Positions 1-64,000 of a stretch of DNA of 64,000 nt are shown here, one piece after another. Made by a program: the position numbers and the translations under genes. Numbering within the stretch: the first letter of the stretch is position 1; every line of letters starts with the position of its first letter. The stretch covers positions 186,001-250,000 of the forward strand of contig JBGORM010000006.1 in assembly GCA_041538185.1 (NCBI GenBank), in the 5' to 3' direction. The stretch is from Melioribacteraceae bacterium 4301-Me (lineage in GTDB: Bacteria; Bacteroidota; Ignavibacteria; Ignavibacteriales; Melioribacteraceae). A model generated the notes under the pieces. The model worked only from the letters and a program-made list of their open reading frames with translations, searched no databases and had not been told where the DNA came from.

Positions 1-1359
1 AGTGAAATTAGCATCGGTGGTGAAGAAGAAAATGACCTCGAGGATGGGAAGTTAAATTTAAAAGAGCGTAAAAAGGACTTAAGTGCTACTGAAATAGAGA
101 TTATTAAAGAAGTTGATGAAAAATTAGCATGGATAGAAAAGTCGACTCAGAAGCAAAGAAAAGAGACAAATATAGATGGAAATGCAATTAAGATTGAACA
201 GTTGAAAATGATTATCGCTGCTGCAGAGTCGATTAATTCCACAATTAAAATAGATGAAGTGCTTCAAAAAATTGTTGATGTTGCATGTAATCTTACAAGT
301 GCAGAACGTGGTACACTTTATTTAGTTGATAAAGAAAAAAATGAAATTTGGTCTAAAATTGCTATTGGCAGTGAAACACATGAGATAAGATTGAAAATTG
401 GGGAGGGGCTTGCTGGTCACGTAGCTAAAACTGGGGAGTTAATTAACAGCAAAAATGTTCATAACGACCCTCGTTTCAATAGTGCCTTTGATAAGCTGAG
501 TGGCTATACTACTCAAAACATGATTTGTTTTCCAATTAAGAACAAGCAGGGAGAAATAATAGGTGTTCTTCAATTGCTTAATAGTTCGAGAGGTGAGTTT
601 AGTAAATTAGATGAAGAGTTCCTTGAAGCATTGTCAATTCATTCTGCAATTGCTATACAAAATGCAGAATTAGTTGAAAAGCTCTTACAACTTGAAAGAA
701 ATCAAACTCTGGGCAAAATGGCTAATTTTCTTATACAAGACATTAAAAAGCCAATATTGGTCAGCAAAAGATATGCTGAACATCTCGCAAGCCGAAATCA
801 ATCCCCTGAACTTAAGCAAGTAATTGATATGCTGCTTGAACAATTATCGCAAGTGACAGACCTCGTACAAACAATTTCCAGTTACGCGATAGGCAAAGCA
901 ATTTTAAGAACTACAACTGTAAGTCTAAACAAAACATTAGATGACTTTGCTACACGCATTAGTTCTTTTGTTCAATCTCATAATTGCTCAATTGAATCTC
1001 ATTACGATAAAGATGTTTTAGTTAAACTTGATAGCAAAGAATTTTTCCTTTGCTATAACCATATCATAAAAAATGCCTGCGACGCTATGCCAGATTCAGG
1101 TATAATTGCCATTTCTACTAAACGCGAGGGAAAGAATGTAAAGATAATTTTTAAAGATCAGGGACTTGGAATACCAAATGGATTTAAAGATAAGATTTTT
1201 GAACCATTTATCTCTCATGGTAAAAAGGAAGGTACTGGATTAGGCCTAACTATTACTAAGAAAATTGTAGAAGCACACAACGGCACTATTGAAATTGATA
1301 GTACAATTGGTGAAGGAACAACAGTCACAATTACTTTACCAATAGCCTCCATTTACTAG
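1..1359 (+). CDS. GAF domain sensor kinase-like protein (5' end outside window)
   Basis: The reading frame is open from base 1, so the N-terminus is missing; 452 residues are visible, ending in TAG. The first ~67 residues are charged and linker-like. A GAF domain follows (about residues 85-230), then a HATPase_c domain with an N box (NACDAMPD, ~358), G1 box (DQGLGIP, ~387), FEPF and G2 box (GTGLGL, ~412). The DHp helix reads IQDIKKPI (~245-252) where kinases normally have H-[DE]-[IL]-x-x-P, so the phospho-accepting histidine is not seen. It may be a kinase with a degenerate acceptor or an ATPase-type regulator. A TTG at 202 could be read as a start, but the open upstream frame argues against it. 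miaA begins 5 bases downstream, suggesting co-transcription. Confidence 0.85.
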   Translation, partial: SEISIGGEEENDLEDGKLNLKERKKDLSATEIEIIKEVDEKLAWIEKSTQKQRKETNIDGNAIKIEQLKMIIAAAESINSTIKIDEVLQKIVDVACNLTSAERGTLYLVDKEKNEIWSKIAIGSETHEIRLKIGEGLAGHVAKTGELINSKNVHNDPRFNSAFDKLSGYTTQNMICFPIKNKQGEIIGVLQLLNSSRGEFSKLDEEFLEALSIHSAIAIQNAELVEKLLQLERNQTLGKMANFLIQDIKKPILVSKRYAEHLASRNQSPELKQVIDMLLEQLSQVTDLVQTISSYAIGKAILRTTTVSLNKTLDDFATRISSFVQSHNCSIESHYDKDVLVKLDSKEFFLCYNHIIKNACDAMPDSGIIAISTKREGKNVKIIFKDQGLGIPNGFKDKIFEPFISHGKKEGTGLGLTITKKIVEAHNGTIEIDSTIGEGTTVTITLPIASIY

Positions 1360-1364
1360 ATTGA

Positions 1365-2270
1365 ATGAATTATAATTTAATTACAATTTTGGGTCCAACT
1401 GCAGTTGGTAAAACCCGCCTCGCTGTAAAACTTGCTTATCATTTTAATGGTGAAATTATCTCAGCCGATTCGAGACAAGTCTATAAAAGTATGGATATTG
1501 GCACGGGTAAAGATTTGTCAGATTACATAATGGAGGGGGAAAAAATTCCATATCATTTAATTGATGTAATTGAACCTACTGAGGAATTCAACTTGTTTTT
1601 ATTTAATCAAATGTTTTACGATGCTTATCATAAAATTACTTCAAAGAAAAAAATTCCATTTTTAACTGGAGGAACTGGCTTATATCTCCATTCTATTCTC
1701 AAAGGATATCTTCTTGAAAAAGTTAATATGGAAAACGCACAATATGATGAATTAAGCAAACTTAGCATTGAAGAGCTTACTTCCAAACTTAAAATGCTAA
1801 ACCCAAACCTGCATAATACAACAGACCTTAAAATAAAAGACAGGGTAATTAAAGCAATTATAATTGCTCAAAACAAAAATAAAACTGAAAAAAGTGTTAA
1901 AAAGAAAATTAACTCCCTCACAATAGGAGTTAAACTCGATAGAGAAAAACTAAAAGAAAGAATAACAGAGAGACTAAAACATAGACTTAACAGCGGCATG
2001 GTTGAAGAAGTAAAAAATTTATTGGCTAATGGAATTTCTTACGACAAATTAATTTTTTTTGGACTTGAGTACAGGTATATAGCACAATATCTTAAAGGAG
2101 AATTAAATTATAATGATATGTTCCAAAAACTTAATAGTGCTATACATAACTTTGCAAAAAGACAAATGACTTGGTTCAGAAAAATGGAAAGAGAAGGAAT
2201 AAAAATTCACTGGATTGAAGGTCCCAATTTTGAACTTGCAAAAAAAATTATAGAAGAAAATTATTCTTGA
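1365..2270 (+). CDS. miaA: tRNA dimethylallyltransferase MiaA
   Basis: Transfers the dimethylallyl group of DMAPP to N6 of A37 in tRNAs reading UNN codons. The P-loop GPTAVGKT is at residues 10-17. The family motifs ADSRQVYKSMDIGTGK and GGTGLYL follow. The C-terminal part has the FAKRQMTWFRKM segment typical of MiaA. Its 301 residues match the family length. It starts with ATG 5 bases after the upstream kinase stop, so it is probably the distal gene of that unit. A hairpin with a T-run at 2384-2430 would end the transcript. Confidence 0.95.
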   Translation: MNYNLITILGPTAVGKTRLAVKLAYHFNGEIISADSRQVYKSMDIGTGKDLSDYIMEGEKIPYHLIDVIEPTEEFNLFLFNQMFYDAYHKITSKKKIPFLTGGTGLYLHSILKGYLLEKVNMENAQYDELSKLSIEELTSKLKMLNPNLHNTTDLKIKDRVIKAIIIAQNKNKTEKSVKKKINSLTIGVKLDREKLKERITERLKHRLNSGMVEEVKNLLANGISYDKLIFFGLEYRYIAQYLKGELNYNDMFQKLNSAIHNFAKRQMTWFRKMEREGIKIHWIEGPNFELAKKIIEENYS

Positions 2271-2383
2271 TAAACAATAATTATGCAATAGCATTCAAAA
2301 AAGATGATTCCCCATATAAAAGAAAAAATGGAAATCAAATTCCTTTGTTTTTTATGCATGTAGTACTTTAATGATAAATTTAA

Positions 2384-2430
2384 CTTGTTTTATCCCCGAT
2401 TAGAAACGTCGGGACAAGTTTTTATTTTTT
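2384..2430 (+). terminator. Rho-independent terminator after miaA
   Basis: Stem of CTTGT/ACAAG plus CCCGA/TCGGG (with a bulge on the 5' side) around a 9-base loop, followed directly by a T-rich run. It lies about 115 bases after the miaA stop, with no gene between. Confidence 0.6.
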
Positions 2431-2443
2431 CTACTGTTTTATC

Positions 2444-2695
2444 AATAAGCCAATAAGGTTTGTTTTCTCTTTTGTTTATGTTACTAAAGCTGTAAAGAAA
2501 AAGAATAAGGTTTTTTGAGAATTCACCACATTGTGGAGTGGTGGATGACCACATTTCGTGGTAGGAAAAAATAAATTAACATAAAAGGGCACTCTCAGAA
2601 ATAAATAAATAGCAGGTGAACATTATAAGAGAAAGTAGTGAACCTTAGTAACATGTTGGACAGCACAGAGTGCAGATTGACCTTATTAGCTTATT
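2444..2695. repeat. MITE-like element, copy 1
   Basis: Begins with AATAAGCCAATAAGGTT and ends with ACCTTATTAGCTTATT, the inverted ends shared by the elements at 18217, 18722, 56580 and 57061. Inside are the family's GAGAATTCACCAC hairpin and an ACCTTAGTAAC subterminal motif. At 252 bp it is longer and more diverged than the other copies. It fills most of the 2271-2803 spacer, which holds no convincing gene. Confidence 0.65.
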
Positions 2696-2803
2696 GTTCA
2701 AAATGATATCTACCTTAAATTTTGACAGTAAGATTGTAAAAGCCGGAAAAGTAAGAATAAGGTAAAATAGAAAGTTAGTAAATAAAGAAATGCAAATGCA
2801 TAG

Positions 2804-4156
2804 ATGGGGTTAAATTGTTATATGATCAAAAATAAATTTCCAGAATATGTAAAAGAATATCTGCAAAAAAGTTTAAATCCCATTTGGCGGCTTGAAACCA
2901 GCCCAGAAAAATTGTACGATAATATTATTGTTGTGCCAGCCATACAAGAAAAAGAAAATATCAAATTGCTTTTAGGCTCATTGGCTAACTGTGATAACAA
3001 ATATTTTAATTCAACATTAGTAATGTTTGTTGTTAATGCTTTGTCTAACTCTTCAAATAAAATTTTGGAAGAGAATTTGGATACCTTAGATTATCTAAGA
3101 AAATTTGTCCAAAAAAACTTTGATGATGATAAATTGCTGATGAAGTTAAATTCACTTGGCTTGAACATTGGAGTTGTCGATGCTACAAGTCATAAAAAAA
3201 CAATGCCGACAAAAGAAGGAGGGGTTGGATTTGCGAGAAAAATAGGTATGGATTTGGCTCTTCAATATTTTGATTATCATTCATCTAATAAAAAATTAAT
3301 TATTTCTTTAGATGCAGATTGTACCGTAGAGCCGAATTATTTGACCGAGATTGTGGAGTATTTTAATAAATGTCCTAGCCATTGTGCTTATGTTAAATTT
3401 GAACATCCGCTTCCTGATGATGAACAGCTAGCCAAAGCGGCGATTAACTACGAAATTTTTTTGCGATATTATGTCTTAGGACTAAAATATGCTAACTCGC
3501 CTTATGCTTATCATTCTATTGGTTCTACAATTATTTGCGATGCTGAAAGTTATATTAAAGTCGGGGGCATGAGCAAAAATAAAGCTGGAGAAGATTTTTA
3601 CTTTTTGGAAAAGCTTGCAAAGATTACAACAGTAGAAGAAATTTCTGCAACTAAAGTTTATCCGTCAGCGCGCTCTTCCTGGCGTGTTCCTTTTGGTACT
3701 GGACAAAGAATTGGAAGATTTCTTTCAAATAACAAGAACGAGTATATACTGTATGACCCGCAAACATTTTTTATTCTTAAAGAATGGATAAGTGAATTTC
3801 ATTCTAATACAATTTACAACGCTGATAATTACTTGCAAAAAGCGAAAAGAATTAATAATGCTTTGCACGATTTTTTAATTCAAAATTCATTTGATATAAC
3901 ATGGAATAAAATATTAAAAAATTCAAAAAGTGAGAGACAAATACAAAATCAAAAGAAATTATGGTTTGATGCTTTTAAAACACTTAAATTGATTCACTTT
4001 TTAAGAGATACATCATTCCCTTCAATTAATATGTTTGACGCATTAGATATAATTCTGAACAAATATGGCATCAATTGCTTTAGAAGAGCTAACGAGGTAA
4101 TACCGCCAATAGAAATTCAATTGAAATATTTAAGCAAACTACGTGAATTAACGTAA
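2804..4156 (+). CDS. Putative family 2-like glycosyltransferase
   Basis: A 450-residue protein with features of a GT-A glycosyltransferase: an N-terminal IVVPAIQE strand, a central LDADC (about residues 168-172) resembling the metal-binding DxD with a following EPNYL segment, and GGMSKNKAGEDFYFLEKL (~262-279), like the acceptor-side GxxEDxxL region of GT2 enzymes. No signal peptide or membrane segments are evident. The second ATG at 2822 is an equally possible start; neither has a clear Shine-Dalgarno sequence. It stands alone between a repeat element and the prfA leader, so its glycan target cannot be inferred. Confidence 0.65.
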   Translation: MGLNCYMIKNKFPEYVKEYLQKSLNPIWRLETSPEKLYDNIIVVPAIQEKENIKLLLGSLANCDNKYFNSTLVMFVVNALSNSSNKILEENLDTLDYLRKFVQKNFDDDKLLMKLNSLGLNIGVVDATSHKKTMPTKEGGVGFARKIGMDLALQYFDYHSSNKKLIISLDADCTVEPNYLTEIVEYFNKCPSHCAYVKFEHPLPDDEQLAKAAINYEIFLRYYVLGLKYANSPYAYHSIGSTIICDAESYIKVGGMSKNKAGEDFYFLEKLAKITTVEEISATKVYPSARSSWRVPFGTGQRIGRFLSNNKNEYILYDPQTFFILKEWISEFHSNTIYNADNYLQKAKRINNALHDFLIQNSFDITWNKILKNSKSERQIQNQKKLWFDAFKTLKLIHFLRDTSFPSINMFDALDIILNKYGINCFRRANEVIPPIEIQLKYLSKLRELT

Positions 4157-4205
4157 TGTTATGTTACCTCAAACCCGATAAGAACACAAAGCCAAATATA
4201 GCCTA

Positions 4206-4303
4206 TTTCGTCCCTAAAGGGACTTTATTTATTTTTTTTAATTTATTCTACAAATATTACATTCCTACGGAATTTTAGCTCCTTAGGAGCGAGATTTTTT
4301 TAG
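4206..4303. repeat. Multi-hairpin interspersed repeat (GTCCCTAAAGGGAC type)
   Basis: Contains the small palindromes GTCCC-TAAA-GGGAC (4210-4223), TTCCTACGGAA and GCTCCTTAGGAGC, separated by A/T-rich spacers with a CTACAAATATT segment. A related array is at 57434-57498. No coding potential. Confidence 0.5.
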
Positions 4304-4402
4304 AAAAGAACTTTTGTATATTTTATGTAGGGCTGAGGTAACCTCGACCCTACAATCTGTAGGCTAACTTTACTATATTTACACCCCAATTTTGAGGTAA
4401 TG

Positions 4403-5473
4403 ATGGATTTTTTAGAAAAGTTAAAAGGCGTAAAAGAAAAATTTGACAAGATAACCGTGCAACTTTCTAACCCGGAAATTTTGTCAGACCAATCAAAAGT
4501 TATCTCTTTAAGCAAGGAAAGAAGTGAGCTTTTAGATATTGTAAATGCATACGATGAATACAGTAAAATAATAAACAATATTGAAGGAAATCAGGAAATC
4601 ATTGATACTGCAGACGACATGGAATTAGTTGAGGTAGCAGAAGCAGAAATAAAAGAGTTAAAAGAAAAGAAGATTGAACTGGAAGAGAAAATCAAGTTAT
4701 TATTAATACCGAAAGATCCCGATGATGATAAAAATGTCATTGTGGAGATTAGAGCCGGCACAGGGGGTGAAGAAGCCGGGCTATTTGCAGCTGATCTTTA
4801 TAGAATGTACTCCCGCTTTGCAGAACTTAAGGGTTGGAAGAAAGAGCTAATTGACTTGAACGAAACGGGACTCGGTGGATTGAAAGAAGTAATTTTTAAT
4901 TTATCTGGCAATGGTGTTTATGGTGACATGAAATTTGAAAGCGGTGTTCATAGGGTGCAAAGGGTTCCGGCAACTGAAGCGAGCGGGAGAATTCACACAT
5001 CAGCGGCTTCGGTTGTAGTTTTACCTGAAGTAGAAGATATTGAAATTGATTTGGACCCTAACGATTTACGGATTGATGTTTACAGAAGCGGTGGAGCAGG
5101 TGGCCAAAATGTAAATAAAGTTGAAACTGCTATACGTATTACTCACATTCCAACTGGAATTGTAGTTCAGTGTCAGGATGAGCGTTCTCAATTAAAGAAT
5201 AGGCAAAAGGCAATGAAGGTACTTAAAGCGCGTTTGTACGATATGAAAATGAGCGAACAAATCAATGAGATAGCAGCTCAAAGAAAATCAATGGTACGAA
5301 AAGGAGATAGAAGCGATAAAATTCGTACTTACAATTTTCCTCAAAATAGAGTTACCGACCATAGAATTGGACTCACACTTTATAACCTTGACAGCATTAT
5401 GGAAGGCGATTTGTTCGAACTAATTGAGAAATTGAAAATTGCAGATAGAACAGAGAAGCTTAATGCTGTATGA
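4403..5473 (+). CDS. prfA: Peptide chain release factor 1
   Basis: Reads UAA and UAG stop codons and triggers peptidyl-tRNA hydrolysis on the ribosome. The catalytic GGQ is at residues 233-235 inside [10 protein letters not shown]. The stop-codon-reading PAT tripeptide (~189-191, [10 protein letters not shown]) identifies RF1 rather than RF2. At 356 residues it is full length. I chose the second ATG of an ATGATG pair because GAGGT lies just upstream. Upstream there is an imperfect inverted repeat at 4327-4353. It is convergent with the licD-like gene; no strong terminator is visible between them. Confidence 0.96.
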
Positions 5474-5531
5474 TGACTTACCAATACTATAGCCACAAAA
5501 TGACTTTAGTAATGTATGGGGTCTTTTGCAA

Positions 5532-6572
5532 TTAATTACTTTGATTTACCCATTGCTTTTTAAATCTTTTATAGCTGTAGAGAATGAAATTAGTCAGAAG
5601 AGTAGGATTGAATTTGGTAACAAGTGACATAAACAATAAAAGGAAAGAACTTATATGAATTAAAATCTTTTGCCATCTTTTTCTATTAATTGCAAGATTG
5701 ATAAAGCCATAATAATGCACTTTTTTTAGCAAATCTTTTATATCTTTTTTAGGTAGATAGTTTTTCAATAAAATGCTAAAGTGAGTAATTCTTTTTTCTG
5801 GAGGAGGGGGTTGAAGGTAATTGCTGCCGAAAAGAACAGTAAGATAATTTCCTACATTTTTCGGACAACTGAAGTTATATCCTTCAAAATTAATTTTGGC
5901 AAGGGGATATATATCTTCTAATTTATAATATTCTCTTTCGTAATCAACTAAGGTATCATTAAAGCTGTAATTAATTAGACAATTGTTCACATCATAATTC
6001 GAAGTGCTTTCATTCATATAACTGTTATAATAATTAAAAAAATATTCCTTAGCTTTGATTGGATTTTTAAATTTTGTTAAAAACTCTCGATGAATATCGA
6101 GTATATCATTTTCTTTTTTTGCTTTTCCTCTGACGAAAATGCTAGCCACATTAGTTAAGCTTTTGTCAATTGCAATGGCTTCTTCTGTGTTTTTTATAAA
6201 TTTTACTGGTATCAAATCTATTTTAACAGGGAAAATGTAATCGACTAAGAGCGAGGATGTTCCGAAACAATCATGCCAGGTTAAAAATTTTTCGTCATGG
6301 AAATAAAGCAAGTATTTATCACTTTTATTAGAATAATTATTAAGGAGAAAAATCAATTTATCATAATCATTTTTGGGAAGGCATATATCTATGTCATCAT
6401 CCCATGGAATAAAGCCATTATGCCTTACAGCTCCTAACAACGTACCCCCATCTATCCAGTAATTCAGCTTGTTTTCTTTGCATAGCTTGTCTACCAATAA
6501 GAGCAGGTTTAAACATTCTTTTTGAGCTAAACGAAGTGCCTCGGATTTATCTTCTATTTTATTGATTCTCAT
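5532..6572 (-). CDS. LicD-like phosphotransferase
   Basis: The family moves a phospho-alcohol (classically phosphocholine from CDP-choline) onto surface glycans. The LicD nucleotidyltransferase-fold core is near residues 41-64: DGGTLLGAVRH followed by IPWDDDIDI. The C-terminus has a hydrophobic, possibly membrane-associated stretch (about 300-335). Its 346 residues fit the family. The start overlaps the end of the upstream LicC-like gene by 14 bases, so the two are translationally coupled. It is the last gene of a four-gene minus-strand cassette. The alcohol and the acceptor sugar are not known. Confidence 0.87.
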   Translation of the reverse strand: MRINKIEDKSEALRLAQKECLNLLLLVDKLCKENKLNYWIDGGTLLGAVRHNGFIPWDDDIDICLPKNDYDKLIFLLNNYSNKSDKYLLYFHDEKFLTWHDCFGTSSLLVDYIFPVKIDLIPVKFIKNTEEAIAIDKSLTNVASIFVRGKAKKENDILDIHREFLTKFKNPIKAKEYFFNYYNSYMNESTSNYDVNNCLINYSFNDTLVDYEREYYKLEDIYPLAKINFEGYNFSCPKNVGNYLTVLFGSNYLQPPPPEKRITHFSILLKNYLPKKDIKDLLKKVHYYGFINLAINRKRWQKILIHISSFLLLFMSLVTKFNPTLLTNFILYSYKRFKKQWVNQSN

Positions 6573-7209
6573 GAAGGTCTATTTTGTTTGATACGTAATC
6601 GAGGTCTTGGGGTGTGTCTATCTCATAGCATTCTATTTCACATGCCTGAATAGGTAAGAATTTTTCTAATTCTTGGTAAACGTAATGCCCTTCTTTACTT
6701 ATTCTTATCTTGTTAAAATATGCGATGCCAGTCCATTCATATTCTGAAATTTTCTCTCTGCTAAATTTTATCACTTTGCCTTCTTTATTAAGCTGGACGA
6801 AGACAGGTTCTTCTGTATATGCTTTTGTAATTCCTATTAAATTTTCTCCTTGAATAATTTGATTAAGAAAAAGGTTATAATTTTTTTTGTCGATGTACAT
6901 ATCACCATCAATATTAATAAAAGGTTCTGATAGGTCATATGAGCCCAAATATAGGCTATAGGAATTAGTAGTTGTACGATAATCGGGATTACGAACAAAG
7001 ATTACATCATTACGTATAGAGCGGACGTATTCTATTACTTCTTCTTCCTTAAATCCTACTACAATGCGAATATTAGGTACATCTTCTAATACCTTTAACA
7101 AATAGTAGATTAATTTATGGTTGCCAATTTTTACTAAACATTTTGGCATATCTAAGCCTAATCTACTGCCAATTCCGGCAGCACAAATAACTGCATTTTT
7201 AATTTTCAT
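6559..7209 (-). CDS. LicC-like nucleotidyltransferase (sugar/choline-P type)
   Basis: A 216-residue GT-A-fold nucleotidyltransferase. The N-terminal AAGIGSRLG (residues 10-18) is the NTP-binding loop. MPKCLVKIGN resembles the PK motif, and the NIDGDMYI segment holds the metal-binding acidic residues. Length and layout match LicC (CTP:phosphocholine cytidylyltransferase) better than longer sugar nucleotidyltransferases. Placement directly before a LicD-like gene supports activation of a phospho-alcohol with CTP. It overlaps the HAD gene by 11 bases upstream and the LicD-like gene by 14 downstream. Substrate is inferred from context only. Confidence 0.82.
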   Translation of the reverse strand: MKIKNAVICAAGIGSRLGLDMPKCLVKIGNHKLIYYLLKVLEDVPNIRIVVGFKEEEVIEYVRSIRNDVIFVRNPDYRTTTNSYSLYLGSYDLSEPFINIDGDMYIDKKNYNLFLNQIIQGENLIGITKAYTEEPVFVQLNKEGKVIKFSREKISEYEWTGIAYFNKIRISKEGHYVYQELEKFLPIQACEIECYEIDTPQDLDYVSNKIDLHENQ

Positions 7210-7825
7210 TTGTGTAATGTTCTTTAAATGATGATAATAGATTTGCTAGAGACTTAGAATCATAGCAAACGTAATCAGATATTTTAATTAACGAGGAAAC
7301 AGGCTCGTGAACTCCGCCGAATGCTAAGGATTTATCAGAAATTTCGAACATTGAACAATCATTCATTCCATCACCAATAGAAATTACAATGTCGAATCTT
7401 TTCTTTAATGTTTTTACCGCATCTGATTTATTTAATATATGGGATATTCCGGATAAATTATCATGGTCATATGATGCTTTTGATGTAAAATACCCACAGC
7501 CAAACTTTTCTTTTATAAAGTCTTCAATCCAAACATCTAAGTTACCTGTAACAATATAACAGCAGTCTTTATTATTTTTCACAAAGTTTTGTAAATATTT
7601 ATCTACAGTAATCTTGCTTATTATTTGTTTTACTTCTGATATGGGCACTGTGGAAAGGAGTTTTACTCTTAGCTTAAAAGATTTATCGAATGTAATTAAG
7701 CCATCCATTGTAATTTTGGTAAGCAAGTCAATTTCCTCATATAATCCTACTGCTTTGGCTATCTGAGGTAAAATCTCTTCTCTGGTAAGTGTTCCGTCTA
7801 AATCAAAACAAAAGGCTATTTTCAT
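7199..7825 (-). CDS. HAD-superfamily phosphatase (phosphoserine phosphatase-like)
   Basis: A 208-residue HAD-IB-type hydrolase. Motif I is DLDGTLT (residues 8-14, nucleophile Asp8), motif II is the VTG of YIVTGNLD, and motifs III/IV are GDGMNDCSMF. Overall it resembles SerB-like phosphatases. It sits between a methyltransferase (3-base gap) and a LicC-like gene (11-base overlap), so it probably belongs to the same pathway, perhaps making or recycling the alcohol moiety. Housekeeping serine biosynthesis is a less likely alternative given the tight packing. Confidence 0.8.
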   Translation of the reverse strand: MKIAFCFDLDGTLTREEILPQIAKAVGLYEEIDLLTKITMDGLITFDKSFKLRVKLLSTVPISEVKQIISKITVDKYLQNFVKNNKDCCYIVTGNLDVWIEDFIKEKFGCGYFTSKASYDHDNLSGISHILNKSDAVKTLKKRFDIVISIGDGMNDCSMFEISDKSLAFGGVHEPVSSLIKISDYVCYDSKSLANLLSSFKEHYTNEN

Positions 7826-7828
7826 ATC

Positions 7829-8458
7829 TTATGGTTTTTTACAGACAAACATAAAATGCCTTGTATTTTCCCATACATTAGTTGTATCAGGAAAAATGTC
7901 AAATATTTGAATATCTAAAAAGCCTATTTCTTCCAAAAGAGCTTTTTCTTTATCCACTTGTCTATATTCAGCAAAATATTCAGTCCCTAATTCTTGAGAA
8001 AAACCATCTACTATTACATCTTCATGCAAACCACAGTGTGTACGTATTACTAAATGGCCGTTTTGTCTGAGCATAGAATAAATGTTTTGGTATATGCCTT
8101 TCATTTCTTCCTTTGGAAAACATTGTGCAACGCCTAAGCATAGGACCACATCAAAAAGCTTTCTTATTTTAAATCCGATTAGGTCAGCATTTATTACAAG
8201 CATATTAGGGTGATCTATAATAAATTTAGAAAATCCCTCAAATTTTTCGACTGCTGTAATATGCTTGACTTTGTCGACTAACTTATTGATAATTAAACCT
8301 GTGCCACTTCCTAAGTCTAATAATTCGGTGTTCGGATTAATATATTTAGATATAAACTCGACCTCTAAGTCAGAAGTATCGGGTCTTTTATTTTTTGTCT
8401 CTTTTGGGTCTTTTATTTTTTTTGAAAGGTTTTTCCAATAATCTTCACTTTTACTCAT
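7829..8458 (-). CDS. Class I SAM-dependent methyltransferase
   Basis: A 209-residue Rossmann methyltransferase. The SAM-binding motif I is LLDLGSGTGL (around residues 60-69), motif II acidic residue is in AVEKFEG, and VLCLGVAQ corresponds to motif IV. It is the first gene of the four-gene cassette with the HAD phosphatase, LicC-like and LicD-like proteins. N-methylation of a phospho-ethanolamine-like head group is an attractive but unproven role; O-methylation of a sugar is an alternative. A TATCTTTG box on the minus strand at 8496-8503 could be a TAnnTTTG-type -7 element. Confidence 0.8.
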   Translation of the reverse strand: MSKSEDYWKNLSKKIKDPKETKNKRPDTSDLEVEFISKYINPNTELLDLGSGTGLIINKLVDKVKHITAVEKFEGFSKFIIDHPNMLVINADLIGFKIRKLFDVVLCLGVAQCFPKEEMKGIYQNIYSMLRQNGHLVIRTHCGLHEDVIVDGFSQELGTEYFAEYRQVDKEKALLEEIGFLDIQIFDIFPDTTNVWENTRHFMFVCKKP

Positions 8459-8543
8459 TTTAATTGGTGTTTTAATTAATAATATGATTATTACACAAAG
8501 ATATAAATTTATTTTATTACTTTGAATTATCTCTTTCGGTTAA

Positions 8544-9842
8544 TTATTTAGAAACAATATGATTTAGAAATTCAGATAGCTTTTTTGTTAAACTTCTATT
8601 TGAATATTGCGAAATATCCGATTTGTTTGGAAGAAGTAGCCCGCGCTTATATTTTTCATATAAGTTTTTTATAGTAATAATTGTCTTTTCGAGGTCATTA
8701 AAGTTACATGTGTACCCAGCATTAACAGTATGAACAATTTTTGAAGCATCGCTTTCTTCGGGACCTATTACAAGAATGGGTCGCCTCGAGGCAAGATATT
8801 CAAATAATTTTCCGGGCAACCTTCCATTAACGTTTGGCATATTATTAAGAATAAGCAGCAATACTTGTGAACGATGCATGCGTAACAAAGTTTCTTTCCT
8901 TGAAAGATGTTCAAATAAAGTAAGATTATTCTTTAATCCAAATGATTCAATCTCATTAAGAATAGCATGACCAATGAACCCTGCAAGTTCAATCTCAAGG
9001 TCATTGGCAAATTGTTTATTCTCCTTTGCAATAATTGAACATGCTTTCCACAGAGTTCTTGCATTGCGGTCGGGCCCCAAACTTCCATAATGACTCAAAG
9101 TAAATTTGGGTGAAAGTTCAACATGAATATTTTTAAAGTCATCTTCATCATATCCCCATACAATAATTCCTACATCTTTTGCACCTATTGACTCAAGATC
9201 TTTTTTCCATGTTTCGCTGCAAATTGTAATTTTATCTGCATATTTAAAAACCCGTTGCTCCATAGCTTCGTGGATTTTTCTTGATATTGGATTTAACATC
9301 AGTTGTGGAAAATAATCTACTTGTGTCCACGGATCTTGAAAATCAGCATGCCAGGGAATATTTAATTTCCTTTTTATTTTATAGGCAATCATATGATTTG
9401 TATGAGGTGGCCCATTTGTAAATAAAACATCTACATGATTTTCTTTTAAGTAATTAATTAGGAATTTAGCTGTAGGTTTTATCCAAAACTTTCTCGCATC
9501 AGGAATAAATATATTTCCCCGTATCCATATTCCAACTTTATGTGCAATAGTGTGTTTTTCTTCTTCTAAAAAAACATTATGGATTCGTTCTTCTTTTTTT
9601 TTGCCCGTAATAAATTTAAATAAATTATATGGCTCCCAAATTCTAGTTTTTAATACTATAATTCCTGCAGGCACATCTTTAAAATTTGATTCATCCAATA
9701 CAGGGTATTCTGGATTTTCCGCTGTGCATATAATTGGCTCCCAGCCAAATTCTCTGAGATACTTCGCAAACTTTAAACAACGATGCACACCGATACCCCC
9801 AGCTGGCGGCCAATAGTATGTTATAATTAAAACTTTTTTCAT
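8544..9842 (-). CDS. Glycosyltransferase family 4 protein
   Basis: A 432-residue GT-B-fold glycosyltransferase. The N-terminus (MKKVLIITYYWPPAGGIGVH) is the typical GT4 acceptor-side start with a PP-GG-G loop. The C-terminal half has a nucleotide-sugar-binding segment with GRLPGKLFEYLASRRPIL, where the K-x-x-E-Y-L motif binds the donor. It lies in the minus-strand surface-glycan locus, between the Lic-like cassette and the flippase. The sugar is not predictable from sequence. Confidence 0.9.
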   Translation of the reverse strand: MKKVLIITYYWPPAGGIGVHRCLKFAKYLREFGWEPIICTAENPEYPVLDESNFKDVPAGIIVLKTRIWEPYNLFKFITGKKKEERIHNVFLEEEKHTIAHKVGIWIRGNIFIPDARKFWIKPTAKFLINYLKENHVDVLFTNGPPHTNHMIAYKIKRKLNIPWHADFQDPWTQVDYFPQLMLNPISRKIHEAMEQRVFKYADKITICSETWKKDLESIGAKDVGIIVWGYDEDDFKNIHVELSPKFTLSHYGSLGPDRNARTLWKACSIIAKENKQFANDLEIELAGFIGHAILNEIESFGLKNNLTLFEHLSRKETLLRMHRSQVLLLILNNMPNVNGRLPGKLFEYLASRRPILVIGPEESDASKIVHTVNAGYTCNFNDLEKTIITIKNLYEKYKRGLLLPNKSDISQYSNRSLTKKLSEFLNHIVSK

Positions 9843-9919
9843 CTTATTCTAGTTATTTCGCTTTAGTGAACATACCCATAATATACTGTCCTTTCAGTGC
9901 TGCTAAAGAATCTTCCAAA

Positions 9920-11425
9920 TCACCTCTGCCTTCTCGATAGTAGACTTTCTATAATAATACTTAGACTTATCCTCTTTCCTTTTTTAAGCATGTTGCTAAG
10001 GGTATCCAATTCAATTTTTTCATAAAAGTTAAAAAAGTATAATAAAAACGGGAATAATATGATAAGCATAAGTTTAATGATTACGGATAAAATGAGAATG
10101 TCAGTTTCAATCAATGACGAAATAAAATAAATAAATATTGCAATCGTAAAAAGTGTTATAAGTTTCCCGTTCTCGTATTCAATTTTATAATATTTATCCG
10201 ATATAATTTTTGTGGCAAAATGAAAAATACCGAAAGCAACTAATGTGCTGTAAGCAGCAGCAATCATTCCATATTTTGGTATGAAGATAAAATTCAAACC
10301 TATGTTTAAAAAAGCTGAGAGCATGGTAGTAACTGCAATATATTTTGTGTTTTTTGTTAAGTACATCCCAAGTGATGCGTAATTTCTTGTTGCACTAAAT
10401 ACATACGATAAAGTAATTATTGGCACAATTTGATATGCAATCCAAAAGTCTGCATTTGAAGATATAACTCTAATTATTTCTTTGCTGAATATTGAGATTG
10501 CTAAACCACTCCATATTACAACATAACAAAGGTAAGTCATAAGTTTTTTGAAATAACGGGAATCACCTTCCTGACCATACATTTTTGCAGCAGCAGGTAA
10601 TAATGTTAAATTAAATGGCAAAATTAAAAACATGTTAACAATGCCTGCAATACGGTAACCAAGGTCGTAAATACCCACAGTTTTTGTATCTGTAAAATAA
10701 TTTAAAATATAACGGTCGCTTACATTAAGCAACTGAACGCCAATCGCTCCGAATATCAAAGGAATTCCAAAATTTATGGATTGAATTAAAATTTGTCTGT
10801 CAAATTTAAGTTCGATATTTTTTAACACATCAGGTAGTGGAATAACAAACGCAACAATTTCTGCAGCTAAGTATGCATAGAATATCCCAAATACACCAAG
10901 GTGCATAAACCCAACAAATAAAACTGCTAACAGAAGGGTTAGGATTATTTTGGTTAAATTGATTACAGAGTAAAATACAGATCTTTCATCTGCACGTAAC
11001 TTGTTTAGTATAACGTTGTTAATTACTCTTAAAAAAATAATTGCAATTACGAGATGTGCATAAGGACGAAAAATATTATCCGGGTCTAAAACAGAAAATA
11101 ACTTGTTAAAAAAGATAAATAAAATTAAATATAGTATTAAGTTTACTACAAAAACGTAAGCAAGGATAGTGAAGAAAACTGATTTTTCTTTCCCTTTGTA
11201 TTCTTGTGAGTTGTTTAAAACAAGAATGGAATTAGCCTGCCCAAATGAGAAAACTTCAACAAGAATAACAATAGTTACCTCCAGTATTCCATATACACCA
11301 AAATCGGAAGCAGAAAGAACATTCAAATAAAGAGGAAGAGTAATTACTCCAATTCCTTTATATGCAATTCCAGGTATACTGTAAACAGCAGTGTGTTTTA
11401 GAAAGCTTTTAATTTTCTGATACAT
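9920..11425 (-). CDS. Wzx-like oligosaccharide flippase (MOP superfamily)
   Basis: A 501-residue polytopic membrane protein of the polysaccharide biosynthesis/MATE-like superfamily, with about 12-14 hydrophobic segments. The N-terminus has the Wzx-type layout (SIPGIAYKGIGVITLPLYLN, then ASDFGVYG). It would flip lipid-linked glycan across the inner membrane. It starts 6 bases after the YfhO-like gene, indicating one operon with it. Confidence 0.88.
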   Translation of the reverse strand: MYQKIKSFLKHTAVYSIPGIAYKGIGVITLPLYLNVLSASDFGVYGILEVTIVILVEVFSFGQANSILVLNNSQEYKGKEKSVFFTILAYVFVVNLILYLILFIFFNKLFSVLDPDNIFRPYAHLVIAIIFLRVINNVILNKLRADERSVFYSVINLTKIILTLLLAVLFVGFMHLGVFGIFYAYLAAEIVAFVIPLPDVLKNIELKFDRQILIQSINFGIPLIFGAIGVQLLNVSDRYILNYFTDTKTVGIYDLGYRIAGIVNMFLILPFNLTLLPAAAKMYGQEGDSRYFKKLMTYLCYVVIWSGLAISIFSKEIIRVISSNADFWIAYQIVPIITLSYVFSATRNYASLGMYLTKNTKYIAVTTMLSAFLNIGLNFIFIPKYGMIAAAYSTLVAFGIFHFATKIISDKYYKIEYENGKLITLFTIAIFIYFISSLIETDILILSVIIKLMLIILFPFLLYFFNFYEKIELDTLSNMLKKGKRISLSIIIESLLSRRQR

Positions 11426-11431
11426 TAAACT

Positions 11432-13954
11432 TTATTGCCCATTAGAAGCTTGCTTTTTTGCTTTGTTATCGAAAAAGATTATACCCACTATTACAATTAG
11501 TATTAAAACGCTTAAGATTAATGACAAATATTTTCCTATATAAAAACTTTTTGGTTCATAAATAAATATAATTTTATGTTCACCTTTAGGAACAACAATC
11601 CCTCTAAAGCCGTGATTTGTTTTATAGATTGTAGTTTCCGCTCCATCAATAAATGCTTTCCAGCCTTTGGGATAGTAAGTATCGCCTAAGAACAGAAAAT
11701 TGTTACCCGAGGCTTTTGCCTGAAGTTCGATTCGTGATTCTCCGTAATGAGTAATTTTTACAAAAGCAGAAGAATCTGGTTCATCTATTTTAAGTGTAAC
11801 ATCTTCGAGGAAGGCAACTCGTTTAGGGTCAAACGAATTATTTTTTACCATATTTAAAATTTCTAACATAGGTTTAGAAGAAACAGAGTCTACAAAATAG
11901 GCGCGGGGCAGTACATCAGTATTTTTATAAACAAAAGTTTGCTGAGAAGAAGATATCAGCTCGAAACCGGGGATATTTACTTTGTTATCGAACACAAGAT
12001 ATTTCACATTTAACATTCGCCAAAGTGTAGGATTTGCGGGTCCAACAATATCCATAAAATCCTGATAAGTGCGCGGTTTAACTGCGGAATAACCGTAGAA
12101 ATCCTGCTCAAGAAAATAAACATTGAAATTAGAATTTTGCGATAAATTACCAAGTCCTTCTTTTTTTAGATTCAAAATCCTATAAGGCTCTTTATCATTC
12201 TGTTCTTTAATTGCTTTTATGTAATCTGGTTCCGTAAATATTTGGTCGAAGCTTGTTTTATTAACGTACTCTGCCCCGCGGCAGCCAATTCTTAAAAGGT
12301 CGAAAAGAACAAAAATCAGAAGGAACAAAACAAGAGAATCTGTACTTAGTTTGTTTCTTAAATAAACAAAAGCAATTGTAAATGTTAATGTTATTAGGGC
12401 TAATCCTATTATTAAATCGCCTGTAAATGTATCGGCTAAAAATCCAAAAATTTGTTGAAGCCGTTGACCTTTTTCTCCTGCTGCTTGAATATGTTGAATA
12501 TACCAGTCAGATATAGCAGACTGAAATAAAATTGATAAAACAAAAAGCACCCCAAAAACGAGAGCAGTATTTTTTAAAAGTTTTTCTTTAGAAAAGTCCT
12601 TTGTCTTTCTCATTTCAATCAAGCTCATTATGCCGTATCCTGCAAGTATTGGAAAGACCATTTGTACAATGGCAAGTATCATCGAAGGGACTCTAAACTT
12701 GTCAAAAAAAGGAAAATAGTAGAACAACAGATTAAAAAGAACCGGGAAATTTTTTCCAAACGAAATAATTATGTACAGTATACTTATTAAAGTAAGATAC
12801 TGTATAAAAGGGTTCTTCCATTTTGTTATTATAGCGAACAAGGCAAGGAAAAAAATTACAATTCCCATATACATTGGAACATCAACAAAAGGCATCTGAC
12901 CAAAGTAAGTGTTTATTTCAACGGGCTGATTATTTGAAAGTTCGCCTTTGTATGTCATTCTTCCGGAACCGTAGAACGATGGCACTATAAAGGTCATCAT
13001 TTCTTCAGGCGAGAAAGACCAATTGGTTGCATATTCGTAAAAATCTGAACTACCTTTATCGGTTGATTTTTGCTGTTCTTCAATTAGACTTTTAGTTCCA
13101 CGCGTTGAATATTTACTGTATTCCCACAATTGAGCATAACTATCAAATGAAAGCAGCATTGCAATTAAAGTTGCGGCTACAAATAGTCCAACAGATTTAA
13201 TAAGCTGTTTTATTAATTGGTTTTCTTTTTTAACAATACTTCTTATAAAATAGAACAAATAAAAAATTCCTATACTCATAAACACGTAATAAATAATCTG
13301 GACATGTGCGCCAAATACAAGAAAATGTAGGAATATGACCATAAGCAAAAAATCTAAGAAACGAATTTTTTCATTGAATTTTAACAGCATCATCAAAATT
13401 AAAGGGAAGGCTGCAAGGCTAATCATTTTTGTTACGTGACCAATAAAAAGAAAAAGGAGAATACCTGTGCTGAATGATGTTGCAAATCCAACTAATAATG
13501 AAAGAAGCAGTGAAGCCTTTTGCGAACGCATAAATATGAAGCTTGTTAAAGCAATTAAAATGAGATTGAATACACTGGCGGAATATTCAAGAGAGAAAAT
13601 TGCTGAGAATAAATATTTGCCGTAAGAATAAATTGCGCCAATAAAATCCCACCATCTCAATTCAGTAGAAATTGCATAAGCTGGCATTCCGCAAAATAAA
13701 TATGGATTCCACAATGAAAACCCTTCTCTATCTTTATGGATGTATGTTGACATGCTTTTGATTGTTATAATGTCTCCAGATTGAAATGTTTGTCCACCAA
13801 AAAAAATTGGAGAAAAGAAAATGAGAAATACAATTAAGATAACCGCAATACCTAATGGAATTTGGTATTTAGATGGGATTATTTTTTCAATATCGAAGTT
13901 GGCAAAGAACGAATCACTTTTCTTCGCTTCGCTTTTTTTAATTTTTTTTGCCAT
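11432..13954 (-). CDS. YfhO-like GT-C membrane protein
   Basis: An 840-residue polytopic protein with a charged N-terminus, about a dozen membrane helices and a periplasmic C-terminal domain closed by a last helix, matching the YfhO family. The first periplasmic loop carries GDIITIKSMS and the following WNPYLFCGMP segment typical of the family. YfhO proteins glycosylate lipid-anchored or cell-wall polymers using lipid-phosphate sugars. Placed between a GT4 gene and a flippase, it probably adds a sugar to the exported glycan. Confidence 0.85.
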   Translation of the reverse strand: MAKKIKKSEAKKSDSFFANFDIEKIIPSKYQIPLGIAVILIVFLIFFSPIFFGGQTFQSGDIITIKSMSTYIHKDREGFSLWNPYLFCGMPAYAISTELRWWDFIGAIYSYGKYLFSAIFSLEYSASVFNLILIALTSFIFMRSQKASLLLSLLVGFATSFSTGILLFLFIGHVTKMISLAAFPLILMMLLKFNEKIRFLDFLLMVIFLHFLVFGAHVQIIYYVFMSIGIFYLFYFIRSIVKKENQLIKQLIKSVGLFVAATLIAMLLSFDSYAQLWEYSKYSTRGTKSLIEEQQKSTDKGSSDFYEYATNWSFSPEEMMTFIVPSFYGSGRMTYKGELSNNQPVEINTYFGQMPFVDVPMYMGIVIFFLALFAIITKWKNPFIQYLTLISILYIIISFGKNFPVLFNLLFYYFPFFDKFRVPSMILAIVQMVFPILAGYGIMSLIEMRKTKDFSKEKLLKNTALVFGVLFVLSILFQSAISDWYIQHIQAAGEKGQRLQQIFGFLADTFTGDLIIGLALITLTFTIAFVYLRNKLSTDSLVLFLLIFVLFDLLRIGCRGAEYVNKTSFDQIFTEPDYIKAIKEQNDKEPYRILNLKKEGLGNLSQNSNFNVYFLEQDFYGYSAVKPRTYQDFMDIVGPANPTLWRMLNVKYLVFDNKVNIPGFELISSSQQTFVYKNTDVLPRAYFVDSVSSKPMLEILNMVKNNSFDPKRVAFLEDVTLKIDEPDSSAFVKITHYGESRIELQAKASGNNFLFLGDTYYPKGWKAFIDGAETTIYKTNHGFRGIVVPKGEHKIIFIYEPKSFYIGKYLSLILSVLILIVIVGIIFFDNKAKKQASNGQ

Positions 13955-13967
13955 TTATGGTCTCCAT

Positions 13968-15089
13968 TTAATTTTTTAATATCTCCATCATTTCGGCGGT
14001 AAATTTTTGCCAGGAGTATTTTTCAACCTCAGCTTTTATGTTTTGGGTAAACTCGAACTCCTTATTCTCTTCATAAAACCTAATTATTGTATCAGCTAAT
14101 TGTTCCGGATTTTCCTTTTCAATAAGAAATCCTGTTTTGCCGTCTTCTATCATTTCTGTTAAACCGCCGACTTTAGTTGCAATTACTGGTTTATTGAAAT
14201 TATTTGCAATCTGAACTATACCACTTTGAGTTGCATCTTTGTAGGGAAGAACAACAACGTCTGCAGCTGAAAAGTAATATTTCACATCTGCTGTCGGGAT
14301 AAAATCATTATGAAGCGTTACTTTCTTTTCAATATCTAATTGCTTTATTAAAGAAAGATATTTGTTTTCATCCTCGTAGAATTCACCAGCCACTATTAGA
14401 TTCAAATCAATTTTATCTTTTAGCAAGGCAACCGCTTTCAAAAGAATATCTAATCCCTTATATTTTCTTATAAAGCCAAAGAATAAAATATTTTTTTCAG
14501 ATTTTATCCCTAATTTTTCTTTTGCTGCTTGCTTATCTATTAACTCTCCAAAGTTAGAATAAATTGGGTGAAATAAAAGCTTATACTTTGCATCTTTTTT
14601 AATCTTTATCAAATCCCTTTTAACAGTTTCTGACATTAAAATAAAATAGTCTACAACAGAAAAGAAATATCTTGTTAAGGCAATATCGCCAACTTTTTTT
14701 TCGTGAGGTATAATATTGTCGCAAATTACCAGCACTTTTGTGGTTTTGTTTTTTTTAGCAATTCTTGAAATTGTTCCAAAACAAGGTGCAAAAAAAGGCA
14801 TCCAGTATTTGAAAATAATAAGATCTGGTTTTTCTTTTTTAATTTTGTTTCCGAGCATAAGCCAGTTCAATGGATTAATTGAATCGACTAATATTTTGGT
14901 ATCTATCTTTTCAATTTCATTTTCGGCCTCTGTCTGCGATTTGCCAGGGAAAAACAATTTAGGGTATTGACGTTTAAATGTAATTACTTCTAAGTCATGA
15001 TTTTTTTTTAATTCCTTAAATAGCAATCCCGTAAAATGAGATATTCCCCCTCTCAAAGGATAGGCTGAAGATATAATTTTTATTTTCAT
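13968..15089 (-). CDS. Glycosyltransferase family 4 protein
   Basis: A GT-B enzyme with N-terminal SAYPLRGGISHF, the family's acceptor-side glycine loop, and C-terminal VLPYKDATQSGIVQIA followed by KPVIATKVGGLTEMI, where the Q-S-G and G-G residues belong to the donor-binding region. I start it at the ATG at 15089 because this gives the usual GT4 N-terminus. The frame stays open to an ATG at 15161, adding 24 non-conserved residues. Neither start has a clear Shine-Dalgarno sequence. It is probably the first gene of the minus-strand glycan operon. Confidence 0.88.
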   Translation of the reverse strand: MKIKIISSAYPLRGGISHFTGLLFKELKKNHDLEVITFKRQYPKLFFPGKSQTEAENEIEKIDTKILVDSINPLNWLMLGNKIKKEKPDLIIFKYWMPFFAPCFGTISRIAKKNKTTKVLVICDNIIPHEKKVGDIALTRYFFSVVDYFILMSETVKRDLIKIKKDAKYKLLFHPIYSNFGELIDKQAAKEKLGIKSEKNILFFGFIRKYKGLDILLKAVALLKDKIDLNLIVAGEFYEDENKYLSLIKQLDIEKKVTLHNDFIPTADVKYYFSAADVVVLPYKDATQSGIVQIANNFNKPVIATKVGGLTEMIEDGKTGFLIEKENPEQLADTIIRFYEENKEFEFTQNIKAEVEKYSWQKFTAEMMEILKN

Positions 15090-15249
15090 TAGCTTTGTAT
15101 AAAGAGCAAAAGTTATTATTGGCAATTTCTTTGTTGCCAAATTTAGTAAATATTCTGTCATTTAATGGCACTATGGGACTTAAATTTTCTTTTTGAAAAG
15201 GCAGGTTAATATAGAGAATTCAGTAAGGGTGTTTTTTTATTAAGCAGAT

Positions 15250-15280
15250 AGGGGGCTGAATTCTCATTAGTCAGCCCCCT
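15250..15280. terminator. Strong hairpin between M13 peptidase and glycan operon
   Basis: Perfect 10-bp stem AGGGGGCTGA/TCAGCCCCCT with an 11-base loop. It lies 30 bases beyond the M13 peptidase stop on the minus strand. The adjacent T-run is weak, so it may act as a Rho-independent terminator or as an mRNA-stabilising stem. Confidence 0.6.
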
Positions 15281-15309
15281 CTTATTGTGAATTGCTTTAA
15301 GTGCAATTT

Positions 15310-17349
15310 CTACCAAATCTTGACAATTTTGTCGTCGGGATTTCTCATAGGGTCGCCTGGTTTAACATCAAAAGCTTCAAAAAATTCTGGAATGTTCATA
15401 AGAGGTCCATTTACTCTAAAGTAACCAGGTGAATGGACATCGGTTTTAAGTCTAAGTTTAAGTGCATTATCTCTTATGTTGTTTCTCCATACTTGTGCCC
15501 AAGATAGGAAAAATCTTTGAGCCGGAGTAAAGCCGTCGATTTTTTCACCTTTTTTATATTGTTCAGTGTTCTTAAATGCAGTGAATGAAACTGTAAGACC
15601 GCCGAGATCAGCAATATTTTCGCCAAGTGTTAAAGCACCGTTAATATGGAATGTGTCTATTGCTGCAAAGCTGTTGTATTCATCTATTAGTTTTTGCGCG
15701 CGTGCTTTGAATTTGTCGTTATCTTCTTTGGTCCACCAATCTCTTAAATTTCCGTCTGCATCAAATTGTCTTCCTTGGTCGTCAAACCCGTGAGTTATTT
15801 CGTGACCTATAACAGCACCCATTGCACCATAATTAACTGCATCGTCGGCATTTGGGTCGAAAAATGGCGGTTGAAGAATTGCTGCTGGGAAGACAATCTC
15901 ATTTCTTTGTGGACTGTAATATGCATTTACAGTTTGAGGGGTCATTCCCCATTCAGTTCTGTCGACGGGTTGATTAATTTTTTTCAGGTTATCTTGACTT
16001 GCCCATTCGTTAGAGCGCATTATGTTGTTAAAATAAGAATCGCGTTTTATGATTAGTCCCGAATAATCTTTCCATCTATCTGGATAACCAATTTTAACGC
16101 CAAAGGTACTTAATTTTTTCAATGCAGCATCTTTTGTGGTTTGGCTCATCCAATCAACGTTTTTGATTCTTTCACCCATTGCCTTGAGAAGATTATCAAC
16201 TATAGCTTTTGCTCTTGCTTTAGCTTCAGGTGGAAAAACTTCACTAACGTAAAGCTTTCCTAAAAGCATTCCCATAGCACGGTTAGCTGCGAATAATACT
16301 CTTTTCCATCTTGGCTGTTGTTCTTTTTGTCCGTTCAAAAATTTGCCGTAAAATTCGAAGTTTTCATCTTCAAACGGCTTGCTTAAATAAGGAGCTGCAT
16401 CGTGAATAACATTCCATTTGAGGTAAATTTTCCATTCGTTAAGCGGAACTTCTTTTATCATTTTGCTCAACTCTTCGAGGTATTTAGGCTGACCAACAAT
16501 AACATTTCCAATGTTTTTTACACCAAGCACATCAAAATAAAGGTCCCAATCGAAACCATCGGCAAGATATTTTAAATCTCTTACATCCATTTTATTGTAA
16601 GTTTTTTCTGGATCTCTGTTTTGTAAACGCGTATTAGAAGCTTTTGCAAGTCGTGTTTCTAATTTCATAACGATATTTGCATATTCTTTAGCTCGAGCTT
16701 CATTAATGCCAATTAGTTTGAACATATTTTCAATGTGTGTTAAGTATTTTTCTCTTATTTCCTTTGAGTGGTCATCATCCTTTGTGTAATATTCCACATC
16801 GGGCAGATTAACTCCGCCTTGTCTAATTTGCGCAATGTTCATAGAACTGTTTTTAGAATCAATACCTGCGAAGAAATTGAAAAATCCTCCCGTGCCCAAT
16901 TGATGAAGTTTTGCAATTAATTTGACCATGCCCATTTTATCATTCAATGCATTAATTTCAAGGAGGTAGGGACTGATAGGCTCAATTCCCATTTTTTCAA
17001 TTGAATTAGTATCCATTCCAGTTGCATAGAAATCGCCTATCATTTGTTCAGGTGTTCCTTGTGCAGCATTTTTATTTGAAGCGGCACTTTCAAGTATTTT
17101 TTTTAGTACCTCATAGTTTTTTTCTGCTAACATTTCAAAAGTGCCCCAACGACTGTATTCAGGCGGGATGGGATTATTTTTTAACCAATTGCCTACTGCA
17201 TATTCATAAAAATTGACTTGAGGTTTTACTGATGTGTCAAGATTATTTGTATCTAAGCCTGAACTTGGGTTTTGGTAGATTATAAAACCTAAAAACAAAA
17301 GAACAATAAAAGAAGCCAGGGGGATGAAAAGTTTAAATTTGTTTGGCAT
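15310..17349 (-). CDS. M13 family zinc metallopeptidase (PepO/neprilysin-like)
   Basis: A 679-residue neprilysin-family endopeptidase. The zinc motif HEITH is in VIGHEITHGFDDQG (about residue 510), and the second zinc/catalytic motif is ENIADLGG (~575). The C-terminus has the CxxW-free bacterial ending seen in PepO-like proteins. A single N-terminal hydrophobic segment (PLASFIVLLFLGFIIY) anchors or exports it. The start at 17349 is fixed by GGAGGTCAAC directly upstream; the longer open frame to 17454 adds a non-conserved tail without a ribosome site. Confidence 0.93.
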   Translation of the reverse strand: MPNKFKLFIPLASFIVLLFLGFIIYQNPSSGLDTNNLDTSVKPQVNFYEYAVGNWLKNNPIPPEYSRWGTFEMLAEKNYEVLKKILESAASNKNAAQGTPEQMIGDFYATGMDTNSIEKMGIEPISPYLLEINALNDKMGMVKLIAKLHQLGTGGFFNFFAGIDSKNSSMNIAQIRQGGVNLPDVEYYTKDDDHSKEIREKYLTHIENMFKLIGINEARAKEYANIVMKLETRLAKASNTRLQNRDPEKTYNKMDVRDLKYLADGFDWDLYFDVLGVKNIGNVIVGQPKYLEELSKMIKEVPLNEWKIYLKWNVIHDAAPYLSKPFEDENFEFYGKFLNGQKEQQPRWKRVLFAANRAMGMLLGKLYVSEVFPPEAKARAKAIVDNLLKAMGERIKNVDWMSQTTKDAALKKLSTFGVKIGYPDRWKDYSGLIIKRDSYFNNIMRSNEWASQDNLKKINQPVDRTEWGMTPQTVNAYYSPQRNEIVFPAAILQPPFFDPNADDAVNYGAMGAVIGHEITHGFDDQGRQFDADGNLRDWWTKEDNDKFKARAQKLIDEYNSFAAIDTFHINGALTLGENIADLGGLTVSFTAFKNTEQYKKGEKIDGFTPAQRFFLSWAQVWRNNIRDNALKLRLKTDVHSPGYFRVNGPLMNIPEFFEAFDVKPGDPMRNPDDKIVKIW

Positions 17350-17521
17350 GTTGACCTCCACTATCTGATGAAAAAATAAACATAAATTAGACGTATTTTT
17401 ATGATTAAATGTTCTTAAGCACTTTAATAAAAGTGATTTTTTGGTAATGAACATTTAATCCATACTAAATTTATCAAATTTATGATAATAATATTTTGGG
17501 AAAATTTAGGTGAGCTTGTGT

Positions 17522-17887
17522 TTAAGCTGACCTAAAAATAAAATAGACAGCGCCTACCAAACAAAGTGCTGCCCATAGATAGTCAAGTTTTAAAGGTTGA
17601 CGCATGTAAATTGCAGCAAAAGGTATAAAAACAGAAAGTGTAATAACTTCCTGTAAAATTTTTAGCTGCGATAACGATAGTTCAGAATAGCCTATTCTGT
17701 TGGCGGGTACTTGTAACATATATTCAAAAAGAGCAATTGACCAGCTGATAACTGCTGCAACATACCATTTTTTATCTGCTAAATTTCTTAAATGGCCGTA
17801 CCATGCAAAAGTCATGAACATGTTTGATAATATGAGTAATAACGATGTTCTAACAATAACAGGCAAGCCTGTAATAAACTTAATCAT
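17522..17887 (-). CDS. DMT family / DUF486 membrane protein
   Basis: A 121-residue protein with four hydrophobic helices, matching DUF486: SNMFMTFAWYGHL near the N-terminus and VPANRIGY in the middle are the recognisable family segments. DUF486 is grouped with drug/metabolite-type small transporters, but its substrate is unknown. A Shine-Dalgarno-like AAAGGAAA precedes the ATG. It stands alone; upstream is a repeat block. Confidence 0.85.
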   Translation of the reverse strand: MIKFITGLPVIVRTSLLLILSNMFMTFAWYGHLRNLADKKWYVAAVISWSIALFEYMLQVPANRIGYSELSLSQLKILQEVITLSVFIPFAAIYMRQPLKLDYLWAALCLVGAVYFIFRSA

Positions 17888-18216
17888 AAATTTTCCTTTC
17901 GAATGAGGCGTAAAACAATAAACGTTAGTGGTTAAATGAATTGATTATGTTAAGAAAAACAAAGTAGTACTCCAAAAAATACTTCTGCAAAAATATTTGA
18001 AAAAATTATATCAGTCCAAAAAAATTTTATGCACCAGGCTGATTCGAAAGATTATTCTTGTTCTAAGTTTGTTCCTTTTACCGATTTGTTTTAGAGCCAA
18101 ATTGACTACTTTTTTTGCAAAATTTCTTTTATTTATAAATTATCCTCTTTACTTCATTCTTGCTCTTTCTACTTTGATTATCTTTGCTGTTAGTATCTCT
18201 TAGATTAACTGTCAAC

Positions 18217-18423
18217 AATAAGCTAATAAGGTTGATTCACTCTGATATCTCGCTTGTTACTAAGGTTCATTGCTTCCTCATTATTACTTTCTATGACTAA
18301 GGTTCACTTACAGATAAGTGGTGAATTTTCATCGTGGATGCATTCTCATAATACCTTATTCTTTTCTTTACTACCTTAGTAACCTAAACAAATAAAAAAG
18401 AAACCAGACCTTATTAGCTTATT
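18217..18423. repeat. MITE-like element, copy 2
   Basis: 207 bp bounded by AATAAGCTAATAAGGTT and ACCTTATTAGCTTATT. Subterminal GTTACTAAGGT and ACCTTAGTAAC form a second inverted pair, and a partial GTGGTGAATT hairpin arm lies in the centre. No open frame of useful size. Confidence 0.75.
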
Positions 18424-18721
18424 GAAAAAACAACTCTGCTTACAGTAAGTAAGCCATAAAACCAATAATAGTTAATTCTTTGAAACTTCTGAAAAATTCA
18501 ATGCGTAATTACAGGTACCTTTGATTTGAGTGTAGACTTAAACTTTAGTGAGAATGACAGATAATCCCAACCTATGCATTAGAAAATTATATATTCACCT
18601 TTACTTGTGACTTATTTACATTCTATATTCTATCTTTATTTACCTTTGTTTATTTACAAATTTTCCTCTTTACTTCATTCTTGCTCTTTCTACGCTGTTA
18701 GTTTTTAGATTAACTGTCAAC

Positions 18722-18953
18722 AATAAGCTAATAAGGTTGATTCACTCTGATCTCTCGCTTGTTACTAAGGTTCATTGCTTCCTCATTATTACTTTCTATG
18801 ACTAAGGTTCACTTACCACGAAGTGTGGTCATCCACCACTCCACAATGTGGTGAATTCTCATCGTGGATGCATTCTCATAATACCTTATTCTTTTCTTTA
18901 CTACCTTAGTAACCTAAACAAATAAAAAAGAAACCAGACCTTATTAGCTTATT
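18722..18953. repeat. MITE-like element, copy 3
   Basis: 232 bp with the same inverted ends as copy 2. It keeps a longer central hairpin region (TACCACGAAGTGTGGTCATCC onward with CCACTCCACAATGTGG), explaining the extra length. It lies about 505 bp after copy 2 within a duplicated unit. Confidence 0.75.
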
Positions 18954-19069
18954 GAAAACAACTCTGCTTACAGTAGGCAACAGACCAAACTAAATTTAGT
19001 TGTTAATGTTATCTCACCAGTATATACATTAGAAACAAGAGAATCTCACATTTTATTGCATAATTTGAG

Positions 19070-19909
19070 TTAATAACTGTATTTAACTTTTGTAATATCA
19101 AATTTGCCGTAAAGAAGATTTTTAGTTGGCAGGTTCCATTCAACCTCAACATGAGTAGGAACCATAAAGTTGTCAATCAATTTATAATTGCTATAATAAC
19201 CAGTGTATGGGGTTAGGACATAGCCAGAATTTGTAGTGCGGTATCTTTCAGTTTTTGATTTTATTATTTGATGCTCTTTGTTAAAATAAAAAATGATGTT
19301 CATCAAGATTCCATTTTCAATTAAACTTAGCTCGGCGGTGCTGTCGCTTAATTCTTTCCAATTAGCATTTTTATTCAAAGCCAAAAAAGTTGGGAACCAT
19401 GCCGACTCAAGCACATATCTTAAAAGCGCACCCTGATCAATTTCTTTCCCTTTAGCATCTGTAATAGTAACGCTGGATAGAAACTTGATGAGCATATTTC
19501 CTTTGCCGTTGATGTATGAATCAATCCCTTTCACCCAAATTAAAGGCATTAGGTTAATACTAGCATTCCATATAAATTCTGGTTTTTGAGTATTGAATAA
19601 CTGTTCGGCATACAGATTTTTGTATGGAGAACTTTCGTCAGTTTTAAACAATGCTTTTTGTTCAATTAAAAGAGATTTTGGAATTTTTGCGCCTTCTTTT
19701 ATTGCATATTGGAAATAATTTTTGACATTCTCTGGTAAGTTTTGAATTCTATCGTAAGTAAAAACGCCAGAGTCGTTGCTTTCCGATTCCAGTTTAATAG
19801 TTTTTATTTTCTGTTCGATATAGCGGTTTGTAAGGAACGATGCAGCAAAGGCAAAAACAATAAAGAAGACGATAGGAGCAGTTATAATTATGATTACTAT
19901 TTTTTTCAT
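19070..19909 (-). CDS. DUF6544/DUF6920-like exported or membrane-anchored protein
   Basis: A 279-residue protein with one N-terminal hydrophobic segment (IVIIIITAPIVFFIVFAFAA) and a soluble remainder. The NLPENVKNYFQYAI segment (residues ~57-70) and the later MPLIWVKGIDSYINGKGNML region resemble the DUF6544 (formerly DUF6920) family, which has no established function. It is isolated by a repeat block downstream and a perfect hairpin (19927-19952) upstream. No clear ribosome-binding sequence precedes the ATG. Family assignment is tentative. Confidence 0.6.
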   Translation of the reverse strand: MKKIVIIIITAPIVFFIVFAFAASFLTNRYIEQKIKTIKLESESNDSGVFTYDRIQNLPENVKNYFQYAIKEGAKIPKSLLIEQKALFKTDESSPYKNLYAEQLFNTQKPEFIWNASINLMPLIWVKGIDSYINGKGNMLIKFLSSVTITDAKGKEIDQGALLRYVLESAWFPTFLALNKNANWKELSDSTAELSLIENGILMNIIFYFNKEHQIIKSKTERYRTTNSGYVLTPYTGYYSNYKLIDNFMVPTHVEVEWNLPTKNLLYGKFDITKVKYSY

Positions 19910-19926
19910 ATAAATAATTATTAAAC

Positions 19927-19952
19927 AGCCGCTAATTGGCGAATTAGCGGCT
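19927..19952 (-). terminator. Terminator after NifX-like gene
   Basis: Perfect 11-bp stem AGCCGCTAATT/AATTAGCGGCT with a 4-base loop, about 48 bases beyond the stop of the NifX-like gene. On the minus strand it is followed by a T/A-rich run. It also insulates the next gene. Confidence 0.7.
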
Positions 19953-19999
19953 TTACAAAGTAGTTAGTTAAATACTTATTATCTAAAATAATTACAAAA

Positions 20000-20413
20000 T
20001 TAATGATGTGCACAAGCAGCATCTTCAATTATTTCAAGTTCGCCTTTCATTAATTTTTTAACAGCTATTTCAGCATCTCTTTCGTTTGTACAAATGGGCG
20101 TGATATTGCTTTCCCTCAAATTTTCAATTAATCCCCAGCCAGCCGAACGAAATATCAAGTGTGAACAATCACTTAAAGCATCGATTAAACTCTGGTGATT
20201 ATGATGATGTCCTTCACCATGATGATGCTCGTGGTGGTCATGTCTTCCGACTGAATGATGCGTAAAAGTATTTTCGCGGATTTCTTTTTTTACAATTTCG
20301 TTCCCATTGATTTCAAAAACAATAAATGCTTTGCATCTGCCCACATGACCTGTAACATGAATATTATCGTTTGTTGCTACGGCTATTTTTCCTGAAGATA
20401 TTGGATTCAACAT
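20000..20413 (-). CDS. NifX/NafY-like FeMo-cofactor-type protein with His-rich insert
   Basis: A 137-residue member of the dinitrogenase iron-molybdenum cofactor family (NifX/NifB C-terminal-like). The core IAVATNDN...GHVGRCKAF is at residues 10-30, and AGWGLIENLRE (91-101) is the second conserved part. Residues 52-73 form an insert with 12 histidines, suggesting metal binding. GAGGTG precedes its ATG, and it starts 3 bases after the DUF134 gene stop, so the two are one operon. No nitrogenase genes are in the window, so a role in iron-sulfur or metal handling is more likely than nitrogen fixation. Confidence 0.87.
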   Translation of the reverse strand: MLNPISSGKIAVATNDNIHVTGHVGRCKAFIVFEINGNEIVKKEIRENTFTHHSVGRHDHHEHHHGEGHHHNHQSLIDALSDCSHLIFRSAGWGLIENLRESNITPICTNERDAEIAVKKLMKGELEIIEDAACAHH

Positions 20414-20416
20414 TTT

Positions 20417-20722
20417 TCACCTCACTGTTTTTATATAATTTTGAATTGTGTTTTCTATTCTTATAGCTTTCCCATTTAAGATTCCATCCGCAGTTTTCCT
20501 TCTAGCGCTTTCAAGTATTCTGCCAAAAGTTGCCCGCGAAATTTTCATCTTTTCTGCAGCTTCCTCGTGCGACAGGCCATTTAAATCTGCCAGTCTTAGC
20601 GCTTCCAGTTCATCAGCTTCCAGAACAATTTCCTCAAGCTCGAACATTGGAATTCCGCGCGGCTTAAAATAATTAGCAGCTGGGCTGCATCTTATATGTC
20701 TGCATTTTTTGGGCCTTGCCAT
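20417..20722 (-). CDS. DUF134 (UPF0251) HTH DNA-binding protein
   Basis: A 101-residue protein starting MARPKKCRHI, the DUF134 N-terminus with its C-x4-C pair (CRHIRC). A sigma-70 region 4-like helix-turn-helix follows (LSHEEAAEKMKISRATFGRI, about residues 49-68). DUF134 proteins often sit next to NifX-like proteins and are taken as regulators. The start at 20722 matches the family N-terminus. The longer frame from 20740 would begin inside the 22-bp palindrome (20730-20751), which is a likely autoregulatory operator. Confidence 0.88.
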   Translation of the reverse strand: MARPKKCRHIRCSPAANYFKPRGIPMFELEEIVLEADELEALRLADLNGLSHEEAAEKMKISRATFGRILESARRKTADGILNGKAIRIENTIQNYIKTVR

Positions 20723-20729
20723 AAAAACA

Positions 20730-20751
20730 GTTATGAGCATATGCTCATAAC
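20730..20751. promoter_or_regulatory. 22-bp perfect palindrome, candidate DUF134 operator
   Basis: GTTATGAGCAT followed by its exact reverse complement ATGCTCATAAC, centred between 20740 and 20741, 8 bases upstream of the DUF134 start codon. Its symmetry and position suit a dimeric repressor controlling its own operon. No T-run follows, which argues against a terminator. Confidence 0.65.
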
Positions 20752-20789
20752 AAAATTAAGATTATTTTTTTTAGTTGTCAAGAATGTAG

Positions 20790-20866
20790 GTCGGTTCGCC
20801 GAACCGACTGATGCTTAGTCGGAACAGCGTTCCGACTTACAATGCATATGGATTCAGCGAACCGAC
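20790..20866. repeat. Cluster of REP-like palindromes
   Basis: GTCGGTTCG-C-CGAACCGAC (20790-20808) and AGTCGGAAC-AGC-GTTCCGACT (20817-20837) are perfect inverted repeats, followed by a half copy GCGAACCGAC near 20857. The rest of the 20752-21057 spacer holds nothing recognisable. Confidence 0.6.
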
Positions 20867-21057
20867 TTTAGCATATTCTTTAGAGTAACTAATCTAAAAA
20901 ATGAAAACTGGATGAGTTGCAAAATTTCTATTAAATACATTTTTATTAATGATTAATGTTTCTGTTTAGGCGGACTGTTAAAAAATTTTATTGCGTTGTT
21001 TTTAGGAATCAGGTAATCTCTGGACAGTTCCTGTTTTAAAATCTTTTAAAGAAGGGT

Positions 21058-22356
21058 TTAGGACCAAAAATCCAAGATATTTTTCAGAGTTAATCTTTTT
21101 TTAATCACCATAAATTTTTCACCGTTTTCGCAGTAAGCAATAACCTTAGGCATTTGTCTACTGTTGTAGCTCGACCACATACTAAGTGTATACGCACCAG
21201 TATCGTGAATAATTACAAAGTCGCCTGGTTTGATTTCCGGCAGCAGAATATTTGTTGAAATTACATCTCCGGAAAAACATAACGGACCGGCAATAACGTA
21301 TCTTTTCTTTCTACCTTTTTTAACTTCACCGTTACAATCAAGAACAGAAATATCATGATGCCATTCGTTAGGATTATAGACGCGTCTCAAAAACAAATCA
21401 GCTCCAGCGTGAATTACTGCAGTGTTTATCCCGCCTTGTTTTTTTACGTACTCAACTTTGCAAGCTGTCCAGCCTGCATTTGCATTTATCCATCTTCCGA
21501 ATTCTGTTATTAGTTTATATTTTTTTGAAAACAAAGCTGGAAAATTTTTCTTTATTTCTTTTGCGTATTCCGAGACGCTGATTTCAACATCATTTTTTTT
21601 GTATTGAACTGGTAGTCCCCCGCCTATATCGAAATTTTTTATTCTGTTTGGAACTTTCTTACTCTGCAAAAAATTATTTGTCTCTTCTACAAATTCATAA
21701 ACCACACCAATCCCGTTCAAAAGCATTCTCAAAGAAATTCCTTGTGAGCCAATATGCAAATGAACACCGGTAAGCCAAGGAAATTCAGTAAAGGAATTTT
21801 TTAATTCATCCTTAAAATTTTTTATTGGAATTCCAAATTTGGAATATTCATCAGCTGTACTAGTAATTTTAATTTTACCTGAGCCAACCTGCGGGTTTAT
21901 TCTTATTCCTATTTGGCTTTTTGATTTTATTTTTTTCAGCAGTTTATCAATTCTTTCAAGCTCAGAAAACGAATCTGCATTTATTCTTACGCCTAATTTA
22001 AGTGCATATTCAAGTTCTTTTTCGGTTTTAGCCGGTGAATCAAAAACAATTTTTGAAGGATGTACTCCGCTTTTTTCAGCTAAATATAATTCTGGGAGGG
22101 AAGCCGCTTCAAGGCCAAATTTTTCTTCTCTAAAAAATTTTAGAATTCTTACCAGTGGATTTGCTTTAATTGCAACAGTGTTTAATGTGTTTTGTGGGAA
22201 TGAGCTTCTAATTTCTTCAAGTCGTTTTTTTAAAAAAGTGTAATCGTAAAAAATTATTGATGTATCTTCTTCTTTTATTAAACTATTATGCTCCGTATTG
22301 TCGAGAGCTTTCTTAAAAGTTTCTGATATTTCTTTAATGTCTATTTTACTCTTCAT
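21058..22356 (-). CDS. PLP-dependent decarboxylase, diaminopimelate-decarboxylase-like
   Basis: A 432-residue fold-type III group IV decarboxylase. The PLP lysine is Lys64 in VAIKANP. The phosphate-binding GGG is at 245-247 and EFGRW at 285-289. The catalytic cysteine region reads GPLCFSGDVI (Cys360), where diaminopimelate decarboxylases usually have C-E-S/T-x-D. The C-terminal DTGAYTLSMWSSYNSR resembles the DapDC substrate-tyrosine region. Phe361 replaces the acidic residue, so the substrate may not be meso-diaminopimelate. The start overlaps the CPBP gene end by 11 bases, indicating coupling. Confidence 0.85.
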   Translation of the reverse strand: MKSKIDIKEISETFKKALDNTEHNSLIKEEDTSIIFYDYTFLKKRLEEIRSSFPQNTLNTVAIKANPLVRILKFFREEKFGLEAASLPELYLAEKSGVHPSKIVFDSPAKTEKELEYALKLGVRINADSFSELERIDKLLKKIKSKSQIGIRINPQVGSGKIKITSTADEYSKFGIPIKNFKDELKNSFTEFPWLTGVHLHIGSQGISLRMLLNGIGVVYEFVEETNNFLQSKKVPNRIKNFDIGGGLPVQYKKNDVEISVSEYAKEIKKNFPALFSKKYKLITEFGRWINANAGWTACKVEYVKKQGGINTAVIHAGADLFLRRVYNPNEWHHDISVLDCNGEVKKGRKKRYVIAGPLCFSGDVISTNILLPEIKPGDFVIIHDTGAYTLSMWSSYNSRQMPKVIAYCENGEKFMVIKKRLTLKNILDFWS

Positions 22357-23194
22357 AAAAACTTTTTGAATTAGCTGTATTTTTTAACCACATTGTTTTT
22401 ACACCTAAAGAAATAATTGCTGCAAGAACAAATGTAATCATAGAATAAATAAAAGAAATTTTTACCAACTCGTTTGCATCTTTTCCATTAGTAATAAAAA
22501 CATTTTGAAAGAAAAAAATACTTGAGTGGAAAAGGATAATAAGTAAGAGGCTTCCTTTAGTGTAATTATAGATCCATGAAATAATAACAGAATAAGATAA
22601 AAGTGGAATGAAAGTAGACGCAATGAAATAAACACCGAATAACTTCCCGAAGAAATCTCCGGCTGTCCAATATAAATAGGCAAAACTCCAAATGCCCCAC
22701 ATAAATCCAACCACTATTCCAGTAATTAGCGGGGAAGATTTTTCTAAAAATTTTCTATGTGCAAAACCTCGCCAGCCTAGCTCCTGTACAAATCCACTAA
22801 TAAAACTGAAAAACAAAACTGAACTCCACCCAAACCAATTTATCGGTGGTGGTGAATCAAACAAACTAAAAAATAATCTAGTAAATAAGACGCACAGTAA
22901 TGGAATGAAAACAATAGTGTACCAAATTCTTTTTGTTGTACGTTTTGTTAGTCCATTAAGTAAATTTGAAATTTTTCCTTCAAGAATTTTTGATAATATT
23001 AATGCGGCTAAAGTAGGGCCAATTGCAGCTGCAAGAAAGAACAAATAAAATATGATTGATTTTTCGCCGCTTAATGATATGTAGTGTGACGATTTAATTT
23101 TCAGCAGAGTTAATAAATAAAAAAATAGCCAGCTCCAACTAACTGATAGAATAAAAAAAGAAAAGACAGGTTTAGATAAGATAAACTTTTTCAT
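22346..23194 (-). CDS. CPBP-family (CAAX protease-like) membrane protein, degenerate motifs
   Basis: A 282-residue protein with about eight hydrophobic helices and the CPBP region. Motif 1 is QELGWRGF (137-144), where the family has EE-x3-R, so the first Glu is Gln. Motif 2 is GIWSFAY, with Ser170 where the metal-binding His is expected. The His of motif 3 is kept (LFHSS, His223). Peptidase activity is therefore doubtful. It is upstream of and overlaps the decarboxylase gene, so the two are probably expressed together. Confidence 0.8.
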   Translation of the reverse strand: MKKFILSKPVFSFFILSVSWSWLFFYLLTLLKIKSSHYISLSGEKSIIFYLFFLAAAIGPTLAALILSKILEGKISNLLNGLTKRTTKRIWYTIVFIPLLCVLFTRLFFSLFDSPPPINWFGWSSVLFFSFISGFVQELGWRGFAHRKFLEKSSPLITGIVVGFMWGIWSFAYLYWTAGDFFGKLFGVYFIASTFIPLLSYSVIISWIYNYTKGSLLLIILFHSSIFFFQNVFITNGKDANELVKISFIYSMITFVLAAIISLGVKTMWLKNTANSKSFYEE

Positions 23195-23394
23195 ACTTAA
23201 AAATATTTTTTTATTATCACTAAAGCAGTGTGCTTTTCCTTTAAAAAGATTTTAAGACAATTACGATTCTTATTTTTACAGTATTTTTTTTATAGTTTAT
23301 CAATAGAATTAAACTTTACCAAAGATATGAATTTGAGAATGAATCTTAAATAGAAACAAGTTTTTTATTTTTGTGTAAGATATTAAAAGCATCT

Positions 23395-24039
23395 ATGGGA
23401 AGGACAAAGCATAAAAAATTAGCCGAAGTGAGAACATTTCCTAATGTGTTTGATGGGAAACAATTTGAAGTAGAAAAAGAAATTCTTCGTTATTTTAAAA
23501 ACAGCAATCCTATTTCTTTGGAAATAGGTTGTGGGCATGGAGATTACACGATTAATCTTGCAAAAGAATTTCCCAAAAAAAATTTTATTGGGATTGACAT
23601 CAAAGGCGCTCGGATTTGGGCCGGGGCAAAAGCTTCTTTAGATTTGAAGTTGAGCAATGCTGTATTTTTAATATCCCGTGCCGAATGGCTTCCTGAACTT
23701 TTCAAGAACATAAAATTCTCTGAAATTTTTATTCCTTTTCCCGATCCTCATCTAAGAAGAAAAAGTGCACCGCGAAGATTGGTTTCATTGGATTTTTTAG
23801 AGGTTTACAAGCTGCTCTTAGAAAAAGGAGGCAGGGTATATTTCAAGACAGATAATGAGGAACTTTACCAATTCGCCTTAAAAAACATTCAATCTAAAAA
23901 CCTAAATATAATTGCCAAGTCGGAAAATTTGTATTCTGAAACTCAGCATGATTTTTTTGCTTTAATCAAAACTAAGTATGAAAAGCATTATTTAAAAGAA
24001 GGAAGGATTATAAAGTATATATGTTTTAGTTTTGATTAA
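23395..24039 (+). CDS. trmB: tRNA (guanine-N7-)-methyltransferase
   Basis: Methylates N7 of G46 in tRNA using SAM. The N-terminal GRTKHKK and SLEIGCGHGDY (SAM motif I, ~residues 43-53) are typical. The PDPHLRRKSAPRRL segment matches the family PDPWPKKRHHKRR signature, with PHLRRKSA in place of PWPKKRHH. The C-terminal half has GGRVYFKTDNEEL. I start at ATG 23395; a TTG at 23371 would add eight non-conserved residues. At 214 residues it is full length. Confidence 0.92.
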   Translation: MGRTKHKKLAEVRTFPNVFDGKQFEVEKEILRYFKNSNPISLEIGCGHGDYTINLAKEFPKKNFIGIDIKGARIWAGAKASLDLKLSNAVFLISRAEWLPELFKNIKFSEIFIPFPDPHLRRKSAPRRLVSLDFLEVYKLLLEKGGRVYFKTDNEELYQFALKNIQSKNLNIIAKSENLYSETQHDFFALIKTKYEKHYLKEGRIIKYICFSFD

Positions 24040-24052
24040 ACCCAAATTTCTC

Positions 24053-24088
24053 ACCAGCCTGCGCTGGCAGGCCAGTCTGCGCTGGCAG
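24053..24088. repeat. Two tandem copies of an 18-bp palindromic repeat
   Basis: CCAGCCTGCGCTGGCAGG followed directly by CCAGTCTGCGCTGGCAGA. The first has a CCAGC/GCTGG stem. A third copy, CCAGTCTGCAGTGGCAGG, is at 27568-27585. Confidence 0.6.
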
Positions 24089-24229
24089 ATTAGAAAAATG
24101 GGAATCCATCCACGAAGTGGCGCATTTGCATAAAACATCCACAGATTGTCGGGGTTAACTCCGATAGCCCCGAGAAGTCGGGGTGTATCGAAATTCATTT
24201 TAATGAATTATTTTGGGTAAAATATAATA

Positions 24230-24254
24230 TGCCGGCCTTAAATATAGACCGGCA
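24230..24254 (-). terminator. Terminator of the TPR-cytochrome operon
   Basis: On the minus strand TGCCGGTC/GGCCGGCA form an 8-bp stem (one G-T pair) around a 9-base loop, followed by TATTATATTTTA. It begins 11 bases past the stop of the T9SS-type cytochrome gene. Confidence 0.65.
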
Positions 24255-24265
24255 AAAACAACATT

Positions 24266-25384
24266 TTATTTAACAAGGTTCATTTTTTTAGTTTGCTGGA
24301 ATTCTCCGGCTGTCATTCTTGCAAAGTAAATGCCGCTTGCAACTCTATTGCCAAGACCATCAGTACCATCCCAGTCTACCGTATATTTGCCTGGCTGCAT
24401 TACCTCATAATCAATTAATCTTTTCACTTCTCTGCCCATAATATCATAGATAATTAAAGATACTTTTTCTGCTCGGGCAACAGCTACTTGTAATTTGGTG
24501 GATGGATTAAATGGATTTGGATAATTTTGCGACAACTGAAAATCGTTTGGTACATTTTTATCACTCATAACAACACTATTCACATTATGCGGGTCACCGT
24601 GACATTGTTTGCAATTCATTTGACTCATTACATTGTTGAACCCTGATGGCCCATGACAAGTCATACACTGTGCTACAGCGGGATCGGTTACAAAAGTAGA
24701 TTGAAATGTATGAGCGAAAAAGGCATTTAACACTTCAGCTGTTTTTGCAGCAACGTCACCTGCCAAACGAGCACATCTTTCTTTTCTTTCAACATCACTT
24801 ACTTTTTTGTTAGCGGTAATACACCATTGAGTTACAGAAGCGTGGCATAATACACTGCCACTTACACTTTGAGGTAATGCATCGTTATACTTTTTGTCTT
24901 CGTACTTACCATCAAGAGCAGCTTGATTTGCAGCATCACTTGGAAAGTTTGAAGAAGTATAATAACCCCACACTTCATTTATTAGTGCCCCGGAATCTGC
25001 TTTAGAAGTGACTAAACTTATAATTGCAGCGGCACCATTAACAGCACCGCAAAGAGTACCCCAGCCGTTTCCTCCGCCGCGCCCAAAAAGCATTACTTCC
25101 ATTGGAATATTTGCCCATGGGTCGGGCAGTAATTCAGATAATGCTTCTGTAAAGGCTCCAAATACACCGGAGGCACAGTCTTTGTCATTCCAATAAAGGT
25201 GATGCGCCTTTAACCGTACAACCTCAGGATCCAATTGGGTATACGGTAATGGCCATGTCGTTTTAGTATTGGCTAAAATCTTTCCGCCAGCAAGAGCATT
25301 TAATCCTACAACTCCCGCAACGGCCCCTACCGCATACTTTGATGTACTCGTTAAAAATTCTTTCCTTGTAATTTCACGTGGCAT
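24266..25384 (-). CDS. Exported di-haem GCAxxG (split-Soret-like) protein with T9SS sorting domain
   Basis: A 372-residue protein. The N-terminus ITRKEFLTSTSKYA plus a hydrophobic stretch resembles a Tat-type signal, though it has R-K rather than twin arginine. Residues ~60-205 resemble the C_GCAxxG_C_C redox family: Cys70, LCGAVNG (Cys112), Cys180, Cys188 and Cys204. Two c-type haem sites follow, CMTCH (240-244) and CKQCH (258-262). The C-terminus (284-372) is a type IX sorting domain with NYPNPFNPST, YDIMGREV, GIYFARM. This predicts an exported, surface-attached electron-transfer protein. It follows the TPR gene by 11 bases and shares its sigma-54 promoter. Confidence 0.87.
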   Translation of the reverse strand: MPREITRKEFLTSTSKYAVGAVAGVVGLNALAGGKILANTKTTWPLPYTQLDPEVVRLKAHHLYWNDKDCASGVFGAFTEALSELLPDPWANIPMEVMLFGRGGGNGWGTLCGAVNGAAAIISLVTSKADSGALINEVWGYYTSSNFPSDAANQAALDGKYEDKKYNDALPQSVSGSVLCHASVTQWCITANKKVSDVERKERCARLAGDVAAKTAEVLNAFFAHTFQSTFVTDPAVAQCMTCHGPSGFNNVMSQMNCKQCHGDPHNVNSVVMSDKNVPNDFQLSQNYPNPFNPSTKLQVAVARAEKVSLIIYDIMGREVKRLIDYEVMQPGKYTVDWDGTDGLGNRVASGIYFARMTAGEFQQTKKMNLVK

Positions 25385-25395
25385 AATTTAACTCC

Positions 25396-25836
25396 TTAAT
25401 TGTGATTTTTATTCGTTTGTTTTAGTATTTGAATAATGGAAGATATTCTTTCGTCAGATGAATTAATTTTCTCAGCATTTTGAAAATATTCTAAGGATTT
25501 TCCTTTATCACAATAAAGCCATAGTATTCCTAGTTCAACGTTGGTTTCATAGCTGTCTTTTTTCTCTAAAAATTCTTCTTCTAATTTTTTAGTTAATTCT
25601 GGACAAGGGCAATCTTCTTTTTCTGGATTAGTATTGGTTATTAATCTTATATCCTCTCTAATAAGTTTGTAAAAAAGGTCCAACGCCTTATCCAACTGAC
25701 CCGTTTGTGTATAGCATATTATTAGTTTCTTTTGTGTTTTTTTCGCAGCAGAATTATTAACTATTTTTTCAAATTCTCTAATTGCTGAAGAATAATTCCG
25801 AATTAGAAAATGGTAATTTCCTAACATCTCGCTCAT
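25396..25836 (-). CDS. TPR-like protein of the sigma-54 operon
   Basis: A 146-residue protein built of TPR-like helix pairs (NYSSAIREFEKIV near 15-27, QLDKALDLFYKLI near 47-59, KGSLEYFQNAEKI-like near 112-124). It has no signal peptide. One C-P-C-P cluster occurs near residue 78. The start at 25836 lies only a few bases after the expected transcription start of the sigma-54 promoter, so the second ATG (25827) may be used. It probably assists its partner, the cytochrome encoded 11 bases downstream, but no direct function is known. Confidence 0.7.
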   Translation of the reverse strand: MSEMLGNYHFLIRNYSSAIREFEKIVNNSAAKKTQKKLIICYTQTGQLDKALDLFYKLIREDIRLITNTNPEKEDCPCPELTKKLEEEFLEKKDSYETNVELGILWLYCDKGKSLEYFQNAEKINSSDERISSIIQILKQTNKNHN

Positions 25837-25850
25837 AGTATTTTTACAAG

Positions 25851-25866
25851 TACAATTTCCCTGCCA
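25851..25866 (-). promoter_or_regulatory. Sigma-54 (-24/-12) promoter
   Basis: Minus-strand TGGCAGGGAAATTGTA fits TGGCACG-N4-TTGCW with exact spacing and two mismatches (C to G at position 6, C to T in the -12 box). It lies 15 bases upstream of the TPR gene ATG. A sigma-54 activator gene and rpoN are both in the window. Confidence 0.72.
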
Positions 25867-25948
25867 TTTTTTTGTTAAACTTTTTAACTAATTATCTTGG
25901 TTTTTTCTTCAAAAAGGATTTTTTGCTAAAAAACAGATACGATGTACT

Positions 25949-25965
25949 GTTGCACGGAATGCAAC
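25949..25965. promoter_or_regulatory. Candidate activator-binding inverted repeat, proximal
   Basis: GTTGCA-CGGAA-TGCAAC, 17 bp, 83 bases upstream of the -24 element. Its TGTTGCA half-site also occurs in the distal inverted repeat. Position fits an upstream activating sequence for an enhancer-binding protein. Confidence 0.6.
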
Positions 25966-26005
25966 TTATCTCCTTAACTTTTTTTGCTGAAACGCATTAA
26001 GTGAT

Positions 26006-26022
26006 TGCAACAAAGTGTTGCA
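26006..26022. promoter_or_regulatory. Candidate activator-binding inverted repeat, distal
   Basis: TGCAACA-AAG-TGTTGCA, a perfect 17-bp palindrome, 140 bases upstream of the -24 element and 14 bases from the activator gene's stop codon. It shares half-sites with the 25949-25965 repeat. Confidence 0.6.
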
Positions 26023-26035
26023 TGAAACGGTAGGT

Positions 26036-27361
26036 TTAACTGTCTTGAGTTCTTATTGATTTTAAATGACGCCAGATAGTTGTTCTATTAACACCAAGAA
26101 CTTGTGCAACTTTGGTCTTGTTCCATTGATATTTATTCAACAGACTTATAAGCTGGTTTGTATCAATATTTAGTTTGCCTAACTCTTTATCTTTTTGGCA
26201 ATCAGAATACTTAATAATATAAGATGGCAAACTGCATAATGTTATTTTATTCTCTTCTTTGTTTCTAATAAATGCGTATTCAACAGCATTTTCGAGTTCA
26301 CGAATATTGCCCGGCCAATAATAGTTTAACATTGCATTTAATGCATCATCCTCAATATATTCAATTTCCTTATTATAAAGCAGATTAAATCTCTGTATAA
26401 AATGTTTTATTAAGAATGGAATGTCATCTTTTCTTGCTCGTAAAGGTGGTAAGTAAATTGGTACTACATTTAACCGGTAATACAAATCTTCTCTGAAGCT
26501 ACCATTTTTAATTGCTTCCTTAATATTTATGTTAGTAGCAGCAATTATTCTTACATCCACTTTTCTTGTAATGGACTCACCTAATCTTTCAAACGTACCT
26601 TCTTGAATAACTCTAAGAAGCAGAGCCTGCATTTGGAGAGGCATTTCACCAATTTCATCTAAAAAAATTGTTCCTTTATCAGCAAGCTCGAACCTGCCTA
26701 TTCTATCTTTTACAGCGTCTGTAAAAGCCCCTTTTGTATGACCAAATAATTCGCTTGCAAGTAAATTAGGTGGCAAAACAGAGCAATTAACTTTAATAAA
26801 TTTCTCTTTTCTTCTTTTGCTGGTAGCCTGAATTGCATTGGCAATCATCTCTTTACCCGTGCCAGTTTCACCTTCTATCAATACTGGAACGTCAGTGCAT
26901 GCAATTTCTTGTATTAAATAAAAAATATCGTTCATTACTTTAGTGTGACCAACAATGCCATGAAAGTTAGTATTTTCTTTTAAATAATTGTCTACAGCAG
27001 AATCAAAAGAAATATCTCTAAAAGAAATCACGCCTCCTATCGGATAACGTTCTGAGTTCTTCAACACTGCCGCATTTAGTTTAATTGGAATAGGATTAGA
27101 GTTCTTGCAGTGGAATTTGGTCTTTAAATCATAAATGCTTCTACCAGACTCCAATACTTTAGCTAAGGGACATTCAAAAGTGCAGAATTCGGTCTGAAAT
27201 ATATCTTTACAATGTTTTCCTATTACTTCTTCTTTTTTAAAACCAGTAATCTTTTCAGCAGCATGATTAAAAAAATCGATTCTAAAATCCATATCAACTG
27301 TGAACAATCCTTCAGCTAAAGAATCAAGTATTTCCGATTTTAGTTTAGATATATCACTCAT
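26036..27361 (-). CDS. PAS-domain sigma-54-dependent transcriptional activator
   Basis: A 441-residue enhancer-binding protein. A PAS domain spans residues ~10-120 with four cysteines (51, 60, 64, 85; the segment is HCKDIF...FCTFECPL), suggesting redox or cofactor sensing. The AAA+ domain has Walker A GETGTGKE (164-171), Walker B TIFLDE (231-236), and a sigma-54-contacting loop reading GAFTDA (211-216) instead of GAFTGA. A Fis-type HTH is at ~413-434. There is no receiver domain, so it senses its signal directly. It is just upstream of the -24/-12 promoter it probably activates. Confidence 0.93.
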   Translation of the reverse strand: MSDISKLKSEILDSLAEGLFTVDMDFRIDFFNHAAEKITGFKKEEVIGKHCKDIFQTEFCTFECPLAKVLESGRSIYDLKTKFHCKNSNPIPIKLNAAVLKNSERYPIGGVISFRDISFDSAVDNYLKENTNFHGIVGHTKVMNDIFYLIQEIACTDVPVLIEGETGTGKEMIANAIQATSKRRKEKFIKVNCSVLPPNLLASELFGHTKGAFTDAVKDRIGRFELADKGTIFLDEIGEMPLQMQALLLRVIQEGTFERLGESITRKVDVRIIAATNINIKEAIKNGSFREDLYYRLNVVPIYLPPLRARKDDIPFLIKHFIQRFNLLYNKEIEYIEDDALNAMLNYYWPGNIRELENAVEYAFIRNKEENKITLCSLPSYIIKYSDCQKDKELGKLNIDTNQLISLLNKYQWNKTKVAQVLGVNRTTIWRHLKSIRTQDS

Positions 27362-27567
27362 AAATAAAATATAAAAAGATTTCTATATCTAATTTAATAA
27401 AAAGGGAAGACTTTTTAAATACTGGGCATTTATGAATGCAGAATGTAGAATCCAAATTTTTAACTTAGCCATAGGCTAATGAGCCTCTGACTCAAAGGAA
27501 AAATAGCCCCTTGGACGATAAGGCATAACTTACATAGTAAAAAGTTGAATACCAACGTTTTACGTAC

Positions 27568-27585
27568 CAGTCTGCAGTGGCAGGT
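27568..27585. repeat. 18-bp palindromic repeat, isolated copy
   Basis: CCAGTCTGCAGTGGCAGG, related to the tandem pair at 24053-24088, in the gene-free stretch upstream of the activator gene. Confidence 0.5.
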
Positions 27586-27773
27586 CGACCTTCTGAAAAA
27601 ATTCATTCCTTCTTTTGGGTTAAAAATAGCACATGTTATTACACAGGCTGCAGAATCAAGGTCTCCTCGACACCACAACGCTCAAGAAAAAATCTTCTAA
27701 TGAATAATTTGGGTTAAGTGAGAATTCACCAATTCGTGATTAAAAATTCTTTGAAGAAAGAAAATTAAGGATA

Positions 27774-27958
27774 AGGTAATAAGGTTAGACTTCATTTTTG
27801 TTAAGTGATGTTACTAAGGTTACCTCAAAAATAAAATGAGAATTCACCACTTCGTGGGTGGATTCCATTTGTGGATTGCAGTTATAAAAACAAGAAATTT
27901 TTACATAACCTTAGTAATAATAGTCGACAAACTAAATTTCAAACCTTATTAGCTTATT
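27774..27958. repeat. Degenerate MITE-like element, copy 6
   Basis: Right end AACCTTATTAGCTTATT matches the family end exactly. The left end is reduced to AGGTAATAAGGTT. Internal GTTACTAAGGTT, GAGAATTCACCACTTCGTGG and AACCTTAGTAAT are family motifs. Confidence 0.6.
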
Positions 27959-28024
27959 TGTGAGCCATATTAAACCATATTAGTAGCTCGACGGATGATT
28001 AACAACATGGTAAACGACAAATGA

Positions 28025-28165
28025 TTTATTACGGGTGTTATTGATGCGAGGGGTGAGAAGAACCAGATCCTAAGGCGATTAATAATTACATTAAACTCAA
28101 ATGAGGCAAAAATCAGTTTGAAGGAAAGATTTGATAAAATCTTTGAAATCAAAGAGGAGATATAA
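28025..28165 (+). other. Short open frame, possible gene remnant
   Basis: An open frame of 46 codons without a plausible start, ending in TAA. It has an amphipathic, protein-like composition (LRRLIITLNSNEAKISL, then KERFDKIFEIKEEI). The stop codon coincides with the edge of the 28164-28381 palindrome, as if a gene tail had been left beside an inserted repeat. I do not recognise the family. The remaining 27362-28570 spacer shows only repeats. Confidence 0.25.
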
Positions 28166-28381
28166 GGTAATTCACAAAGTGGTGAATTCTCAAAGGTTCA
28201 GTTTTTTTGGGTTAGTTAGAGTTACTAAGGTTTAGAAGAAAAAGATAAGGTCAAACCCGTTTGACGAGTCAAAGAAACCTTATTTCTGAGATTGACTCGT
28301 TAGAGTTTACGACCTTAGTAACAAGTCTAATCCTTGAACCTATCTAACCCTTTGAGCATTCACCACTTTGTGAATTACCTT
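28164..28381. repeat. 218-bp imperfect palindrome of the MITE-like family
   Basis: The outer 24 bases are perfect inverted repeats (AAGGTAATTCACAAAGTGGTGAAT at the left; its complement at the right). Further inward the arms continue with gaps through GTTACTAAGGT/ACCTTAGTAAC. The centre holds TTTGACGAGTCAAAG. It shares internal motifs with the MITE-like copies but lacks their outer AATAAGC ends. Confidence 0.65.
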
Positions 28382-28570
28382 CGGATAACCTCAAAAATAG
28401 CTTTGGGAAATAACCAATTGAAATTGTTAAATAGTAACAAACTTCTTACAGATAGAACCAAAGGAGTTTACAGTTCATATCTAACCCAGATTTATCATTA
28501 AAACGAGATTGAATGCGGCTTTATTTGATATAAGCAAGGAGCAACTAAAAATTTAACAAGCTAATTAAGT

Positions 28571-29209
28571 TTAATTTATTATATACATATAATTAGGTAG
28601 TTTTATTTTAATGCCGGTGTATTTTCCTTTCATATCGCTCCATTGATCACCTATGCATGCAATTATATGATAACCTTTTTTAGAAAGTTTTTCTCTTTCA
28701 CGTTCTTTAAAAACAGCTGTGGATATTTTTTGGTCATTAGGTTTTTTAGTTATCAAAGTATCAAAGACTGAATAACCCGCATTTTTCAGATTTTTAATTG
28801 TTGCTTGTTCTTCATCGATAGTTCTACCTGAAAGAAAAATTATTTTAATTTTTTTTGAAAGCAACCAGTCGTAAAATTTCTTTACTTCTAATATTGCTGG
28901 TGCCTTGCTCTCCTTGACCCATTTATCCCAAAGGTTCGGTTCATAGCCGAAATTAATATCCTTAATAATTTCATAGTTAGAAAGAGCAGTTTCGTCTACA
29001 TCGAAAATTACTGCTGAATTTAGTGGGAGGGATAATTTATTTATCTTGCTCTCAGCCTCAGAAATTATTTTTTTGAGGTCAATTTCATATTGTCCAGATT
29101 CGTAATAGTCTTCTACAGTTTTTTTAGCTTCCTGCAGATTAACAATTTTTTGAGCATAGTAGCTGGAAACAAAACAGAAGAAAAGAATAAGAATATATAT
29201 CTTTCTCAT
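28571..29209 (-). CDS. HAD class IIIB acid phosphatase, exported
   Basis: A 212-residue protein with a signal peptide (ILILFFCFVSSYYAQ, cleavage after about residue 19). The HAD nucleophile motif is FDVDETAL (Asp at ~71-73), motif II is the LSGR of IIFLSGRTID, and motif IV is GDQWSDM. This matches the acid phosphatase class B/IIIB family (lipoprotein e(P4)-like, vegetative storage protein-like), which dephosphorylates nucleotides and similar small substrates outside the cytoplasm. No lipobox is evident. It follows hslU by 13 bases. Confidence 0.88.
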   Translation of the reverse strand: MRKIYILILFFCFVSSYYAQKIVNLQEAKKTVEDYYESGQYEIDLKKIISEAESKINKLSLPLNSAVIFDVDETALSNYEIIKDINFGYEPNLWDKWVKESKAPAILEVKKFYDWLLSKKIKIIFLSGRTIDEEQATIKNLKNAGYSVFDTLITKKPNDQKISTAVFKEREREKLSKKGYHIIACIGDQWSDMKGKYTGIKIKLPNYMYIIN

Positions 29210-29222
29210 TATTTACTTTTAA

Positions 29223-30587
29223 CTAAAGAATATATTTACTGAGATCTCTGTTTTTAACGATTTTATCTAAGCGTTGTTTAACTAAATTGGCATCAATTTC
29301 AATTTTTTGAGAAGGAATTTTATCTGGAACATCAAACAATATATCCTCGAGTAAAGTAGTCAATATTGTATGAAGCCGTCTTGCGCCAATATTTTCGACT
29401 TGTTCGTTCACTACCGCCGCTGTTTTTGCAATTTCCTTAATAGCATCTTCTTTAAATACTATTGAAACTCCTTCTGCCTGAAGTAGAGCTGCATATTGTT
29501 TAAGCAGAGCATTTTCGGGAACTGTAAGAATTTTTACAAAGTCTTCTTCAGTTAAACTTTTAAGTTCAACGCGAATTGGGAATCTTCCTTGCAGTTCTGG
29601 AATTAGGTCTGAAGGCTTAGAAACATGAAAAGCACCAGATGCAATAAAAAGTATATGGTCTGTTTTAACAGGACCGTATTTAGTGTTTACAGTAGAACCC
29701 TCAACAATTGGAAGTAAATCTCTTTGAACTCCTTCACGAGAGACATCAGGACCTTGCTGACTTTTGGAGCCTGCTATTTTATCTATTTCATCTATAAATA
29801 CAATACCAGCTTCTTGCACTCTATCAATTGCTTCTTTTTGGACAGCTTCCATATCTATCAATTTTTGAGCTTCTTCTTGAGCAAGAATTTGTCTTGCTTC
29901 CTTAATTGTAGTTTTACGTTTTTTTTTCTTTTTAGGAATCATGCTGCTCATTAAATCCTGAAGGTTCATTCCAAGATCATCCATGCCTGCTGGTCCTAGC
30001 ACTTGTAGTCCAAATGAAGGTACACTAACATCAAATTCAATCATTCTTTCGTCCATTTCTCCATTGCGCAATTTTTCTCTCATCCATTCGCGTGTTTTTT
30101 CATTTTGAAGATTTTCATTTTCTCCATTTTCATCTAAAGTAGAAACATGCTTTTTTACTGGTGGAATCAGTTGGTCTAAAATTTTTTCTTCTGCAAGGCG
30201 TTCAGCTTTTTCGCGGACTTCTTCTGTTTTTTCTGAGCGAACCATGCTAACAGCAATTTCAGTCAAATCGCGTATCATTGATTCAACATCTCTGCCTACG
30301 TAACCAACTTCTGTATATTTTGAGGCTTCAACTTTAATAAAGGGGGCACCGGCAAGTTTTGCAAGTCTCCTTGCAATTTCCGTCTTACCAACTCCTGTGG
30401 GTCCTATTAAAATAATATTATTAGGAAGTATTTCTTCTCTAATATTTTCTTCTACTTTTTGCCTTCGCCATCTATTTCTAAGTGCAATGGCAACTGCTCG
30501 TTTAGCTTCATCCTGTCCAATAATATATTTATCAAGTTCTTGGACAATTTTTGTAGGTGTTAATTCATGCATTAAATCAATTTTCAT
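29223..30587 (-). CDS. hslU: ATP-dependent protease ATPase subunit HslU
   Basis: The AAA+ unfoldase partner of HslV. Walker A is GPTGVGKT (62-69), the pore loop GYVGRD (~97), and Walker B VFIDEIDK. The intermediate I-domain (about 110-230) is rich in charged residues and contains a KKKKKRK run. The C-terminal SKYIL ending is typical, since the last residues dock into HslV. Length is 454. It begins 14 bases after the hslV stop. Confidence 0.95.
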
Positions 30588-30601
30588 AATAAATCCGAAA
30601 T

Positions 30602-31135
30602 TTATTTTATAACTTCAACGTTAATTTTATCGTTTGTGTAAATACAAATATCAGCAGCTACTTTTAGTGCTTCTTTAACAATTTCTTCGGCGGAAAGGTT
30701 GCTATATTTTTTTAACATCTTAGCTGCAGCCAAGGCATACATTCCACCGGATCCAATTGCAACAATATTATCTTCTGGTTCTACAACATCTCCAGTGCCA
30801 GAAATAATAAAAGTCTTATCCTGTGAAACTACGGCGAGCATTGCTTCAAGTCTGCGTAAATATTTATCGGTTCTCCAGTCTTTGGCAAGCTCAACTACGG
30901 CGCGGCTCAAATTTCCGCTGTATTGTTCAAGTTTTTCTTCAAAGCGGTCGAACAAAGTAAATGCATCTGCTGTTGAACCGGCAAACCCGGTTAAAACTTT
31001 GCCATTTAACAAGCTTCGGATTTTAATTGCGTTATGTTTCATTACAGTATTTCCGAATGTAACTTGTCCATCGCCGCCAAGAGCTGCTTGGCCATTATGA
31101 ATCAACCCAATTATTGTTGTTGAATGAGTTTTCAT
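30602..31135 (-). CDS. hslV: ATP-dependent protease peptidase subunit HslV
   Basis: The N-terminal-nucleophile threonine peptidase of the HslUV complex. The catalytic Thr is most likely Thr6 in [10 protein letters not shown], so a short propeptide (MKTHS) would be removed, as in Firmicute ClpQ-type proteins. [14 protein letters not shown] follows, the strongest family signature. At 177 residues it is normal in size. It lies directly upstream of hslU. Confidence 0.96.
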
Positions 31136-31158
31136 AACATTCTCAATTTAAAAAATTA

Positions 31159-31977
31159 TTATTCAGTTTTATATAAAACAGCAGCTTTTTCCGCCGAAGT
31201 GACAATTCCTTTAATTAAAGCCGAACTAAATCCGTTGTGCTCCATTTGATTTAACCCGGAGATTGTACAACCTCGCGGAGTTGTAACTTTATCTACTTCA
31301 GTTTCCGGATGATTCTTTTTATCGAGCAATAAAGTGGCCGCCCCTTTAGCAGTTTGAGCTGCAATGAATAAAGCTTCTTCACTATGGAATCCTATTTCAA
31401 TTCCACCCTGTGAAGCTGCGCGAATAGCCCTCATAAAAAATGCTATACCGCAAGCACCTAATGCTGTTGCAGGAATCATTAATTCCTCATCAATTATAAT
31501 AGTTTTACCGACAGAGCTAAAAATTCTTTCAGCAATTTCAAGTGCTTTATCTGTCTTAGAGTTTGCTGCAAGACATGTCATCGATTCTCGGATGGCAATT
31601 GCTGTATTTGGCATTGCTCTTATAACTTTGATTTCGTCCCCAACCAATTTTTTAATTGCCTTAATACTTGCGCCTGAAACAACAGACACTAAAAGGTGCT
31701 TCTCAGGATTTAATTCAGGCTTAATTTCTATCAGCAAGTCGTTTAGCTGTCGCGGTTGAACAGCAAGTATTATTACTTCTGAGTTTTTAACTGCTAATTT
31801 ATTATCGGAAGTAATGTTAAAACCTTTTTCTTTATATTCATTTAACTGTTCAACATGCCTTCTTGTAATAGTTATTTTGGAAACATCGAAAATATTCGAG
31901 TTATGCAAACCATTAGCTATTGCTAAACCTATGTTACCACCGCCAAGTATTGCAGCAGATGAAACACTATCTTTCAT
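31159..31977 (-). CDS. proC: Pyrroline-5-carboxylate reductase
   Basis: Reduces pyrroline-5-carboxylate to proline with NAD(P)H. The N-terminal GGGNIGLAIANGL (residues 12-24) is the dinucleotide-binding loop. RAMPNTAIAI and the C-terminal TTPRGCTISGLNQME are ProC signatures. 272 residues is the standard length. It lies 23 bases upstream of hslV and 28 bases downstream of the NnrU-like gene, so it is part of the rpoN operon. Confidence 0.95.
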   Translation of the reverse strand: MKDSVSSAAILGGGNIGLAIANGLHNSNIFDVSKITITRRHVEQLNEYKEKGFNITSDNKLAVKNSEVIILAVQPRQLNDLLIEIKPELNPEKHLLVSVVSGASIKAIKKLVGDEIKVIRAMPNTAIAIRESMTCLAANSKTDKALEIAERIFSSVGKTIIIDEELMIPATALGACGIAFFMRAIRAASQGGIEIGFHSEEALFIAAQTAKGAATLLLDKKNHPETEVDKVTTPRGCTISGLNQMEHNGFSSALIKGIVTSAEKAAVLYKTE

Positions 31978-32005
31978 TTTATTTTCCTCTAACTTAATTT
32001 TATAT

Positions 32006-32632
32006 CTAACGCTTGTGTAATTTAATTGGAATTATTCTCGGTACCCTTTTTTGATATTCTATGTATTCATCACCAAATTTTTCTACCAATTTTTTTTCTT
32101 CGAAAATTGAACCGACATAGAAATAAATTATAATACAAATTAACATTACTAAATAAAACAAATCCATTGTTGGCCTTAAACTCAAGAACAAAATTGAAAA
32201 AAAATAAATTGGATGGCGCATATATTTGTAAGCACCTTTTGTATTAAATCTTTGAATTTCATCAAGTTCTTCTGCATTGTATTCTTTATTTAAATACCTT
32301 TTAATTTGTGCTACTCCAAGAAATTCTGTTACGTCTACAGACCGTGCTGCCCACAGCAAGCCAAACAAACTTATAATTTGAAATGCAAATGTAATAATAT
32401 CGTAAGGATAATGTAAATCGTAAATGATTATATCTGGCTTAGGCGCCTCAAAGTAGACAAACATAAAAATTATTAAAGAAGAGATATTATAAAACAAACG
32501 GTAAAATGCTATTAAGTTGCCTGCTCGTTGAGCAATTAATCTTTTAACTTTATTTGAAGCAAGAAAAGTGTGAGAGAAGCCGAAAAAAGTAAAAAGCAGA
32601 ATTATTAAAAGAACATCAAGAAGAAAGCTCAT
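32006..32632 (-). CDS. NnrU/isoprenylcysteine methyltransferase-like membrane protein
   Basis: A 208-residue protein with about five hydrophobic helices. The C-terminal region has YKYMRHPIYFFSILF and FGDEYIEYQKRVPRIIP, the RHPxY and E-x2-Y motifs of the membrane methyltransferase family (ICMT, NnrU, MddA). Those enzymes use SAM to methylate small thiols or lipid-like substrates; the target here is unknown. Its start overlaps the rpoN stop by 4 bases, so the genes are translationally coupled. Confidence 0.82.
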   Translation of the reverse strand: MSFLLDVLLIILLFTFFGFSHTFLASNKVKRLIAQRAGNLIAFYRLFYNISSLIIFMFVYFEAPKPDIIIYDLHYPYDIITFAFQIISLFGLLWAARSVDVTEFLGVAQIKRYLNKEYNAEELDEIQRFNTKGAYKYMRHPIYFFSILFLSLRPTMDLFYLVMLICIIIYFYVGSIFEEKKLVEKFGDEYIEYQKRVPRIIPIKLHKR

Positions 32633-34086
32633 AACTCTTTACGCAGTCTTGCAACGGGAATTTTGAGCTGTTCTCGGTATTTTGCAACTGTTCTACGCGC
32701 AATATGAATTCCCTTTTCTTGTAAAATACTTGCAATTTTGTCGTCGCTGTATGGATTTTTCTTTGGTTCATTATCGCAAATTTCCTTTATCAATTCTTTT
32801 ATATGTTTATTAGAGACCTCGTCACCGGAATCTGTGGGCAAACCCTCACTGAAGAAGTATTTTAGTTCATGAATGCCTTGTGGACTTTGCACATACTTTC
32901 CATTTACAACGCGGCTGATAGTAGAAATATCCATTCCAATTTCATCGGCAATATCTTTATAAATCATTGGTTTTAGGAACCGGGGACCATTTTCGAAAAA
33001 TTCATACTGCCGTTCTAAAATGGCTCGCATAATCTTTAAAAGTGTATTTCGTCTTTGCTGCAGAGATGCAATAAACCATTTTGCCGATTCAAATTTTTCT
33101 CTAAGAAACTTGTGGGTTTCTTTATCACGTTCAGAAATTTTTCTCTTCCTTTTATTATTTTCAAGCAGTTCAAGATACGATTTGCTTATTGTAACTGATG
33201 GCAAAGATTTGTCGTTTAACGTAACTATATAATTATCCTCTACCTTTTCAATTATAAAATCAGGAGTAATTTGATTTAGTTCCTCAGAATCAATGTTACC
33301 TTCACCTGGCTTAGGATTTAATTTTTGTATTAACTGCAGTGTGCTTTTTAAAGTTTCTCTTGTAAGATTAAGATTTTTTTGAATTACATCATATCGTTTG
33401 TTTACAAAATCATCGAAATGGTTAGTTAATATTTTTTCTGCCAGATAAGAATAATATGGGTCGTAAGAAGAATTTTTAATTTGGACAAGCAGGCATTCCT
33501 GTAAATTTCGAGAGGCTATTCCTACTGGTTCTAAAGTTTGAATTTGTTTTAATACCTTTTCAGCATTTTCTAATGATATGTCAATATGCTCAAAAAGTTT
33601 TAAATCGTTTACCAACCGCTGCAAATCTTCTCTAAAATAACCGTCTTTATCCAAACTACCAATGATATTTTCGCCAAGAATTGTTTCCTCTTCAGTTAAT
33701 TCCAGCATATAGAGTTGATCGATTAAAGATTCTCGCAAGCTTTTTTTCTGTGGTGCCAAAGGTCGAGACTTTTCCTCATCCTTAGAGCGATTTAGTTTAT
33801 CAAGGTCAATATCTTCATCGTTCATGAAATCTTCTATTCCAAACTCATCGTCATCATTTTGATAGGAATCATCTTCCTCTTCTATCGATTCATCTGTTTC
33901 TGCATTTTCCTCTTCCCTAAGCTCAATGTCTTCTTCAATTGTTTCTTCTAAGATTGGATTTAGTTCCAGTTCAGTTTTAATACGTTGTTCCAAAGCCAAT
34001 GTGTTCAATTGCAGAAGTTTTTGATATTGAATTTGTTGTGGAGATAATTTTTGTTGTAATGCTAATTTTTGTTGCAGCGTAAGCAT
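32629..34086 (-). CDS. rpoN: RNA polymerase sigma-54 factor
   Basis: The alternative sigma factor for -24/-12 promoters. Region I is Gln/Leu-rich (LTLQQKLALQQKLSP), followed by a strongly acidic region II (residues ~50-105), the core-binding region, and the C-terminal RpoN box ARRTVAKYRE (463-472). Length is 485. The same window holds two activator genes with AAA+ domains (26036, 37025) and one matching promoter (25851). Its operon (DUF3109, rpoN, NnrU-like, proC, hslV, hslU, phosphatase) is unusual in content. Confidence 0.96.
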   Translation of the reverse strand: MLTLQQKLALQQKLSPQQIQYQKLLQLNTLALEQRIKTELELNPILEETIEEDIELREEENAETDESIEEEDDSYQNDDDEFGIEDFMNDEDIDLDKLNRSKDEEKSRPLAPQKKSLRESLIDQLYMLELTEEETILGENIIGSLDKDGYFREDLQRLVNDLKLFEHIDISLENAEKVLKQIQTLEPVGIASRNLQECLLVQIKNSSYDPYYSYLAEKILTNHFDDFVNKRYDVIQKNLNLTRETLKSTLQLIQKLNPKPGEGNIDSEELNQITPDFIIEKVEDNYIVTLNDKSLPSVTISKSYLELLENNKRKRKISERDKETHKFLREKFESAKWFIASLQQRRNTLLKIMRAILERQYEFFENGPRFLKPMIYKDIADEIGMDISTISRVVNGKYVQSPQGIHELKYFFSEGLPTDSGDEVSNKHIKELIKEICDNEPKKNPYSDDKIASILQEKGIHIARRTVAKYREQLKIPVARLRKEL

Positions 34087-34089
34087 CTT

Positions 34090-34656
34090 TTATACCCTCA
34101 TTATATCCTTTATTTTAGTGAACCATTCTTTGCCGAACTCTCTTTGGAGTGCATCTTTACAGAAGTTCAGAATATTTGTTTTTATTTTCTCTCCCAATTT
34201 AAGAGCCGGCTCGCATTCAATATATTTTTCATATCTTAAAACTTTACCGCCAAATTGCCCTACTCTAATAGGAAATAAATGACACGAAGCGGGCTTAATA
34301 AAATCTATTTTACCATCACTGTAAGCCTTTTCTATAGAACATTTAGCTATATCGTTTTCCCAGCTTACAAAAACGCAAGCTCTATTATCAATACTCTTTG
34401 TCATATATTCACCATGAATTTGCATCCAAAACCCATTTTTTTCAATTTCTTTCTGGTGTTCCTTACTTAAATATTCTTTTATAATTGGCAAATTCTTATT
34501 AATAATTTCAATTTCCTCCTTTTTTAAAGGTGCACCATATTTACTCTCCATTGTACAACATGCACCTTTGCACTTAGCTAAGTCGCAAGTAAACGGCGTT
34601 TCGGAGATATCAGTGCTTACTAAGATATTATCTATTTCAATAAAATCTGGTTGCAT
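34090..34656 (-). CDS. DUF3109 family cysteine-rich protein
   Basis: A 188-residue protein. The motif CDLAKCKGACC (about residues 24-34) and further cysteines in NRACVF, AKCSIE, PASCHLF and IECEPA match DUF3109, probably a zinc or iron-sulfur-binding family of unknown function. It ends 3 bases before rpoN and is the first gene of that operon. Confidence 0.88.
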   Translation of the reverse strand: MQPDFIEIDNILVSTDISETPFTCDLAKCKGACCTMESKYGAPLKKEEIEIINKNLPIIKEYLSKEHQKEIEKNGFWMQIHGEYMTKSIDNRACVFVSWENDIAKCSIEKAYSDGKIDFIKPASCHLFPIRVGQFGGKVLRYEKYIECEPALKLGEKIKTNILNFCKDALQREFGKEWFTKIKDIMRV

Positions 34657-34757
34657 AAAAAACGGAATAATTTTTGCTAAAGATACAAATTTTGTTTCAT
34701 CAAATAAAACTATAGTTTTGAATGTAACTAAAAATTTATTTCTCTAATAAATATACG

Positions 34758-35516
34758 ATGGAACTTACAAACCGAACAATACTTATTACTGGAGCTTCTT
34801 CAGGAATTGGAGAAGCATTAGCAAGAAGATTAGCACACTTTAAATGCTCGTTAATTTTGGTCTCTAGAAGAAAGGAAATACTCGATAAATTAAAAGAAGA
34901 ATTAAAACAGAAGGCTAACAGTATAATAACACTTCAATGCGACGTTAGTTCAAAAACCGAAGTAACCAAAATTTTTGACTTTATTCATGATAAAAAAATA
35001 AAAATTGATATCGCTATTCTTAATGCCGGCATTGGCAACGAAATGAAAGTAGAAAATTATGATTCTGCAATTGCTGAAAAAATATTTAATACAAATGTAT
35101 TAGGTATGATCTATTTTATAGAAAAACTTATTCCCGAATTTATCCAAAGAAGATCTGGCATAATTGCAGGCATTTCGAGTCTTGCCGATAACAGAGGATA
35201 TTCCAGAAGTGGTTTTTATTGTGCAAGCAAGGCTGCTATATCTGTTTATCTTGAAAGTTTACGTCTCGAGTTTAAACCTTACGGGGTAAAGGTCATTACA
35301 ATTAAACCAGGCTTTGTAAAAACACCTATGACATCAAAAAATAAATTTCCCATGCCGTTTATTATTTCGGCAGAAAATGCCGCAGATATTATCATTAAAG
35401 GAATTCAAAAAGAAAAAAGGGTAATTCAATTTCCTATGCCTACTGTTATTCTTTCTCGACTGGTTGGTCTGTTGCCAACAAATATTTACGAGTATTTAGC
35501 ATCAAAAATAATATAG
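34758..35516 (+). CDS. Short-chain dehydrogenase/reductase
   Basis: A 252-residue classical SDR. The cofactor loop is TGASSGIG (residues 11-18), the structural NAG is in ILNAGIGNE, the catalytic Ser lies in GISSLA, and Tyr-Lys are in FYCASKAA. Length and motifs are complete. The C-terminal part is hydrophobic. The substrate is not predictable. It is divergent from the rpoN operon across a 101-base spacer. Confidence 0.93.
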   Translation: MELTNRTILITGASSGIGEALARRLAHFKCSLILVSRRKEILDKLKEELKQKANSIITLQCDVSSKTEVTKIFDFIHDKKIKIDIAILNAGIGNEMKVENYDSAIAEKIFNTNVLGMIYFIEKLIPEFIQRRSGIIAGISSLADNRGYSRSGFYCASKAAISVYLESLRLEFKPYGVKVITIKPGFVKTPMTSKNKFPMPFIISAENAADIIIKGIQKEKRVIQFPMPTVILSRLVGLLPTNIYEYLASKII

Positions 35517-36069
35517 ATTTCGACCGCTCAGAAAATTCTACAAAATAAAATTTACAAATAGTCTTCCTTTTTAGTATTCCGCTTTTATTCATATCTAGAC
35601 CACAGTCTTGTGAACCTGCTGCTTAAAATCTGCCTCTGGCAGAAATGAAATATATGATTGAAATGAACTCAGCCTTTTTTTAATTTGATTTATGCAACTA
35701 AAATTTTAGAACTTTTTTAACTGTACAAAAAACCTTACAAATAGATTCAGAACTTACAACTGACCCCACAATTTTATTCGACCAAAATTTTGTACGGAAT
35801 TTTTTAGTTGGATATGAAACGATATAATCTTTTTAAAAATAAACACATTTCCAGTTTTTTAGCCTAATCAGAAATCTGATACCCCATCAAAAATTCTATA
35901 ATCGGAATCCTTCTGAAATAATTCTGAGTAGCCAACAAAAAATTTTAGGCTGCATTTTTGTGATAAAAATCTAACCTTTTTGTGAAACCATCTTTACGTT
36001 AGTTGAAAGTCTGTCTGGTACAATTCTTGCTTTTATATCATTTTTATGTGACCTACCAGGCGAAGCTGT

Positions 36070-36081
36070 GCCTGATCAGGC
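36070..36081. repeat. Short perfect palindrome at the edge of the foreign-looking segment
   Basis: GCCTGATCAGGC, in a longer CCTACCAGGCGAAGCTGTGCCTGATCAGG stretch read here in pieces (CCAGGCGAAGC then TGTGCCTGATC). The rest of the 35517-36101 stretch is A/T-rich and holds no recognisable gene. Confidence 0.4.
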
Positions 36082-36101
36082 AATAAAAATAAAATGAAAA
36101 A

Positions 36102-36302
36102 ATGAGAAAGAATTTTGCATTTATCTTTTTTATGGTGTTTCTGCTTATGCTTGCGTTTTTGCTGCTTACTTTTACATAATGTGCCCCGGAATTAACCGAA
36201 CCGTCGGTTGGAAACGTTAGAGCATTATCAAAAGCTGAAGAAGATGTTGTTTCATCTTCTGCCGGTTTTGGATTGAATCTCATTAAGGATATTTCGATAT
36301 AA
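36102..36302 (+). pseudogene. Lipoprotein remnant, possibly serpin N-terminus
   Basis: ATG at 36102 opens a signal-peptide frame (MRKNFAFIFF, then FLLLTFT) that hits an in-frame TAA at 36177 directly before a Cys codon. The frame continues as CAPELTEPSV, ALSKAEEDVV and FGLNLIKDIS, ending in TAA at 36300. The last part resembles the start of bacterial serpins (L-T-x-x-E ... FGxxLFK-x-I). The rest of the gene is missing, and a histidine-kinase tail follows. The family guess rests on a short stretch. Confidence 0.45.
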
Positions 36303-36348
36303 AATCACTTCAAGGAATGAAAGGTGAATTTGAAGCACTGCTTCTGCA

Positions 36349-37041
36349 ATGGAGAAAATGAAAAACGACTTAGCTAAACATCAAAATGAAAAAGAAAAAA
36401 TGCTTGCTCAAATCGCACATGAAATCAGAAATCCTCTTGGCGGAATTGAACTTCTTGCCGGATTGACAAAAGAAGATTTGCAAAAAAGCGGAATGAATAC
36501 CGAATATATCGAAAAGATAATTTGCGAGATTGGCAGTCTCAAAAAATTAATTACCTCCTTTCTTGAATACGGAAAACCGATACCTGCAAATCCTGAGTTT
36601 TGTAATGTTGAAGCTATAACTGATGAAGTGCTTGCCGGCTTAGCCGATCAAATGAAAATAAAAAACATTACCGTAGAAAAGAAATTAAGTAGGAGAACAA
36701 TTTATTTCGATAAAAGACATTTAAAACAAATTCTTATGAACATTATTGCAAACAGCATTGAATCAATGAATAAAAGCGGAAAAATTAATATTGAATCGCA
36801 CACTGACAAAAATAAATGGAAAATATTAATCTCGGACGACGGTCCTGGAATACCTCCCGAAAATATTTCATCCGTTTTCGAGCCGTTCTTTACAACAAAG
36901 AAAAACGGCACCGGCCTGGGATTGGCTGTCTGCAAAAAATTATGTTCGGAAAACAAAGCACAAATTATTGTTGAAAATAGAATGAACGGCGGGGCTTTAT
37001 TTACAATCAGTGGAGTAATAGAAAATGGCAGAATTGATTAA
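36349..37041 (+). CDS. NtrB-like histidine kinase, N-terminally truncated
   Basis: A 230-residue protein with only the catalytic parts: H box IAHEIRNPLGG (about residues 22-32), N box NIIANSIESM, G1 DDGPGIPP, FEPFFTTK and G2 GTGLGLAV. No sensor domain is left. Upstream, a short frame reading SLQGMKGEFEALLLQW ends in TGA overlapping an ATG at 36358 (ATGA), as though the original linker had been shifted out of frame. The stop codon overlaps the next gene, whose ATG is at 37025. It could still work as a cytoplasmic kinase for the downstream regulator. Confidence 0.85.
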   Translation: MEKMKNDLAKHQNEKEKMLAQIAHEIRNPLGGIELLAGLTKEDLQKSGMNTEYIEKIICEIGSLKKLITSFLEYGKPIPANPEFCNVEAITDEVLAGLADQMKIKNITVEKKLSRRTIYFDKRHLKQILMNIIANSIESMNKSGKINIESHTDKNKWKILISDDGPGIPPENISSVFEPFFTTKKNGTGLGLAVCKKLCSENKAQIIVENRMNGGALFTISGVIENGRID

Positions 37042-38401
37042 CCGTGTACTAGTTGTTGAAGATAACGAAACAATGAGGCTCGGATTGGTTGAAAGTTTGA
37101 AGCGCGGCGGATATAATGTTGCTGCTTTCGACAACGGACCCGATGCAGTAAAACATTTTCATGCTAATAAAGAACCTGCTGCAGTAGTAGATCTTAAAAT
37201 GGAACCGATGGATGGCGTTCAAATCCTTGAAGAGATAAAAAAGATAAATCCGAAAACTGAAGTAATTATGATTTCCGCGTACGGCTCCATAGAAATAGCA
37301 GTAAAAGCTATGCAGCTCGGCGCATTTGACTTTTTAACAAAACCGTTTTCACCCGAGGAGTTAAGACTACGTGTAAAAAGAGTTTTTGAAAAAATTGCCG
37401 ATGAGCAAAAAATTGAAAGCTTAATCGAACAAAATAAAATTTTATCAGAAGAACTGAAAACGGGTTACGGTGAAATGATTGGAACTTCGGAGTCAATGAA
37501 ACAAATTTTTTCTTTAATTGAACAGATTGCCGATAAACAAAGCGCAGTTTTAATTCAAGGCGAAAGCGGTACAGGAAAAGAATTGGTTGCGCGTGCAATT
37601 CATGAAAAAAGCAAGCGCTCGCAAAATCCGTTTATAAAAATCAACTGCGGGGCGTTAAACGATAACCTGCTCGAAAGTGAACTGTTTGGACATGAGCGCG
37701 GTGCTTTTACCGGCGCAGTAAAAAGCAAAAAAGGAAGATTTGAACTTGCCGATAAAGGCACTTTGTTCCTGGATGAAATAGGCGATATTTCTCAGGTAAT
37801 GCAGGTTAAACTTCTGCGTGTTTTGCAGGAAGGAGAATTCGAGAGAGTAGGCGGCGAAGAAACTTTGAGCACCGATGTTAGAATTATCTGCGCAACCAAC
37901 CGTGACCTTCAAAAATTAATGATGGAAGGAAAATTTAGAGAAGATCTTTATTATAGACTAAGCGTTATCCCAATAAATCTTCCGCCGCTTCGCGAACGCA
38001 AAGATGATGTCGTCGTGCTTACTGAACATTTCCTTAAGAAGGTCGCCCTCAAAAATTGTATTCCGGCAAAGAAAATCAACAATGAAGGAATCAAACTTTT
38101 GATGGAGTATCCCTGGCCTGGCAATATCCGCGAACTAGAAAATTTGATTGAACGTCTTTCAGTAATTTCCGCCGGAAAAGAAATTGATGCTGCATTAATA
38201 GCCTCTCACCTCGGCAAAGCTGTAAATGCTGCCAACGGGTACGATAATCTTTCACTTGAGGATGCGGTGCATGTTTTCGAAAAAAATTTGATTGTTGAAG
38301 CAATGAAAAAAGCCGGCGGAGTTAAAAACCGAGCGGCAAAAATTCTAGGCATAAACACGAGCGTGCTTTATTATAAACTGGAAAAATACGGACTGCTGTA
38401 A
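37025..38401 (+). CDS. NtrC-family response regulator (sigma-54 activator)
   Basis: A 458-residue regulator. The receiver domain (1-125) has VVEDNE at its start, the phosphoacceptor Asp in [11 protein letters not shown] (~57) and Lys in FLTKPF (~109). The AAA+ domain has GESGTGKE, a canonical GAFTGA loop and FLDEIGD. The Fis-type HTH is at the C-terminus ([18 protein letters not shown]). It overlaps the kinase gene by 17 bases and is followed by two envelope-protein genes. No -24/-12 promoter was found in the short 38402-38452 spacer, so its target may be elsewhere. Confidence 0.94.
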
Positions 38402-38452
38402 AAAAGACACAGATTACACGAAGTTCACGGATAAAAAGAAAAGGCAAATAAA

Positions 38453-39458
38453 ATGCTAACACGATTAAGGAAATTGATTTACTTTACAATTTTTCTCTGT
38501 TTCATTACATCGTTAATAACAACATACGGCCAAAGTCTTTCTTTACTCGAGAATAAATTACAGGAATTAAATCAACGATATTTCCGTGAATCGGCTGTAT
38601 TGGATTCACTCAAAATTATACTCGATAACCGCGCCAAACAGATTGATGCGGAAAAAAAGAAATCAGATTACGACGAAAGCAATATTAAAAAATTGATGTC
38701 TGCTTCAATTACAATTTCTAATAAAATTGATGATCAGCAAAAAAAAGTAAACAGCATAGTAAACGAAATTGAAAAAACAAAAACCGAACTTGAGAAAAAA
38801 TATACTGCTGTAATTGATTCCTTGTCCGAACTCGAAAGATCAGGAAAGTACAAAGGTGATAAAGATGAACTGAAGGCGCACATACTTAACTTAACAGAGA
38901 AAAAAATATTAACCGCACCGAAAATTTATTCGCTTTCTTTTAATCCGACAAAAATTTTAGCGTTAGATCCAACAACGGCGAAAACCGAAGAGGAAAAGAA
39001 GATTTACAACGAATATCTGAAGGAAGCATTGGAAGAAGTTAATTCCAAATTAAAACAGGTAAAAAGTCTGCACGAAGAAATAAGCAGTATGATTTCATTG
39101 CAGAAGAAAACAAAAAAGTTTTTGGAGGAGGCTGAATTTGGCTTGAATATCGACAGAACAGCACTTTCGCTGCGGGGGCAGAGAACCAACGGGGCGGCAG
39201 AAGCAATGTCACCCGGCTCCAATGACAAAACTTATGCAGAAAATGCTCACAATATTGCCTCGCAGATTCAAACGTATATTTATATTCTTAAACAGCTTGA
39301 TTTTGATGTCCGTTCAAACGATGCAGCTAAATTTACTTTTGATTCTTCCGGAAAAAAATATTTCCATGCAGGAATATTCCGAACTGTTAGGAGAAGTTGA
39401 AAAACGCCTTGCCGATTATCAAATTGTACTTACAAACAAAATCGGCAATCGTAAATGA
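38453..39458 (+). CDS. Exported coiled-coil protein, frameshifted near its C-terminus
   Basis: A signal peptide (IYFTIFLCFITSLITTYGQ) is followed by long heptad-rich coiled coils (residues ~25-115 and ~175-230). The frame from 38453 ends at 39400 with an unlikely tail (FHAGIFRTVRRS). The next frame continues as SMQEYSELLGEVEKRLADY and NKIGNRK, ending at 39458. A one-base gain near the A7 tract at 39353 would explain this. The restored stop overlaps the next gene's start (ATGA), which supports one original gene. Family unknown; probably a periplasmic partner of the downstream barrel. Confidence 0.7.
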
Positions 39459-40489
39459 ATGACCCATTTTACCGGTTCACAATTATTACATTCTCTCTTG
39501 CACTCATAATATCATCAAACATAGCGGCACAATTTACAGTTCGGGGAAATCTGGAATCCGGAGTTTACAAGTCGACGGGAGATTTTCTTCCGAAGGAGAG
39601 CGACTTGCTTTTTGCAGCTGAAGGAAAACTCGGCTACAAACTTAACAAAGAAAATACCGAAGCTTTTTTTGAATTGAGAACACGACCGGAATGGTATGGT
39701 TTAACTAAAGAATTGTTCTCTTTTAAATTACGTTTGAACGGCGAGCTTGTCCGCCGCGAGAAAAATTTTGACTGGGGTGTAAATATAACAAGACACTTGA
39801 ATCGAATTGCCGGCGGCAGTGTTGATATTGACTATGATATTTTTGCCGTTCAGAGTAATGCTAATTTTTACTGGATTGAAAACATGCCGTTCTCTGTGGC
39901 GATTGGTTATGCATATCAAAATATTGCCTCTTCATTACCTCTGAATCATGACTTCATTTTTTTAGAGGGAAAGTTGAACGCTATTTTTAGTCCTTTTTTT
40001 AGAGCCGGTTACGGACTCTACATTGAAAAATTTTTTGTTGAAGGGGAAACAATAGTTAACGACAGCAAGATAAATGAAACAACCACAGGTTACAGAACAG
40101 GCCCAGAACTCGAATTAAATTACCTGAAAGATTTTGTTGTTAACGGTCAATACAGACTTCTGTTTCTTTTTTCGGACGAGTCACAATTTACCACTTACGA
40201 ACACTGGTTCAGATTGGTAGCAGGCAAAATATTGTTTAAAAAGATGTCGGCTTTTTTATTAGTCGATTATTTTTGGCGCAGCATAAAAAATGCAGAAAGT
40301 CCCGGGGAAATAAATGTTCTTTATTCACCATTCAATCTTGAAAATAATATTAGTTTTAAGATCGGCTACGAACCTTCGGATAAATTCGAGCTTTACTTAA
40401 AAAGCAGCTACTTTCGCAATGACCTTGTTTACAAAGATTACACATTTGAAGGATGGAATTTTTTGATTGGGATGGGGATATCGCGTTAG
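39455..40489 (+). CDS. Outer-membrane beta-barrel protein, unknown family
   Basis: A 344-residue protein with a signal peptide (ITFSLALIISSNIAAQ, cleavage near residue 26). Alternating hydrophobic/polar strands with aromatic girdle residues run throughout, and the last strand ends in an aromatic-rich FEGWNFLIGMGISR, typical of a barrel. There is no TonB box and no plug domain. It overlaps the restored end of the coiled-coil gene by 4 bases. I do not recognise a specific family. A hairpin at 40511-40559 would end the unit. Confidence 0.72.
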   Translation: MNDPFYRFTIITFSLALIISSNIAAQFTVRGNLESGVYKSTGDFLPKESDLLFAAEGKLGYKLNKENTEAFFELRTRPEWYGLTKELFSFKLRLNGELVRREKNFDWGVNITRHLNRIAGGSVDIDYDIFAVQSNANFYWIENMPFSVAIGYAYQNIASSLPLNHDFIFLEGKLNAIFSPFFRAGYGLYIEKFFVEGETIVNDSKINETTTGYRTGPELELNYLKDFVVNGQYRLLFLFSDESQFTTYEHWFRLVAGKILFKKMSAFLLVDYFWRSIKNAESPGEINVLYSPFNLENNISFKIGYEPSDKFELYLKSSYFRNDLVYKDYTFEGWNFLIGMGISR

Positions 40490-40510
40490 GATACTTAAAG
40501 AGTTCCGGAA

Positions 40511-40559
40511 TTCCCAATATTAAATTGCCAGCTGTCAATTTAACGTTGCTCATTGGGAA
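40511..40559 (+). terminator. Hairpin after the barrel gene
   Basis: TTCCCAAT (40511) pairs with ATTGGGAA (40552), with an inner AAATTG/CAATTT pair. A short T-rich stretch follows. The rest of the 40490-40937 spacer has no gene; it contains a CTCCGTGTG...CTCCGTGTAA direct repeat around 40806-40840. Confidence 0.5.
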
Positions 40560-40937
40560 ATCTTTCTACTGAATCGAATTATATAAATATCTCAATTCAT
40601 TCAATCAAAAAGAACAAATAAAATTTTGAAAGAATATAATAGAAAATCGTTTTCATTAGTATTTACGAGTGAAGATATCGACATATCTGAATACATTATA
40701 TATACTTTACGTCCAGTATTGATTTAAAAAAGCTTAGAGAATATAGTTATGCCAAATATTTTTTACATACTCCGATGGAATTTTAATTTTTTCCTCTCTC
40801 AGCGGTACTCCGTGTGAACTCAGTGGCTCTCCGTGTAATTAAAAATCGTGTAAACAATTTTCCGCAAATGGTTAACAAAGAACTTAAGGTTAAGCAAATG
40901 TAGCCAGTTTATAATGTGACGGAGCAAAGCTGTCCAA

Positions 40938-42089
40938 TTATTCAACATAAACTCTCGGCACGCGAGTATTTATGCTGGTTAGAATTTCATAAGGGATTGT
41001 TCCAGCCCATTCAGCAAGTTCTTCAGCCGTAATCGAATTTTTTCCATCGCTTCCAATTAAAATAACTTCGTCGCCGTTGTATGCACTATCGTTTTCAATA
41101 TTAACTACAATCTGATCCATCGAAATTGTTCCAATTACAGGGTAACGTTTCCCATTCAACAAGACTTCTGCTTTACCGCTCATACTTCTCATATAGCCGT
41201 CACCATAACCTACAGGCACAGTAACAGATCGGACATCATGGTTAGCTTGCCAAGTAGAACCGTAACCCACCGGATGACCTGCCCTTATAACCTTAAAATA
41301 AACTACATTTGATTTCCATGTTAATGCAGGTCTAACTTCAATTGTTTTTTTAACATTAGCAGAAGGATAAACTCCATACAACATAATTCCTGGACGAACC
41401 ATATCAAGATTTGCATCTGGCAGTTGAAGTATAGCACCAGAATTTGAAAAGTGCCTTATTGGCTTTTTTAATGAATGCTTTTCAAAGAATCTAAGAACTT
41501 CTAGAAACCTTTCAAGTTGTAATTTAGCATGTGTTAAATCAGTTGACTCCGAATTTGCGAAATGTGAAAAGATCCCTTCCACCTCAATGTTTTTACATTT
41601 TAGTGAAACCTCGAGAAAATTTTCAGCATTGTAATAATGAACACCAATTCTCTCTAACCCAGTGTCTATTTTTAAATGAACTTTTGCTTTAGTTTTCATT
41701 TGCGCAGCGGTTTCGTCAATCTGTCTTAATTTCTCAATTGAATGAGCTGTAATTGTTAAATTATGTTTTAAGAACAGAGGGACTTGATTGCCTAAAATTC
41801 CGCCCAAAATTAAAATTGGCATTTTAATTCCAATTTGACGCAAGAGAATTCCTTCTTCAAGAACGGCAACGCCAAGATAATCAGCATTTAATTCTTCCAT
41901 TAACTGTGCAACACGAATTAAGCCGTGACCATAAGCATTGGCCTTTAATATTGGCATTACTTTAGCTGGTGAGACATGTTTTTTTATTCTACTGAAATTT
42001 TCAGCGAGGGCTTTTAAATCAATTTCAAGATGAGTTGGACGAATGATCTCATCAACACTAATAATAGGATGATTTACAAAATTGTTCAT
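40938..42089 (-). CDS. alr: Alanine racemase
   Basis: Interconverts L- and D-alanine for peptidoglycan. The PLP lysine is in PILKANAYGHG, and the second catalytic Tyr is in PVGYGDGYMRSM. I start it at ATG 42089 because the family N-terminus (RPTHLEIDL) follows about 16 residues later. The frame stays open to ATG 42152, adding 21 residues with no family match. It is divergent from the YgjV/GNAT gene across about 190 bases. Confidence 0.94.
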   Translation of the reverse strand: MNNFVNHPIISVDEIIRPTHLEIDLKALAENFSRIKKHVSPAKVMPILKANAYGHGLIRVAQLMEELNADYLGVAVLEEGILLRQIGIKMPILILGGILGNQVPLFLKHNLTITAHSIEKLRQIDETAAQMKTKAKVHLKIDTGLERIGVHYYNAENFLEVSLKCKNIEVEGIFSHFANSESTDLTHAKLQLERFLEVLRFFEKHSLKKPIRHFSNSGAILQLPDANLDMVRPGIMLYGVYPSANVKKTIEVRPALTWKSNVVYFKVIRAGHPVGYGSTWQANHDVRSVTVPVGYGDGYMRSMSGKAEVLLNGKRYPVIGTISMDQIVVNIENDSAYNGDEVILIGSDGKNSITAEELAEWAGTIPYEILTSINTRVPRVYVE

Positions 42090-42279
42090 GATTATACTTT
42101 CAAAATCTTTTGGTGAAAAATAATGCTTATATTTGATAATAGGGAGAATCAAAAATATCTTTGTTATATCGAGTTAAACGTCAATGGGTACTGCAGTAGT
42201 TCTTCACGTTGAAATTTTATTTGATAAATAAACTAAAAAAAAATTTTTCTGTAGCAGTAAAAACTAAAGTAAGAAGAAG

Positions 42280-42891
42280 ATGATAGAAATTGTTGGTTAC
42301 TTAGCTTCAGTTCTTGTTGCAATTTCTTTAATGATGAGCTCTATCCTAAAATTGAGGATAATTAATTTAATTGGCGCTATTACTTTTACAATATATGGAT
42401 TTATAATTAATGCCTTTCCTGTTGCTGCCGTAAATTTTTTTATATCGATTGTCGACATATACTATCTTTGGGAAATATTCTCGCGTAAAGAATATTTCAA
42501 GGTTTTGAAAGTAGAAGCAGATGCTGAATACCTAAAAAACTTTCTTACTTTTTACGAAAACGACATTAAAAAATATATTCCTTCTTTCAAGTTTTACGAG
42601 ACAAAAGAAAACATTGCTTTTTTTGTATTGCGGAATATGATTCCTGCAGGATTGGTTATCGCAAGAAAAATTTCTAATGACACAATTTTAGTTGATTTAG
42701 ATTACGTTATTCCCGGTTATAGAGATTTTAAAATAGGTAAGTTTGTCTACACTAAAATTTTTAGTGATATGAATGTAAAAGAAATTGTTTCCCTTCCTGG
42801 CAACAAAACTCACATAAAATACCTTAAGCGAATGGGCTTTAGTAAGAAAGTTATTGATGGTAAAACAATTTATGCGCTAACGATACACTAA
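42280..42891 (+). CDS. YgjV-like membrane domain fused to GNAT-like domain
   Basis: A 203-residue protein. Residues 1-75 hold about three hydrophobic helices with the YgjV-type arrangement (GYLASVLVAISLMMSS and INLIGAITFTIYGF). Residues ~85-200 look like a small acyltransferase domain: FFVLRNMIPAGLVIARK, IPGYRDFKIGKFVY, then LKRMGFSK, the common GNAT C-terminal strand/turn. No function is known for the combination. It is 18 bases upstream of the RluA-type gene. Confidence 0.68.
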   Translation: MIEIVGYLASVLVAISLMMSSILKLRIINLIGAITFTIYGFIINAFPVAAVNFFISIVDIYYLWEIFSRKEYFKVLKVEADAEYLKNFLTFYENDIKKYIPSFKFYETKENIAFFVLRNMIPAGLVIARKISNDTILVDLDYVIPGYRDFKIGKFVYTKIFSDMNVKEIVSLPGNKTHIKYLKRMGFSKKVIDGKTIYALTIH

Positions 42892-42909
42892 CATCATTTA
42901 AAAATATTT

Positions 42910-43563
42910 ATGATGGCTAATGAAATTGAGCTCGAAATTTTATTCGAAGATGAGAACATAGTAGCAATTAATAAACCGATTGGAATTTCTTCGGCTCACG
43001 AAAACAAAAAATCAAATGTATCACTTCTTGAACTTGCACAAAAAAAATTAAATCAGAAGTTATTTGTAGTACACCGGTTAGATAAAGAAGTAAGCGGGGT
43101 TATTTTATTTGCAAAAAATAAAAAAACACACAAGGAATTAAACAAATTGTTTAGTTCAAGAAAAATAATTAAAAGCTACCTCGCTGTTGTTCATGGAATA
43201 GTCGAAAAAGACAGCGGAATAATTGAAATGCCCATCAAAAAATTTGCTTCTGGCAGAATGGGAATTGATAGCCAAAAGGGAAAACCAAGTAAAACCGTAT
43301 ATCATGTTATTAAGCGCTTCAAAGATGCAACGCTTTTAAGTGTTATACCACATACAGGAAGAAGACATCAATTAAGAGTTCATTTTTATGGAATTAACCA
43401 TCCTATAGTTGGCGATTTAAAATACGGTGATAAAAAAGTACAAATGAATTTCCCTCGTTTAATGCTCCATGCCTCAAAGATTGAATTTATTCTTAACTCA
43501 AAACATTATATAATTGCTGCGGCTACGCCAAAGAATTTCACAGACACGAATTTCACTAATTAA
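42910..43563 (+). CDS. RluA-family pseudouridine synthase
   Basis: A 217-residue enzyme. The catalytic Asp is in VVHRLDKEVSGV (~residues 52-63). The C-terminal HTGRRHQLRVHF and HPIVGDLKYG are RluA-family signatures. There is no S4 domain, so it is the short form. The target (rRNA or tRNA uridine) cannot be assigned. The second codon is also ATG, and either may be used. Confidence 0.92.
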   Translation: MMANEIELEILFEDENIVAINKPIGISSAHENKKSNVSLLELAQKKLNQKLFVVHRLDKEVSGVILFAKNKKTHKELNKLFSSRKIIKSYLAVVHGIVEKDSGIIEMPIKKFASGRMGIDSQKGKPSKTVYHVIKRFKDATLLSVIPHTGRRHQLRVHFYGINHPIVGDLKYGDKKVQMNFPRLMLHASKIEFILNSKHYIIAAATPKNFTDTNFTN

Positions 43564-43661
43564 CACTAAAACCTTTAATCGATTTCTTTAGTATAATTCA
43601 TGCTGTTTTCTCATCTTTAACGTCAATCTTTTGTAAATTAGTGTAACAACTTTGTTGAAAT

Positions 43662-44855
43662 ATGATAGAACCGAAAACATTTTATAGGAAATTAGACTCT
43701 TTACTAAGTAAAATTTGGCTTGACAAATCAGACAGCGATTTCATTTTCCGCATAGTCAAAGAGTTAGAATTAACATTTGGAGAGGATTTAGGTATTGGGG
43801 ATGGTAGAGTCTACGAAGAAAGGGAGAACGATTATTTTTTAATTTGGTCTTCCTCAAGCACTCATAAAATAGCACAAAAAATACCATCGGATTCAGAAGC
43901 ATTGAACGCTTTACTTCAATCAAAGACTTATATTTTTGATAATCCATCTTTAACCATAGATAAAAATATAAATGAGCAAGGAGAATATAAAATTCCAGCT
44001 GCAATAACAGTCAGAAGTCCAGAGCATAGATGGATTATTGTTTTCGAACTAAGAAGTAACTGGATAAGAGAAGAAATTGAGTTGTGTTTGAATGCAGTTA
44101 GAACGTACATAAATTATAGAATTGATACTGAAGCTATTAAATCAGAAAAACAACAAGCTGCACATATACAACAGAGTCTTTTACCTTCACAGGCTCCCGA
44201 AGTTAAAGATTTCAAAATTGCTGGTTTCTCTCAGCCAGCTGAAATTGTAGGCGGTGATTTATTCGATTTTTATAATTTTGATGATGAAGTTTTAGGAGTA
44301 TGCATCGGCGATGCTAGTGGACATGGCTTATCTGCAGCTTTACTAGTTAGAGATGTTGTTACAGGCTTAAGGATGGGACTTGAGAAACATATGAAGATGG
44401 CATACACTTTTAAAAAGCTTAACAAAGTAATTTATCGAAGTGTTTATTCAACTAATTTTATTTCACTTTTTTATGCAGAAATAGAAAAAAATGGAAACAT
44501 TCTATTTGTAAATGCTGGTCATCCTGCGCCGCTTCTATTCTCTGAGAATAAAATTAGTGAACTTAACTCTACCGGCTTGGTTTTGGGCGCTTTACCAGAA
44601 ATTGAACTACACAGAGGGTATGCACACATGAATCCAAACGATTTACTTGTTTTGTTTACTGATGGAATAATTGAAAGAAAAAACTCCAAATCAAGCAATT
44701 TTGGAATAGAAGGGATAAAAGATGTTATACTAAAAAACAAGAACGAACGCCCACAAAAGATTATCGAGGCTGTTTTTAATACTGCAAAATCCTTTGGCAA
44801 CAATAAAAAATGGGAAGATGACGCAACTGTGGTTGTGATAAAAAAAGAAGTTTAG
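43662..44855 (+). CDS. SpoIIE/RsbU-type PP2C serine phosphatase
   Basis: A 397-residue protein. The N-terminal ~150 residues may be a GAF-like or unknown sensor domain. A short coiled-coil leads to QQSLLP (about residue 170), the usual RsbU linker. The phosphatase domain has VGGDLFDFY, GDASGHGLSAALL, FTDGIIE and DDATVVVI, with the metal-binding aspartates kept. Such enzymes act on anti-anti-sigma factors or similar targets; none is in the window. Confidence 0.9.
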   Translation: MIEPKTFYRKLDSLLSKIWLDKSDSDFIFRIVKELELTFGEDLGIGDGRVYEERENDYFLIWSSSSTHKIAQKIPSDSEALNALLQSKTYIFDNPSLTIDKNINEQGEYKIPAAITVRSPEHRWIIVFELRSNWIREEIELCLNAVRTYINYRIDTEAIKSEKQQAAHIQQSLLPSQAPEVKDFKIAGFSQPAEIVGGDLFDFYNFDDEVLGVCIGDASGHGLSAALLVRDVVTGLRMGLEKHMKMAYTFKKLNKVIYRSVYSTNFISLFYAEIEKNGNILFVNAGHPAPLLFSENKISELNSTGLVLGALPEIELHRGYAHMNPNDLLVLFTDGIIERKNSKSSNFGIEGIKDVILKNKNERPQKIIEAVFNTAKSFGNNKKWEDDATVVVIKKEV

Positions 44856-44895
44856 TTGAACAATAATTTATCTTTTAAATAATTATCTTTATTCG

Positions 44896-46998
44896 ATGGT
44901 AATGGACTTAAAAAAACTTACCAAGCTATTAAGGAAACCTTACCTAATTTCGAAGAGGTGGCTTCAAAAAAGAATTGATAAAATTACGCTGCCAGACTAT
45001 ACTGTTTTTTCAATATTTGCAATAATAACTGGAATAGTAGTAGGCTTTGCAGCCGTATTTTTTCATGATTCCATAACTTTTTTCAATAAAGTATTCTTTA
45101 ATCAAACAACAAGCGGTTTATTCTTTTTAGGCACTGCGGCTGTAGTTGCAATACCGGCTCTCGGCATGCTCATTCAAGCAATAATGATAATTCTTTCACC
45201 TAATGTAGCTCGACATAAAGGAGTGTCAGAAGTAATAAAGGCCGTAGCAATTAGAGGGGGACACATACCTCTTCGAACAACCATTTTTCATTTTATAGCG
45301 CCTGTAATTAGCATTGGTTCAGGAAATACCGTAGGACCCGAAGGACCAGCAGCTCAGATTGGGGGTGGATTAGCCAGCAAGCTCGCAAGTTTATTTAAAC
45401 TTTCTGATTCAAGAAAAAGAATATTCACAGCAGCAGGTGCAGGTGCGGCTATAGCCGCTATTTTTAATACACCAATGGGAGGCATCTTTTTTGCCTTAGA
45501 AGTAGTTCTGCTTAATGATTTTCAAACAGCAACTTTTTCAGCTCTAATTCTTTCCTCGGTTACTGCAAGTACAATTTCAAGAATATTCCTCGGCAATAAA
45601 TCTGTCTTTAATTTTGTCAGTCCATCTATTGGCAGTTACCAAAATCTGTATCTTTACGCAATACTTGGAATTTTGGCCGGCTTAATTTCATTAGCCTTTA
45701 TTCGCTATTCTGATATGCTTGATAAGTTTATTAGAAAAAAACTAATAAAAATATTTCCACAATGGATATTAATGACTTTTGTCGGTTTATTAATGGGAAT
45801 CTCAGGATATTTTTATAAAGACATTTTTGGAATAGGCTACATTGGAATTAACCATATACTTGCTCAATTACTCACTTGGAAAGTTGTTCTTGTTTTACTT
45901 GTCCTGAAGTTCATCTTAGTACCTCTCATTTTAAATACTGGTGGATTTGGCGGAACATTTGCACCATCTTTATTTATGGGGGCTTGTGTTGGTTACTTAT
46001 TTGCACTTGCACTAAATTATTTTTGGGGATTTGGAGTTGATACAACAGCATTTATTTTAGTAGGCATGGGGGCTATTCTTGGCGGAGCGAACTCTATCCC
46101 TATCTCTGCAATTCTGATAATATTTGAAATGACAAAAGACTATTCCTTTATCATTCCGCTAATGATAGCAGTTGTAGCAAGCACAATGATTGTTCAAATC
46201 TCACTTAAAGGCTCGGTTCATGTTAAACATCTTGAGGACCAAGGCTATAGGCTTGCCATTGGAAGGCAACATAGTATTCTGCGAAACAAACATGTGAATG
46301 AACTAATGAGAAAAGATGTTGTCCTAATTCCTGAAAATACACCTCTTTCAAGTATTGTAGTTAAATTAATGAACTTACCTCATAGCACTTTTTACGTGGT
46401 AGATAACAAAGATAATATTGTAGGAATAATTACAGAAACAGAACTAAGGCCAATTATAACCGAATATGAACACATTAGAGAAGTATTAGTTGCACGTGAT
46501 ATAGCAAATTCAAATTTTGTTACTGTTTACGAAACTGATAACCTTGACCATGTAATGAAAATTTTTGAGAGCAAGGATATTGATGAATTACCCGTTGTTT
46601 CGTCATCAAACCCTACTAAAATAATAGGAACAATTTGGCGCCAGGATGTAATTGCTGCATACAACAAAGAAAGCTTGAAATACAATGTTGCTGACAGTTT
46701 TGCGAGTGAATTGCGTTCCATTGATAAAATAGGCATATCCAAAGTTGCTGATGGTTATTCAATAATTGAGAAAAAAGTAAATCACAATTTCGTAGGTAAA
46801 ACACTTGCTCAATTAAAATTAAGAAATAATTATGGCCTGGAAGTACTAATGATAAAACATTCTCCTTCTGCTTTTGATTCAATTGAAGAGCAGCCAGAAT
46901 TAATAGTTCCAGACCCAAACTATGTAATTAAAGATGATGATGTGCTTGTGCTCTTTGGAGCAGATGACAAAATAGCTAAGACAAATGATTGGAAGTAA
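44896..46998 (+). CDS. ClC-family chloride channel/antiporter with CBS and TrkA-C domains
   Basis: A 700-residue protein. The ClC core (~30-450) has GPEGPAAQIGGG with the gating glutamate, GGIFFALEVV and GGFGGTFAPSLFMGA. Two CBS domains follow (~470-595) and then a TrkA_C/RCK_C domain (~615-695), which bind nucleotides or ions in related proteins. A CLC with RCK_C is a known but less common layout. A second ATG at 44902 is possible. No ribosome site is obvious. Confidence 0.92.
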   Translation: MVMDLKKLTKLLRKPYLISKRWLQKRIDKITLPDYTVFSIFAIITGIVVGFAAVFFHDSITFFNKVFFNQTTSGLFFLGTAAVVAIPALGMLIQAIMIILSPNVARHKGVSEVIKAVAIRGGHIPLRTTIFHFIAPVISIGSGNTVGPEGPAAQIGGGLASKLASLFKLSDSRKRIFTAAGAGAAIAAIFNTPMGGIFFALEVVLLNDFQTATFSALILSSVTASTISRIFLGNKSVFNFVSPSIGSYQNLYLYAILGILAGLISLAFIRYSDMLDKFIRKKLIKIFPQWILMTFVGLLMGISGYFYKDIFGIGYIGINHILAQLLTWKVVLVLLVLKFILVPLILNTGGFGGTFAPSLFMGACVGYLFALALNYFWGFGVDTTAFILVGMGAILGGANSIPISAILIIFEMTKDYSFIIPLMIAVVASTMIVQISLKGSVHVKHLEDQGYRLAIGRQHSILRNKHVNELMRKDVVLIPENTPLSSIVVKLMNLPHSTFYVVDNKDNIVGIITETELRPIITEYEHIREVLVARDIANSNFVTVYETDNLDHVMKIFESKDIDELPVVSSSNPTKIIGTIWRQDVIAAYNKESLKYNVADSFASELRSIDKIGISKVADGYSIIEKKVNHNFVGKTLAQLKLRNNYGLEVLMIKHSPSAFDSIEEQPELIVPDPNYVIKDDDVLVLFGADDKIAKTNDWK

Positions 46999-47093
46999 AT
47001 AATTAAGAGTTCATGCAACAAAATAAATGTTTTTTATGGGTTTGTTATTGCTTGTCTTACCTGAGGGGCAGATTTTTTAGCAAAAGTTTTGGT

Positions 47094-48158
47094 TCACTTT
47101 TTTTCTTTTATTACATATTCTTTGTCACTCTGTGAGTTATGCACCATTATCTCTCCTAAAAGTCCAACAGCAAAAAACTGAACACCAACAATAATTAACA
47201 ACATTCCAAGAAATAATAGAGGACGGTTGTAAAGCGGTTTTCCAGAAATCCACTCATAACTCAAATATGCGTTGATTATAACGCCCAAAACGAAAGATAA
47301 AAATCCAAAAAAACCAAATAAGTGCATTGGACGTTTTATATATCTAGTGATAAATATTACTGTAATTAAGTCCACAAATCCTTTGAAAAATCTCGATATG
47401 CCAAATTTAGTTTTCCCATAACGACGCGGGTGATGTTTGACGACAATTTCTGTAACTGAAAATCCTTTCCAGTTTGCAAGTACGGGTATATATCTGTGTA
47501 ACTCTCCATAAACATTTATACTTTGTACTACCTGTCGACGATAAGCTTTTAATCCGCAATTAAAGTCATGTATTTTTATACCTGTAAGCAGACGCGTAAC
47601 AAAATTAAAAAAACGAGAAGAATATTTTTTAACGAAAGGGTCAAATCTTTTTTTCTTCCAGCCAGAAACCATATCAAAACCCTCTTCAAGTTTTGAAAGG
47701 AGGTTAGGTATTTCGTTTGGGTCATCCTGCAAATCCGCATCCATAGTAATGACTGCATCGCCTGTAACATACTTAAAACCTATTTGCAGAGCTGCAGATT
47801 TCCCATAGTTCTTTCTAAAACTTATATACCTTATATGATTATCGGTCTTACTTAAGGATTTAATATGCTCTAATGACTTATCATTACTGCCGTCGTCTAC
47901 AAAGATAACTTCGTAATCGGATGAAATATTTTTTAATACTTTTTTAATTTCTTGATACAATGGAAAAATCGACTCCTCTTCATCAAAAAGAGGTATTACA
48001 ATAGAGACTTTTTTAAAAGAAACTTGCTTTATTGATCTTTGTTCTAACTCACTTGGTATTTGTTTTGGACGTCTTTTATGATAATAAAAACGTCTTACGG
48101 GCTTTTTTATCTGCGAACCTTGCGAAGTGTGACTCTGAGGTTTATTGTTCTGTTCCAA
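47094..48158 (-). CDS. Family 2 glycosyltransferase, DPM1/GtrB-like
   Basis: A 354-residue protein. The GT2 domain (47-270) has SIVIPLFDEEESI, FVDDGSNDKS and MDADLQDDP. Two C-terminal membrane helices (~275-335) match polyprenyl-phosphate hexose synthases such as GtrB. The N-terminal 45 residues are basic and low in complexity (RRFYYHKRRPK). It may supply lipid-linked sugars to GT-C enzymes such as the YfhO-like protein at 11432, but that link is inference. Confidence 0.9.
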   Translation of the reverse strand: MEQNNKPQSHTSQGSQIKKPVRRFYYHKRRPKQIPSELEQRSIKQVSFKKVSIVIPLFDEEESIFPLYQEIKKVLKNISSDYEVIFVDDGSNDKSLEHIKSLSKTDNHIRYISFRKNYGKSAALQIGFKYVTGDAVITMDADLQDDPNEIPNLLSKLEEGFDMVSGWKKKRFDPFVKKYSSRFFNFVTRLLTGIKIHDFNCGLKAYRRQVVQSINVYGELHRYIPVLANWKGFSVTEIVVKHHPRRYGKTKFGISRFFKGFVDLITVIFITRYIKRPMHLFGFFGFLSFVLGVIINAYLSYEWISGKPLYNRPLLFLGMLLIIVGVQFFAVGLLGEIMVHNSQSDKEYVIKEKK

Positions 48159-48288
48159 AAAAAAATCCTGTTTATATATAACTTAACCAAAATTAAAAGA
48201 ATGCTCACCTAAAATCAATTTGGTCAGTTGATTATTATTTGAAACTTGATTTTCGTTTAATTAGATTAATAAAAAAATAATAAAGATT

Positions 48289-48630
48289 ATGGGTGCAATT
48301 GTTTTTTGGGGATTAGTTAGAGTTGCCTTGCTTATGCCTGCTTTATGGATTTTGTATTCAGTGATAGATCCTAAGTATTGGTGGACTCTACTAATTCTGT
48401 CGGTTTATGGAATTATAATTCATCCTGCTGTTATTCAGTACAATCTTTTTATGGAAAAAAACAAAGAAATAATTACAGGTACACTTTGTTCTTCCTGCCG
48501 CTATTTTGATAAATCCGCAGTTCTCTGCCTTAAACATGATGAACACCCCACAACTAATTATTTACCTTGCGATGGTATTGACTGGGAAATGAAACAAAAT
48601 GATTGGGAAGAAACTGAATCTTATCTGTGA
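48289..48630 (+). CDS. Small membrane protein with a C-terminal Cys cluster
   Basis: A 113-residue protein of unknown family. Two hydrophobic helices (residues ~4-24 and ~31-50) are followed by a soluble tail containing LCSSCRYFD, LCLKHDEHP and LPCDG: four cysteines and two histidines arranged like a small metal-binding fold. The reading frame is complete and has a spacer of A/T-rich sequence upstream. No operon partners. Confidence 0.6.
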   Translation: MGAIVFWGLVRVALLMPALWILYSVIDPKYWWTLLILSVYGIIIHPAVIQYNLFMEKNKEIITGTLCSSCRYFDKSAVLCLKHDEHPTTNYLPCDGIDWEMKQNDWEETESYL

Positions 48631-48641
48631 GTCAAGGTCAA

Positions 48642-48690
48642 GGTAAAAAGATAAAAGTAAAAAGATAAAAGTAAAAAGATAAAAGTAAAG
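48642..48690. repeat. 14-bp tandem repeat
   Basis: Three copies of AAAAAGATAAAAGT in a row, plus a partial copy, just after the small membrane protein gene. A simple-sequence tract; no sign of spacers or CRISPR structure. Confidence 0.8.
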
Positions 48691-48825
48691 AGGGTGTAAG
48701 AGTAATGCGCACTGCATTAAAAGTCGTGCACATTTGACCTTCTCAAAAAACTATTTGCTTTTGTGCAGGTAGATTCTTCCGTCTTATCTTTTAAGCCGTA
48801 TTTATTTGGCTAATTAAATTGATTA

Positions 48826-48858
48826 GTATTATAATACATTAAAACTGTATTATTATAC
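48826..48858. promoter_or_regulatory. Paired ARG-box-like operator
   Basis: GTATTATAATAC (48826-48837, perfect palindrome) and GTATTATTATAC (48847-48858, near palindrome). Their centres are exactly 21 bp apart, the spacing of the paired ARG boxes bound by ArgR hexamers. The left site overlaps a TATAAT (48830-48835). The argR gene is in the operon they precede. Confidence 0.6.
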
Positions 48859-48919
48859 GTATTTTCTCTCGTAAAACTTTCTATAATCAAAAAATCTTGC
48901 AACTATATTCATTTTATTC

Positions 48920-48950
48920 TTGACATATATTAGATATGTATTTAGATTTG
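48920..48950 (+). promoter_or_regulatory. Candidate promoter of the arg operon (TTG ... TAnnTTTG)
   Basis: TTGACA (48920-48925), 17 bases, then TAGATTTG (48943-48950), matching the Bacteroidota-type TAnnTTTG -7 box as well as a loose sigma-70 promoter. It is about 150 bases upstream of the argC start and downstream of the ARG-box pair. Confidence 0.45.
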
Positions 48951-49108
48951 ACCAAGTTATTTTTGCGAGTAAATGCAAGTGAAAATTTATTTTTATCCTT
49001 TGGACAGTTCAATTTCTTTTCGCCCCCGATTAAGACGCATGCCACGTAGAAGGTAATTAATACCTTTTCAACTAAATATTTATCAACAAAAGAAAAAGGT
49101 TTTTTAAT

Positions 49109-50143
49109 ATGATATCAGTTGGTATTATTGGAGGCAGTGGTTATTTAGGGAAAAAGTTAATTCAATTTTGCAACGAACATCCTTACATTGATGATTTTAC
49201 TGTTTATGCAAATACAACTGCAGGTAATAATTTGCTTTCTGTTTTTCCTGAGTTCAAAGGTTTTGTTAATAATAAATTAATTCTTCCTATTAAGGATATT
49301 TCGTTTTCGCATGATGTTTATTTTTTTGCGCTTCCACATGGTGAGGCAATTAAATTGATACCTTCCCTTTTGTCAATTGGGAAAAAAGTAATTGACTTAA
49401 GTGGGGATTTTAGGCTCGATTCAGCAGCTGATTATGAGAAATGGTATGGATTAGAGCACACAGCACCGAATCTATTAAAAGAAAAATTATATGGACTGGC
49501 AGATAAAAAAAATTATTATGTTAATGATGCAAAACTAATTGCAAATCCTGGGTGTTATCCGACTGCAGCTTTACTTTCAGTTTTGCCACTGGTGCTCAAA
49601 TACGGAAGTGAAATTATTTCGCTTTCGATTGTAGCTTATTCGGGAACTAGTGGTGCTGGAAAATCTCCCAAAACTGATTTACTTTTATCAGAAATGGATG
49701 GGAATGTAAAAGCATACAACGTGCATAAACATCGTCATGAACCTGAAATATTACAGGAATTGAAAAAAAATGGATTTATCTCACATTTCTCTTTTACTAC
49801 ACATTTACTGCCGATTAGCGTTGGCATTTATTCAACTTCTATAGCGCATTTGTCAACTGAATTAAAACATGAGGATGTAATTGATGTTTATGAAGAATAC
49901 TATTCATCATCTCATTTTGTAAGGTTAAGACAAACACCACCAGAGCTTAACTGGGTTGTAGGAACTAATTTTTGTGATATAAACGTTTCCGTAAAAGGAA
50001 ACTCAGTGATTCTGACTTCGGCAATAGATAATTTAATTAAAGGTGGTGCGGGACAGGCAATCCAGAATATGAATAAATTATTTAAATGGGAAGAGTTTAC
50101 AGGACTAATAACTAAGAGGGAAAAAGATGTATCAGTTTATTAA
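49109..50143 (+). CDS. argC: N-acetyl-gamma-glutamyl-phosphate reductase
   Basis: The third step of arginine synthesis. The N-terminal GIIGGSGYLGKKL is the NADP-binding loop. The catalytic cysteine is in IANPGCYPTAALLS (about residue 149). YSGTSGAGKS is also conserved. Length 344 is typical. It is the first gene of argCJBDRGH and overlaps argJ by 17 bases. Confidence 0.96.
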   Translation: MISVGIIGGSGYLGKKLIQFCNEHPYIDDFTVYANTTAGNNLLSVFPEFKGFVNNKLILPIKDISFSHDVYFFALPHGEAIKLIPSLLSIGKKVIDLSGDFRLDSAADYEKWYGLEHTAPNLLKEKLYGLADKKNYYVNDAKLIANPGCYPTAALLSVLPLVLKYGSEIISLSIVAYSGTSGAGKSPKTDLLLSEMDGNVKAYNVHKHRHEPEILQELKKNGFISHFSFTTHLLPISVGIYSTSIAHLSTELKHEDVIDVYEEYYSSSHFVRLRQTPPELNWVVGTNFCDINVSVKGNSVILTSAIDNLIKGGAGQAIQNMNKLFKWEEFTGLITKREKDVSVY

Positions 50144-51332
50144 TGAAGGCTCTGTTACTTCTCCAAAAGGATTTAAAGCTGCTGGTATTTTTTGCGGTAT
50201 AAAAAAGAGAAAAAAAGATCTCGCATTAATAGTTTCAGATAAGTTATGTAACGCTGCTGCTGTATACACACTAAATAAAGTTAAAGCGGCACCACTACTA
50301 GTTTCAAAAGAAATTACAGATAAGGATATTCAAGTAAAAGCCGTATTGATTAATTCCGGTAACGCTAATGCTTGTACTGGCGAAGACGGTTTTATGGATG
50401 CAAAATTTACACAAGAATATTGTGCAGATAAATTAAATGTTAGTCCGGAAAATGTACTAATAAGTTCGACTGGTGTAATTGGTGTAAAATTACCTGTTCA
50501 AAAGGTTATTAGCGGGATAGATCAAATTATTAATGTTTTATCAGAAAAAGGCGGAATCGATGCAGCAGAAGCTATAATGACTACTGATACGAAAATTAAA
50601 TCATTTGCCGTAAAGGTAAGACTTTCGAACGGAGAAACTACAATCGGAGCGATATGTAAAGGCAGCGGAATGATTATGCCTAATATGGCAACTATGCTTG
50701 CTTTCATAACTACTGATGCACAAATACAAAAACCTCTTTTAAAAAAATTGTTAGTCAATTCCGTAAATATTTCTTTTAATAAAATTTCAGTTGATGGGGA
50801 GACAAGTACAAATGATATGGTTGTTTTGCTTTCCAACGGTTTGAGTGGCGTTGAAGTTATTGAGGGAAGCAGCGACGAAAAATTGTTTCAAAAAGCATTA
50901 AATGCTATTTCAATTGAAATGGCAAAATCAATTGTAGCCGACGGCGAGGGTGCAACAAAACTTATTACTATCAATGTTACCGGCGCTGATACACAAGAAG
51001 ATGCTGACCTGGTCGGAAAGTCGCTGGCTAATTCTAATTTACTTAAGACGGCTCTCTACGGCAACGATGCGAACTGGGGAAGAATTATGTCGGCTGCAGG
51101 TATGAGTGGTGCAAATTTCGACCCTGCTAAAGTCTCAATCAGTTTTGATGACCACGAAGTGTTACTGCCCCATTTTCAAGTTATGTTAAATGAGGAAATC
51201 GCTTATAAAATATTATCTAAAAAGGAGTACTCTATAAATGTGAATTTGAACGGTGGCGACTTTTCATCTACATGGTGGACTTGCGATTTCTCAGAAGAAT
51301 ATGTTAAAATTAATGCTAATTATAGAACTTAA
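50127..51332 (+). CDS. argJ: Ornithine acetyltransferase / N-acetylglutamate synthase
   Basis: Recycles the acetyl group from N-acetylornithine to glutamate. The protein is cleaved autocatalytically before the Thr in MPNMATMLAF (about residue 189), giving alpha and beta chains. NSGNANACTG and GNDANWGRIM are family signatures. Length is 401. Its presence means the cyclic acetyl pathway is used. Start codon overlaps the end of argC. Confidence 0.96.
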   Translation: MYQFINEGSVTSPKGFKAAGIFCGIKKRKKDLALIVSDKLCNAAAVYTLNKVKAAPLLVSKEITDKDIQVKAVLINSGNANACTGEDGFMDAKFTQEYCADKLNVSPENVLISSTGVIGVKLPVQKVISGIDQIINVLSEKGGIDAAEAIMTTDTKIKSFAVKVRLSNGETTIGAICKGSGMIMPNMATMLAFITTDAQIQKPLLKKLLVNSVNISFNKISVDGETSTNDMVVLLSNGLSGVEVIEGSSDEKLFQKALNAISIEMAKSIVADGEGATKLITINVTGADTQEDADLVGKSLANSNLLKTALYGNDANWGRIMSAAGMSGANFDPAKVSISFDDHEVLLPHFQVMLNEEIAYKILSKKEYSINVNLNGGDFSSTWWTCDFSEEYVKINANYRT

Positions 51333-51343
51333 TTGGAGTATAT

Positions 51344-52123
51344 ATGAAAATAGCTGTACTTAAAATAAGTGGAAAATCCCTTGAAACTTTTTTTGATAGT
51401 AATAGATGGGAAACCCCATTAAAAAAATTAAGAATGGTTTACGACGGGATTGTAATTGTCCACGGTGCCGGGAAAAATATTACTGAATGGTCTAAAGCAC
51501 TTGGACATGAAGTTAAATTTATTAATGGACAGAGAGTTACTTCAAAAGAAGTGATGGACGTTGTTGCTGCAGTTCAAAGCGGTCTGCTTAATTCAAAAAT
51601 TGTCAGCAAATTGAATTCAATTGGTATTAAAGCTATTGGTTTAACTGGAATTGACCGTGGGAGTTTTGTGGCAAAAATAATAGACAAAAACTTGGGCTAC
51701 GTAGGAATTCCAGAATTAGTAAAACCAATCGATTGGATCTATGACCTGCTGAATGAAAAAGTTGTACCGGTTTTTTCAAGTATCTGTAGAGATAAAGAAG
51801 GCAATTTAATTAATGTTAATGCCGATATTTTTACGGAAGTCCTTTCTACTTCATTAAAAGCTGAAAGCGTTTTCTTCTTGTCTGATATTAATGGCGTAAT
51901 TATTAACGGCGCGGTTCAGAAATATATAAATGAACGTGAAATCATTGAAGGTATTAGTAATGGTGAAATTACAGAAGGTATGATTCCTAAGCTTAATAGC
52001 TGTGTAGAACTGCTGAATAAAGGAATTAAAAAAGTTTGGATAGGTTCAACAAATTTGGAGAGTATATTTGAAAGCGTATCAAACGACCAACAAGTCGGTA
52101 CATGGATCGTTCAGTCATCTTAA
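51344..52123 (+). CDS. argB: Acetylglutamate kinase
   Basis: Phosphorylates N-acetylglutamate. It is a 259-residue amino-acid kinase with the N-terminal KISGKS lysine loop, VHGAGKNI in place of the more common HGGG, and a C-terminal GMIPKLNSC containing the conserved Lys. Length is shorter than arginine-regulated hexameric kinases, which carry an extra N-terminal helix, so feedback by arginine is less likely. The end overlaps the argD frame by 56 bases. Confidence 0.92.
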   Translation: MKIAVLKISGKSLETFFDSNRWETPLKKLRMVYDGIVIVHGAGKNITEWSKALGHEVKFINGQRVTSKEVMDVVAAVQSGLLNSKIVSKLNSIGIKAIGLTGIDRGSFVAKIIDKNLGYVGIPELVKPIDWIYDLLNEKVVPVFSSICRDKEGNLINVNADIFTEVLSTSLKAESVFFLSDINGVIINGAVQKYINEREIIEGISNGEITEGMIPKLNSCVELLNKGIKKVWIGSTNLESIFESVSNDQQVGTWIVQSS

Positions 52124-53282
52124 AATAGCCGATACTGAAGATCATTTATTAAAAAATTATTCGAGAGCACCAATAGATTTTGTTAAAGGAAAAGGTGCTT
52201 ATCTTTATGATTCTACTGGTAAAGAATATCTCGACTTTTTATGTGGAATTGCTGTTACATCTTTTGGACATAGCAATCCTCAAATTAAAGAAGCAGTAGA
52301 AGAACAAGTAAAAAGATTGTGGCATGTCTCGAATTTATTTATTTCTTCTGGACAAAAAATTTTAGCCGACAAATTATATCTGCGTTCTTCTTTAGAATAT
52401 GCGTTCTTTTGTAATTCGGGTACTGAGGCGAACGAAGCAGCAATAAAATTTGCAAGAAAATGGGGAAATGGCAAATTCCAGATAATTACTGCTCTTGGAG
52501 GATTTCATGGGAGAACATACGGCAGTCTTTCAGCTTCTGGCCAATATAAATTGTGGGAAGGATTCTTCCCCTTGACACCAGGCTTCTTATATGTACCTTT
52601 TGGTGATATTGAAGCAATTGAAAATTCATTCGGTCCACATGTAGTTGCTGTGATGCTTGAACCAATTCAAGGCGAGAAAGGAATAATAATTCCTCCAGAA
52701 GGATATTTAAAGGAGGTAAGAAAATTTTGCGATGAAAAAGGAATACTATTAATCCTCGATGAAGTGCAGGCAGGAGTGGGAAGAACAGGAAAATTCTTCG
52801 CTTACGAGTATGAAAATATAAAACCTGATATTGTGACATTGGCAAAGGGAATAGCTAATGGTATTCCGCTTGGGGCTACTTTGTGTTCAAAAAAAATTGG
52901 TGATGTAATTAATCCTGGAGATCATGGCTCAACCTTCGGTGGAAATCCCATAGCTGTTGCAGCAGCTAATAAAGTTTTAGATTTAATTAGTGATGAGTTA
53001 CTGAATCATATTTTTGAAATGGGAGAAAAAATTAAAAACGAAATTTCATCTTTGAATTCTAATGTGATTAAAGAAGTACGAGGTAAAGGTTTGATGATTG
53101 GCGTTGAATTAAATGATGGCTTTTCAGCAAAGCAAATTGTATCTAATTTATTAAATGAAGGAGTTATTGTTGGCACTTCCGGAGATGCGGTGCTTAGAAT
53201 TCTCCCCCCCTTTATTGTAGGAGAAACAGAGATAGAAAAGTTTATTGGCATATTTAAAAATGTATTGAAAAAACTAATTTGA
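52068..53282 (+). CDS. argD: Acetylornithine aminotransferase
   Basis: A class III PLP aminotransferase making N-acetylornithine. The PLP lysine is in TLAKGIANGIPLGA (~residue 258), the Asp in LILDEVQAG. NSGTEANEAAIKFA binds the cofactor phosphate. Length is 404. The start is a TTG at 52068 with GGAG 6 bases upstream; no later ATG fits, so the 56-base overlap with argB seems real. Confidence 0.94.
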   Translation: MKAYQTTNKSVHGSFSHLKIADTEDHLLKNYSRAPIDFVKGKGAYLYDSTGKEYLDFLCGIAVTSFGHSNPQIKEAVEEQVKRLWHVSNLFISSGQKILADKLYLRSSLEYAFFCNSGTEANEAAIKFARKWGNGKFQIITALGGFHGRTYGSLSASGQYKLWEGFFPLTPGFLYVPFGDIEAIENSFGPHVVAVMLEPIQGEKGIIIPPEGYLKEVRKFCDEKGILLILDEVQAGVGRTGKFFAYEYENIKPDIVTLAKGIANGIPLGATLCSKKIGDVINPGDHGSTFGGNPIAVAAANKVLDLISDELLNHIFEMGEKIKNEISSLNSNVIKEVRGKGLMIGVELNDGFSAKQIVSNLLNEGVIVGTSGDAVLRILPPFIVGETEIEKFIGIFKNVLKKLI

Positions 53283-53308
53283 CTATCTAACAAAAAAACA
53301 GGTGAAAT

Positions 53309-53761
53309 ATGTCGGCTAAACTAAAAAGACAGAATGTTATAAAAGAAATTCTCGCTACAAAAGTTGTAAGCACACACGAAGACCTTATTGAGTTATTAAA
53401 AAAGGAACATATTTATGTTACCCAGGCAACATTGAGCCGCGATTTTGCTGAAATGGGGGTGATAAGAACAATTGTAGGTAATACTCCAAAGTATTTGCTT
53501 AATCCTGAAGAATCAGGCAGAAAGATTTCTAAACTGATAAGTTTTGAAATAATTAGCGTAGAACATAACGAGGCGTTAATTGTTGTTAGAACTTTAGCCG
53601 GCAGAGCACAAGGTGTAGCACATTATATCGACCGATTAAATGTACCGGAAATTTTAGGAACTGTAGGTGGCGACGATACAGTGCTCGTAATTCCAAACTC
53701 AACTAAAAACCTGCCAAAAGTTGTTGAACTAATTAAAGAAATGATGACAGATAAATTATAA
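53309..53761 (+). CDS. argR: Arginine repressor
   Basis: A 150-residue ArgR. The winged HTH is at residues 1-70 ([12 protein letters not shown] is the recognition region). The C-terminal oligomerisation and arginine-binding domain has [12 protein letters not shown], with the paired Asp that bind arginine. AGGTG lies upstream of the ATG. It sits inside the operon it probably controls through the 48826-48858 boxes. Confidence 0.95.
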
Positions 53762-53787
53762 ACAAATTTAAAGGAAGGAGAATCAAA

Positions 53788-55008
53788 TTGGGAAAAACAA
53801 AAATTGTTGTTGCTTATTCCGGAGGATTGGATACTTCCGTAATGGTGAAGTGGCTCTCGGAAAAATTTGATGCCGAAATTATCACTGCAACGGGCAACTT
53901 AGGTCAACGAGCTGAACTTGATAATATTGAAGAAAAAGCAAAAATAGCTGGAGCCTCAAAATCTGTTATTTTGGATTTGCGCCACGAGTTTGCAGTAAAC
54001 TATTTATGGCCAGCATTAAAAGCCAGCGCTTTATACGAGGGCGCTTATCCACTTGCCACTGCAATTGGAAGACCACTTCTTGCTAAGATGATGGTAGACA
54101 TCGCACTTAACGAGGGTGCTGAAGTAATTGCTCATGGCTGTACTGGTAAAGGTAACGACCAAGTTCGTTTTGAAGTGGGAATTCAAACATTAGCACCTCA
54201 TTTAAATGTTATAGCTCCGTTAAGGTTTTGGGAATTTAAAAGCCGTGAAGAAGAAATGGACTATGCTAAAAAACACAAAATACCAGTCAAAGCAACAAAA
54301 GATTCCCCATATTCTATAGATGAAAACCTGTGGGGGATTGCAATTGAATGCGGTGTGCTCGAAGACCCAACGAATGCACCACCAGAGGATGCATACCAAA
54401 TTACAACTAACCCCAAGTATGCACCCGACTCACCCGACGAAGTAAAAATCACATTCGAAAAAGGAATTCCAGTTGCAATTAACGATATAAATTATGACCC
54501 AGTTGAGCTTATTGAGTACTTAAATGAAATTGGAGCTAAAAATGGTGTGGGCAGAATTGATATGATTGAAAATCGTGTAGTCGGAATTAAATCTAGAGAA
54601 ATTTACGAAGCACCAGCAGCTACAATTTTACATATTGCACATAATGAACTTGAAAAATTAATTTTAGACCGCGAAACTTTTAGATATAAGCAGTCAGTTT
54701 CTAATAAAATTGCTAATTTAATTTATGATGGATTATGGTTCTCGCCGCTGTTTAAATCGCTAATGGCTTTTGTCGATTCAACACAAGAGAACTTAACAGG
54801 CGAGGTAACTGTTGAGCTTTATAAAGGCAATGTTCGAGTTTTATCCAGAAATTCTCAGTTCAGTTTGTACAATATGAAACTTGCTACTTATACCGAAGAA
54901 GATATATTTGACCATCGGGCAAGTGAAGGATTTATAAAAATATATGGGCTTCCGTACAAAACTCTCTCGGAAGTTTTAAATGCACGCAAGGAAAAAGGAG
55001 TTGTTTAA
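53788..55008 (+). CDS. argG: Argininosuccinate synthase
   Basis: Joins citrulline and aspartate using ATP. The N-terminal [10 protein letters not shown] is the pyrophosphatase P-loop. [13 protein letters not shown] and [11 protein letters not shown] are family motifs. Length is 406. The start is a TTG with a strong AAGGAAGGAG upstream. It is directly followed by argH (stop and start share a base). Confidence 0.96.
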
Positions 55009-56387
55009 TGCTGTGGGGAGGAAGATTTAAAAAAGAATTAGATAAACTCGCATTAAAATTTTCCTCCTCTTTAAATATAGATATTAATTTATTTGAGGAA
55101 GATATCCTTGTAAACCTTGTTCATTCCGAAATGCTCTCTAATGTAGGTTTAATTACAAACGAAGATTTCAAAAAAATAAAAAACGGATTAAATCTAATTT
55201 TAGAAGAGTACAGAAATGGAAAATGGAAACCTGAAAGTGAAAAATTTGAAGATGTTCATTCAGCTATCGAATCAAGGTTAAGTGAATTAATTGGAGAGAC
55301 TGCCGGAAAACTTCATACCGGTAGAAGTCGTAATGACCAAATTGCAACCGACGAAAGATTATGGATTAAAAAAGTTTCTTCTTTTCTTGAAAACAATATA
55401 TCCAATTTCCAAAAAACCTTAATTAAAGTAGCTGATGTAAACATTAATACAATAATGCCGGGATACACTCACCTGCAAAGAGCACAGCCTGTTTCATTTG
55501 CCTTTCATTTGCTTGCTTATGTAGAAATGCTTCAGCGCGATAAAAAAAGATTTAACTTTGTTAAAAACGAAACCAATGAATCACCACTTGGCGCTGGCGC
55601 TTTAGCTGGTTCAACTTTACCATTAGATAGAAATTACACTACAAAAAAATTAGGATTTGCTGAACCCACCAGGAACGCTTTGGATTCAGTTTCCGACAGA
55701 GATTTCCTTTTAGATTTTTTAAATGCTGTATCAATTGGAATGATGCATTTAAGCCGACTTGCCGAGGAACTGATTTTATGGAGTTCAAGTGAATGGAACT
55801 TTGTACAACTGCCGGAGGAATTTACAACTGGTTCATCTTTGATGCCACAGAAAAAAAATCCCGATATGGCGGAACTGATTCGCGGCAAAGCTGGAAGAAC
55901 TTTTGGAAATTATATTTCATTAATCACTACAATTAAAGGATTGCCGTTGAGCTATAACAGAGATCTTCAGGAAGATAAAGAACACGTATTCGATTCTTTT
56001 TTTACCTATGCCGATAGTTTGACAATAATGAATAAGATGTTCGAAAAGATAGAAGTAAACACAAATCGATTTAAAGAAGAATTAAAAAACAGTTTTATAC
56101 TTTCAACAGACCTTGCCGATTGGTTGGTACTTAACGGGATTGCATTCCGAGAGGCTCATCGAATTGTTGGTGAACTTGTAAAATTTTGCGAAGAAAACAG
56201 AATCAGTTTTTCCGACTTAAACTTAGAGCAGCTAAAAAAAATAAATCAAATTTTTACTGGAGATGCACTTAAATGTCTTGATGTTGAAACCTCACTGCAA
56301 AGGAAGCAAACCTTTGGCTCACCAAATCCAAAACTCGTGAAAGAACAAATTGAGTTCTGGAAAGATAAATTGCATGAATCAGTTTGA
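55008..56387 (+). CDS. argH: Argininosuccinate lyase
   Basis: Splits argininosuccinate into arginine and fumarate. The fumarase-superfamily signature GSSLMPQKKNPDMAE (around residue 281) contains the catalytic Ser. HTGRSRNDQ and GYTHLQRAQP are the other conserved regions. 459 residues. Last gene of the operon; the next 1.7 kb has repeats only. No argF or argE is present in the window. Confidence 0.96.
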   Translation: MLWGGRFKKELDKLALKFSSSLNIDINLFEEDILVNLVHSEMLSNVGLITNEDFKKIKNGLNLILEEYRNGKWKPESEKFEDVHSAIESRLSELIGETAGKLHTGRSRNDQIATDERLWIKKVSSFLENNISNFQKTLIKVADVNINTIMPGYTHLQRAQPVSFAFHLLAYVEMLQRDKKRFNFVKNETNESPLGAGALAGSTLPLDRNYTTKKLGFAEPTRNALDSVSDRDFLLDFLNAVSIGMMHLSRLAEELILWSSSEWNFVQLPEEFTTGSSLMPQKKNPDMAELIRGKAGRTFGNYISLITTIKGLPLSYNRDLQEDKEHVFDSFFTYADSLTIMNKMFEKIEVNTNRFKEELKNSFILSTDLADWLVLNGIAFREAHRIVGELVKFCEENRISFSDLNLEQLKKINQIFTGDALKCLDVETSLQRKQTFGSPNPKLVKEQIEFWKDKLHESV

Positions 56388-56579
56388 GCCTATTATTTAA
56401 AAGCATCTCAATAATGATTCAACCCAAATTATGCAATAGAATATGAAAAAATTAACTTTGTACTTATATATAAAAGAAAAGCAGAAATCAGATTCTCATG
56501 TTTCTAATGCATATATCGGGGAGATAACATTAACAACCAAATTTAGTTTGACCTGCTATTGGTTCTATCTGTTTTTTTC

Positions 56580-56770
56580 AATAAGCTAATAAGGTTTGGT
56601 TTCTTTTTTCTTTGTTCATGTTACTAAGGTAGTCAAGAAAAGGATAAGGTATTTTGAGAATTCACCACTTCGTGGTAAGTGAACCTTAGTCATAGAAAGT
56701 AATAATGAGGAAGCAATGAACCTTAGTAACAAGCGAGAGATCAGAGTGAATTAACCTTATTAGCTTATTG
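56580..56770. repeat. MITE-like element, copy 4
   Basis: 191 bp with perfect 17-bp terminal inverted repeats AATAAGCTAATAAGGTT and AACCTTATTAGCTTATT. Subterminal GTTACTAAGGT and ACCTTAGTAAC form an inner inverted pair; a GAGAATTCACCACTTCGTGG hairpin is central. No coding frame, so it would be non-autonomous. Confidence 0.78.
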
Positions 56771-57060
56771 TTGACAGTTAATCTAAAAACTAACAGCGTA
56801 GAAAGAGCAAGAATGAAGTAAAGAGGAGAATTTGTAAATAAACAAAGGTAAATAAAGATAGAATGTAGATAAGTGACAAGTAAAGGTGAATATATAATTT
56901 TCTAATGCATAGGTTGGGATTATCTGTCATTCTCACTAAAGTTTAAGTCTACACTCAAATCAAAGGTACCTGTAATTACGCATTGAATTTTTCAGAAGTT
57001 TCAAAGAATTAACTATTATTGGTTTTATGGCTTACTTACTGTAAGCAGAGTTGTTTTTTC

Positions 57061-57267
57061 AATAAGCTAATAAGGTCTGGTTTCTTTTTTATTTGTTTAG
57101 GTTACTAAGGTAGTAAAGAAAAGAATAAGGTATTATGAGAATGCATCCACGATGAGAATTCACCACTTATCTGTAAGTGAACCTTAGTCATAGAAAGTAA
57201 TAATGAGGGAGCAATGAACCTTAGTAACAAGCGAGAGATCAGAGTGAATCAACCTTATTAGCTTATT
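57061..57267. repeat. MITE-like element, copy 5
   Basis: 207 bp with 16 of 17 bases of the inverted ends matching (AATAAGCTAATAAGGTC and AACCTTATTAGCTTATT). It is the inverted counterpart of copy 2. Confidence 0.77.
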
Positions 57268-57433
57268 GTTGACAGTTAATCTAAAAACTAACAGCGTAGA
57301 AAGAGCAAGAATGAAGTAAAGAGGAAAATTTATAAATAGACAAAGGTAAATAAAGATAGAATGCAGACAAGTCACAAGTAAAGGTGAATATATAATTTTC
57401 TTATGCATACCTGTCCAATATATTTTTTATTTC

Positions 57434-57498
57434 GTCCCTAAAGGGACTCAATCTATTTCTTTGTTCTTTATCCTGTAAATATTTTGTCCTAACGGGAC
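57434..57498. repeat. Multi-hairpin interspersed repeat, second array
   Basis: GTCCCTAAAGGGAC (57434-57447) and GTCCTAACGGGAC (57486-57498) separated by a stretch with CTGTAAATATTTT, matching the layout of the 4206-4303 array. Further GTCCCGTATGGAC and ATCCCTTCAGGAT relics follow at about 57588 and 57676. The rest of 57500-58079 holds no gene I can support. Confidence 0.5.
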
Positions 57499-58079
57499 AA
57501 TAAGGCTTTGATTATGCTTAAACCAATGTAATCCTTTTATGAATTATATAGTTATAGAATAAATAAATATCAAACTGAAGTTAAAAGTCCCGTATGGACG
57601 AGATGGGGTTTGATTTTTAAGACAAGTAGAATAGTCCAAAATCTTGAAGTTTTCAAATTTATTTGGTAATTCATCCCTTCAGGATTTGATTTCAAAATTA
57701 TTTTGGACAGCACTGTTCTAATGGATAGGTTGGATTTAAATAATAATTGGTGAAAAACTTGTGTTGAGTTTCTGAAGCTTACGTTAAAATAGCTTTTATC
57801 CTTTTTACTATTGTTCCTACTTACAACAGGCTGGCAAAAAATTATATTTTCATAAATATAAAGTTGTTATGTAAATGTTTATTTACGTAACGCATATTTA
57901 GCTTGGCCTGTCACCACAAAGAGTCGTGATGAGGTCCTGGTAGAGCGTCTGACATGCTCCACAAAAAATATTTTATTATTGTTAAGTTCCCCAGATAAAG
58001 AAAAACTGATATCAGAGATGTCAGTTTGCTCTCTTATAAAATCTTTGGGAACATTTTGGTTTTTGCTTATTTTTGTGAC

Positions 58080-58152
58080 GCACCTTTAGCTCAGTTGGTA
58101 GAGCATCTGACTCTTAATCAGCAGGCCGCCGGTTCGAGTCCGGCAAGGTGCA
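58080..58152 (+). tRNA. tRNA-Lys (anticodon CTT)
   Basis: 73 bases folding as a complete tRNA. Acceptor stem GCACCTT/AAGGTGC with discriminator A; D arm GCTCAGTTGGTAGAGC; anticodon loop CTCTTAA giving anticodon CTT; T arm GCCGG-TTCGAGT-CCGGC. The outermost anticodon-stem pair is T-C, a mismatch. The 3' CCA is not encoded. A perfect terminator follows. Confidence 0.93.
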
Positions 58153-58178
58153 CTCCACAATAACTTTTTACTTCAATT

Positions 58179-58203
58179 AACCCAGTTCACACTGGGTTTT
58201 TTT
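58179..58203 (+). terminator. Rho-independent terminator of tRNA-Lys
   Basis: AACCCAG-TTCACA-CTGGGTT, 7-bp perfect stem, followed by a T-run, 27 bases beyond the tRNA 3' end. Confidence 0.85.
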
Positions 58204-58379
58204 ATATCATTTTTTAAAGTAAGGAATATTTTTTTCGAACATCTTTGTGAAGTGAATTTAGGAGACTTAATCTTATTAAAGGACACTTCTTTATCTTTAT
58301 TACTATATTTAATGTGTATCTTTTTTACTGTAAAATTGAGATGTTGAAAAAAATATTACAGGCATAGATAATAAATATT

Positions 58380-59621
58380 ATGGTGAAAACTAAAACAAAA
58401 GTAAATCCCGAAATTGGCATGTCTGGCAAACGCGGCGAAAAGGTACGCTCTGATTGTCATATAGAAATTGAGTTAACAAAAAGAAATGGAGTAATAATAG
58501 AACTTAATAGTAAAGTTAATACTCTGTACGGGGAGGTCATCAAAGACCTAATACTGCAGGTGTGTAGCTTTTTTGAAATAAAAAATGCAAAAATAAAAAT
58601 TGAGGATAGTGGCGCTCTTCCATTTACACTTGCTGCAAGATTTGAAGCTGCATATAAACAAATTAACTTTGATGATAACAGAGAATTCCTTCTTCCGTTT
58701 AATCGAAAAAACTATTATAAAACTCAAAAAGACAGATTGCGTAGAAGTCGTTTGTATCTGCCAGGCAAGGAACCTAAGTTTTTTCCCAACGCGGGCCTAC
58801 ATAAACCCGATGGAATTATACTTGATCTTGAGGATAGCGTTGCACCATCTGAAAAATTAGCTGCAAGGTATTTAGTACGCAATGCCTTAAGGTCGGTAGA
58901 TTTCTACGGAGCTGAAAGAATGGTAAGGATTAATCAACTGCCGATGGGATTAGAAGATTTACGTTTTGTGGTTCCGCATAATGTGCATGTAATCTTAATA
59001 CCCAAATGTGAGTCTGCAGACACAGTAAAACAAGTAGAAGAAGAGATTAATATTATAAGGGCAGAAAAAAATTTCTCTTCGGAAATATATTTTATGCCAA
59101 TAATTGAAAGTGCGGCAGGAGTTCTAAAAGCTTATGAAATTGCTACGGCATCAGATAATGTTTGTGCATTAACAATTGGACTTGAAGATTACACAGCCGA
59201 TATTGGTGTAGAAAGAACCAATGACGGGAAAGAAAGTTTTTATGCAAGAAGTGCAATAATAACTGCTGCTAAAGCTGCCGGCGTTCAAGCTATCGATTCA
59301 GTGTTTTCTGACGTTGATGATTTTGAAGGTTTACGCAAAAGTGTAATTGAAGCCAAATCTCTTGGCTTTGAGGGCAAGGGTTGTATTCATCCTCGTCAAA
59401 TAAAAGTAGTGCATGAGGCATTTGCACCAACGGAAAAAGAAATCGAAAAAGCTAAAAAAATAGTCGTTGCCTTTAAAGAAGCAGAAAAGAAAAAACTTGG
59501 TGTGGTTTCACTTGGCAGTAAAATGGTTGATGCACCAGTTGTAAAACGTGCACAAAAAATTATTGATTTGGCTTTGATGTATAACTTATTGGAAAAAAAC
59601 TGGGAAGAAAAATTGCAATGA
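58380..59621 (+). CDS. Citrate lyase, fused CitD (acyl carrier) and CitE (beta) subunits
   Basis: A 413-residue protein. Residues ~15-90 resemble CitD, the gamma acyl-carrier subunit: RSDCHIEIEL, then LYGEVIKDLIL and DSGALPFTLAARFEAA. From ~115 onward it is CitE, the citryl-CoA lyase: RSRLYLPGKEP, GIILDLEDSVAP, FMPIIESAAGV and GKGCIHPRQI. In free CitD the prosthetic-group serine precedes S/G-D; here the aligned residues are VRSD, so the attachment site is uncertain. CitD and CitE are usually separate. CitF follows after 46 bases. Confidence 0.85.
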   Translation: MVKTKTKVNPEIGMSGKRGEKVRSDCHIEIELTKRNGVIIELNSKVNTLYGEVIKDLILQVCSFFEIKNAKIKIEDSGALPFTLAARFEAAYKQINFDDNREFLLPFNRKNYYKTQKDRLRRSRLYLPGKEPKFFPNAGLHKPDGIILDLEDSVAPSEKLAARYLVRNALRSVDFYGAERMVRINQLPMGLEDLRFVVPHNVHVILIPKCESADTVKQVEEEINIIRAEKNFSSEIYFMPIIESAAGVLKAYEIATASDNVCALTIGLEDYTADIGVERTNDGKESFYARSAIITAAKAAGVQAIDSVFSDVDDFEGLRKSVIEAKSLGFEGKGCIHPRQIKVVHEAFAPTEKEIEKAKKIVVAFKEAEKKKLGVVSLGSKMVDAPVVKRAQKIIDLALMYNLLEKNWEEKLQ

Positions 59622-59667
59622 CTTTTGAAATTCTTTAACTGACAATAAATGACAAAAAAGTATAACA

Positions 59668-61221
59668 ATGAAACTAGTAAAAAATGCTTTAGGAAGATTA
59701 GTGCCAATAGTTGTGAACGGGAAAAAACAAATTCCATTTAAAGGAATTGGTAAATATGTTCCAAGAGGGAAAAAAGCTAGTCCGCCGATAAGCTCATGTG
59801 CTAACTACCCAAATGATGGTAATAAAGTTGTAAAGAACTTAAAAGAAGCTTTAATAAAATGCGGCTTGAAAGATGGCATGACAATTTCTACTCATCATCA
59901 TCTCCGTAACGGTGATATTGTTACAAATATGTTATTCGATGTGATTCATTCGATGGGAATAAAAAACATAAGATGGTTTCCAAGTGCTTCTTTCCCTTGT
60001 CACGAACATCTAATAAAATATCTCGAAGATGGAACTATTCATCATATCGAAGGAAGTATGAATGGACCGCTTGGTGAATTTACAAGTAAAGGTAAAATGA
60101 AAGGTGTTGGTGTACTTCGTTCGCACGGTGGAAGATACCAGGCCGTTCAAGATGGAGAGGTTCATATTGATATTGCTGTAATTGCAGCTCCAACTTCAGA
60201 TTCTTTTGGAAATGCTAACGGTGTTCATGGTAAATCAGCTTGCGGCGGATTAGGGTTTGCTCTTGTAGATTCTCAGTATGCAGATAAAGTAATTATTGTT
60301 ACAGACAACCTCGTTCCTTTCCCATGCGTTCCTTGGCAGATTCAAGGGAATAATGTGGATTACGTCGTTCAAGTTGAATCTCTTGGCGATCCCTCTAAAA
60401 TTGTTAGTGGCACTACTGAAATTACTAGGAGTCCAGATAGACTTTTGATTGCCGAATATATAGCAGAATTTATGAATGCAGCTGGCATTATTAAAAATGG
60501 GTTCTCTTTTCAGGCGGGAGCCGGAGGAACTTCACTTGCTTTTATCCCTTTTCTTAAAGAAAAGATGAAAGCTAAAGGAGTAAAGGCACGATTTGTAAGG
60601 GGTGGTTCGACAAAATATCTTGTAGAAATGTTAGAAGAGGGTTTAACAGATTTTATATTAGATGGACAAACATTTGATCTTGATGGTGTTCGTTCGATGC
60701 GTGATAATTCTAATCATGTAATGACCTCCCCCTTCACAAGTTACAACTATCACGGAAAAGGTAATTTTGCATCAATAGTAGATGCTGCAATTCTTGGTGC
60801 AACCGAAGTTGATATTAACTTTAATGCAAATGTTGTTACTCACTCTGATGGTCTCCTTTTGCATGGAATTGGGGGGTGGCAAAATTGTTTGTTCTCAAAA
60901 TGTACTATACTTGCTGTTCCTTCTTTTAGAGATCGCATTCCTGTTATTGTTGATGAAGTAACAACACTTTGCGGACCTGGCGAGTTGATTGATGTTGTAA
61001 TAACTGAAAGAGGCATTGCTATAAATCCGAGAAGAAAAGACTTACTAACTGCAGTAAAAAAATCTTCCTTGCCAATTCGTTCTCTGAAAGAAATTCAAAA
61101 AGAAGTTAATGAAATATGCGGCGGTAAACCATCCAAACCAAAAGTTGATAAAAATAAAATAGTCGCAATTGTTAAATGGGTAGACGGGACAGTCTTAGAT
61201 TCAATCTACAAAATCGCCTAA
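59668..61221 (+). CDS. citF: Citrate lyase alpha subunit (citrate CoA-transferase)
   Basis: Moves the acetyl carrier to citrate, forming citryl-ACP, which CitE cleaves to oxaloacetate. A 517-residue CoA-transferase of the CitF family with THHHLRNGD, GALVD-like GLGFALVDS, AGAGGTSLAF and THSDGLLLHGIGG segments. It is encoded right after the CitD-CitE fusion. The prosthetic-group and ligase genes (citC, citG, citX) are not in the window. The pair would allow ATP-independent citrate cleavage. Confidence 0.93.
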   Translation: MKLVKNALGRLVPIVVNGKKQIPFKGIGKYVPRGKKASPPISSCANYPNDGNKVVKNLKEALIKCGLKDGMTISTHHHLRNGDIVTNMLFDVIHSMGIKNIRWFPSASFPCHEHLIKYLEDGTIHHIEGSMNGPLGEFTSKGKMKGVGVLRSHGGRYQAVQDGEVHIDIAVIAAPTSDSFGNANGVHGKSACGGLGFALVDSQYADKVIIVTDNLVPFPCVPWQIQGNNVDYVVQVESLGDPSKIVSGTTEITRSPDRLLIAEYIAEFMNAAGIIKNGFSFQAGAGGTSLAFIPFLKEKMKAKGVKARFVRGGSTKYLVEMLEEGLTDFILDGQTFDLDGVRSMRDNSNHVMTSPFTSYNYHGKGNFASIVDAAILGATEVDINFNANVVTHSDGLLLHGIGGWQNCLFSKCTILAVPSFRDRIPVIVDEVTTLCGPGELIDVVITERGIAINPRRKDLLTAVKKSSLPIRSLKEIQKEVNEICGGKPSKPKVDKNKIVAIVKWVDGTVLDSIYKIA

Positions 61222-61498
61222 TTTACTTTACTCATCTTGCAAACAATTTTATTACCAAAATTCACTTAAGAAATCCACTTTTTTTTCTAGTTATAAAAAA
61301 ATATAACTACTATATCGTTACCGTTAGCGCTTAAGTAAGATTAGAGATAGATTTTTCACAAGTCTAAAATTGATTTTAGAAAATCGATTTTGCATTTTTA
61401 ATCAGATGAAAGAACTAAGTTACATATCACAAAAAAAGTTTTTGTTAAAGCTGTCCATGTTTCTTAAAAAATACATTTCACTTTTTTCGATTTATGAA

Positions 61499-63154
61499 AT
61501 GTATTTTAAGAGTATAGTATTTCTTGCTATGATTTTTCTTTACACCAATTGCTTACCTCAGGTTCCTTCTGATACATCAGTAGTAGCTGTTGTAGGGAAT
61601 CAAAAAATAAAAGCTAGCGAAGTAAAAAATAGGCTTGAGGATTACCTTTTACTTTCAGGAGTTAAAGACAATATTTTGGTTCGAAAGTCTATTCTAAATA
61701 ACATGACGAATGAAATATTACTTTACTATTACGATGATAACAGAAATATTTTTGCAAATCCCGAATACCAAAAAGAACTTAATTGGGCAAAGAGACAAAC
61801 TATACTTGCTTTTTTGGAAGATAGGGACGTTTATGCAAAAATAACGGTGACGGACCAAGAAGTTCGGCAGGCATTTTATAGAGCAAATGAATATATAGCT
61901 GTAAAGCATCTTTACGCTAAAACAGAATCTGAAGCTGAATCTCTTTACCAGCTTCTGCAAGCTGGTGTTGATTTTGATTCATTGGCAGCGCAGGTTTTTA
62001 CTGATTCTACTTTGAGAAAAAACGGCGGTTACTTGGGGTACTTTACATGGGGAGATATGGATCCTAACTTTGAAGAAGCAGCCTATAATCTTAAAATTGG
62101 AGAAATATCAAAGCCAGTAAAAACAGCTTACGGTTATAGCATTATAAAATTAATTGATGCTAAACCTCACCCACTTCTTACAGAAACAGAATTTCTTAAC
62201 AAGAAAGACCATTTTATTCGGGTTCTCAAAATAAGAAAGAAAGGTCCTGCTGAACGTGAATTTATTAATAAGATTTTTGACCAAAAGAAATTGAGAATAA
62301 ACGAAAAAGTTCTTAATGCGCTATTTGAAAGCTTAAGTCAATCACCACAAAATCTAATTGAAAAGTTTAGCAACTCAAATCCTAATTTGACATGTGTTCA
62401 GTACGGTAATAAAAAATACTCGATAACAGAAATTCAAGAAAGAATAAATCAAATTCCGTTTTTTCATCGAAAAAAAATAGATTCAATTAATGCATTAAAG
62501 ACCGTTATTAAGGGATTAGTAATTCAAGATCTTTTGTATCAAAGAGCAGTTAAAGAAGGTTACGATAAAAACCCCGAAGTGGAGGAAATGATTAGAAAGT
62601 ACAATAAAAATATTTTTCTTAAATACAAACGAGAAGAAATAGCAGAAAAATCGGTTTTACCTGATAGTGTTATTCATAAATTTTATACTGATAATCTACA
62701 ATATTTTCGCACTGAACCACAGCTGAACATTCAAGAAATAATACTAAAGGATAAAAAGCTTGCTGATTCGATATCAACTCTTATTAGGGATGGTGCTGAT
62801 TTTGGACCTTTGGCAAAGCAATATTCGATAAGAAAATGGTCTGCTGAAAACAATGGTGTTATGGGCTTTGCTGAAATTTCTAAGTTTGGTATATTAAAAG
62901 ATACCTTATGGAAATACGATGTGGGTTCTGTATTGGGGCCTGTCAATATCGAAGGTTATTATGGCATATTTAAGATACTAGGAAAAAAGGAGGGTACTGT
63001 AAAACCGTTTGAAGAAGTAAGAAAGGAAGTAGTAAGATTAGCTAAGAAAGAAAAGTCTAAACAACTAGTAGAGGACTATGTAAATAAAATAAAAGAAAGG
63101 GTTGTTACTGAAGAATACGATAAAAATCTAAGCGAGATAAAGCTGAGTTTTTAA
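61499..63154 (+). CDS. Exported peptidyl-prolyl isomerase with two parvulin domains
   Basis: A SurA/PpiD-like folding factor of about 551 residues from this start. A hydrophobic signal (MYFKSIVFLAMIFLYTNC) ends in a cysteine that might be a lipobox, though it is not canonical. The first parvulin domain has AVKHLYAKTESEAESL, then YLGYFTWGDMDP; the second has NIQEIILKDKKLADSI, then GVMGFAEISKFG. The SurA-like N-terminal helices precede the first. The frame stays open to a TTG at 61370, and ATG 61406 or 61457 are alternatives. It probably assists outer-membrane protein folding, near a TonB receptor gene. Confidence 0.85.
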   Translation: MYFKSIVFLAMIFLYTNCLPQVPSDTSVVAVVGNQKIKASEVKNRLEDYLLLSGVKDNILVRKSILNNMTNEILLYYYDDNRNIFANPEYQKELNWAKRQTILAFLEDRDVYAKITVTDQEVRQAFYRANEYIAVKHLYAKTESEAESLYQLLQAGVDFDSLAAQVFTDSTLRKNGGYLGYFTWGDMDPNFEEAAYNLKIGEISKPVKTAYGYSIIKLIDAKPHPLLTETEFLNKKDHFIRVLKIRKKGPAEREFINKIFDQKKLRINEKVLNALFESLSQSPQNLIEKFSNSNPNLTCVQYGNKKYSITEIQERINQIPFFHRKKIDSINALKTVIKGLVIQDLLYQRAVKEGYDKNPEVEEMIRKYNKNIFLKYKREEIAEKSVLPDSVIHKFYTDNLQYFRTEPQLNIQEIILKDKKLADSISTLIRDGADFGPLAKQYSIRKWSAENNGVMGFAEISKFGILKDTLWKYDVGSVLGPVNIEGYYGIFKILGKKEGTVKPFEEVRKEVVRLAKKEKSKQLVEDYVNKIKERVVTEEYDKNLSEIKLSF

Positions 63155-63196
63155 TTAAATAAAACATTTGAGCCTGCTTGCAAAAAGCAAGCTGGT

Positions 63197-63224
63197 TTGC
63201 ATAAGGAAATGATTGGTATATAAT
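63197..63224 (+). promoter_or_regulatory. Candidate sigma-70-type promoter of the TonB receptor gene
   Basis: TTGCAT (63197-63202), 16 bases, TATAAT (63219-63224), about 20 bases before the ATG, with a GGGAGG ribosome site between. A GCTTGC-AAAAA-GCAAGC hairpin (63176-63192) just upstream may end the isomerase transcript. Confidence 0.45.
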
Positions 63225-63244
63225 TTTATGTAACGGGAGGCACC

Positions 63245-64000
63245 ATGAAGAAAATTTTTACCATTGTTTCACTGGTTTTGCTTTTTCCATTTTTGATTTT
63301 TGCTGGGACAACAGGGAAATTAACTGGAAGAGTAACCGATAAAAAGACCGGTGAACCATTACCATTTGTTAATATTACTATTGAAGGGACTACGTTAGGA
63401 GCTGCTTCTGACTTAGATGGTAGGTATGTAATACTTAATATTCCTCCGGGTAGGTACAATGTAAAATTCCAGTATGTAGGCTATCAACCTTTAGTAGTTG
63501 AAAACGTACAAATATCGATTGATTTAACTACCACTCAAGATGCACAACTCGAAGAATCAACCATAGAATTGGGCGCAGTAATTGTTCAAGGCAATGTTGA
63601 AAGAATTCAAAAAGATATAACCTCATCGCAGGCTCGTGTTACTTCTGAACAAATTCAGAATTTACCAGTAGTTGAGCTCAACGATATCTTACAATTGCAA
63701 GCAGGGGTAACAAAGGATGCAAATGGGCAGTTCCACATTAGGGGTGGTAGAACAACAGAAATAGCTTACTGGGTTAATGGGATTTCAATTACTGATCCGT
63801 ACGATAATAGCAGGGGGATTGAAATTGATAATAGCAGTGTTCAAGAGTTGCAGGTGATTAGTGGAACATTTAATGCAGAATATGGCCAGGCGTTATCTGG
63901 TATCGTTAATACTGTAACAAAAGAAGGTGGGAAAAGTTTTAATGGCGATGTAAAGGTCTATAGCAGCGACTATGTTAGTAATTTTACAGATTACTTTGTT
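63245..64000 (+). CDS. TonB-dependent receptor with carboxypeptidase-regulatory-like domain (3' end outside window)
   Basis: The frame is open to the right edge; 252 residues are visible. The start is an ATG after GGGAGG. A signal peptide (IFTIVSLVLLFPFLIFAG) precedes a CarboxypepD_reg-like domain (~24-105: GRVTDKKTGEPLPFVNI, DLDGRYVILNIPPG, YVGYQPLVV). A plug domain begins at about 118 (VTSEQIQNLPVVELNDIL, RGGRTTEIAYWVNG, AEYGQALSGIVN). This is the layout of Bacteroidota/Ignavibacteria outer-membrane receptors. The ligand cannot be inferred. Confidence 0.93.
   Translation, partial: MKKIFTIVSLVLLFPFLIFAGTTGKLTGRVTDKKTGEPLPFVNITIEGTTLGAASDLDGRYVILNIPPGRYNVKFQYVGYQPLVVENVQISIDLTTTQDAQLEESTIELGAVIVQGNVERIQKDITSSQARVTSEQIQNLPVVELNDILQLQAGVTKDANGQFHIRGGRTTEIAYWVNGISITDPYDNSRGIEIDNSSVQELQVISGTFNAEYGQALSGIVNTVTKEGGKSFNGDVKVYSSDYVSNFTDYFV

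Follow-up and report, generated by a model that had tools for sequence, protein, structure and literature searches.

A candidate sigma-54 control unit beside a predicted exported split-Soret-type cytochrome in Melioribacteraceae

Organization of the locus

The DNA analyzed here (the window) is a 64,000-nucleotide stretch of a contig of Melioribacteraceae bacterium 4301-Me. On its minus strand, and all in the same direction, lie a gene for a sigma-54 enhancer-binding protein (EBP; 26036..27361, 441 aa), two inverted repeats, a -24/-12 element, a gene for a TPR-like protein (25396..25836, 146 aa), a gene for a split-Soret-type di-haem cytochrome with a type IX secretion system (T9SS) sorting domain (24266..25384, 372 aa), and a terminator-like hairpin 3' of the cytochrome stop codon (24230..24254). 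The initial annotation had already placed these parts one after another in a single direction, without naming the strand. The hairpin scan of the window is by itself near chance (4 found versus 2.4 expected); a predicted hairpin within 70 nt after the stop codon is present in 14 of 14 modules, the weakest being that of L036 (single-base shuffles).

Conserved synteny of the activator, TPR and T9SS cytochrome genes, which the initial annotation proposed as its test, was found: the order EBP-TPR-cytochrome occurs in the window and in 13 of the 40 fetched relatives that carry the cytochrome, the trio of G149 (L033) being one example of it. These 40 come from 44 non-window rows, the other four being G035, G105, G144, and G068. 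Synteny excludes a chance juxtaposition of the module genes. In contrast to the initial description of the module as self-contained, rpoN (32629..34086, minus strand; PF04552, E 3.3e-60), which the module requires, lies about 5 kb away, and TatC and PorU are encoded elsewhere in the genome. RpoN was found in 30 of 30 genomes tested and TatC in 14 of 14; PorU, the T9SS part that was searched for, scored over the cut-off in 14 of 14 (E 3.8e-300 in G000).

A one-component activator with a three-cysteine PAS domain

The EBP matches PF00158 (1e-69, 234 bits), PAS_9 (PF13426, 2.7e-16), and HTH_8 (PF02954, 2.3e-7), and yields no Pfam match to a receiver domain. A sigma-54 AAA+ domain, a Fis-type HTH, its own sensor domain, and no receiver make it a one-component EBP, in keeping with the receiver-less, Cys-containing PAS activator of the initial annotation. 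The PAS domain (27008..27337, minus strand) carries C51, C60, and C64 (C-x8-C-x3-CP), which are conserved in 66, 66, and 67, respectively, of 67 aligned EBPs. The GAFTGA loop reads GAFTDA in the window protein, as it does in 53 of 70 EBPs (a set of 91 entries from which 21 duplicates were removed). None of the NCBIfam equivalog cut-offs is reached (PrdR, 360 of 795 bits; NifA, 345 of 528.85; NorR, 307.7 of 476), and a PDB sequence search with the PAS domain returned generic PAS sensors only.

The EBP belongs to a clade whose members score 481 bits or more, against 374 or less for the EBPs that follow, among the 8 best candidates scored per genome; at least 30 clade genes are spread over 25 of the 197 genomes sampled from the class. 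Because only 8 candidates per genome were scored for the EBP, and 10 for the cytochrome, the whole-genome counts are lower bounds. In G187, a clade EBP gene stands without a TPR gene and faces a class-V aminotransferase gene; therefore neither TPR nor cytochrome is obligatory.

The TPR-like protein and its promoter

The TPR-like protein has C41, C76-P-C78, and a near-invariant C109 (alignment of 25 of 29 sequences, with L105, L110, L112, and L113 left out), and no signal peptide by eye. Its Pfam matches stay below the cut-offs (TPR_1, 24.1 against 27.8; TPR_2, 24.1 against 27), and a PHROGs search gave no useful result. The AlphaFold2 model (pLDDT 89.4) is all helical, and its best PDB matches are TPR arrays, with no E-value under 0.001 and a TM-score to the query of about 0.4.

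The -24/-12 element TGGCAGGGAAATTGTA (25851..25866, minus strand) is conserved in relatives; on its own, the pattern carries little weight (3 occurrences in the window versus 0.88 expected). By the usual spacing, the predicted start falls at 25840, the same position that the initial annotation gave, with the TPR ATG at 25836. Among 44 TPR-first modules, a count that excludes L149 and the TPR-first modules with ten-haem cargo, 33 show the promoter pattern with a predicted leader of 0-5 nt, and the TPR gene thus looks nearly leaderless. The pattern was missed in the other 11; 8 of these have variants by eye, and L117, L137, and L142 show neither the pattern nor, by eye, a variant. Translation of the TPR protein is less likely to begin at the second ATG, given that codons 2-3 show synonymous variation (AGT, AGC, and, in L115, TCA; GAA, GAG). 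A set of 73 named TPR loci was retrieved via an N-terminal peptide pattern and therefore favors this TPR start by construction.

Inverted repeats and the recognition helix

Both inverted repeats reported initially are exact in the window: TGCAAC-N5-GTTGCA (26006..26022), centered at about -174, with half-sites conserved, and GTTGCA-N5-TGCAAC (25949..25965), centered at about -117 and conserved in relatives. With one mismatch allowed, about 0.1 occurrence of each form is expected per window. Behind the EBP, 69 modules have 3.36 half-sites per 260 nt, compared with 0.41 in 3184 pieces drawn at random from these loci; the motif was picked after these regions had been viewed. In G019, there is no exact TGCAAC-N5-GTTGCA, and GTTGCA-N5-TGCAAC occurs exactly in the cassette and once elsewhere; the G149 cassette has no copy of the latter form even with one mismatch.

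The proposal of a local circuit is supported within limits: TGCAAC-N5-GTTGCA occurs exactly once in the 3.34 Mb genome, whereas GTTGCA-N5-TGCAAC occurs exactly three times; the two additional exact copies sit inside long open frames, with no promoter-like element near. An alternative is that the EBP is a broader regulator, with this promoter as one target among others and the gene order still kept. The genome carries at least 17 EBP-like genes, and places within one mismatch exceed the reversed-pattern control for both forms (9 versus 2 for TGCAAC-N5-GTTGCA; 21 versus 1 for GTTGCA-N5-TGCAAC, three of them exact), as a broader regulator would have it. However, among 10 other exact or one-mismatch places whose surroundings were read (18 of the 21 GTTGCA-N5-TGCAAC places fall outside this set), 9 are located inside long open frames, and 9 lack a nearby promoter-like element; only L261, also within a frame, has one within 250 nt. 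Furthermore, the class sample has four genomes in which the TPR gene is present twice (G029, G039, G066, and G099), and each of these also has two clade EBPs; L149, with one EBP for two TPR-cytochrome units, is an exception. We consider a broader regulator improbable.

The HTH_8 DNA-binding domain (26060..26158, minus strand; PF02954) includes the recognition-helix residue N425 in LGVNRTT. Across the EBPs, two site classes are apparent, GTTGCA with N or D and GTTTCA with G at this residue, with few exceptions. Among the 70 EBPs, these are L123 (N; mixed sites, GTTTCA commoner), L175 (S with GTTTCA), L154 (D) and L186 (N), both with no exact half-sites, L104 (G, a tie), and L122 and L174 (G, none); in L137 and L166, the residue is not readable. 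Because the EBP tree contains a single N/D-G switch, a statistical claim for the link between residue and base is weakened; the pairing does suggest a hypothesis of EBP specificity that turns on one residue and one base.

A split-Soret-type cytochrome with a T9SS sorting domain

Split-Soret cytochrome c has a split Soret band and stacked haems at a dimer face. The initial annotation had described the window protein as a di-haem GCAxxG protein with a T9SS domain; that description holds, and the identity can be revised to a homolog of split-Soret cytochrome c of Desulfovibrio desulfuricans ATCC 27774 (PDB 1h21, E 1e-30 over residues 50-264). The protein scores 47.6 bits with PF09719 (cut-off 27) and shares with 1h21 both CxxCH motifs and the cysteines of the C_GCAxxG_C_C domain (24734..25177, minus strand). 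The haem motifs CMTCH (24653..24667) and CKQCH (24599..24613), both on the minus strand, are present in 40 of 40 rows, as are C70, C112, and C180, with C188 in 37 of 40; these rows leave out L047, which has a stop in its start. The T9SS sorting domain sets the window protein apart from the split-Soret cytochromes of 1h21 and NF047622; the protein also scores far below the NF047622 equivalog cut-off (154.6 bits, E 3.5e-45, against 400). By homology, it is a split-Soret relative and is not filed as an NF047622 equivalog.

The type A C-terminal sorting domain (24281..24523, minus strand) scores 32.1 bits with TIGR04183 (cut-off 23), in agreement with the initial annotation, and PF18962 matches the tail at 26.1 bits, just below its cut-off of 27. 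At the other end, the n-region TRKEFL (25352..25369, minus strand) is Tat-like, with RK replacing RR. A true twin-arginine pair is absent: among 41 rows, 37 have RK, and KR, RQ, and RH occur once each, the remaining row being cut by a stop. The split-Soret cytochrome SO0939 of Shewanella oneidensis is a putative Tat substrate in the part of the source drawn on here (PMC3623810); the Tat-like signal of the window cytochrome suggests a parallel at the level of annotation and has RK instead of RR.

The EBP and TPR genes stay together while the cargo changes

At least 29 TPR genes occur in 25 of the 197 class genomes, and each of the 29 shares its cassette with an EBP gene. Among the 73 named loci, which overlap this sample, 62 have a same-strand EBP match (L137 and L138 are fragments), and in the other 11, many with little upstream sequence, an EBP was not found. 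The cargo next to the 29 class-sample TPR genes is a split-Soret/T9SS cytochrome in 14 cases, a 7-8-haem T9SS cytochrome in 5, and a ten-haem lipoprotein accompanied by a rhodanese-type lipoprotein in 10. On the EBP tree, the cargo must have changed at least 8 times. The sister cargoes carry 7 to 10 CxxCH motifs, and some have lipoprotein-like or Sec-like starts by eye. No NCBIfam family was found for the ten-haem protein; for the eight-haem protein, NCBIfam gives T9SS tails and otherwise only matches below cut-off. Conversely, 27 of the 40 fetched split-Soret/T9SS loci lack the EBP-TPR pair. The cytochrome was rejected as the conserved core, since the EBP and TPR genes remain linked across different cargoes. 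The gene order given in the initial annotation is conserved; yet the conserved unit is the EBP with the TPR protein, and the exported cytochromes are interchangeable.

In 12 of the 27 pair-less loci, the upstream gene was viewed; 8 have a same-direction regulator 9-239 nt before the cytochrome, MarR in L043, L044, L049, and L051, and ArsR in L048, L050, L060, and L062, and in the other 4 of the 12 neither was seen.

The TPR gene lies immediately 5' of the cytochrome gene in the split-Soret modules, an arrangement that would suit a cytoplasmic protein acting on the exported cytochrome as a chaperone or cofactor-loading factor, with the EBP alone sensing the signal. Tat substrates often have dedicated chaperones, and the cargo signal is Tat-like; CcmI and NrfG, for comparison, serve apocytochromes in the periplasm. 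Nevertheless, the TPR protein is retained with unrelated cargoes, including those with lipoprotein-like or Sec-like starts, and is absent from the 27 pair-less loci. These loci represent 26 genomes, of which only G161 carries a TPR gene elsewhere, and the TPR gene thus goes with the EBP. A chaperone role is accordingly doubtful, and the Cys-rich TPR protein more likely partners the activator than the cargo.

The use to which the cytochrome is put also admits another reading, in which it serves as a redox buffer or stress protein, either periplasmic or anchored, rather than as a surface electron-transfer protein, and the T9SS tail is used for transport only. This appears unlikely given that tail residues such as N290-P291-F292 are invariant in 40 rows (retrieved with the whole protein as query), that PorU is present, and that the sister cargoes have multiple CxxCH motifs.

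Discussion

Comparison with relatives established the order of the genes, the sites, the promoter, the hairpin, the exchange of cargo, and the conserved cysteines. From these, the locus is probably a local thiol- or redox-responsive one-component sigma-54 switch that controls an exported cytochrome and in which the TPR protein works with the EBP. The three-Cys PAS domain would read a thiol- or redox-related signal. The EBP would occupy both TGCAAC/GTTGCA repeats (centered at about -174 and -117) and open the RpoN polymerase at the -24/-12 element. The nearly leaderless mRNA would yield the cytoplasmic four-Cys TPR protein and the split-Soret-type di-haem cytochrome and would end at the hairpin. 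The cytochrome would be exported by means of its Tat-like signal, acquire its haems, and reach the outside through the type IX system. Feedback on the EBP or co-sensing with it is the most likely role of the TPR protein, rather than an action on the cargo, and the pair is probably a reusable control unit that relatives deploy for other exported cytochromes.

In the NifA/NifL pair, the activity of an EBP is set by a partner protein of its own. PspF and PspA, a pair named in PMC4641369, are a further case; compared with both pairs, the putative partner of the window EBP is a Cys-rich TPR-like protein. The same source describes DVU3142 of Desulfovibrio vulgaris, a one-component sigma-54 EBP beside its predicted target, the ohcBAC operon for an octahaem cytochrome complex, and, as at the window locus, the EBP gene and its predicted targets are neighbors, with predicted sites and sigma-54 promoters. 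Unlike in the window module, the DVU3142 and ohcBAC genes are divergent and the complex is membrane-linked, and that part of the source mentions no TPR partner or T9SS cargo. The initial annotation knew of no described system with this set, and our literature search likewise found none. In the open-licence PMC literature, no paper was found that deals with how Ignavibacteria regulate cytochromes or export them through the T9SS, and the cassette genes go unmentioned in the portions of two Melioribacter roseus papers covered here (PMC5492636, PMC3534657).

A bolder proposal, which we put forward tentatively, is that of a portable sigma-54 control unit of a new kind, in which the three-Cys PAS activator and the four-Cys TPR partner would together make up a single thiol-, redox-, or sulfur-sensing switch and would have acquired split-Soret, eight-haem T9SS, and ten-haem plus rhodanese cytochromes across Ignavibacteria, KSB1, and Calditrichota. 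Such a unit would have its own code (N/D with GTTGCA, G with GTTTCA), and production of the TPR protein first from a nearly leaderless transcript in many modules would provide built-in feedback.

The role of split-Soret cytochromes seems open even in Desulfovibrio, as far as part of one source indicates (PMC4215793). The cassette would tie these cytochromes to T9SS export and Cys-bearing regulators and may serve as a testable case for the control and export of cytochromes in Ignavibacteria.

Organization and conservation of the module

The module occupies positions 27361 to 24230 of the window on the minus strand and starts with the gene for a sigma-54 enhancer-binding protein (EBP; 441 aa) that contains PAS, AAA+, and Fis-type HTH domains and lacks a receiver. 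After a gap of 199 nt, this gene is followed by those for a TPR-like protein (146 aa; hereafter TPR) and for a 372-aa cytochrome. The cytochrome has the GCAxxG cysteines and two CxxCH motifs and, according to TIGR04183 (32.1 bits versus a cut-off of 23), a T9SS type A sorting domain; a hairpin starts 11 nt past its stop codon. Over residues 50-264, the cytochrome is homologous to split-Soret cytochrome c (PDB 1h21, E 1e-30), and it is the only match to PF09719 in its genome. All the components observed in the initial annotation, namely, EBP, repeats, promoter, TPR, cytochrome, and hairpin, were confirmed. A short repeat, ACCAGYCTGCRSTGGCAGG, present in three copies in the window, lies on either side of the module (24053-24089 and 27566-27584) and may represent a REP-like element or a remnant of cassette movement; because the pattern was derived from the same copies, its chance value (0.01) does not serve as an independent test.

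Among the best 10 candidates per genome in the 197 genomes of the class sample, at least 45 rows from 44 genomes match the cytochrome with its tail over at least 266 residues. Outside the window there are 44 such rows, of which 40 were fetched as loci, and 13 of these encode EBP, TPR, and cytochrome in a single direction. GTTGC-type half-sites recur in the intergenic regions of the 13, alongside a GGCA-like/TTG element. This conservation of the gene order in relatives favors the original finding. All 14 modules have a predicted hairpin no more than 70 nt from the cytochrome stop codon (weakest in locus L036). In another locus, L047 (G154), the split-Soret/T9SS gene has an in-frame stop in the signal region (5992-6024 of the oriented locus), an error or decay.

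Exchangeable cargo of the EBP-TPR pair

In the 197 genomes, 29 TPR genes were identified, distributed over 25 genomes and each in a cassette with an EBP. The EBP clade, with at least 30 genes in 25 of the 197 genomes (best 8 candidates per genome), is sharply set off, its members scoring at least 481 bits and other EBPs at most 374. The cargo of the 29 cassettes is a split-Soret/T9SS protein in 14, a cytochrome with 7-8 CxxCH motifs and a T9SS tail in 5 (L104, L105, L107, L109, L115), and a ten-CxxCH lipoprotein-like protein together with another lipoprotein-like protein in 10 (L101-L103, L106, L108, L110-L114). Pfam, run on one example of each of the latter two types, detected a T9SS tail and a cytochrome c7 type domain in L109, and a cytochrome c7 type domain and two rhodanese domains in L113. 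The thirtieth EBP (G187; L259 5585-8603), the sole clade member without a TPR gene, has no cytochrome at its locus either; downstream of it come GTTTCA sites, a -24/-12-like element, and a gene for a class-V aminotransferase. The initial interpretation, a sigma-54 module controlling an exported T9SS-type redox protein, stands in outline, but the unit that is conserved extends beyond the trio.

Seventy-three named TPR loci, overlapping the class sample, come from Ignavibacteria and relatives, candidate division KSB1, and Calditrichota, some being labelled Bacteroidetes, Chlorobiota or, once, Actinomycetota. A same-strand EBP match is present in 62 of them (two are fragments), and the most frequent arrangements are EBP-TPR-split-Soret (25 loci) and EBP-decahaem-rhodanese-TPR (16 loci); in L185 and L187, the protein is of a further eight-CxxCH type whose end looks T9SS-like by eye. 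In locus L040, the stretch between the EBP and TPR genes has a further promoter and a further TPR start, after which the frame is broken; given the TPR-cytochrome-TPR-cytochrome order in its near relative L149, L040 looks like a collapsed double cassette. CcdA-like membrane protein genes were seen by eye immediately upstream of the EBP in L149 and L109 (1086-2289 and 2803-3501, respectively, of the oriented loci), along with a thioredoxin-like gene in L149.

TPR accompanies the EBP even where the cargoes are unrelated, and 27 of the 40 fetched split-Soret/T9SS loci lack it, which favors a role with the EBP rather than as a cargo chaperone; of the 26 genomes that contain these 27 loci, a single one (G161) encodes TPR elsewhere. 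No signal peptide is visible by eye in TPR. Across 25 sequences, C41 and C76-P-C78 are invariant and C109 nearly so. The AlphaFold2 model is confident and helical; its best PDB neighbors are TPR arrays, with low TM and none at E <0.001.

Repeats, promoter, and site classes

Two exact 17-bp inverted repeats (26006-26022 and 25949-25965) precede TGGCAGGGAAATTGTA (25866-25851, minus strand), which has the form of a -24/-12 promoter. With the -12 at 25852, the predicted start is 25840, 4 nt before the TPR ATG, and the repeats are centered near -174 and -117. Genome-wide, the exact form TGCAAC-N5-GTTGCA occurs once in the module's own genome and once in G149, each time preceding the TPR gene, and with one mismatch before that of G019. 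The exact form GTTGCA-N5-TGCAAC has three copies in the own genome (two outside the module) and two in G019 (one outside), and is absent from the whole G149 genome. When up to one mismatch is allowed, the two forms have 9 and 21 places in the own genome, versus 2 and 1 for reversed-pattern controls. Ten of the other places were read, namely, the 8 with one mismatch to the first form and the 2 exact ones of the second. Nine of these sit inside open frames of at least 100 codons, and only one, likewise in a frame, has a promoter-like element no more than 250 nt away; the EBP circuit therefore looks local, though it may have more than one target.

Half-sites average 3.36 per 260 nt in 69 modules (window excluded) versus 0.41 in the background, and 78% of modules versus 1.3% of the background have at least three, for a motif picked after the regions had been seen. 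Removal of 21 duplicates from 91 entries left 70 distinct EBPs, of which 30 combine N or D in the recognition helix with mainly GTTGCA half-sites, and 31 combine G with mainly GTTTCA. The nine exceptions are N with more GTTTCA (L123), N/D without exact half-sites (2), G with a tie or none (3), S with GTTTCA (L175), and unreadable residues (2). When the tree was computed from 67 rows with the HTH left out, the N/D rows made up one side of a branch (100/99), so the residue switch is one event. The EBP tree requires 2 changes of residue, 2 of site, and 8 of cargo, excluding 5 rows that lack a site and 3 that lack a cargo, with L149 entered as the eight-haem type.

Of 44 TPR-first modules, 33 match the promoter pattern no more than 70 nt from the ATG, which gives a predicted leader of 0-5 nt (median 3). 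The pattern was not matched in 11, eight of which show variants of it by eye (L104, L105, L123, L161, L175, L177, L182, L184); none was seen in L117, L137, and L142. TPR codons 2-3 vary synonymously, which favors the first ATG as the start. Several bacteria are known to make leaderless mRNAs (PMC3616915); a limited literature search found no family-wide leaderless sigma-54 case.

Export and signal

RpoN was found in 30 of 30 genomes tested, and TatC and PorU in 14 of 14 each. The cytochrome n-region carries RK where RR is expected in 37 of 41 rows, making a Tat route plausible with a departure from the classical motif; the available text of PMC3623810 lists a Shewanella split-Soret cytochrome as a putative Tat substrate.

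The three PAS cysteines are kept in 66, 66, and 67 of 67 EBPs. The own genome has at least 17 EBP-like genes, and the C-x8-C-x3-C pattern is absent from both that, besides the module EBP, are readable in full. Sister cassettes encode rhodanese-type lipoproteins or, in one case, a class-V aminotransferase, and some free-standing split-Soret/T9SS genes (L048, L050, L060, L062) are preceded, at a distance of 89-239 nt, by ArsR-family genes whose products carry a CQC motif. Together, these features would fit a thiol, sulfur, or soft-metal signal. Desulfovibrio desulfuricans ssc has a fold change of -1.74 in a nitric oxide table (PMC5701242, in part). In L056-L059 (genus g51), a -24/-12-like element and, by eye, GTTGAA-like repeats lie just upstream of the split-Soret/T9SS gene, with an EBP gene about 6 kb off and no TPR match in these genomes.

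The module resembles a local one-component sigma-54 switch of the type represented by DVU3142-ohc (PMC4641369), here combined with a Cys-rich partner protein, exchangeable exported cytochromes, and, in many modules, a nearly leaderless start.
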